Virus record (IMG/VR): IMGVR_UViG_3300035070_000507
Location: 1 to 25,315 of that record
Origin: a virus
Direction: 5' to 3' (one strand)
DNA length: 25,315 bases
In this document: one piece after another, positions 1 to 25,315 of the stretch
Layout: every line of letters begins with the position of its first letter
Position numbering within the stretch: position 1 is the first letter of the stretch
Position numbers and translations under genes: made by a program
The notes under the pieces: generated by a model
What the model saw: only the letters and a program-made list of their open reading frames with translations
What the model was told of the DNA's origin: nothing
Databases searched by the model: none

Positions 1-27
1 AATGTAAAATTTTATATTGTTATTCAT
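1..27 (-). CDS. Partial CDS, start of an unidentified protein cut by the window edge
   Basis: An ATG at 27..25 lies two bases after the stop of the preceding gene. It opens a frame reading MNNNIKFYI that runs off the left edge. The tight spacing and A-rich leader match the other small genes of this operon. Nine codons are too few to suggest a function, and the frame may not stay open beyond the window. Confidence 0.35.
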
Positions 28-29
28 TG

Positions 30-254
30 TTACCTGTTTAAATATTCGTTAAAATTAATTCCTATAAAACTACAAAGAATCTCCTCTTCAAACCAAAACA
101 AGTCGTTTATTTCCGTTTCGGTTGGTGGTTTTTCGTGAAATAAATCTTTAATAGTATATTCCAATTCTTTCAATTCATTGTAAGTAAATTCGTGTTGCTT
201 TGCTCCACTCCAAAAATTAAATTCAGTTAAATTTAGTTGTTTAGTGTATTCCAT
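30..254 (-). CDS. Small acidic phage protein, 74 aa (unknown function)
   Basis: The 74-residue protein is acidic and predicted helical, with a Trp/Phe-rich signature: FWSGAKQHEF near residues 14-23, then TETEINDLFWFEEE near 45-58. This pattern (W-GA near the N terminus, later an ETEINDLFWF segment) resembles a small family common in the early regions of tailed phages and of no known function; the family link comes from memory. There is no signal peptide or membrane segment. It begins four bases after the stop of the 36-aa gene upstream and is probably co-transcribed with it from the promoter at 672-701. Confidence 0.8.
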   Translation of the reverse strand: MEYTKQLNLTEFNFWSGAKQHEFTYNELKELEYTIKDLFHEKPPTETEINDLFWFEEEILCSFIGINFNEYLNR

Positions 255-258
255 CTTA

Positions 259-369
259 TTATTTATTTTGTTGTTTAATTTGTTTTTTTAGTTTCTTAAC
301 CAAGTGTAACAAATACAGGTTTTCTGTTGCAGTTGCTAAATCTTTGATTTGTTTAATTGTTTCTTCCAT
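259..369 (-). CDS. Small basic helical peptide, 36 aa
   Basis: The frame encodes 36 residues starting MEETIKQIKDLA and ending in a Lys/Gln-rich tail (KKLKKQIKQQNK), most likely one amphipathic helix. Its ATG shares a base with the stop of the 32-aa membrane peptide upstream (TAATG), an arrangement used repeatedly in this genome. The next gene starts four bases after its stop. It is unrecognised; the case for it is the arrangement and its Lys/Glu-rich composition rather than homology. Confidence 0.5.
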   Translation of the reverse strand: MEETIKQIKDLATATENLYLLHLVKKLKKQIKQQNK

Positions 370-467
370 TATAGTACAAAGTTAAAATTATTAATTATTT
401 GATTAATTATTAGCCTTAAGCCAATTATTGAAATTATTACTAAAGTTATTTTTTGTTTGTTATTCAT
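369..467 (-). CDS. Single-TM micropeptide, 32 aa
   Basis: The frame encodes 32 residues: a short polar start (MNNKQK) followed by a hydrophobic, Ile-rich stretch (ITLVIISIIGLRLII) that could span the membrane once. It starts 11 bases after the stop of the gene upstream and overlaps the next start as TAATG, which favours real translation. AT-rich DNA readily gives Ile-rich frames by chance, so confidence is moderate. A membrane position is an inference from composition; no function is known. Confidence 0.4.
   Translation of the reverse strand: MNNKQKITLVIISIIGLRLIINQIINNFNFVL
377..384 (-). promoter_or_regulatory. Possible promoter -7 box (TAACTTTG)
   Basis: The minus strand reads TAACTTTG, a match to the Bacteroidota -7 consensus TAnnTTTG, eight bases upstream of the ATG of the 36-aa gene. 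No TTG lies 19-21 bases upstream, and the box is inside the 32-aa frame. It is either a weak internal promoter or a chance match. Confidence 0.25.
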
Positions 468-478
468 TTTTTTAGTTT

Positions 479-646
479 TTATTTATTTAATGATATTAGT
501 TTAGTTGCTTTTGAAAAAGAACAACCGCTGTAATCCTCAATCTCTCCATTTAAAGACACAAATACTTCAATATCAAAATCAAATATAAAGTCTGTTCCTA
601 TTGCTTCGCCTCTAAACCACCTTGTATTTTTTTGTAATGCTTTCAT
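479..646 (-). CDS. Small protein, 55 aa, unknown function
   Basis: The protein starts MKALQKNTRWFRG and is predicted beta-rich in the middle (GTDFIFDFDIEVFVSLNGEIEDY). An in-frame ATG 36 bases further upstream (682) would add twelve residues, but that stretch contains the promoter -7 box at 672-679 and lies above the expected transcription start. The start at 646 is therefore chosen. Its leader AACAAACATATTATG is the same as that of the gene at 7419. It is the first gene of a tiny-ORF operon running to the left edge. No family is recognised. Confidence 0.65.
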   Translation of the reverse strand: MKALQKNTRWFRGEAIGTDFIFDFDIEVFVSLNGEIEDYSGCSFSKATKLISLNK

Positions 647-671
647 AATATGTTTGTTTTTGATTATGGTA

Positions 672-701
672 CAAATATACACTTTATTTTTAATTACACA
701 A
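672..701 (-). promoter_or_regulatory. Bacteroidota-type promoter for the leftmost small-gene operon
   Basis: The minus strand reads TTG (701-699), 19 bases, then TATATTTG (679-672). This matches the known Bacteroidota housekeeping-sigma promoter (-33 TTTG or TTG, spacer of about 19-21, -7 TAnnTTTG). Transcription would start near 665, about 20 bases above the ATG at 646. Confidence 0.7.
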
Positions 702-898
702 CAAAAAAAATAAAAAACTTTACAATTTAACTTTTTTTATGTATCAATACTATTTTGATGCTGTTGTAAATTTGTAACATAACTTAATAAAGGAACAAGT
801 GCGCACGTCTACAATAATTTTTTTACATACACAAATAAATTTACTATTTATTGTCAGTCTAAATAAGCTATTTAGAATCATTACAGATAACAAAAATA
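702..898. other. Non-coding, AT-rich stretch between the terminase-side repeat array and the small-gene promoter
   Basis: I see no convincing gene here. A minus-strand frame at 750..917 (55 codons) begins inside repeat copy 1, but its composition does not resemble the neighbouring genes and no promoter or coupling supports it. The palindrome GTGCGCAC at 799-806 stands out in AT-rich DNA. There is a short inverted pair ATCAA/TTGAT around 743-759. No tRNA-like cloverleaf was found. Confidence 0.5.
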
Positions 899-1011
899 CC
901 CCCATTATATTAAACATTCCCCTCCATATTAAACATAGAATTATTTTCTACCCCATCATATTAAACAAAAAAAGGGAGACAAAATTAATTGACCCCCTTC
1001 ATATTAAACAT
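899..1011 (-). repeat. Four copies of an 18-bp G-run motif (ATGTTTAATATGnnGGGG)
   Basis: On the minus strand the motif occurs at 1011-993, 967-951 (first base T instead of A), 936-919 and 917-899. Each copy has TGTTTAATAT, then three variable bases, then four or five G. Start-to-start distances are about 43, 32 and 19 bases; the last two copies are back to back. The array lies directly after the large terminase stop. Copy 4 supplies the G-run of the terminase terminator hairpin. It may be a protein-binding or packaging-recognition array; the function is unknown. Confidence 0.75.
967..999 (-). terminator. Intrinsic terminator of the terminase operon
   Basis: The minus strand reads AAGGGGG, T, CAA, loop TTAATT, TTG, T, CTCCCTT, then a T7 run. 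The arms pair with one G-T wobble and one T-T mismatch. It begins 20 bases after the large terminase stop and sits between repeat copies 4 and 3. Confidence 0.75.
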
Positions 1012-1018
1012 TTTATTT

Positions 1019-2230
1019 TTACCTTATCACATAAACTCCAGAGTTTACTCCTTGCACTAAGTACATCATACCATACCTAATAGCATCTATAAAGTGATTA
1101 AACTTATCTATTGGTGCTTCACCCTTATCCTTCCATACATAGTTGTTTAGCTCTCTTATTATACCGTGAGAACCTCTATCTACTACTATCTCATAGTCTT
1201 GCATAAGTGCAATACCAGATAATATACTACCTTTCTTCTTGATTGTAGGCTTTATGTTAAGACCCAATGTTTTTAGTTCTGATATTAAACGTGGTTCACT
1301 ATTATCACAGATAATCAAATCCATACCACACTCATTCTTATTCCTTGTAGCTACCTCAGATGTGTTTAAATGTGCTTTTCCGTAGATTTCCTTAACCCAA
1401 ACCTTTCTTGCGTGTTTATCTATAGAAATCTTCACAAGTGTCGTTAAATCGGCTGAAAACCCAAAATCCTGCCCATAGCAAGTAAGTTCTGTAGGAATAA
1501 AGTCTCCAACTCTCCATTTTCTTATAATAGTACCTTCTGCTTTCTCAAGCCAACCTCCTAATATCTGATGTTGGTATTTATCTGGTCTCTTACGTTTCAT
1601 TTCGTATATTCTCTGTAGAAACGACTGAGATAAGTTCTTCTTGTTATCCTTATAAGTTGTATGCACATAAGTAACATTACCTTTATTCATATTAGAAGCT
1701 GGTAATACGTTTTCGTTCTGAAAGAATCTTTGATATATCCAATGCTCTTTAGTTGTTGGATTAAGTATCAGTATAACTCTGTTTTGCTTAACTTGTGAAC
1801 GTATAGAGAAGTCTATCTTATCAAAAACACCTTCATCTACAAGTTCCTCTGCTTCATCGACTACAAACGTAGTTATACCATTCAAAGACTTTAAAGCAGC
1901 AGTTTGATTACCAGATGATGTCCTAATACCCTTAAATATGATAGAACTACCTGTTTTAAGGTTCATAATCTCATCTTTAGTTATCCTAAAGTCTTCGTGA
2001 ACACCCATTAGGTTAATTTTCTCAATAAATTCAGGTATAATAGATGTATGTGCTGACATCATCGTATATCTTGAGAATAAAACCTTATGCCCTACCTCAT
2101 AGGTAAGATTTAGCAAGAAAACATTGATTCCAAACGACTTTCCACTACCCCTACCTCCTGTAACAACAAAATACCTACTCTCATTCTTGAAAATAGGTAT
2201 GTATTTCTCGTGTATGTCTATCTTACTCAT
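1019..2230 (-). CDS. terL: Terminase large subunit (XtmB/Terminase_3-like)
   Basis: This is the ATP-driven DNA-packaging motor and headful or end-cutting nuclease that docks on the portal. At 403 residues it is near the usual length for this family. The N-terminal ATPase shows Walker A GGRGSGKS (25-32) and Walker B TFVVDEAEE with D125/E126. The C-terminal RNase H-like nuclease shows YGQDFGFSADLT (D255), IICDN (D309) and FNHFIDAIRYG (D382). The ATG overlaps the last 8 bases of the small-subunit gene, so the pair is probably coupled. A terminator follows the gene. The portal gene is more than 15 kb upstream in transcription order, instead of next door as in most siphoviruses. Confidence 0.96.
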   Translation of the reverse strand: MSKIDIHEKYIPIFKNESRYFVVTGGRGSGKSFGINVFLLNLTYEVGHKVLFSRYTMMSAHTSIIPEFIEKINLMGVHEDFRITKDEIMNLKTGSSIIFKGIRTSSGNQTAALKSLNGITTFVVDEAEELVDEGVFDKIDFSIRSQVKQNRVILILNPTTKEHWIYQRFFQNENVLPASNMNKGNVTYVHTTYKDNKKNLSQSFLQRIYEMKRKRPDKYQHQILGGWLEKAEGTIIRKWRVGDFIPTELTCYGQDFGFSADLTTLVKISIDKHARKVWVKEIYGKAHLNTSEVATRNKNECGMDLIICDNSEPRLISELKTLGLNIKPTIKKKGSILSGIALMQDYEIVVDRGSHGIIRELNNYVWKDKGEAPIDKFNHFIDAIRYGMMYLVQGVNSGVYVIR

Positions 2231-2609
2231 CTTTTGGTGTTACGTCTATAATCTTCTCCTTAATCTTCTTACCTTCAACACTATCTCCAAAGAAATTAAT
2301 CACAGGTGCTTGCACTTTGTTGTTAACAGTCTCTTTATCGTCTCCATAAGCAAAATCCATAAGCAATTTCATATGATTATAGCTACCTTCTTCTGCTTTC
2401 TTAGCTAAACTCTCAAAAGCGTTTACTTCGCTCCCAAATACGTTCTTAATAGCCTTTTTAGCGTATTGTTTCTTCCTATTCTTCTTTGCAGTATTCATTG
2501 CAGGTTTATTAGACCTCTCTTTTTCTGGAATTGGTAACTTGGGAATAGATTTCTTACGACTATTCCCTTTTCTACCATCTGTTGGCTTAATCTCTTGTGA
2601 ATTACTCAT
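2223..2609 (-). CDS. terS: Terminase small subunit candidate
   Basis: The 128-aa protein has a basic, low-complexity N terminus (EIKPTDGRKGNSRKK) of the sort seen in terminase small-subunit-like proteins of Bacteroidota phages. A central helical part (KKQYAKKAIKNVFGSEVNAFESLAKKA) follows, then an acidic C-terminal tail (KIIDVTPKDE). It lies directly before, and overlaps, the large subunit. The role, recognising DNA ends and regulating the motor, is inferred mainly from position and the N-terminal signature; I see no clear helix-turn-helix motif. Its leader (TTTAGTTATCATAATATG) is nearly identical to that of the gene at 19922. Confidence 0.75.
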   Translation of the reverse strand: MSNSQEIKPTDGRKGNSRKKSIPKLPIPEKERSNKPAMNTAKKNRKKQYAKKAIKNVFGSEVNAFESLAKKAEEGSYNHMKLLMDFAYGDDKETVNNKVQAPVINFFGDSVEGKKIKEKIIDVTPKDE

Positions 2610-2642
2610 ATTATGATAACTAAAGTGTTGTTATTTTGTTTT

Positions 2643-3212
2643 TTAAGCATTAATTTTATGAACCCCTTGATGGCATTTATTACAAAGAACCTCTAAATCA
2701 CCTAAACTTTCATTACCTAAACTATTGTAGTTTAAATGATGAACCTGTAAATTCTCTGTTTCAGAACATCTACTGCATTTATAATCAGAAAACTTTAACA
2801 TATTATTTCTAATAGTATTCCATTCTTTTGAGTTTAAATATTGATGATAAATGCTTTTTTTATGCCTGTCAATTAACATAACCCTTGTTGAAACATTGTA
2901 AACACATTCTTCTTGACCATCTATATTCATAGTTCCTAAACAAGTGTCTGAAGTAATATAAAATTTCCATACAACATAACTACCTTCATATTCGTTGTTA
3001 AGTACAAAAGCTACCTTTTCTAAATCAAAATTAACCGACAACAAACTTATTAATCCAGATACATCTTGTTTCTTGTCAAAACTAATATACACTTCTGATT
3101 TATTCTCATAATCAGTACTATCTATTTTAGCTAAATTCATATCAACATCTTTATCGTAATTATTAATATATTTAACTATAACATCTAATAAAGGCTTACT
3201 CACTTCTGTCAT
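2643..3212 (-). CDS. HNH endonuclease with unknown N-terminal domain
   Basis: The C-terminal third is an HNH nuclease module: YLNSKEWNTIRN (125-136), zinc-binding CSRC (C146, C149), the HH pair in VHHLNY (H158, H159), LCNKCHQGVH (C177, C180, H181, H185). The first 120 residues form a beta-rich acidic domain that I do not recognise. HNH proteins beside terminases can be packaging nucleases (as HK97 gp74) or homing-like free-standing nucleases. The position two genes from terL favours the former, but the extra N-terminal domain is unlike small packaging HNH proteins. It is probably transcribed with the methyltransferase genes upstream. Confidence 0.88.
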   Translation of the reverse strand: MTEVSKPLLDVIVKYINNYDKDVDMNLAKIDSTDYENKSEVYISFDKKQDVSGLISLLSVNFDLEKVAFVLNNEYEGSYVVWKFYITSDTCLGTMNIDGQEECVYNVSTRVMLIDRHKKSIYHQYLNSKEWNTIRNNMLKFSDYKCSRCSETENLQVHHLNYNSLGNESLGDLEVLCNKCHQGVHKINA

Positions 3213-3223
3213 TTCTTTGTTTT

Positions 3224-3541
3224 TTAGCTATAGTAATAATAGTTGTCTTGCTGACCTCTTTCCGCATCATAATAGTTCTTAGTAATCTGTATTTCGTACT
3301 CCAATAGACCAGATAAGTAACCACATAGAAAGGTAATATCCTCATCAGATAAGTCATAAACATCTTCTCCTTCTAATATGTCTATTCTTAACACCTCATT
3401 GATGTCAAGGAATAAATCTATTGTAAAATCTTCTCCTTCGTAATAGATAGAAACCTCATTTGGAAGTGGGTTAGATGAAAACCCTTCTGTTGAATATTCT
3501 GGTCTGATTGATAATATCTTGTCCTTTAGTTGTTCTTTCAT
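3224..3541 (-). CDS. Acidic protein, 105 aa, unknown function
   Basis: The 105-residue protein is strongly acidic (EGEDFTIDLFLDINEVLRID, EGEDVYDLSDEDITF) and ends in an unusual tyrosine-rich tail (DNYYYYS). Alternating beta and helix is predicted, with no membrane segment or known motif. It sits 11 bases after the methyltransferase and 11 bases before the HNH gene. It could be a DNA mimic or an accessory of its neighbours; charge is the only support for that idea. Confidence 0.75.
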   Translation of the reverse strand: MKEQLKDKILSIRPEYSTEGFSSNPLPNEVSIYYEGEDFTIDLFLDINEVLRIDILEGEDVYDLSDEDITFLCGYLSGLLEYEIQITKNYYDAERGQQDNYYYYS

Positions 3542-3551
3542 AATGTACTTT

Positions 3552-4307
3552 TTAAAACATTGTTAGTTGTGATGTAAATGGTTTTATTCTTTTTTCAGCG
3601 TAATCACATTGCTCTTTACTTATTTCGCTACCAATATATTCGTGTCCTTCAATAACACAAGCAACAGCAGTAGTTCCTGTTCCCATAAAAGGGTCGTAAA
3701 TAATACTATTAGGTTTAGCATAAGTATTTGTTAGTTTTCTTACAAACTCCGTACTAAAAGTAGCTTTGTTTAAGTCAGTAGAACTGTCATTATTTTTAGC
3801 GTTTATGAAATTAAAAACATTCTCATAGACAGATTGACCTGTTTCTCTTTTACTTAACTCCTTTTTATTACATTTAAAAGTATGGAACTCATCCTTTCTA
3901 CAAAATACATAAACGTATTCAACTATTCTTGTCATTTTATTGTGAGATACGTTATTAGGTGTAGCAGAGTTTTTTTTCCATACAATGATGTCTGCTAAAG
4001 TAAAATCACTTCTCCTAATAATATCAGCTACAACCAAACTCATTAAAGTAGTGTTCTCTGTTCCGTAACTCATATTGTAAAGAACAACTCCATCGTTTTT
4101 TAACACCTTGTTAAACCCTTTGAATATTTCTAAAGTCCAATCAATGTACTCTTCATTACTCATACCATCTTTGTACAAGTCATAACCTCTATCTTTTGAA
4201 TTAGGTCTTATTATATTATATGGAGGAGAGGTAACAACTAAGTCAATAGTTTTAGAGTCCATCCTAACCATAGTATCTATATTACTTTCGTTGTATATCT
4301 TATTCAT
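3552..4307 (-). CDS. Site-specific DNA methyltransferase (beta-class, N6-adenine or N4-cytosine)
   Basis: The enzyme transfers a methyl group from S-adenosylmethionine to a base in DNA. Catalytic motif IV is TSPPYN (residues 26-31 from the chosen start). The AdoMet-binding motif I is DPFMGTGTTAVAC near residue 205. The order IV then I marks the beta class. TSPPY fits an N4-cytosine or an N6-adenine enzyme; sequence alone does not settle it. A start at 4340 is possible, but 4307 gives the common MNKIYNE opening and an 8-base overlap with the upstream gene instead of 41, so it is preferred. No restriction enzyme lies beside it, so an orphan phage methylase is likely, perhaps protecting against host restriction. 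Confidence 0.93.
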   Translation of the reverse strand: MNKIYNESNIDTMVRMDSKTIDLVVTSPPYNIIRPNSKDRGYDLYKDGMSNEEYIDWTLEIFKGFNKVLKNDGVVLYNMSYGTENTTLMSLVVADIIRRSDFTLADIIVWKKNSATPNNVSHNKMTRIVEYVYVFCRKDEFHTFKCNKKELSKRETGQSVYENVFNFINAKNNDSSTDLNKATFSTEFVRKLTNTYAKPNSIIYDPFMGTGTTAVACVIEGHEYIGSEISKEQCDYAEKRIKPFTSQLTMF

Positions 4308-4575
4308 AAGCACCTGTTGTTTTATTTCTAACCTCATCACTTCTCTTTACTTCTGTAAATTCTTTTGATTGATTCTCAAAACCTAATCTTGATATAATAT
4401 TTATACCTACAATTTCAACTGGCTCTGAAATATTTAATTTAGATAACACTTTTTTATTGTAAAACATATTGCCATCATTCTTGTAAACCAATTTATTTAA
4501 CTCATAGGTTCTGTTTTTGTAACTTATTGTTAAATCACAGAATACTATTTCTTTTAAACTTACATCACTATTCAT
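4300..4575 (-). CDS. Small protein, 91 aa, unknown function
   Basis: The first two thirds look beta-rich (LKEIVFCDLTISYKNRTYEL, VEIVGINIISRLGF) and the C-terminal tail is charged (EFTEVKRSDEVRNKTTG). It lies between the ParB-like gene (3-base gap) and the methyltransferase (8-base overlap). This suggests a shared role or a coupled expression unit with them. No known domain is recognised. Confidence 0.75.
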   Translation of the reverse strand: MNSDVSLKEIVFCDLTISYKNRTYELNKLVYKNDGNMFYNKKVLSKLNISEPVEIVGINIISRLGFENQSKEFTEVKRSDEVRNKTTGAYE

Positions 4576-4578
4576 ATA

Positions 4579-5331
4579 TTAATGATTTTTTATATTATTG
4601 TATGTAGTTATCTTGCTTTGTATGTGCTTTTTAAACTCAGTTATAGATGTTAGTTTAGGATGGTTTATTGAAGCCATATCGTCATATTCTGATATTATGT
4701 AATCCATAACATTATAATCTACATTTTCTTTACTGTAAGCAATAGCAATTAACTCTCTAATTGAAAATGCCTGTATCTTAGATTTAGTGTATTTTACTAC
4801 TAAGTTAGATAACTTTTCAAGTAAATAGTAAGCTAACTCTTCATTTTTAATATAGGCTTTACCTTTCTTGAATCTTGAAGCACTAAATTGACCAAAGAAG
4901 CAATTAATAATATTACCTACAGATAACATTTTATTATGTCTCAAATAAGCCTCATAAACAATATTGTACTCTTCATTTTCTTTCGCAAATGCTTTCAAAT
5001 AATCAACATTAGTCCAAGCCTTGTTTCCGTTGTTTAAGTTTATAATACAATCTAAGTGTTCTTTTTCTTTATCAGTGTCAATCCAATCAACTATGTAAGC
5101 TGGAATTGTTGATTGATTTAAGAATTTAGCACACTGTATTCTGTGGTGTCCTTCAATTACATCCCCTTTTGACGATATAACTATTGGCATCATCCATCCA
5201 AACTGCTTTAGCTTTAATTTAAAGTTTTCAGCGTGTTTAATAACGGTATCTCTATTTATAGATGCCATCTTTACTTCATTTAATGGGTAATAAGGATTAT
5301 AATTTCCTCTTTTAATTTCTTGATTAATCAT
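4579..5331 (-). CDS. ParB/sulfiredoxin-like protein
   Basis: The N-terminal part carries the ParB-like fold signature: PLNEVKMASINRD (16-28), MMPIVISSKGDVIEGHHRI (47-65) with the GHHR form of the GxxR box at 61-64, and a following CAKFL helix. In phages such domains are often found next to DNA methyltransferases and may bind CTP or act as nucleases or DNA-binding modules. The remaining 150 residues are helical and unrecognised. It is the first gene after a consensus promoter (5373-5402). This makes it the leader of the ParB, methyltransferase, HNH and terminase unit. Confidence 0.88.
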   Translation of the reverse strand: MINQEIKRGNYNPYYPLNEVKMASINRDTVIKHAENFKLKLKQFGWMMPIVISSKGDVIEGHHRIQCAKFLNQSTIPAYIVDWIDTDKEKEHLDCIINLNNGNKAWTNVDYLKAFAKENEEYNIVYEAYLRHNKMLSVGNIINCFFGQFSASRFKKGKAYIKNEELAYYLLEKLSNLVVKYTKSKIQAFSIRELIAIAYSKENVDYNVMDYIISEYDDMASINHPKLTSITEFKKHIQSKITTYNNIKNH

Positions 5332-5372
5332 TTTGTTTTGTTTTTAATTATTAATATTATTTTGTTATGAGA

Positions 5373-5402
5373 CAAATCTACAATACTTTTTTAGATTGAC
5401 AA
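5373..5402 (-). promoter_or_regulatory. Bacteroidota-type promoter for the ParB/methylase/terminase unit
   Basis: The minus strand reads TTG (5402-5400), 19 bases, TAGATTTG (5380-5373), a full match to the TTG-19-TAnnTTTG type. Expected transcription start is near 5366, about 35 bases before the ParB-like ATG. It lies between the terminator/33-bp repeat and the gene. Confidence 0.8.
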
Positions 5403-5410
5403 TACTTTTT
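5381..5410 (-). repeat. Tandem 11-bp repeat AAAAAGTATTG overlapping the promoter
   Basis: AAAAAGTATTG occurs on the minus strand at 5410-5400 and 5391-5381, 19 bases apart. The first copy ends in the -33 TTG and the second directly abuts the -7 box. This placement is what an operator would have. The regulator is unknown. Confidence 0.6.
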
Positions 5411-5417
5411 AACAAAT

Positions 5418-5450
5418 TTTAACATTTCTTTAACATTTCTTTAACATTTA
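5418..5450. repeat. Left copy of a 33-bp perfect inverted repeat (11-bp units)
   Basis: This segment is the exact reverse complement of 12961-12993. Inside it, CATTTCTTTAA-type units recur every 11 bases, about one helical turn. It lies between the terminator of the DUF3310 gene and the promoter of the ParB-like gene. Confidence 0.85.
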
Positions 5451-5454
5451 AACT

Positions 5455-5481
5455 AAAAAAGGAAGCTAATTAGCCTCCCTT
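5455..5481 (-). terminator. Intrinsic terminator at the end of the DNA-metabolism module
   Basis: The minus strand reads AAGGGAGGCT, AATT loop, AGCTTCCTTT followed by further T. The stem of about 10 pairs includes the last codons and stop of the DUF3310 gene. It ends the long operon just before the ParB promoter. Confidence 0.8.
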
Positions 5482-5669
5482 AATAGTTCTATCTCTCTCT
5501 CTAAGTAATCCTTTGCTTTAATCAAGTCAAGCAATTCATCTTGTTTCTTACCTGCTCTTGCAACATACTTAATGATATTACCTCTACAGAAGTTCAAGTC
5601 GTAATCCCTTATAACATCTATAATGTCATAGTCTTTACCATTCTCGTAATGTGGTTGTGTGCCTCTCAT
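5466..5669 (-). CDS. DUF3310 small protein
   Basis: The 67-aa protein matches the DUF3310 pattern: QPHYENGKDYDIIDVI (5-20), then FCRGNIIKYVARAGKK (27-42) and a helix with DLIKAKDYLEREI. The family is widespread in phages and is sometimes labelled nucleotide kinase on thin evidence. Its true role is unsettled, though it usually lies among nucleotide and replication genes, as here. It is the last gene of the long DNA-metabolism operon; its stop codon is within the terminator hairpin. Confidence 0.9.
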   Translation of the reverse strand: MRGTQPHYENGKDYDIIDVIRDYDLNFCRGNIIKYVARAGKKQDELLDLIKAKDYLEREIELLREAN

Positions 5670-5671
5670 AA

Positions 5672-5740
5672 TTAGTTGTCTTTAATCGTAACTATTATTT
5701 TTATTACTATTATTATAAGTACTATAATTATTATTCCCAT
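5672..5740 (-). CDS. Possible 21-aa hydrophobic micropeptide
   Basis: The frame MGIIIIVLIIVIKIIVTIKDN sits exactly between two genes, ending 2 bases before the DUF3310 start and beginning 16 bases after the stop upstream. It would be almost entirely a membrane helix. Its codons are mostly ATA/ATT, so a chance frame in ATAAT-rich DNA is a real alternative. Confidence 0.3.
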   Translation of the reverse strand: MGIIIIVLIIIVIKIIVTIKDN

Positions 5741-5756
5741 AATTTATTTATTTACG

Positions 5757-6305
5757 TTATACTAGAAATGAACTTCCTAAATCAGACTCGCCTTGTATTA
5801 TCTGACATTTATCTTTATTCTTCCAGCTCCAAGATTTAATCCTTAAACTAACAATCTCTCTTACCTCATCCCTTTTGTCTTGTGGAACGCTATCTATAAG
5901 GATGTCTAAGCTATCTTTACCCTTGTTTAGTATGTTTGTATGTAAGTTCTGTTTAACGTCTTTAATCGCCTTCTTTTGAGTCTGCTCTATTGACAGAAAC
6001 TCTTCAGCTCTATCATTAAAGTAAATATTATATCTGTTTCTAAATACTGCATAAGACTTGTAGTAAATACCTATCTTATGTAAAGCGTGGGTTATAGATG
6101 AACGACCTTTATTAACTCCTCTTAACTCAAACCATTCTGAAATCATCCTATCATTCATAAAGTTTAAATCCTTTAGAATCTTATAGAAAAGTGTTCTGGT
6201 AATCATTATCTCTGTTTCCCTTGAATCACTATTTAACTGTATTCCTGTTAACTGTTCAAAGTCTCTTGCTAATTCGTCTGCATTATCTTTATTGTATCCT
6301 AACAT
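5757..6305 (-). CDS. DnaA domain IV-like DNA-binding protein (replication initiator candidate)
   Basis: Residues about 29-85 resemble the C-terminal DNA-binding domain of DnaA: a helix with ITRTLFYKILKDL, then a segment with GRSSITHALHKI (67-78). The latter is comparable to the GRDHSTVLHACRKI signature that reads DnaA boxes. There is no AAA+ ATPase domain in its 182 residues. The second half is helical and charged, ending GESDLGSSFLV. Among phages such short proteins may bind an origin or recruit replication factors; that function is inferred. It lies between a small acidic protein and DUF3310 in the DNA-metabolism operon. Confidence 0.65.
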   Translation of the reverse strand: MLGYNKDNADELARDFEQLTGIQLNSDSRETEIMITRTLFYKILKDLNFMNDRMISEWFELRGVNKGRSSITHALHKIGIYYKSYAVFRNRYNIYFNDRAEEFLSIEQTQKKAIKDVKQNLHTNILNKGKDSLDILIDSVPQDKRDEVREIVSLRIKSWSWKNKDKCQIIQGESDLGSSFLV

Positions 6306-6315
6306 ATTGTTTGTT

Positions 6316-6558
6316 TTAATTTAAATTATTGTTTTCTTTTATATTATCTATCTCTACCATAACCTTAGTGAAAGTATTCATATGATGCCAATCTAAGGCT
6401 TTCTTTATACCAGCACAAGCTAAGTAGTACTCTTGTTCTTCGTAATGCTCTAACACCTCTTCTAAGACGTATTTAGGGCAACCTTCTTGTATTTCGATTA
6501 TAGCATTTGTAAAGTACAATTCTATGATGTCTTTATCCTCATCGCTTAATGTTCTCAT
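6316..6558 (-). CDS. Small acidic helical protein, 80 aa
   Basis: The protein is Glu-rich and predicted to be mostly helical (LSDEDKDIIELYF, KYVLEEVLEHYEEQEYYLACAGIKKALDW). There is no membrane segment or recognised motif. It overlaps the end of the exonuclease gene by 20 bases and precedes the DnaA-like gene by 10, so it is translated within the replication operon. Function unknown. Confidence 0.75.
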   Translation of the reverse strand: MRTLSDEDKDIIELYFTNAIIEIQEGCPKYVLEEVLEHYEEQEYYLACAGIKKALDWHHMNTFTKVMVEIDNIKENNNLN

Positions 6559-7276
6559 AACAATCGGTTTTAAGTGTTAGTAGTGATTTAGCTTCGTTAA
6601 ACATAGACTTAGCCTCGTCTCCATATATCTCCTTGTACAGTCTATAGGTTCTACTAACTAATGAGTATTCGCTGTTAACCTCTTGAAATAACTTCTTGGC
6701 ATAAGACTTGCCATAACCCTTACAGTAGTTGATGTTATCAGCAGTATCACCTACAATCATTTGTGAGTAGAAGTTATTAAGTGCTTCCTCTCGACTAATC
6801 TTTACAAGCTCTCTCCTCTTATAGTTGTAGTCATAAAACCAGCAAGGAAATTGTTTGTAGTCCTTATCAATAGACATAATGATAACACTATCTACACCAT
6901 TGTTTAAAACCTCTTCTGCCCATAGTGTAGCTACAACATCGTCTGTTTCAACACCATCACCATAAACAGAATCGTAGGTGAATTTAACCATATCGTGAAG
7001 TAGAGGCAATATCTCTGGTCTCTTCTGAGTTCTGTTTAACTTATATGTAGGAGATATGTCTTTTCTAAAGTTATTCTTAGAACCATTACAAACGATAATC
7101 TCATCTATATCTACCAATTCCTCTAAGAAAGAAATTAGCTTATCAAAGCTATCCTCAAACTTATCGAAAGCCACATTGACATCAGTCTCAAATACATCAT
7201 CTATAGACTCTCTATCCTGCTTCCTTTTAAAGCAAGAAGCGTATATCAAACTGTCTGCATCAAATATTATCTTCAT
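6539..7276 (-). CDS. FEN-type 5'-3' exonuclease
   Basis: The protein removes RNA primers or flaps, as T4 RNase H or T5 exonuclease do. The N terminus is MKIIFDADSLIY with acidic residues D6 and D8. A helical-arch region includes NNFRKDISPTYKLNR (68-82). The central metal site has VETDDVVA (E110, D112, D113) and SIDKDYKQ (D137, D139). The helix-3-turn-helix region has GDTADNI (176-182) and KGYGKSYAKKLF. At 245 residues it is a little short but has all main metal ligands. It sits in the replication operon after a 46-aa gene. Confidence 0.92.
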   Translation of the reverse strand: MKIIFDADSLIYASCFKRKQDRESIDDVFETDVNVAFDKFEDSFDKLISFLEELVDIDEIIVCNGSKNNFRKDISPTYKLNRTQKRPEILPLLHDMVKFTYDSVYGDGVETDDVVATLWAEEVLNNGVDSVIIMSIDKDYKQFPCWFYDYNYKRRELVKISREEALNNFYSQMIVGDTADNINYCKGYGKSYAKKLFQEVNSEYSLVSRTYRLYKEIYGDEAKSMFNEAKSLLTLKTDCYENIKR

Positions 7277-7278
7277 AA

Positions 7279-7419
7279 TTAACCTTCTTTACATAAGTTT
7301 ATAACCCTCACTTTAGATGTTTTAGCCTCGCATCTTCTATTCTCTTCCATCCATCCTGTTATTGGATTTATTTTGTAGTTCCAGAATTCTTTTAATTTGT
7401 AGTTTTTATTTCGCCTCAT
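7279..7419 (-). CDS. Small basic protein, 46 aa
   Basis: The frame starts MRRNKNYKLKEFWNYK and includes INPITGWMEENRRCEAKT. It is basic and soluble, with two cysteines. It is the first gene after the promoter at 7443-7473 and ends 2 bases before the exonuclease ATG. Its leader AACAAACATATTATG matches that of the gene at 646. No family is recognised. The context makes it very likely real. Confidence 0.7.
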   Translation of the reverse strand: MRRNKNYKLKEFWNYKINPITGWMEENRRCEAKTSKVRVINLCKEG

Positions 7420-7442
7420 AATATGTTTGTTTTAATATAAAG

Positions 7443-7473
7443 CAAATCTACAAAACTATTTATAAACCTCCAA
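7443..7473 (-). promoter_or_regulatory. Bacteroidota-type internal promoter before the exonuclease genes
   Basis: The minus strand reads TTG (7473-7471), 20 bases, TAGATTTG (7450-7443). The -33 element lies inside the last codons of the upstream gene. It would drive the 46-aa, exonuclease, DnaA-like and DUF3310 genes. Confidence 0.75.
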
Positions 7474-7950
7474 GTATTTTTTTAATTTATTTACAATTCC
7501 TATAACACAAGGTTTGCAACTTGTGTATTTCTGATTAGTATTGAAAACGTTATTATGAATAGATACTAACCTTTTTCTTTGCTCAGAAGTAGTTTTATGA
7601 GGATTACTACTGAAGAAATCACTTAGGTAAGCATAATCATTTTCTGATATACAGTTTATCTTTTTGTAGCTAAACAACTTATTTAACTGAACTTGTCTAT
7701 CATCACAACCACAATCTTCACCAGCTATAAATTTAACTAACTTGTCTACTCCTGTAGCTTTAGTAATCTTAGCCACTGTATCACCTACACCTTTTGATTG
7801 TGTTTCTACATTCTGCTTTAACTTATTATAGCCTTCACTTCTCTTAGATGCTTTCCATTCTTTGTACTCTCTGTAATCTTTAGACCTTTTGTCTATAGTT
7901 TCGTAGTACCCTTGTTTCTCTAATTCTAAATAATAATTATCTGGTCTCAT
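7456..7950 (-). CDS. Conserved phage protein with CGCDDR motif, 164 aa
   Basis: The N-terminal half is charged and helical (YREYKEWKASKRSEGYNKL). The middle has a distinctive block: GDTVAKITKATGVDKLVKF, then GEDCGCDDR (77-85) and LNKLFSYKKINC. The C terminus has a second Cys pair (SCKPC, near 144-148). I recall similar GEDCGCD...LNKLFPYK blocks in proteins of Bacteroidota phages, without a known function. The paired cysteines could bind a metal. It is translationally coupled to the sigma-like gene (ATGA overlap), which may hint at a shared regulatory role. Confidence 0.8.
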   Translation of the reverse strand: MRPDNYYLELEKQGYYETIDKRSKDYREYKEWKASKRSEGYNKLKQNVETQSKGVGDTVAKITKATGVDKLVKFIAGEDCGCDDRQVQLNKLFSYKKINCISENDYAYLSDFFSSNPHKTTSEQRKRLVSIHNNVFNTNQKYTSCKPCVIGIVNKLKKYLEVYK

Positions 7951-8477
7951 ATCTTGTCAAAATCTTGGTTAAAGTAATCTAATAAATCCTCTGATAAATG
8001 TTCTTTTAATATAGCTTTGTGGTTTAGTATAGAATTGTGTATTGATGTTAAGCCTATGTTAGCACCTTTAGATATTGCTCTTAATGATAAACCTTGTATA
8101 AAGTAAAGTTCAAACAACCTTTTATCATAAACACTCCACTCTGATATTATCTCTCTTACTTGAGTCATTATATTACTGAAAGCATCATCCTCTTCCATAT
8201 TGTACTCTGACTGAACAACTTCATCGTTTTCTAATATCCTATAGAAGATACTACCCATTTCTTTCTTTAGGTGAGAATAGTATAAGTTTCTTAATGTTTT
8301 CCATATAAAATACCTATTTATATCTCCCTTATACATTATTCTCTCAGGGTCTTTAACAAGTCTATGAACTCTTAAATACATATCTTGAACTAAGTCTTTA
8401 GCAAGGTTTATATCGCATCCTAAGTTCACAAGCATCTTAATCCATAACTCTTGATGAACTGCTATTTTTTCTAACAT
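7947..8477 (-). CDS. RNA polymerase sigma-70-like (ECF type) factor
   Basis: The 176-aa protein has the two-domain layout of small sigma factors. A region-2-like helix bundle spans roughly residues 8-72, with INLAKDLVQDMYLRVHR and INRYFIWKTLRNLYYSHLKK (compare the A..L.Q.vF...w / ylyriarN...d pattern). An acidic linker follows. Region 4 (about 116-160) has YDKRLFELYFIQGLSLRAISKGANIGLTSIHNSI as a helix-turn-helix. It may redirect host RNA polymerase to phage promoters. Resemblance to phage small terminase or other HTH proteins is a weaker alternative. It overlaps genes on both sides by 1-4 bases. Confidence 0.8.
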   Translation of the reverse strand: MLEKIAVHQELWIKMLVNLGCDINLAKDLVQDMYLRVHRLVKDPERIMYKGDINRYFIWKTLRNLYYSHLKKEMGSIFYRILENDEVVQSEYNMEEDDAFSNIMTQVREIISEWSVYDKRLFELYFIQGLSLRAISKGANIGLTSIHNSILNHKAILKEHLSEDLLDYFNQDFDKI

Positions 8478-8872
8478 TAAATCTCTTTTATATTTATTTC
8501 TACTCTTGGGTTCTCTCTATCTAATTCTGTTGGCAATATAGTCTCTGTCTTCACATAATCATCATTATCATCTTCCCAACAACCATACTCAGTAATCGAA
8601 TCCAATAAGAACTTACTTACTACACTAATCACATTCATCTTGTCTAAACGTCTTTTAGAGGCTTTAAAGACCTTATAAGTTACCTCGACAGGTGTTTGTA
8701 TAGCTAAACCCTCTAACTGCTCTCTAAGAGCCTCTGAATAGGCTTTCTTAGCATCATTACTTATTCTATGATGTAAGTTCCTATAGGTATTCATATTCAA
8801 AGCAATCCTCTTGTCTTTAACAGTCTTTCTCGGTAGTGTTACAAATAGAGGAGATATAATCTTATGTATCAT
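8477..8872 (-). CDS. rusA: RusA-like Holliday junction resolvase
   Basis: RusA-family enzymes cut four-way junctions symmetrically and resolve recombination or replication intermediates before packaging. The 131-aa length is typical. The signature segment is RRLDKMNVISVVSKFLLDSI, with D77 and D91, followed by GCWEDDNDDYV with D101/D102. It corresponds to the family's dLDN...K...DaL...gv..DD pattern. It overlaps the sigma-like gene by one base (TAATG) and the PD-(D/E)XK-like gene likewise, within a recombination cluster. Confidence 0.88.
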   Translation of the reverse strand: MIHKIISPLFVTLPRKTVKDKRIALNMNTYRNLHHRISNDAKKAYSEALREQLEGLAIQTPVEVTYKVFKASKRRLDKMNVISVVSKFLLDSITEYGCWEDDNDDYVKTETILPTELDRENPRVEINIKEI

Positions 8873-9258
8873 TATTTAATCTCAGTAGATTCGTTTATAG
8901 ATAAATACGCTACCTCTTTAATTACTTTTACATTATTGCTAAAATCAGTTGTAGCTGGATTTATTTTATTAGTAATCCATTTAGGTTTTATTTTTGATAA
9001 ATCAAATGAATATATTCCTTTGGGAGTACTATTAATGTATAAAGGTCTGTAGTTACTTCCATCTACAGACCTTATCATAGCATCATATTTCTTTTTCTCT
9101 AATAGCAAAGTACTGTAATGAGTTCTTCTGCATTTTAACTCTATACGAACCTTATGAATATCAGAAACGCAATCCCATCTTGACATATGATTTGTTGCAG
9201 ATGTTAAGTCTGATAAATAACTATCCTTTAAGTAATTAAATAACTGTTGCTCCTTCAT
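8872..9258 (-). CDS. PD-(D/E)XK nuclease-like protein, 128 aa
   Basis: Residues 28-45 read WDCVSDIHKVRIELKCRR, with D29, E40 and K42 in the D...ExK arrangement of the PD-(D/E)XK nuclease core. A following conserved-looking helix has HYSTLLLEKKKYDAM. The rest is short, with strands such as RPLYINSTPKGIYSFDL. The layout suggests a minimal nuclease fold that could process DNA ends. It lies between the metallophosphoesterase and RusA genes, with one-base TAATG overlaps on each side. The call is based on motif spacing only, so another role is possible. Confidence 0.6.
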   Translation of the reverse strand: MKEQQLFNYLKDSYLSDLTSATNHMSRWDCVSDIHKVRIELKCRRTHYSTLLLEKKKYDAMIRSVDGSNYRPLYINSTPKGIYSFDLSKIKPKWITNKINPATTDFSNNVKVIKEVAYLSINESTEIK

Positions 9259-9974
9259 TATAAATCCATCTTAACATTAAAAGCAGTATGACCACCTAAT
9301 ACAATACCAAGACCAATAGCCTCTTTCTTACCTCCTTGCATATAGCCCATAGCATAAGACTTGCTATCTATACCACAACCTACTGCCATACCAAAGATGG
9401 CTCTTGTCTTACCGAACATCCATTCACAATAAAAGTCTGTATGGTAGTGTCCAGATACAGTAGATACCATATCTCTCTTTGCAGCCATTCTTGCTTTACC
9501 ACTTTTATCTCCGTGAACATACCTAACACCATCGTAATAAACTTCTGTTACAAAGTTCCAATTAGGTGTCTCTAATACCTCAGAAAACTCCTTAATCCAT
9601 TTACTTGGAATATCAGATGATTGTGCTTTACGGATTATTATTCTATCGTGATTACCTAAAGTAACATCTGCATTAGGAAATGCTTTATACCATTTAGCTA
9701 ATTTAGATACTGCTTGTTCCAACTCAAACTTACCACCTAAACCATCAGCAGATGATTCGTGATAACTTGAATAATGGTTATCAATAACGTCTCCAATAAA
9801 AACAACCTTGTTACAGTTGTGTATAGCATACTGCTCTTTACAGAAATCTAAGTAACCATCTAAACAAAATGGTTCGTGCAAGTCTCCTATAACAAGAACT
9901 CTGTTCTCTACTTTAGTTAGGTTCTGGTAGGCTTTTAATATCTTACCTTTTAATCTTGGTCTAAAATCTTTCAT
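9258..9974 (-). CDS. Calcineurin-like metallophosphoesterase
   Basis: All five blocks of the family are visible: GDLHEP (30-35), GDVIDNH (61-67), GNHDR (107-111), VHGDK (near 153-157) and GHYHTD (near 172-177). These bind two metal ions that hydrolyse phosphoester bonds. In phages such proteins may act as DNA nuclease partners (as in SbcCD/Mre11) or phosphatases; no SbcC-like partner is nearby. The 238-aa size fits a stand-alone phosphoesterase. It has its own consensus promoter just upstream (10025-10055) and is the first gene of the recombination block. Confidence 0.92.
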   Translation of the reverse strand: MKDFRPRLKGKILKAYQNLTKVENRVLVIGDLHEPFCLDGYLDFCKEQYAIHNCNKVVFIGDVIDNHYSSYHESSADGLGGKFELEQAVSKLAKWYKAFPNADVTLGNHDRIIIRKAQSSDIPSKWIKEFSEVLETPNWNFVTEVYYDGVRYVHGDKSGKARMAAKRDMVSTVSGHYHTDFYCEWMFGKTRAIFGMAVGCGIDSKSYAMGYMQGGKKEAIGLGIVLGGHTAFNVKMDL

Positions 9975-10024
9975 AATTATATCTTATACTATAAATATAA
10001 TGCTTTTTGTATATGTTTTTATTA

Positions 10025-10055
10025 CAAAGTTATTAACAAATTAGTTAGAAGCCAA
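10025..10055 (-). promoter_or_regulatory. Bacteroidota-type promoter for the phosphoesterase-recombination block
   Basis: The minus strand reads TTG (10055-10053), 20 bases, TAACTTTG (10032-10025), fitting TTG-(19-21)-TAnnTTTG. The -33 element lies in the last codons of the ATPase gene. Transcription would start near 10018, about 45 bases above the phosphoesterase ATG. Confidence 0.7.
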
Positions 10056-10902
10056 GTAGCTCATCAGGACTAATTATCTTAGGTAAGCCATTTTCATCTA
10101 ACTTAAAGTCAAATGATTCAAATGGTGTATTCCTACTTCTCTTACAAGATACTGTTATACAACCAAACTTATTCTCGTCTCTCTCTAACTGTATCTGAGT
10201 TTCTGCCTTCTTCTCTAAGAAACTACCTAAGTGTCCTGTTGGCTTATCTGAACCAAAGTTACTATGGATTACAGTTACAATGTGGCAATTATAAATAGAT
10301 GTCCAAGACATTATCTTTTGCACTATAGCAGAAGATTCCTCTAAATTATTAGCATCGCTAACTAAATCAGCAATTCCATCAATCACGACTAAACCTATCT
10401 CTTTACCTTCTTCCCTCATACAGTCTAAGTAATACTGTATAAAATCTATTCTATCCTTATACCCTATTTTTCTTAAAGCAAAGGTATGGTAGAAATCTAA
10501 GTTCAATCCTTTATTCATCCATTCTATCCTCTTAAACACTCTCTGTGAGTGCCATTCGCCTTGCTCTGTATCAAAGTGTACAAAATGTTTATTCTCCCTA
10601 AAAGAACTCATACCCTTCGTAAATCTACCATTAGGATTACAAAAGGCTGAACCTAATAAACTAACAAAGAAAGTTTTCATTGATTTTGGAGGTGCTTGTA
10701 CAAAGCTAAAGTTACCATAGGTGCAAATTGCAGTTGGAAACTCCTTTATATTACCATCTTTAAGTGCTACTTTATTAGTCTTAAAACCAATAGCTATAGG
10801 AGGATGCTCAATCTTTTTATTTATATCAATAGCACATTCTTCTTCTATTGATTGCATATACATTATGTGGTCGTTCTGTTCTTGTAATTCTTGTTCTGTC
10901 AT
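10045..10902 (-). CDS. RecA-fold ATPase, RepA/helicase-like replication protein
   Basis: The protein resembles RepA/gp4-type hexameric ATPases used in replication. Counting from the chosen start, a variant P-loop QAPPKSMKT lies at about 69-77. HFDTEQGEWHSQ at about 109-120 matches the family's D-T-E-Q block, and Walker B is GLVVIDGIADLV (D175). VTVIHSNFGSDKPTGHLGS follows. An ATG at 10941 would extend it by 13 residues, but that overlaps the membrane-protein gene upstream by 34 bases. The ATG at 10902 is 5 bases after that gene's stop, so it is preferred. No primase or separate DnaB is seen in the window, so this may be the main replication ATPase. Confidence 0.85.
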   Translation of the reverse strand: MTEQELQEQNDHIMYMQSIEEECAIDINKKIEHPPIAIGFKTNKVALKDGNIKEFPTAICTYGNFSFVQAPPKSMKTFFVSLLGSAFCNPNGRFTKGMSSFRENKHFVHFDTEQGEWHSQRVFKRIEWMNKGLNLDFYHTFALRKIGYKDRIDFIQYYLDCMREEGKEIGLVVIDGIADLVSDANNLEESSAIVQKIMSWTSIYNCHIVTVIHSNFGSDKPTGHLGSFLEKKAETQIQLERDENKFGCITVSCKRSRNTPFESFDFKLDENGLPKIISPDELLGF

Positions 10903-10907
10903 TGTAG

Positions 10908-11150
10908 TTATTTTAAAAATTGTTTGGAGGTGTGAGGGCAATCAGAAAGTTGAGTTTCCAAATAATGAATCCGAGATTTTAAACGATTCCTCGTCTTATA
11001 AGCCATATAATAAAAATCAAAGTACAAATAAGTCATTATTATATACATTAGAAACCAAAAAGGAATCTGATTGAATAATATTTTGGCGGATTGAAAAAAG
11101 CGGTAGCCAACACAGTGTAAAAAAAATTGCTTAATTCTGTTATTTTCCAT
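10908..11150 (-). CDS. Small membrane protein, 80 aa
   Basis: A hydrophobic aromatic segment at about 28-50 (IPFWFLMYIIMTYLYFDFYYMAY) should span the membrane. It is followed by a basic, possibly coiled region (KTRNRLKSRIHYLETQL) and a short tail. It starts 9 bases after the stop of a 37-aa membrane peptide and ends 5 bases before the ATPase start. Function unknown; small inner-membrane proteins among replication genes may anchor replication or alter the host envelope. Confidence 0.6.
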   Translation of the reverse strand: MENNRIKQFFLHCVGYRFFQSAKILFNQIPFWFLMYIIMTYLYFDFYYMAYKTRNRLKSRIHYLETQLSDCPHTSKQFLK

Positions 11151-11159
11151 TATTTCTGT

Positions 11160-11273
11160 TTATTTTTTTGTATTCATTAATTCTTTAAACATTTCAATAG
11201 TACATAATATTATTCCAACGAATGAGAACAATACTATAATGCAAAATATTAGTGTAATAAATTCTTTAATCAT
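11160..11273 (-). CDS. Single-TM micropeptide, 37 aa
   Basis: The frame starts MIKEFITLIFCIIVLF, has one long hydrophobic helix (about residues 6-25) and ends with a charged tail (EMFKELMNTKK). A helix flanked by charged ends is what a real membrane peptide looks like. It is the first frame after the SSB terminator and lies 9 bases before the 80-aa membrane protein. No promoter is visible between the terminator and its ATG, so it may rely on read-through. Confidence 0.5.
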   Translation of the reverse strand: MIKEFITLIFCIIVLFSFVGIILCTIEMFKELMNTKK

Positions 11274-11292
11274 CTTATTTGTTTTATTTAAT

Positions 11293-11322
11293 AAAAAAAG
11301 GGAGGCTTTTAAACCTCCCCTT
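11293..11322 (-). terminator. Intrinsic terminator after the SSB gene
   Basis: The minus strand reads AAGGGGAGG, loop TTTAAAAG, CCTCCC, then T7. It starts 7 bases after the SSB stop. It probably gives high SSB/ERF expression relative to the ATPase and later genes. Confidence 0.85.
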
Positions 11323-11329
11323 ATCTAAT

Positions 11330-11668
11330 TTAGAAAGGTAAATCGTTAGTTGCTAACTCCTCTGTTGGCACACCAATATCTGTTGCTGGTGCATTAGCTC
11401 CTGATTTAAACACTTTCCAAGCCGAAAGAGTATTATAGTACTTACCATTATACTCATTACCTCTAACATTGAAATCTACATCTACTGATGCTCCTACTTT
11501 GTTATACTTGATAAAGTCATCTACCTTATCTTGTACGATTTCAAACTTAACATCTTGAGGGTACTTCTCGTCATTTGTTGTGATAACAAATCCTACTTTC
11601 TGAAACCCAGAGTCAAATACTTGTTTCTCTTCGATTAATTTAATTGTTCCTGTTAATTGGTTACTCAT
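11330..11668 (-). CDS. Single-stranded DNA-binding protein (DUF3127-like)
   Basis: The 112-aa protein has an OB-fold-like beta pattern: LTGTIKLIEEKQVF (5-18), YPQDVKFEIVQDK (36-48), and VDFNVRGNEYNGKYYNTL (about 64-81), the hallmark of the DUF3127 family found in Bacteroidota and their phages. The C terminus NDLPF resembles the acidic DIPF tip with which SSB proteins recruit partners. It should coat ssDNA in replication and ERF-dependent annealing. It sits downstream of the ERF gene and is followed by a strong terminator. Confidence 0.88.
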   Translation of the reverse strand: MSNQLTGTIKLIEEKQVFDSGFQKVGFVITTNDEKYPQDVKFEIVQDKVDDFIKYNKVGASVDVDFNVRGNEYNGKYYNTLSAWKVFKSGANAPATDIGVPTEELATNDLPF

Positions 11669-11698
11669 AATTTCTAATTTTAATTTAATTGTTAATAT

Positions 11699-11845
11699 TT
11701 ATATTCCTACTTCTATTCCGTTATCTATAGTCTCTATAATGTGTCTAAACACACTTCTCTCTTGTTCGCCTGTTACATCTACTCCATTTAGTAATAGTCT
11801 GTAATGGTCATCGTTCTCTGTTGGCTTTAGCTCTATACTATTCAT
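11699..11845 (-). CDS. Small acidic protein, 48 aa
   Basis: The frame starts MNSIELKPTENDDHYRLLLNGVDVTGE and continues with RSVFRHIIETIDNGIEVG. It looks like a compact alpha/beta protein with balanced codons, between the ERF gene (1-base gap) and SSB. Its position between two ssDNA-handling proteins suggests an accessory of annealing. No family is recognised. Confidence 0.7.
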   Translation of the reverse strand: MNSIELKPTENDDHYRLLLNGVDVTGEQERSVFRHIIETIDNGIEVGI

Positions 11846-11846
11846 A

Positions 11847-12392
11847 TTATTTAATTAAGATTTGTTTAACTTGTTTTGACATAGTGTATCTTGCTTCTAC
11901 TGCTTCCATAGAACCACCATCCTTTAAATACTTCTTTACTTTATCGAACTCAGTACTTGTTTGAGTTAATGTAGTTTTAGCGTTCTTAGAGTGATTATTT
12001 GTAGCATCACTATCTTTAGTATCATCTATCAATAATAAGTTCCCTAAAGCGTATTTCTTAGCGTAAGAAGATGCTGCTCCTGTTCTCTGTGGCATTTGCA
12101 TACCTTTAGCTTGGAAGTCTATAATGGCTTGTGCGGTAGAAGATACTGAACTCTCTCTATCTATTGATTCAATGTCAATAATCTTAGCTTCTGAATCTAC
12201 ATAAATGTGTTCTCCTACTTGAACTAACTTATCATTAATCTTAAATAGTACTTTATACTTGTCTTCAAATGGCTTAACAGATTCTAAGATGTCTTCTGCT
12301 GAACGATACTTGTACTTTCCAAACGCATTTGTTTGTGCTTTAGAAACTTTTAACTCTAATTGAATCTTCTGTAGTTTTTCTAAAATTGTCAT
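11847..12392 (-). CDS. ERF-family ssDNA annealing protein
   Basis: ERF proteins anneal complementary single strands in phage recombination. Diagnostic blocks are visible: KAQTNAFGKYKYRSAEDIL (about 19-37), and MPQRTGAASSYAKKYALGNLLLIDD (about 99-123), which holds the family's tG.a.sYakRYaL motif. A low-complexity linker follows (DSDATNNHSKNAKTTLTQTS), then a small C-terminal helical domain. The 181-aa length is typical. The gene lies just upstream of the SSB gene, the usual partner. Confidence 0.92.
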   Translation of the reverse strand: MTILEKLQKIQLELKVSKAQTNAFGKYKYRSAEDILESVKPFEDKYKVLFKINDKLVQVGEHIYVDSEAKIIDIESIDRESSVSSTAQAIIDFQAKGMQMPQRTGAASSYAKKYALGNLLLIDDTKDSDATNNHSKNAKTTLTQTSTEFDKVKKYLKDGGSMEAVEARYTMSKQVKQILIK

Positions 12393-12395
12393 AAT

Positions 12396-12569
12396 TTACT
12401 CTGTTTTTAATAATTCGTTTTTAACTATTTGTTTGTACTCTGTTGGGCAATCTTTATCTGTTAGTTCAAAGATGTAGGTTTCATAATTACCTATCTTAGT
12501 CTCTAATTCAAATAATCTTTTCTGTAATGCGTTAATCTGTGCATTTTTAAAGTCTATTAAGTCTTTCAT
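12396..12569 (-). CDS. Small helical (coiled-coil-like) protein, 57 aa
   Basis: The frame reads MKDLIDFKNAQINALQKRLF then ELETKIGNYETYIFELTDKD and a polar C terminus. The first 30 residues show a heptad-like leucine/isoleucine pattern, suggesting a coiled coil. It sits 3 bases before the ERF start and 3 bases after the next gene upstream, so the cluster is continuous. No function known. Confidence 0.7.
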   Translation of the reverse strand: MKDLIDFKNAQINALQKRLFELETKIGNYETYIFELTDKDCPTEYKQIVKNELLKTE

Positions 12570-12572
12570 TAT

Positions 12573-12755
12573 TTATTCGTTTATGTTTACGTTTAATCCT
12601 AAGTAGTTTCTTGTGCCTCTCGCTGGTATCTTAACTTGGTAGTTAATTCTAATGTCAGTTAAATTACTGTCTTGTTCTAAGTGATATTCAATCTGTTTCT
12701 TTAACTTCTCCCAAGCAGAGTCGTTTATCTTCGTAGTACTTTCCATTGTTTCCAA
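12573..12755 (-). CDS. Small protein, 60 aa, unknown function
   Basis: It starts METMESTTKINDSAWEKLKKQ, has an amphipathic helix, then strands TDIRINYQVKIPARGTRNYLGLNVNINE. It overlaps the 3' end of the zinc-ribbon gene by 31 bases; a second ATG at 12746 would shorten this to 22. It is followed closely by the 57-aa gene, in the same operon. Unrecognised. Confidence 0.65.
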   Translation of the reverse strand: METMESTTKINDSAWEKLKKQIEYHLEQDSNLTDIRINYQVKIPARGTRNYLGLNVNINE

Positions 12756-12910
12756 AAGTTTTTAAGTTTGTTGGTAAATGATTTACTTGTTTCATTACAC
12801 ACCTGTTCTTTAATTTTTTCCCAAATAACAAAGTCAGCGTGTTGTTTACATCTGTTGCAAATATCGGTTTCCCATAATCTACTTGCACCACAACAATTTG
12901 ATTTTTCCAT
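12725..12910 (-). CDS. Zinc-ribbon small protein, 61 aa
   Basis: The N terminus carries a two-pair cysteine ribbon: NCCGASRLWETDICNRCKQHADF, with C6/C7 and C18/C21. This CCGA...C..C..HADF form is common in small phage proteins and most likely binds zinc. The rest is basic and helical (KSFTNKLKNFWKQWKV). It is the first gene of the DNA-metabolism operon, just after the -7 box at 12936-12943. An overlapping frame (12688..12891) is rejected because only this one has the ribbon. Confidence 0.75.
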   Translation of the reverse strand: MEKSNCCGASRLWETDICNRCKQHADFVIWEKIKEQVCNETSKSFTNKLKNFWKQWKVLRR

Positions 12911-12935
12911 AATACTTTATTTAATAATTACTCTG

Positions 12936-12943
12936 CAAACATA
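12936..12943 (-). promoter_or_regulatory. Promoter -7 box (TATGTTTG) for the DNA-metabolism operon
   Basis: The minus strand reads TATGTTTG, a full TAnnTTTG match, 26 bases above the zinc-ribbon ATG. The -33 region lies at the edge of the 33-bp repeat and has no clear TTG. The repeat may therefore take part in control, for example as an activator site. Confidence 0.6.
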
Positions 12944-12960
12944 CAAATAATTATTTAAAG

Positions 12961-12993
12961 TAAATGTTAAAGAAATGTTAAAGAAATGTTAAA
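12961..12993. repeat. Right copy of the 33-bp perfect inverted repeat (11-bp units)
   Basis: Exact reverse complement of 5418-5450. TTAAAG recurs at 12955, 12967, 12978 and 12989, separated by AAATG, an 11-12 base period. It lies between the terminator of the 13049..13504 gene and the promoter of the DNA-metabolism operon. Confidence 0.85.
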
Positions 12994-12996
12994 GTT

Positions 12997-13022
12997 AAAA
13001 AAGAGAGGCTTTTACACCTCTC
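12997..13022 (-). terminator. Intrinsic terminator after the M15-like gene
   Basis: The minus strand reads GAGAGG, loop TGTAAAAG, CCTCTC, then T6. It starts 26 bases after the stop of the M15-like gene and isolates it from the DNA-metabolism operon. Confidence 0.8.
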
Positions 13023-13048
13023 CATAATTAAAAAACAAAATGAAATAA

Positions 13049-13504
13049 TTAAAACAAAACAAACTCTTGTTCTTTTAAGTAGTTATCTGTATCGAAGTAT
13101 ATCCACTCATTAGAAACATTTATTCTTTCTATACCGTATTGAATAAGACCTCTAATTAGTTTAAGCCTTTTAGCCTTATTAATACATTTAAACTTTATGG
13201 ATTTACCAACTCTATGCCCACTATTAGATGGTATAGCTATCTTATCACCATAAGTCTTACTTACATATCCTCTCAATATAAAACCTGAGAGCCTTTCTTT
13301 TCTAAACACCTCATCCAATATGAATACTGGTTCACTCTCCATAAAGTATTTACCACTACCTAACTTATCAGGACTATCAAACATACTCCATTTAAGTACT
13401 GCTAAACCTTCACAATCCATTTCCTCAGTATAGGTATCTGTATATTCTACCCTGTGTAAAGAGAAACTTTCCTTCTTGCGTTTATGTACCTTTCTCAAAG
13501 ACAT
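13049..13504 (-). CDS. M15-peptidase-like protein lacking two zinc ligands (probable pseudoenzyme)
   Basis: The 151-aa protein keeps the layout of phage M15_3 peptidases: MFDSPDKLGSGKYF (41-54), then SGHRVGKSIKF (95-105), LKLIRGLIQYGIERINV (114-130) and EWIYFDTDNY. It can be aligned with the lysis peptidase at 14528..14854 with the same 39-residue spacing between the first and third ligand positions. Only His97 is kept. The Asp ligand is Lys104 and the last His is Tyr136. It is therefore unlikely to cut peptidoglycan and may bind it or serve another role. It stands alone, between the AT-rich gap and a terminator. The family link is my own motif reading. Confidence 0.65.
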   Translation of the reverse strand: MSLRKVHKRKKESFSLHRVEYTDTYTEEMDCEGLAVLKWSMFDSPDKLGSGKYFMESEPVFILDEVFRKERLSGFILRGYVSKTYGDKIAIPSNSGHRVGKSIKFKCINKAKRLKLIRGLIQYGIERINVSNEWIYFDTDNYLKEQEFVLF

Positions 13505-13848
13505 ATGTAAAGATAATTTTATTATACTTAATAAACAAACTTTTGTTAATAAGTGTATATTTTTTTTATTGAATAGGGGTCAGATATCTTATATTTATTT
13601 TTATACTATAATAGTATTATTTTTAATATAATATTAATTATTATTATTTTTTTATAATTATTTTTATAATAGTGAAGTATTAATAAATTACAAAGTTATA
13701 TATTTTTTTTTAAATAACCTAATAAAATATAATTTATTTTTTAAATGTAATATTAACTACTACTGCTATTATACTAAACAGTGTAAAATATTAAATAAGA
13801 CAATCAGCTAATTAAGTTTATTAGGTAAATCTTAATTAAGAAACAATA
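13505..13848. other. 344-bp extremely AT-rich non-coding region
   Basis: There is no supportable gene. The stretch is dominated by A/T runs (for instance the region 13618-13680), with one GC-richer island (AGGGGTCAG near 13575). It holds a possible -7 box at 13691-13698. A weak inverted pair (TAATTAAG and CTTAATTA, about 13810-13842) could be an inefficient terminator for the holin gene. Near 13527-13546 an AAACAAA/TTTTGTT dyad lies before the M15-like gene. Such low-melting DNA between modules is a candidate replication origin or control region. Confidence 0.5.
13691..13698 (-). promoter_or_regulatory. Possible promoter -7 box (TAACTTTG)
   Basis: The minus strand reads TAACTTTG, identical to the boxes at 10025-10032 and 377-384. 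No TTG is placed 19-21 bases upstream. It would give a leader of about 180 bases before the M15-like gene. Confidence 0.35.
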
Positions 13849-14241
13849 TTATTTATTGATTGTAATATTACCAGCTATCTTTTCAGCACTTCTACCAACT
13901 ACATACCCTCCTATACCTAACTGTAACAAGTTCCAAAACTCATTCTCTAAAGGAGGAATAGGTAAACTAAATAAAGGTGCAATGAATTTAACATAGATAA
14001 CTATAAAACCAAATGCTAACATAAGTATTGGTCTCCAACTTCTTTGTAACCAATTACCACTTGCTTCAGCTAATATAACTTCTGTTTGTAGTTTCTGTAA
14101 TTCTAACTGTTGTTCTTGTAATACCTTGAATATTTCATTCTTGGCTTTTAAGCGTTCTTCTTCAGTAGTGAATAGCTTATCTATTGCATTGCCTATTTCT
14201 TTAATTACACCACCTGTAAACCAATTTAGTATCTTCTTCAT
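13849..14241 (-). CDS. Holin, 3-TM (GTA_holin_3TM-like)
   Basis: The 130-aa protein has an N-terminal amphipathic, coiled segment (about 10-60, rich in Glu/Gln/Leu). WLQRSWRPILMLAFGFIVIYVKF (64-86) is a first membrane helix, then a Pro-rich turn (PIPPLENEFWNL) and a second hydrophobic stretch LLQLGIGGYVVGRSAEKI. The WRP...F...P...lL.lGlGGYv.gRs pattern is that of the GTA-type holin family. Holins form membrane holes that time lysis. It closes the lysis module, after the M15 peptidase and two small hydrophobic proteins. Confidence 0.88.
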   Translation of the reverse strand: MKKILNWFTGGVIKEIGNAIDKLFTTEEERLKAKNEIFKVLQEQQLELQKLQTEVILAEASGNWLQRSWRPILMLAFGFIVIYVKFIAPLFSLPIPPLENEFWNLLQLGIGGYVVGRSAEKIAGNITINK

Positions 14242-14242
14242 A

Positions 14243-14380
14243 TTATTCCCATCTTACTTGTATCTGACCAAAGAATAAAAACAGATTAAATTCTGAATAT
14301 TCAAAAGTTTCATCACGTTCATAATACTGCCACCCTAACATCATTGCGTTAGGTACTAATAAAATTAAGTTTATTTCCAT
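14243..14380 (-). CDS. Small hydrophobic protein, 45 aa, lysis module
   Basis: The frame reads MEINLILLVPNAMMLGWQYY, an acidic middle (ERDETFEYSEFN), then LFLFFGQIQVRWE. The two hydrophobic ends with an acidic centre look like beta or membrane-associated segments. It ends 1 base before the holin ATG, so the two are probably coupled. I recall similar small proteins beside flavobacterial phage lysis genes but no function. It could help membrane disruption. Confidence 0.65.
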   Translation of the reverse strand: MEINLILLVPNAMMLGWQYYERDETFEYSEFNLFLFFGQIQVRWE

Positions 14381-14405
14381 AATCACTTTTAGTTATAACT
14401 ATTAG

Positions 14406-14507
14406 TTAATATATTATTAATACTATTATTAATAACCAACTAAACAACATTAGTAGGTTTGGATATTTAACACAGTCAGTTCTTATTATTGCCCCCATAA
14501 TAAACAT
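14406..14507 (-). CDS. Small membrane protein, 33 aa or longer
   Basis: From the ATG at 14507 the frame reads MFIMGAIIRTDCVKYPNLLM then LFSWLLIIVLIIY, with a C-terminal membrane helix and perhaps another at the start. The frame is open further upstream (LDILRGLFHTV, preceded by a TTG at about 14537), so the real start may be non-ATG and overlap the peptidase end. The polar RTDCVKYPN hinge looks coding. A role in lysis is inferred from position only. Confidence 0.45.
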   Translation of the reverse strand: MFIMGAIIRTDCVKYPNLLMLFSWLLIIVLIIY

Positions 14508-14527
14508 AACTGTATGAAATAATCCTC

Positions 14528-14854
14528 TTAATATGTCCAAACTACCTTATCAGATTTACTTTTATCATCATCAACGTGTATGAATGAACTTGCAATACCT
14601 ATTCTATTAAAGCCAACTCTTATAAGAGCGTTTAAGACAATATATCTTGTACTGCTATCGTTTACTCTTATATCTACTGCAAGTCCTCTTAAATGGCTTG
14701 AATTTGGTTTGCCACCAACACGAGCATTTTGGTCTGCATTTCTGTAAGCAGAATTAATTGTAAAAGGTATATTAGCCAACTCCCTTGCTTTATCTAATTT
14801 AGAAAGAAAGTCAGCATCCATATTATACTCTATTTCTTTGAAGTATTTACTCAC
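14528..14854 (-). CDS. M15-family peptidoglycan peptidase (endolysin)
   Basis: The enzyme should cleave peptide bonds in peptidoglycan, as M15_3 carboxypeptidases/endopeptidases do. Zinc ligands are visible: His54 and Asp61 in SSHLRGLAVDIRV, and His93 in FIHVD. INSAYRNADQN (33-43) is the usual N-terminal block with the conserved Arg. The protein ends VVWTY as is common in phage members. The start is GTG at 14854, which gives the usual KYFKEIEY opening and overlaps the stop of the 49-aa gene; an ATG at 14821 is the alternative. At 108 residues it is compact, a catalytic domain without a cell-wall-binding domain. Confidence 0.92.
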   Translation of the reverse strand: MSKYFKEIEYNMDADFLSKLDKARELANIPFTINSAYRNADQNARVGGKPNSSHLRGLAVDIRVNDSSTRYIVLNALIRVGFNRIGIASSFIHVDDDKSKSDKVVWTY

Positions 14855-14996
14855 TCTTATTTTTTAAGTTAAAAATCTTTAGAACTGTATATGCAATAGA
14901 AACTACTAAAAGCGTTAATTTTAGCCATTGCTCTGCATCAGAGAAACTCACTGTGAAAGTAAGGAAATTTATAAACGCTAATTTTAGGTCTTGCAT
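14847..14996 (-). CDS. Small one-TM protein, 49 aa (holin-like candidate)
   Basis: The frame starts MQDLKLAFINFLTFTVSFSD and has a membrane helix LTLLVVSIAYTVLKIF at about 28-43, followed by a charged tail (LKNKSE). It overlaps the peptidase start by 8 bases. The direct coupling of a small membrane protein to an endolysin suggests a second holin, antiholin or pinholin. The true role is not determined by sequence. Confidence 0.65.
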   Translation of the reverse strand: MQDLKLAFINFLTFTVSFSDAEQWLKLTLLVVSIAYTVLKIFNLKNKSE

Positions 14997-15006
14997 ATCC
15001 ACTTTA

Positions 15007-15351
15007 TTAGAACTTTAGTTCATTGTATTTCAACCCAAAGAAAGAATGTACTCCATCGCCATCAATTTCTTCTGAATAAGATTTCCAACCATACGGATGG
15101 TCTGCTTCTATTAAGTTTCCATCTTCATCGTAAGAATCTTCTAATCTCCAAGCAACATCTAAATGCCATTTGTCAGATAATACTGGTACAGATATTCCTT
15201 CTCCTTGTTCTAAAACAATGTTACCTAATTCTACAATAGAATGTTTATGAGTTGGATATTCTTTTCCGTTCTCGTCTGTTTCAGTACCTAAAGAATCAAT
15301 CTTATCTTGTGCTTGTTCTTTACTGTTAAAAGCGTATTTACCTATGTACAT
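15007..15351 (-). CDS. Conserved structural-module protein, 114 aa, unknown function
   Basis: It begins MYIGKYAFNSKEQAQDKIDSL and has WHLDVAWRLEDSYDEDGN and HPYGWKSYSEEIDGDGVHSF near the C terminus. Phage proteins with the VAW...HPYGWKSY...G.H pattern occur after fiber genes in Bacteroidota phages. They may be virion or adaptor proteins, but nothing is known for certain. It lies between the fiber gene and the lysis genes. A 12-bp direct repeat (TTACTCTTGTTA, 15363-15374 and 15393-15404) fills the gap upstream. Confidence 0.8.
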   Translation of the reverse strand: MYIGKYAFNSKEQAQDKIDSLGTETDENGKEYPTHKHSIVELGNIVLEQGEGISVPVLSDKWHLDVAWRLEDSYDEDGNLIEADHPYGWKSYSEEIDGDGVHSFFGLKYNELKF

Positions 15352-15401
15352 AATTTATTAATTTACTCTTGTTACTTTAATGTGTGTAATTGTTACTCTT
15401 G

Positions 15402-16997
15402 TTATATTGTTGTTAGTTTTTCTAATCCATCATCGGTCAATGCTTCTTTAAATACTACAACGGATTTAACGTTACCGTAGAATCTTTGAGAAGATGTATT
15501 TGCTGATGAAAAATTCAAAACATTTAAACCGACTGGAGTTATTCCGATTGAATCAGTTGCAACCTCCACACCATTTACCCATAATGCAAAGTCATTTAAT
15601 TTATACTTTAATGCTATTTTATTTTGTATGTTTGGGTTTACAACTCCTGTATAATTAAAAATTACTTGATAAGCACCCCCACTTGTTACATTTACATCTA
15701 ATCTACCATTTGTATTATATGCAATAGCAATCTTATCGTTATTAGAGCCACTTGAAATTGAAATCTGTCTTGTACCATCATTAGCTAAAGTTGCTGTCTC
15801 TACATACAAAACACCCTCTGTTGAGTTTATTAAATCACTTGAACCAGAGCTGTTGCATACATCAGCTAAACGTGTTACTGTGCTTCCGCTTGTTGGAATG
15901 TATGAAGTAGCGTAGGATTGTGCTTCAACTTGCGCACCCCATATGTATAGTCCGTCTGTTCCATTAGCTGTAACACTTAATCCACCGTTGTCGCTTAATA
16001 TATAGTAAAAATAAGCATTTGTCGCTGTGGCTATGCAACGATACCACCCATTTCCGTAGTCAATCATTTCAACACTATCAAACGGATTTGTAGAATTATC
16101 AGTTGCAACACCAGTAGATAAATTATAATCTACACCAGCTCCACTACCGTCATAATCTATTAATACAAGATGCTCAAGTTCACCCGCTTTTGCAAAAATT
16201 GAAAAAGTATTTAAACCAGATGCTGGGCTTTGTGGATTCCATTTTATATGCCTATAATTACCACTTAATGTTGGATATATTTTTGAAGCTGTTAAGCTAT
16301 TATCTGGGGACAAAATAATATTACTTACAAGATTTATACTTGATAAAACATATAAGCTAAAATCACTTGAATAAGTCATTAAATTCGTACTCTGTGGCTC
16401 TAACAATAAACTACCACAACCATCTGTGTAATCTATTCTTGGTAAGTCTGTATCGTGTGTTATTTCTATTACTGAGATGTTGTCTATTGAGAAAGCAGTA
16501 CCATTTGTGTTTCTTCCGTAGAATAATAAATCACTTGCACTAGTGGAAGGAGTTACATATATTGAATAACTACCTACACTATATGTGTTAATGCTAATAA
16601 GTCCACTAGCATTTGAGTTAACGTTCATATAGGCAGTACCAGAAGTTATTTCAAAATTAATTTTATAAGTTTTACCAGCTACAAAACCTCCATTTAATAA
16701 AGTTTGTCTTATATATTTTGAGTCTGACAAAAAATCATAATTAGCAGAACCGCCACTAATAGACCAACTTGTTTGCTTTGTCCAATCACTATCAGTAGCA
16801 AAATCTCCATTCTGTACTAAATTACCACTTAATGTCTGAACATTCTCTATAAGCCCTTGTGAGTTTACTCTTGTAGCAGCAGAACCTCTTTGGAAGTCAA
16901 AATCTGCGTTTTCACCTCCTTTAACACTATGTAACTTCCCATCACTATAAGCAGTAGGAGTTGTTATTATACTTGCTTTCTCTAATAAATTGCTCAT
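15402..16997 (-). CDS. Phage fiber/spike protein with carbohydrate-binding-like and LamG-like regions
   Basis: At 531 aa this is the largest surface-protein candidate. The N terminus has FDFQRGSAATRVNSQGLIE (33-51), a recurrent phage spike opening. Next comes a CBM4/9-like block (VQNGDFATDSDWTKQTSWSI, 61-80). A middle module holds LLLEPQSTNL, GWYRCIATAT and GLYIWGAQVE, followed by SYATSYIPTSGSTVTRLAD. The last 150 residues look like a concanavalin A/LamG-type jelly roll, ending VVVFKEALTDDGLEKLTTI. It probably binds host surface polysaccharide or algal-type glycans, on head or tail. Start overlaps the previous gene by 4 bases. Confidence 0.82.
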   Translation of the reverse strand: MSNLLEKASIITTPTAYSDGKLHSVKGGENADFDFQRGSAATRVNSQGLIENVQTLSGNLVQNGDFATDSDWTKQTSWSISGGSANYDFLSDSKYIRQTLLNGGFVAGKTYKINFEITSGTAYMNVNSNASGLISINTYSVGSYSIYVTPSTSASDLLFYGRNTNGTAFSIDNISVIEITHDTDLPRIDYTDGCGSLLLEPQSTNLMTYSSDFSLYVLSSINLVSNIILSPDNSLTASKIYPTLSGNYRHIKWNPQSPASGLNTFSIFAKAGELEHLVLIDYDGSGAGVDYNLSTGVATDNSTNPFDSVEMIDYGNGWYRCIATATNAYFYYILSDNGGLSVTANGTDGLYIWGAQVEAQSYATSYIPTSGSTVTRLADVCNSSGSSDLINSTEGVLYVETATLANDGTRQISISSGSNNDKIAIAYNTNGRLDVNVTSGGAYQVIFNYTGVVNPNIQNKIALKYKLNDFALWVNGVEVATDSIGITPVGLNVLNFSSANTSSQRFYGNVKSVVVFKEALTDDGLEKLTTI

Positions 16998-17188
16998 AGT
17001 TCTATGTTTTCAAAGTCAGTTAATGTTGCAGTTGTGCAAGTTGCATTTTCATAATATGCTGAACGAGATTCCAAAGATTTTAATAAAGATGGTACTTCAC
17101 TTGGAAAAGCTAAATTGTAGTAAATATCTCCCCATCCATCTTCTACAGGACTACCCCACCAACTAACTGCGTATATTTCGTTTGCCAT
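16994..17188 (-). CDS. Small protein, 64 aa, Trp-rich N terminus
   Basis: It starts MANEIYAVSWWGSPVEDGWGDIYYNLAF and continues with a helical, Ser-rich half. The SWWG...GWG.IY block is one I recall from small proteins upstream of fiber genes in Bacteroidota phages. It overlaps the fiber start by 4 bases (ATGA), suggesting a linked structural role such as a fiber-base or chaperone. No function is established. Confidence 0.75.
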   Translation of the reverse strand: MANEIYAVSWWGSPVEDGWGDIYYNLAFPSEVPSLLKSLESRSAYYENATCTTATLTDFENIEL

Positions 17189-17285
17189 TATTTTTTTTCT
17201 TATCTTTGTTAACCTTGTTATAAAATTCAGCTAACTTTATTATGTTAACCTCTTTTGTCTTATATTGTTTTTTTTTACCCTCCAT
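17163..17285 (-). CDS. Lys-rich small peptide, 40 aa
   Basis: The frame reads MEGKKKQYKTKEVNIIKLAE then FYNKVNKDKKKNNGKRNIRS. Its ATG shares a base with the stop of the adaptor gene (TAATG). It overlaps the next gene by 26 bases. A run of nine A in its first codons is notable. It could be a small basic virion or regulatory peptide or merely an A-rich frame; the TAATG junction favours translation. Confidence 0.4.
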   Translation of the reverse strand: MEGKKKQYKTKEVNIIKLAEFYNKVNKDKKKNNGKRNIRS

Positions 17286-17797
17286 TATAAAACCCAACTT
17301 GAAAATTCATCTGCATCTTTATCAGGGTACATATCTCCGTTCTGATTATTAGTATATTCTGGGTATTTAGTACTGTTAAAAGTAATATAGTCTAAGAACC
17401 TTCTTGTGTAAAACTCAGCTCTATCATTTATCTTACTCATCATTCTATCAATGTCAGTAAAATTAACAGAATCAGACTCCTCTCCTCTATGCTTAGATAC
17501 ACCTCCATTATCCACTTTGAACATAGAGAAAGGGAAGTACTCTGATTGAGTAAACCAAATTAACATTGGCTTAATATAAACGTCTCTAAGACTCTTATAA
17601 TCGCTATTAGCAGGTAAGTCTATATCACCTGATATTATTAAAGCCTGTAGCTTATCATATAGTTTACCACCTAAATAGTTCTGTATGTGTATATCTTGAG
17701 CTACCTCAATAAAGTGAATCAGCTTATCAGCATCAGTATTACCACTAATTATTGACTTAGCTTTTAAATCTTGTATTGTTATGAATAATGCTTTCAT
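17285..17797 (-). CDS. Head-tail adaptor/connector protein
   Basis: The 170-aa protein has the helical pattern of adaptor proteins that sit under the portal: FITIQDLKAKSIISGNTDADK (5-25), IEVAQDIHIQNYLGGKLYDKL (30-50) and VYIKPMLIWFTQSEYF (73-88). Such I..e..Q...i...LG..ly..l blocks mark the DUF6712-like and gp6-like adaptors of Bacteroidota phages. It overlaps the portal stop as ATGA, which fits coupled synthesis of portal and adaptor. A non-adaptor structural role is possible. Confidence 0.75.
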   Translation of the reverse strand: MKALFITIQDLKAKSIISGNTDADKLIHFIEVAQDIHIQNYLGGKLYDKLQALIISGDIDLPANSDYKSLRDVYIKPMLIWFTQSEYFPFSMFKVDNGGVSKHRGEESDSVNFTDIDRMMSKINDRAEFYTRRFLDYITFNSTKYPEYTNNQNGDMYPDKDADEFSSWVL

Positions 17798-19560
17798 AGT
17801 CCTAAAGTCTTTCTTATTTTATTTAAAGTACTTCTATAAGCACCTTTATCTGCTCTATCTATCATTCTCTCTCCCATTTCAGATGGATTCTTAGGTTCTT
17901 TTAAGCCATCCCCATAAGCATTAGATGAATCTACTTGCTTACCATCTTTCTTCTTGTAAACTCTTAGTTCCCAATAGTGATGGCAGTTCTTACCACCTTT
18001 ATATTTTAGTAAACTATAGTTCTGTTTTTTATGACCTAACTCCTTGTTTACACCTCTAAAAGACATCATATTAATATCTTCCTTTCTAAATACTATCTTT
18101 CTACCTGTTAACACTTCCATTCTCTTACAGAAATCTCTACTGTTAGGAGACTTTCTCTCTGGCATATAAGCGTATCTAACTTTATATACACCATCATCCT
18201 CAGACGATGCTTTATCAGAATACTTGATTTCAGCCATTTTAACGGACTCATTCTCGTCTTGGTATATCTCACTATGGACAACCTCCCAATCATCGCTTAA
18301 AACCTCTCCTAAGGCTTCTAATTGATTAATCATATCATCACCATCTTCTTCTGTAAAGTCATTACTCTCTTGTGTAGATAATTTCTCTCCTGTTTCCTCT
18401 TCTCTTCTTATCTTAGTTTCAATGTTGTCTAACTCAGTAAACTCTATTGGTTGTAATGTAACGAAGTATAAATCTTGGTAAATCTTGTTAAATTCAAGTA
18501 TCTCTGTTAAACCATAGATAACTCCATCTTGTAAAGGTCTGATAATAACATTGTCCATTAATACAGATGCAGTTCTTAATTCTTCTGCATTGTTACCGAA
18601 TCCTGTGTTATCTTTAATACCTAAAAGAATAGGAGATACAATTCCGTGTCCTAACATAATCTTCTCTCTTGCCTCATCAGATAAGAATTGGTATTGAGCG
18701 TGAGCATCTGGTAAGTGTATAGCCTCTATGTCAGCCTTAGTTTCTGCTGATTCGTTAAATGCGATAATTGCTTTACCACTATTTGAACTACCTGAGAACT
18801 TATCGTTTATCTTACTCTCTATAATTTGCTGAGTCTCTGAATTAGGTACTCCATTGTTAAAGTTTACGAATAAACTTGGTTGTAAACCATTCTGTATATT
18901 TGATATATGGTAGTTAGATACCTCTGATTCTAATTCAGCATATTGTAAACAAGCCTGATAATCAACAGTAGCATAGTAATAGAAACCACTTCTATAAGGT
19001 TTGAATATGTAAAGTTCGTTTACTTGTGATTTAGTACCATTGCTAAAAGTAGGTATTCTCTTAGGTTTATCTGAGTTCTTACAGTCTTTCCAAGATGGAT
19101 GATAGTAATATGCCTTAACCTTACCATCAGTTGCTTTCTCTGCTCTCAACGTCTCCATAGGAAAGTGAGATACCTTTAATATCTTTGTCTTAGCTTTATT
19201 GTAAGTAAGTTGCATAGCACCTTGACCTAATAGCTTGTAATCATTAACAAGTCTCTTAACCTCTCTTGGTCTAAGAAGTTTCTTCATTCTAACATAGTCT
19301 TCTGGAAATAACTCAGAGTTTGTAGACTCTAAACCTCTTCCATAAATCATATCTACAATACCATTTACACACCTACCATTAGTAGGAGAATCAAGATACC
19401 TTTCTATTAAAGTATCAAAGTAATCGTTATTGTTACCAAAGGCTATCCAATCCTTGTTATGTACCTCTTTGATTTCAGGAATCTCATAAGAAGACATATT
19501 AACAACTCTAATACTGTCCTTGTATTCTTTTCTAACTATGTTATTCTTTTTTGAACTCAT
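17794..19560 (-). CDS. Portal protein with extra C-terminal CHHYW domain
   Basis: The dodecameric portal would form the DNA channel at one capsid vertex. The first 450 residues have a portal-like pattern: WIAFGNNNDYFDTLIERYL (38-56), GIVDMIYGRGLES, then KLLGQGAMQLTYNKAKT, and the EKIMLGHGIVSPILLGI block with NTGFGNNAEE after it. Residues about 458-588 form a separate domain with SRDFCKRM, FRKEDI and KGGKNCHHYWELRVY. I recall this module at the C terminus of other Bacteroidota phage structural proteins. Its Cys/His cluster could bind zinc. It overlaps its neighbours by one base (TAATG, 19560) and 4 bases (ATGA). At 588 aa it is longer than typical 400-500 aa portals. Confidence 0.85.
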   Translation of the reverse strand: MSSKKNNIVRKEYKDSIRVVNMSSYEIPEIKEVHNKDWIAFGNNNDYFDTLIERYLDSPTNGRCVNGIVDMIYGRGLESTNSELFPEDYVRMKKLLRPREVKRLVNDYKLLGQGAMQLTYNKAKTKILKVSHFPMETLRAEKATDGKVKAYYYHPSWKDCKNSDKPKRIPTFSNGTKSQVNELYIFKPYRSGFYYYATVDYQACLQYAELESEVSNYHISNIQNGLQPSLFVNFNNGVPNSETQQIIESKINDKFSGSSNSGKAIIAFNESAETKADIEAIHLPDAHAQYQFLSDEAREKIMLGHGIVSPILLGIKDNTGFGNNAEELRTASVLMDNVIIRPLQDGVIYGLTEILEFNKIYQDLYFVTLQPIEFTELDNIETKIRREEETGEKLSTQESNDFTEEDGDDMINQLEALGEVLSDDWEVVHSEIYQDENESVKMAEIKYSDKASSEDDGVYKVRYAYMPERKSPNSRDFCKRMEVLTGRKIVFRKEDINMMSFRGVNKELGHKKQNYSLLKYKGGKNCHHYWELRVYKKKDGKQVDSSNAYGDGLKEPKNPSEMGERMIDRADKGAYRSTLNKIRKTLGL

Positions 19561-19922
19561 TATATTATGTATGTGTTATCATCTACCACGCTATAAGGCT
19601 TGTATATTGTTCCGTTGCCTATTTCGTGCTTATTAGTTAATCTTTCTGTTGCAGTTTGAGACGTAACATATATTTTATCTCTATACCACAATTCATCATT
19701 ATTAGTTATTTCTAAATAATAAGTAGAATCCTCTTCAAGAATAGTTGATTGAAATGTAACTTCTGTAAAGTTAGTAATGTTCGCAAAAGTAGCGTTTGTA
19801 ACACTCTCTTCCTTGCCATCGCCATCCCTTCTAATCTTTAACACAACAGTTCCTGAAAAGTTACTACTTCTCGGTGCTATCGTGATTGTTTGATTTACTG
19901 ATGTTGGTTCTAATATTAACAT
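19560..19922 (-). CDS. Beta-rich small structural protein, 120 aa
   Basis: The sequence is mostly short strands: LEPTSVNQTITIAPRSS, GTVVLKIRRDGDGKEES, and STYYLEITNNDELWYRDKIYV. This pattern predicts an immunoglobulin-like or other small beta sandwich, as found in phage decoration and accessory proteins. It lies between the tail-tube candidate's terminator and the portal gene, and its leader (TTTAGTTATCATAGTATG) nearly equals that of the small terminase gene. I do not know its function. Confidence 0.75.
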   Translation of the reverse strand: MLILEPTSVNQTITIAPRSSNFSGTVVLKIRRDGDGKEESVTNATFANITNFTEVTFQSTILEEDSTYYLEITNNDELWYRDKIYVTSQTATERLTNKHEIGNGTIYKPYSVVDDNTYII

Positions 19923-19961
19923 ACTATGATAACTAAATAATTTATTTTTGTTTTATTTAAT

Positions 19962-19986
19962 AAAAAAACCCCACCGAATGGTAGGG
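19962..19986 (-). terminator. Intrinsic terminator after the tail-tube-like gene
   Basis: The minus strand reads CCCTACC, loop ATTC, GGTGGGG, then T7: seven pairs with one T-G wobble. It should lower expression of the portal and later genes relative to the tail-tube candidate. Confidence 0.88.
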
Positions 19987-20011
19987 CTTAGTTTAAATTA
20001 ATCAGAAGCTA

Positions 20012-20557
20012 TTATACAATAGTGAATCCAGCAGCAGTAATGTTCGCAGCAGCACTATTTCCTACAACTGCAACATTAATGAAATTAGCAGGTGCTTTTT
20101 CCATACCTGTAAAACTTAGAGTATATCCACTCATATCAGCCATAGCTCCACCTGTTACTACAGTACCTCCTGTTACGTCAGCACCATACTCAGCTCCAGC
20201 TAAGAATACATTCCCGTTATTGTCTTCGATAAGAATGTTTGGTCTTCCGAAAGATAATAATTTAATAGTATTGTGGTCTTCTTTAGTTAATTTTTTAAGT
20301 GTCAACTCTAACACTTGCTCGAAAGCAGTAGTTCCATTCTCTCTACTTGATTGAATGTTTTCTGTATAGGTAGAGTTTCCTCTAACTTCGTATTTGTAAG
20401 CACTTGGAGAGCCAGCTACAGCATCAATTACATCTGTATCTGTACCATCGTATGTTATACTGGTTATATCTCCAAAATTTACAAAATAAACAGCATTGAT
20501 TCCTCCAACACTATCTTTACAAGGTTCTGTTCTACCTAAAGTAATATCACAAGCCAT
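20012..20557 (-). CDS. Tail-tube-like major structural protein
   Basis: The 181-aa protein starts MACDITLGRTEPCKDSVGGI and includes YKYEVRGNSTYTENIQSSRENGTT and LTLKKLTKEDHNTIKLL, followed by FLAGAEYGADVTGGTV and MSGYTLSFTGMEKAPANF. I recall this conserved set in an abundant structural protein of Bacteroidota phages. The beta-rich pattern, size and own terminator fit a major tail protein that polymerises into the tube. The assignment to the tail tube rather than a head accessory is inferred. It follows the MCP gene and its terminator. Confidence 0.7.
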   Translation of the reverse strand: MACDITLGRTEPCKDSVGGINAVYFVNFGDITSITYDGTDTDVIDAVAGSPSAYKYEVRGNSTYTENIQSSRENGTTAFEQVLELTLKKLTKEDHNTIKLLSFGRPNILIEDNNGNVFLAGAEYGADVTGGTVVTGGAMADMSGYTLSFTGMEKAPANFINVAVVGNSAAANITAAGFTIV

Positions 20558-20584
20558 AATATTTATTTTTTATTTATTAGTTAT

Positions 20585-20620
20585 AAAAAAAGGGATAGGT
20601 AGTAATTACCCACCCCTTTT
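20585..20620 (-). terminator. Strong intrinsic terminator after the major capsid gene
   Basis: A 14-pair stem (arms 20588-20601 and 20607-20620, including G-T wobbles) with a 5-base loop is followed by T7 on the minus strand. The A/T ends of the stem could also allow some termination in the other direction. It lies 20 bases after the MCP stop. Confidence 0.9.
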
Positions 20621-20639
20621 CTGTTTATTTATTTGAATC

Positions 20640-21572
20640 TTAGATTCCGTAAGTTACGATATCTTCAACAACTCCGTACTGTACACCAGCAGTAAATCTC
20701 ATAATGATTCTTACGTTTTGAGAACCATCTAAGTCAGCCATATCTAAAACTTTTACTTCTTGGTGGTCTGATAATAAACCAGTTCCAAATTGTAAGTTAT
20801 CTTTAGTAGTTGCTACAGCAGTATTTGCTGCTAATCCGTTAGCCATAAAGATTTTTACACCATCAAAGTATAAGATGTTGATGTCTTGGTTGTTTCCTTG
20901 AGAACCTACACCAGCAGCACCTTGTCCTCCAGATTGGAATCCTCCTAATGCTCTCTTGTATGCTCTAAAGATGTTTTGAGATACATAGATAAACAAATCG
21001 TCTCTACCATATAAAGCAGAAGGGATTTGGTCAACAACTTTTCCTAATTCCTCTATTACGTTAGCAGCAGTTACAGTAGTTCCTGTAATTTGTTGTGCAG
21101 CTGGTAAAGCAGCATCAGCAGCTAATAAAGTAGAGAATCCATCAAATGAACCTTCTCCATCTGCTCCTGCCCATATGTTCTGCTCATTCTTTTGTGCTAC
21201 TTTAGAAGCAACATAAGAGATTAAGTAGTCTTGGAAAGAAGATGGTAAGTTGTCAAATGCAGAATATCCCATTTGGATTGCATCCCAATCAGAACGGAAA
21301 TCTTTCTTACATAGTTCTAAGTTAACTTGTAGTTCCTTTGGTTCAAGGATTCTTTCAGTTAAAGTCAAAGTTGAAGTATCAGAAAAGTCGCAAGTACCAT
21401 TTTTGGTAATTCCATCTAATTCTAATCTTTTTACAACTTCTTTAAATTTTACATTTGGTCGGATAGTTAATCCACCATTTGCGATAGTGTTACCTGATAA
21501 TAATGCAGCAGAAATATATTTCCCTGCTGATTCTCCAGCGTAAGTAGTAGTAATACTTGTAGTAGTAGCCAT
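20640..21572 (-). CDS. Major capsid protein (HK97-fold candidate)
   Basis: The 310-aa protein follows the scaffold-like gene and precedes a strong terminator, as expected for the most abundant virion protein. It has a Thr/Ser-rich N-terminal arm (MATTTSITTTYAGESAGKYI), long strands (LTLTERILEPKELQVNLELCKKDF), an A-domain-like region rich in Gly/Gln (GGFQSGGQGAAGVGSQGNNQ, near 216-235) and a C-terminal FTAGVQYGVVEDIV strand. This is typical of HK97-type capsids. No separate delta domain is obvious, which fits with use of a scaffold encoded next door. Confidence 0.9.
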   Translation of the reverse strand: MATTTSITTTYAGESAGKYISAALLSGNTIANGGLTIRPNVKFKEVVKRLELDGITKNGTCDFSDTSTLTLTERILEPKELQVNLELCKKDFRSDWDAIQMGYSAFDNLPSSFQDYLISYVASKVAQKNEQNIWAGADGEGSFDGFSTLLAADAALPAAQQITGTTVTAANVIEELGKVVDQIPSALYGRDDLFIYVSQNIFRAYKRALGGFQSGGQGAAGVGSQGNNQDINILYFDGVKIFMANGLAANTAVATTKDNLQFGTGLLSDHQEVKVLDMADLDGSQNVRIIMRFTAGVQYGVVEDIVTYGI

Positions 21573-21584
21573 TGTTTACAATTT

Positions 21585-22061
21585 TTAATTAAATAACATT
21601 CTATTGACTCTTTGTTCAATAGTCATAGGTTGATTTAGGTTTGATAATAAATTCTTTTTAGTCTCTATCGAGTTCTCTGGAGAGTGTACAACTTCTTCTA
21701 CATCCTCAGATAATTCAACTTCTTCTTGTTTTGATAACTCCTCTGGAATGTCCTTTACATCACCCATTGGCTTATCTTCGATTAACGCTTTAATCATAGA
21801 AAGTAGTTCTGCTTTTACTGCTGATAATTCATCAGAAGTAGCGTAACTCATAGAAGGAGCTTCAACTTCCTCTTCGATTACAACCTCTTCTACTGGTTCT
21901 TCAGCAAGTACAACTTCTTCTACTTCCTCTTTAACTTCTTCAGTTACTTCCTCTGTAGATAATTCTACTGACTCTTCAACTGCGATGTCTTCAACTTTCA
22001 ATTCTTCCTTAGAAAGATTTAAAAGGTCTTTAACATTGTTAAGGATTTCTGTTGCTTTCAT
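21585..22061 (-). CDS. Acidic scaffold-like protein
   Basis: The 158-aa protein is extremely acidic: residues 20-70 are nearly all Glu, Val and Thr (EEVTEEVKEEVEEVVLAEEP, and similar). A short helix (YATSDELSAVKAELLSMIKA, near 73-92) follows, with a second acidic stretch. A basic C-terminal segment (TIEQRVNRMLFN) is the type of end that contacts the coat protein in scaffolds. Its position between protease and MCP is the classical scaffold place. The repeated Glu codons make it a low-complexity gene. A capsid decoration role is less likely. Confidence 0.78.
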   Translation of the reverse strand: MKATEILNNVKDLLNLSKEELKVEDIAVEESVELSTEEVTEEVKEEVEEVVLAEEPVEEVVIEEEVEAPSMSYATSDELSAVKAELLSMIKALIEDKPMGDVKDIPEELSKQEEVELSEDVEEVVHSPENSIETKKNLLSNLNQPMTIEQRVNRMLFN

Positions 22062-22110
22062 ACTTATTGGTTTATATTAATATAACTATTTAAAAATTTA
22101 CTGTCTTATT

Positions 22111-22245
22111 TTACTCTTCTGATTCCTTGTGAATCGAGCCTATACCTTGCTTCCAATAATCAGGTGCTTTACACTTGCTATTGTTTTTATTCTTATCACA
22201 CTTTATAGAATAAGTGTTTCTGCACTTGCAATAAACTGCTCTCAT
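22111..22245 (-). CDS. Small Cys-rich peptide, 44 aa
   Basis: The frame starts MRAVYCKCRNTYSIKCDKNK and continues KCKAPDYWKQG. Four cysteines (C6, C8, C16, C25) could bind one zinc ion. The ATG at 22245 is one base after the stop of the protease gene, so it is translated together with it. It lies in the region between protease and scaffold, where such short proteins are rarely annotated. No function is known. Confidence 0.7.
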   Translation of the reverse strand: MRAVYCKCRNTYSIKCDKNKNNSKCKAPDYWKQGIGSIHKESEE

Positions 22246-22246
22246 A

Positions 22247-23266
22247 CTATTTATCTATTTGCTTTAGTTTTCTAATTGCCCATTCAACTCCACTTGTTCC
22301 TCCCCAAGCATCCCACATAATACCTCCACACCCTTCCGAGTAAGGTACGTCTTTATGTTGCTGATGTCTTTTAAAAGAAGCCATTCTTGCAATAGTTTCT
22401 CTACTTATAGCTTTTCCACTTGCTAATTGGTTTGCTCTTGTCCACCCTACACTTGTACCACAAGAACTTCCGTTCTCTTTCTTATATTTCAAAGCCTTCT
22501 TAGCATTGTTCTTTGCACTTTGAGGATAATCACTATAAGATTTTAATTCTTGTTCTTTGTATTCGTTTGGTTTACTATGTACCCAACCTTTTTTAGTGTA
22601 CTTATCGTGTTCCTCCTTATCAACTATCTTAACTTCATCACCAGTTTTAGGGTCATACATAAAGTGAGGATATTCTACCAACTCTTCTTTGAGCATATTC
22701 TTTATTTGCTCTAATACATCAGCAGCTTCTATCTCCTCAACATCTTCTACGTTATCGCTAAACATACCTTCTATACTTAATCCTAAGTATTTACCAGCTT
22801 TCACATCTTCCCATACCTCATCGTTATCTATCTTCATAGTAACTGCCCAAGCACCTTGTACTGCATTTAATCCGTATAGAGCAGTCTTGTCCTTATTAGG
22901 GTCTTCTACTATCCAAGATTCTATCACAGAAACACCACTTGTCATTTGGTCATCGTGTTCTAATGTTGCATTGTTTATTTTAAGACGTTTTAAGTACAGT
23001 TCAGAGGCTTTTCTTACAGTGTCTTTAGAGAACACTATATTGTATTCGTAATCGCCTCTACGTCTGTATATCAGCTTATCTGGAACTAACGCAAGTCCAA
23101 CTATAATTCTTTTATCAGAATCTATTGTTTTGAACTCTACTTTATGTTTGCTTAATGCAATAAAGTTTTCTTCTATCGCAGGAGACTCAACCAAAGAGAT
23201 AGCTTCAATACCATCTTCTTCTCTTGACTCATCTATAAACAATTCTATTGTATCTAATCCTTCCAT
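22247..23266 (-). CDS. XkdF-like prohead protease with C-terminal domain
   Basis: Residues 1-170 resemble the XkdF-type serine protease: ISLVESPAIEENF (23-35), a long beta region, NNATLEHDDQ with His104, and KYLGLSIEG with Ser164, the likely catalytic pair. It should trim capsid and scaffold proteins during maturation. YPHFMYDPKTGDEVKIVDKE and HDKYTKKGWVHSKP form a linker. A further domain from about 244 includes DYPQSAKNNAKKAL, SCGTSVGWTRANQLAS and WDAWGGTSGVEW. That tail recurs in other phage structural proteins, as I recall. It lies between the tape measure and the scaffold. Confidence 0.85.
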   Translation of the reverse strand: MEGLDTIELFIDESREEDGIEAISLVESPAIEENFIALSKHKVEFKTIDSDKRIIVGLALVPDKLIYRRRGDYEYNIVFSKDTVRKASELYLKRLKINNATLEHDDQMTSGVSVIESWIVEDPNKDKTALYGLNAVQGAWAVTMKIDNDEVWEDVKAGKYLGLSIEGMFSDNVEDVEEIEAADVLEQIKNMLKEELVEYPHFMYDPKTGDEVKIVDKEEHDKYTKKGWVHSKPNEYKEQELKSYSDYPQSAKNNAKKALKYKKENGSSCGTSVGWTRANQLASGKAISRETIARMASFKRHQQHKDVPYSEGCGGIMWDAWGGTSGVEWAIRKLKQIDK

Positions 23267-23317
23267 ATTTAACTTCTTTATATTATGTTAACTTAACTTG
23301 TTGTATTTTGTTTTATT

Positions 23318-25234
23318 TTAAGTACCTGCTTGACCTACAATCATACCGTCTAACTGTTGTTGAGTAGTAACGTCTCTTGATACTACATAAGCCTTTAATG
23401 GTTTACCAAACTGTGCTTGTATAGCGTTTATAAGTAAGTTTTCACCAGACCTACCTACTATGTTAAACGAAGGCTCAGAGCGTTCAGATGCTGAATCACT
23501 ACCACCATTTATAGCGGTTTGTATAGGTGTCTTGGCTGCTGAAGTTTGAAATTTTTGTCTTGAAATTGTAGCTACCTGAGCTAAACCAAATGCAATGGTA
23601 GGTAACGCTTGTGATAGCCTTGCAAGAAAACCACCTTTAGCATCTTTCATAACACCTATAGCAGCAGCAGATGTGTCCATTAAAGCGTTTGCTATATTTG
23701 ATGCCTTATTCATATCAAATTGTTTTTTAGCTATTTTCTCTTGCTTTACTCTTAGTTTTTCGTCATTTATAGCTATTTGATTTTGAATTTTAACCCTTTC
23801 ATCTTTTGATAGATTTTCGTTATTTAATCTATTATTTAGCTCTACATTTAAAGCGTTTGTTTTATTTTGCTCTACTGTTAACTCTCGTTTGAATTGAGCG
23901 TTCATAAAATCAGTCATACTTCCTAAAACTTCTTGTGATTTTGAGACAAACCCTTCTGCTCCCAACAACTTGTCTGTTAAAGCCATTTCAATAGCAATTT
24001 GTCTATTGTACTCAGCTATTGCAGCCTTAGTCTCATCACTTAATTCAACATTTATTAATTTATTTAAGTCTACTGGATTTTTACCTAATTCAACACCCAT
24101 AGCTTTCGCTACTGATTTAATTAACTTTTTCCCAAATTTAACTTGTTTATCAATACTTTTTGGTGTAAATAAAGTAAATGCTTTTGGTCTTTTACCCTTT
24201 GCACCTTTAGATTTTTTGTCAGGGTCTAAAGTCAATGATTGACTAAGTTCATCTATTTGTTCTAATATAGGTTCAGATTCATCTTTTATAGTTTTAAATA
24301 TATTTCCAAACCTTTGTTTTATAGTAACTGCATCCCCATCTTTTACTCTTTCCTCAACAAGTAAACCTAACCACCCTCCTTTATCAAGAAGGTATTTTTG
24401 CATTTTATCAAGCCTTTCCTTGTCGTCTTTAATAGATTTTATGTTATTAAGTTCATTTCTTTTAGATAAAACCTCTGAGTTTTCTTGAACAAGTTTGTCC
24501 ATTTCTATTCTACTCGCTTGAGCAAGGGCGTATAATTTTATCTTTCCCCTTACTAAATCTAAGTTTTCTCCATAATTAAAATCTTCTTCTTTTAAAGATG
24601 GAATTAACTTAATTAATTCTTGTGTGGCAACAGCTCTCTGTTCTTCACTTGATGTAATATCTTCAATAGTATCAACGTATTGATTAGCTACTAAAGCATT
24701 AGCGTAAACAGAAGAGGTTAAATCGTCTATACTTTTTTTTGCTTTTTCAGCACCTCCATAGAAAAAATCAAATGCAGATACGGCTGCTGTGATAGCGAAA
24801 ACAACACCAAGAGGACCCATTAACTGACTCCACATAAGTTTTAAAGCAGCAGTTAATCCACCTGCTTTAGTAGATGCAGTACCTAACTGAGAAACTAATT
24901 GAGTAATGTTATTCGCCATACCACGAATACCATAAGGTGCATCCGATATAACTCTTGACAATTCCATTGTAGCAGAAGTAGCACTACCTGTAGCGTCTTT
25001 AACTTGACTTTGAGTATTAGCTAATTTTTCATACTCTTTTCTTGTTACATTTATACTTTTTAATGTAGCTCCTGAACCTGTTTTGCCTATAGTTTCATTT
25101 AGTTTTTTAGCAGATTTTTCAGCATTTTTAACCGTAAGGTCAATATCTTGAAATCCTTTTTGTGTAGATTTAAGTTTAATAATGTTACCATCATCATCAA
25201 CAACCACCTTAAATATAATCTTTTCTTCAGCCAT
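23318..25234 (-). CDS. Tail tape-measure-like protein
   Basis: The 638-aa protein is Ala/Lys-rich and mostly helical. It has a hydrophobic segment LMGPLGVVFAITAAVSAFDF (138-157) after GGLTAALKLMWSQ. There is a long coiled helical middle with charged repeats, and a second hydrophobic region near 535-560 (LPTIAFGLAQVATISRQKF). This layout is usual for tape measures. At about 0.15 nm per residue it would set a tail of nearly 100 nm, compatible with a siphovirus. Its place before the head genes is unusual, so a different large tail or injection protein is possible. Its start overlaps the upstream stop as TAATG. Confidence 0.8.
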   Translation of the reverse strand: MAEEKIIFKVVVDDDGNIIKLKSTQKGFQDIDLTVKNAEKSAKKLNETIGKTGSGATLKSINVTRKEYEKLANTQSQVKDATGSATSATMELSRVISDAPYGIRGMANNITQLVSQLGTASTKAGGLTAALKLMWSQLMGPLGVVFAITAAVSAFDFFYGGAEKAKKSIDDLTSSVYANALVANQYVDTIEDITSSEEQRAVATQELIKLIPSLKEEDFNYGENLDLVRGKIKLYALAQASRIEMDKLVQENSEVLSKRNELNNIKSIKDDKERLDKMQKYLLDKGGWLGLLVEERVKDGDAVTIKQRFGNIFKTIKDESEPILEQIDELSQSLTLDPDKKSKGAKGKRPKAFTLFTPKSIDKQVKFGKKLIKSVAKAMGVELGKNPVDLNKLINVELSDETKAAIAEYNRQIAIEMALTDKLLGAEGFVSKSQEVLGSMTDFMNAQFKRELTVEQNKTNALNVELNNRLNNENLSKDERVKIQNQIAINDEKLRVKQEKIAKKQFDMNKASNIANALMDTSAAAIGVMKDAKGGFLARLSQALPTIAFGLAQVATISRQKFQTSAAKTPIQTAINGGSDSASERSEPSFNIVGRSGENLLINAIQAQFGKPLKAYVVSRDVTTQQQLDGMIVGQAGT

Positions 25235-25314
25235 TATCTTGTTAGTTTTTTTCTTTTTATATTTGTTCTTAACTCTCTGAAATTAGAAGGCATTTCATAT
25301 AGTCCTTTAGCTAT
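25234..25314 (-). CDS. Partial CDS, C-terminal end of the gene preceding the tape measure
   Basis: One frame is open from the window edge to a TAA that shares bases with the tape-measure ATG (TAATG). The tail reads IAKGLYEMPSNFRELRTNIK then RKKLTR. Twenty-six basic residues are not enough to name it. By position it may be a tail assembly chaperone, as these often lie just before tape-measure genes, but this is inference only. Confidence 0.65.
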   Translation of the reverse strand: MAKGLYEMPSNFRELRTNIKRKKLTR

Positions 25315-25315
25315 A

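Follow-up and report, generated by a model that had tools for sequence, protein, structure and literature searches.

The intergenic repeat arrays described here follow the ends of transcription units, are built from a conserved unit and act as seams for recombination. We tentatively interpret them as boundary elements of transcription units, in which a terminator is combined with a tandem recognition site for a putative reader and which double as recombination seams. We infer that the core of the repeat is the recognition site and would be read by a putative factor at the ends of transcription units. The starting point was a window of 25,315 nucleotides, i.e. the whole stretch of DNA that was analysed. 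It is an IMG/VR virus contig with its genes on the minus strand according to the ORF list and the annotation. Structural genes are followed by genes for replication and recombination including one for an ERF protein (11847-12392), by the small and large terminase subunits and then by small genes.

Four minus-strand copies of TGTTTAATATNNNGGGG were located at 900-1010, directly past the gene of the terminase large subunit (terL) on its coding strand. terL (1019-2230, minus strand; ORF list and annotation) is the last gene of the preceding transcription unit. With up to two mismatches allowed, four copies in the window compare with a mean of 0.25 in shuffled sequences, and none of 100 shuffles reached four. 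Thus the four-copy repeat reported in the initial annotation is real, and its unequal spacing was borne out by start-to-start distances of 43, 32 and 19 nt. The copies themselves were as annotated, while the consensus had to be corrected slightly to TGTTTAATATNNNGGGG, from which two copies deviate: copy 2 is without the leading A, and copy 4 carries an A after ATAT where the other copies have a G. A motif scan of the whole window found no fifth copy.

Unit 1 (TGTTTAATATGAAGGGG, 994-1010, minus strand) starts 8 nt past the terL stop codon. The terminase operon ends in an intrinsic terminator hairpin whose left arm is formed by the G-run of unit 1, and the annotated overlap of one copy with this terminator was thereby confirmed. 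The hairpin (971-1000, minus strand; head A) consists of AAGGGGGTCAATTAATTTTGTCTCCCTT followed by a T-tract and has a folding energy of -13.9 kcal/mol with a z-score of -3.3. Unit 2 (TGTTTAATATGATGGGG, 951-967, minus strand) lies immediately 3' of the T-tract; unit 3 (TGTTTAATATGGAGGGG, 919-935) and unit 4 (TGTTTAATATAATGGGG, 900-916), both on the minus strand, were assigned by the motif scan. RNA folding of copies 2-4 gave no structure beyond that of shuffled sequences (z -0.22). Past the array follows an AT-rich leader (702-899, minus strand), the first part of which corresponds to tail B, the sequence that follows the second array in two-array relatives (see below). The next transcription unit has a host-type promoter, TTG-N19-TATATTTG (672-701, minus strand), which was recognized by its sequence and whose consensus is common behind arrays. 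The first small gene of this unit is listed as an open frame at 479-682 on the minus strand. We placed it at 479-646, because the ATG at 646 appears to match the promoter better than the start of the listed frame.

Two open frames run over the array (799-1080, plus strand; 750-917, minus strand), and they look spurious because the distances between units are not divisible by three. Coding repeats were ruled out on the same grounds, and the earlier statement that no gene accounts for the repeats stands. A G-quadruplex was also dismissed, since the 15 to 38 nt between the G-runs exceed the distances typical of such structures.

In the relatives the unit consists of a 10-bp core, a 3-nt gap and a G-run, at times replaced by a C-run. 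Among 442 distinct array units defined by their core, a G-run is present in 344 and a C-run in 72, while 26 have no run of either kind. Conservation was assessed with unit 2 in 43 contexts, which were found solely via the preceding terminator, so that the motif did not select itself. Core and G-run were near-invariant; the 3-nt gap and the linker were variable. Conservation of the repeats among relatives, a check proposed in the initial annotation, was thereby confirmed. Unit starts are most commonly 19 nt apart, followed by 43, 36, 45, 25 and 17 nt. Arithmetic on these spacings revealed no common helical phase, which argues against cooperative binding on one face of the DNA.

Where a unit with a G-run precedes one with a C-run, the bases flanking the runs are complementary in excess, a value that was reached in 19 of 2000 permutations. 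The same permutation test showed no excess for G-G, C-C and C-G neighbours. Some of the G-run/C-run pairs resemble terminators with the core as the loop, e.g. in genome G013 at 2482. RNA folding differs between arrays. It is strong in L015 and G021 and absent from copies 2-4 of the window, and the latter led us to discard uniform RNA folding as a property of arrays.

Distant relatives have other cores in the same place, namely TCTTAAACATAGTAGGGG (L077-L084), CTTTTATTATGGAGGGG (L051) and TCTTTGTTATGGAGG (L024, L031-L034). The layout is retained with the lineage cores TGTTTAATAT, TCTTAAACAT, CTTTTATTAT and TCTTTGTTAT. Cores of the types CTTTTATTAT, TCTTTGTTAT and TCTTAAACAT were noted in L051 past terL, in L024 and L031-L034, in L077-L084 and in G012. 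Sites with another core are located in G012 at 579, 12690-12771 and 28035, and at two further gene ends of this genome a TCTTAAACATAGTA motif includes the stop codon TAA.

All of the results rest on contigs from metagenomes, including many fragments and some near-duplicates; each distinct sequence was counted once, yet the counts are not independent, and genes are uncurated open frames. In 124 of 148 distinct arrays an open frame (50 codons or more) ended within the 90 nt before the array as compared with 205 of 985 random positions. Two distances from the stop codon stand out sharply, with 47 arrays at 2 nt and 24 arrays at 8 nt. A terminator-like hairpin with a T-run was present at the start of 47 of 107 arrays and in none of 107 control stretches; the remaining 60 had no hairpin terminator by the criteria used. 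The form of an intrinsic terminator is thus seen in these array starts and in unit 1 of the window, not in units 2-4. The promoter consensus of Bacteroidetes is TTG-N18-20-TAnnTTTG. Host-type promoters were found within 480 nt downstream of 65 of the 107 arrays as opposed to 4.05 in shuffled sequences and 8 in the upstream control, mostly at a distance of 150-400 nt. From hairpins and promoters we concluded that an array separates the end of a transcription unit from the promoter that serves the following one.

It is the end of the transcription unit that the array trails and not terL, as other sequence or genes intervene between terL and array in L012, L029 and L051. Arrays concentrate between terL and the structural operon, and some genomes have a third array ahead of the latter. 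Many other gaps in array-bearing genomes contain plain terminators and no array. Thus the array is dispensable for termination in general. In the leader past some arrays we noticed a G+C-rich block (GGGTAGGACGGAGTCTACTC...) that looks structured (L025 at 7600-7680, L042 after 5560).

Among 80 loci with a terminase relative, an array was present in most of those whose DNA reaches past terL, and the motif matches were on the terL strand in every case. In larger contigs all array units are on a single strand. Many relatives carry further arrays beyond that of the terminase operon. A contig carries about 4 to 14 cores, clustered at one to five intergenic sites, some of which are about 10 kb away from terL. 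A pattern of two adjacent units matched in a scan of IMG/VR, among the matches listed. A scan of 84,980 bacterial and archaeal species, each represented by one genome, gave two matches to this pattern, in a Prevotella and in a Saccharibacteria MAG, which we took as chance. A blastn search of GenBank phages with the motif yielded nothing convincing, Rfam covariance models had no match in the window at E-values up to 0.1, and a literature search on intergenic repeats of flavobacterial phages turned up no matching element. The nearest isolate is phage P12024S with a terL identity of 51%; its intergenic gaps are free of such units. Genes for capsid, protease, tape-measure protein and a sigma-like protein and further genes are common to almost all array-bearing genomes examined. 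Because of these shared genes we assign the genomes to one broad lineage, that of uncultured marine Bacteroidetes-type phages.

Genomes with two arrays provided access to the history of the arrays. Here array A past terL precedes a small operon, equipped with a promoter and a terminator of its own, and array B follows. The content of the operon is variable, with one gene family present in 9 of 9 scored. The sequences downstream of the two arrays are distinct and are referred to as tail A and tail B. Classing by patterns of head and tail showed that 7 two-array loci read A-A, B-B, and the same was seen by eye in L101 and L109. Twelve single-array loci including the window read A-B, i.e. the head of the first array is joined to the tail of the second. 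The arrangement B-A did not occur among the classed loci; the remaining loci were unclassable by the patterns used or ended too early.

Three pairs of a single-array and a two-array locus were compared base by base (L042 with L040, L041 with L101, and L014 with L013). In each pair the single array matches array A as far as a particular unit and switches to array B at that unit, so that the crossover lies inside it. On the terL tree the array state switches at least six times, including across well supported branches, a count that refers to this tree only, as terL and array may recombine separately. It is through recombination between the repeat units of neighbouring arrays that whole transcription units have been lost or gained. 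Small genes on the opposite strand lie between the units of some arrays (L009 at 5281-5541, L076 at 5344-5604, L059 at 5252-5548, L060 at 1684-1833 and L030 at 3301-3495). Their start codons are 8-35 nt away from a unit, and they are possibly insertions into the array.

The mechanism that we propose builds on the position of an array, which starts a few nucleotides past the last stop codon of a transcription unit, often over or after an intrinsic terminator, and upstream of the next promoter. Its conserved core would be the recognition site for a putative factor that ends or insulates transcription. This factor may act as a roadblock at the DNA level or via a signal at the 3' end of the transcript, in either case backing up the hairpin terminator. 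A stoperator-like DNA roadblock, an RNA signal or a back-up of the terminator would each fit the placement. Arrays would double as seams because those of one genome have their direct repeats in common. Homologous recombination at the arrays, for which the phage encodes an ERF annealing protein, would remove or exchange intact units of promoter, genes and terminator and leave the genes unbroken. This outcome could be a passive result of the direct repeats. A more far-reaching version of the proposal is possible, though doubtful. In it a stop-associated system would rely on a lineage-specific core that is read at transcript ends by a co-evolving, predicted phage factor; termination or insulation would do without a hairpin, and the tandem sites would let intact units swap between phages.

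Several known elements share features with the arrays. The PeSL mobile regulatory cassettes of T4-type phages (Arbiol 2010) reportedly comprise an early promoter together with a stem-loop. By description, PeSL cassettes and morons are like the arrays in that a common intergenic sequence marks the place where self-contained gene modules are exchanged. The present loci differ from PeSL by description in that promoter and terminator in many cases flank a separate tandem array, which is an extra element and holds the crossover. REP/BIME elements of enterobacteria are short repeats just past genes which occur in small arrays and in part form hairpins. Array units are likewise short, sit behind genes in small arrays and sometimes form hairpins. 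Yet REP units are palindromic, longer and chromosomal, whereas the array units are asymmetric and phage-borne.

The SAS/ESAS elements of Cluster K mycobacteriophages are located 3-7 bp ahead of start codons and look like elements of the ribosome site (PMC3203893). Like the array units they are specific to a phage group, locked to a gene boundary within a few bases, in one orientation and edged by GGG/CCC. For a position-locked repeat, SAS elements are the nearest analogue. Yet SAS mark starts, while the arrays mark stops, being tandem, 2-8 nt past stop codons and at the ends of transcription units. The stoperators of Cluster A mycobacteriophages are short, asymmetric, intergenic and in one orientation relative to transcription; they have a lineage-specific consensus, are absent from the hosts and are bound by the phage immunity repressor, which halts elongation (PMC9283540, PMC6550527). 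Array units share shortness, asymmetry, intergenic location, single orientation, a lineage-specific core and absence from hosts. On the other hand, stoperators are 20 or more scattered single sites of 13 bp, while the arrays are a few tandem clusters past stop codons with units of 17 bp and a G- or C-run, and in contrast to stoperator phages no repressor or lysogeny gene was found here. We therefore filed the arrays under none of stoperators, SAS and PeSL/morons, but as a variant resembling them.

The likeness to stoperators raises the question of an operator array for a stoperator-like phage regulator, a role that the initial annotation had also listed. Here a phage protein on oriented, asymmetric sites would halt elongation or control the downstream operon and co-evolve with the core. 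The traits of the sites agree with those of stoperators (PMC9283540, PMC6550527), and genes for a sigma-like protein, terS and p164, which are candidates only, occur in nearly every array-bearing genome in which the region is covered. We consider this rather unlikely, as the sites gather in a few tandem arrays and are not scattered among numerous intergenic spaces, and as the downstream promoter, mostly 150-400 bp off, is too far for a simple operator. Furthermore, no repressor was identified, and a search for integrase and resolvase found neither, hence there is no sign of lysogeny. Unlikely, too, is that tandem direct repeats are kept and spread merely by recombining, without a reader, as a selfish or neutral seam at a tolerant spot. 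Clear recombination between arrays, genes inserted between units and the sharing of arrays among positions within one genome agree with such passive repeats. Yet these do not account for the conservation of core and G-run alongside a drifting gap and drifting linkers in the same units, for the retention of the layout with a different core in distant relatives or for the lock to stop codons.

The sigma-like protein encoded in the window at 7947-8477 (phrog_1740, E 5e-7) and common to nearly all array-bearing genomes would make sense if each unit were a promoter for this factor with the G-run near the start point. We regard this as very improbable, because adjacent promoters at a spacing of 19 nt would clash, the downstream transcription units are already served by host-type promoters and 72 of 442 units have a C-run in place of the G-run. 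Equally improbable is a recognition array for packaging (pac) or a set of replication origin iterons, roles that the initial annotation had suggested. The array adjoins terL in many genomes, the DNA is AT-rich with direct repeats, and several genomes have the peak of their detrended cumulative GC skew at the array or close to it. The peak was no more than a few hundred bases from the array past terL in G001, G004, G005, G007 and G014. However, the array stays at the end of the transcription unit when other sequence parts it from terL, the number of array sites in a genome reaches about four or five, and complete-looking genomes start at different genes. This indirect evidence led us to set the packaging role aside. 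For an origin the support is weak at best, as the skew peak is about 2 kb from the array in G013, G015, G019 and G021. In G014 the opposite extreme is only about 5.5 kb away; therefore a skew peak near an array is probably a sign that the accessory-gene region begins there.

Further genes were inspected as well. The protein encoded at 5757-6305 in the window resembles the DNA-binding domain of DnaA in its C-terminal part by eye, with no match in Pfam; as a binder of the array it was discarded, because it is found in only part of the array-bearing genomes. A search for single-subunit RNA polymerase gave no match, but neither did control genomes, thus this is no evidence of absence. Beside the small terminase gene an HNH-endonuclease-like gene was recognized by eye (2643-3212); none of the 21 other genomes used for comparison has a homologue.

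If the interpretation of the arrays as boundary elements and recombination seams is right, they would show concretely, at the level of sequence, how phages evolve in modules, with transcription units lost or gained intact. The crossovers are traceable to one repeat roughly 20 bp long, and a single phage group shows at least six switches. Moreover, the arrays would point to a factor that reads the ends of transcription units in uncultured marine phages, and their lineage-specific cores make the search for this reader testable.
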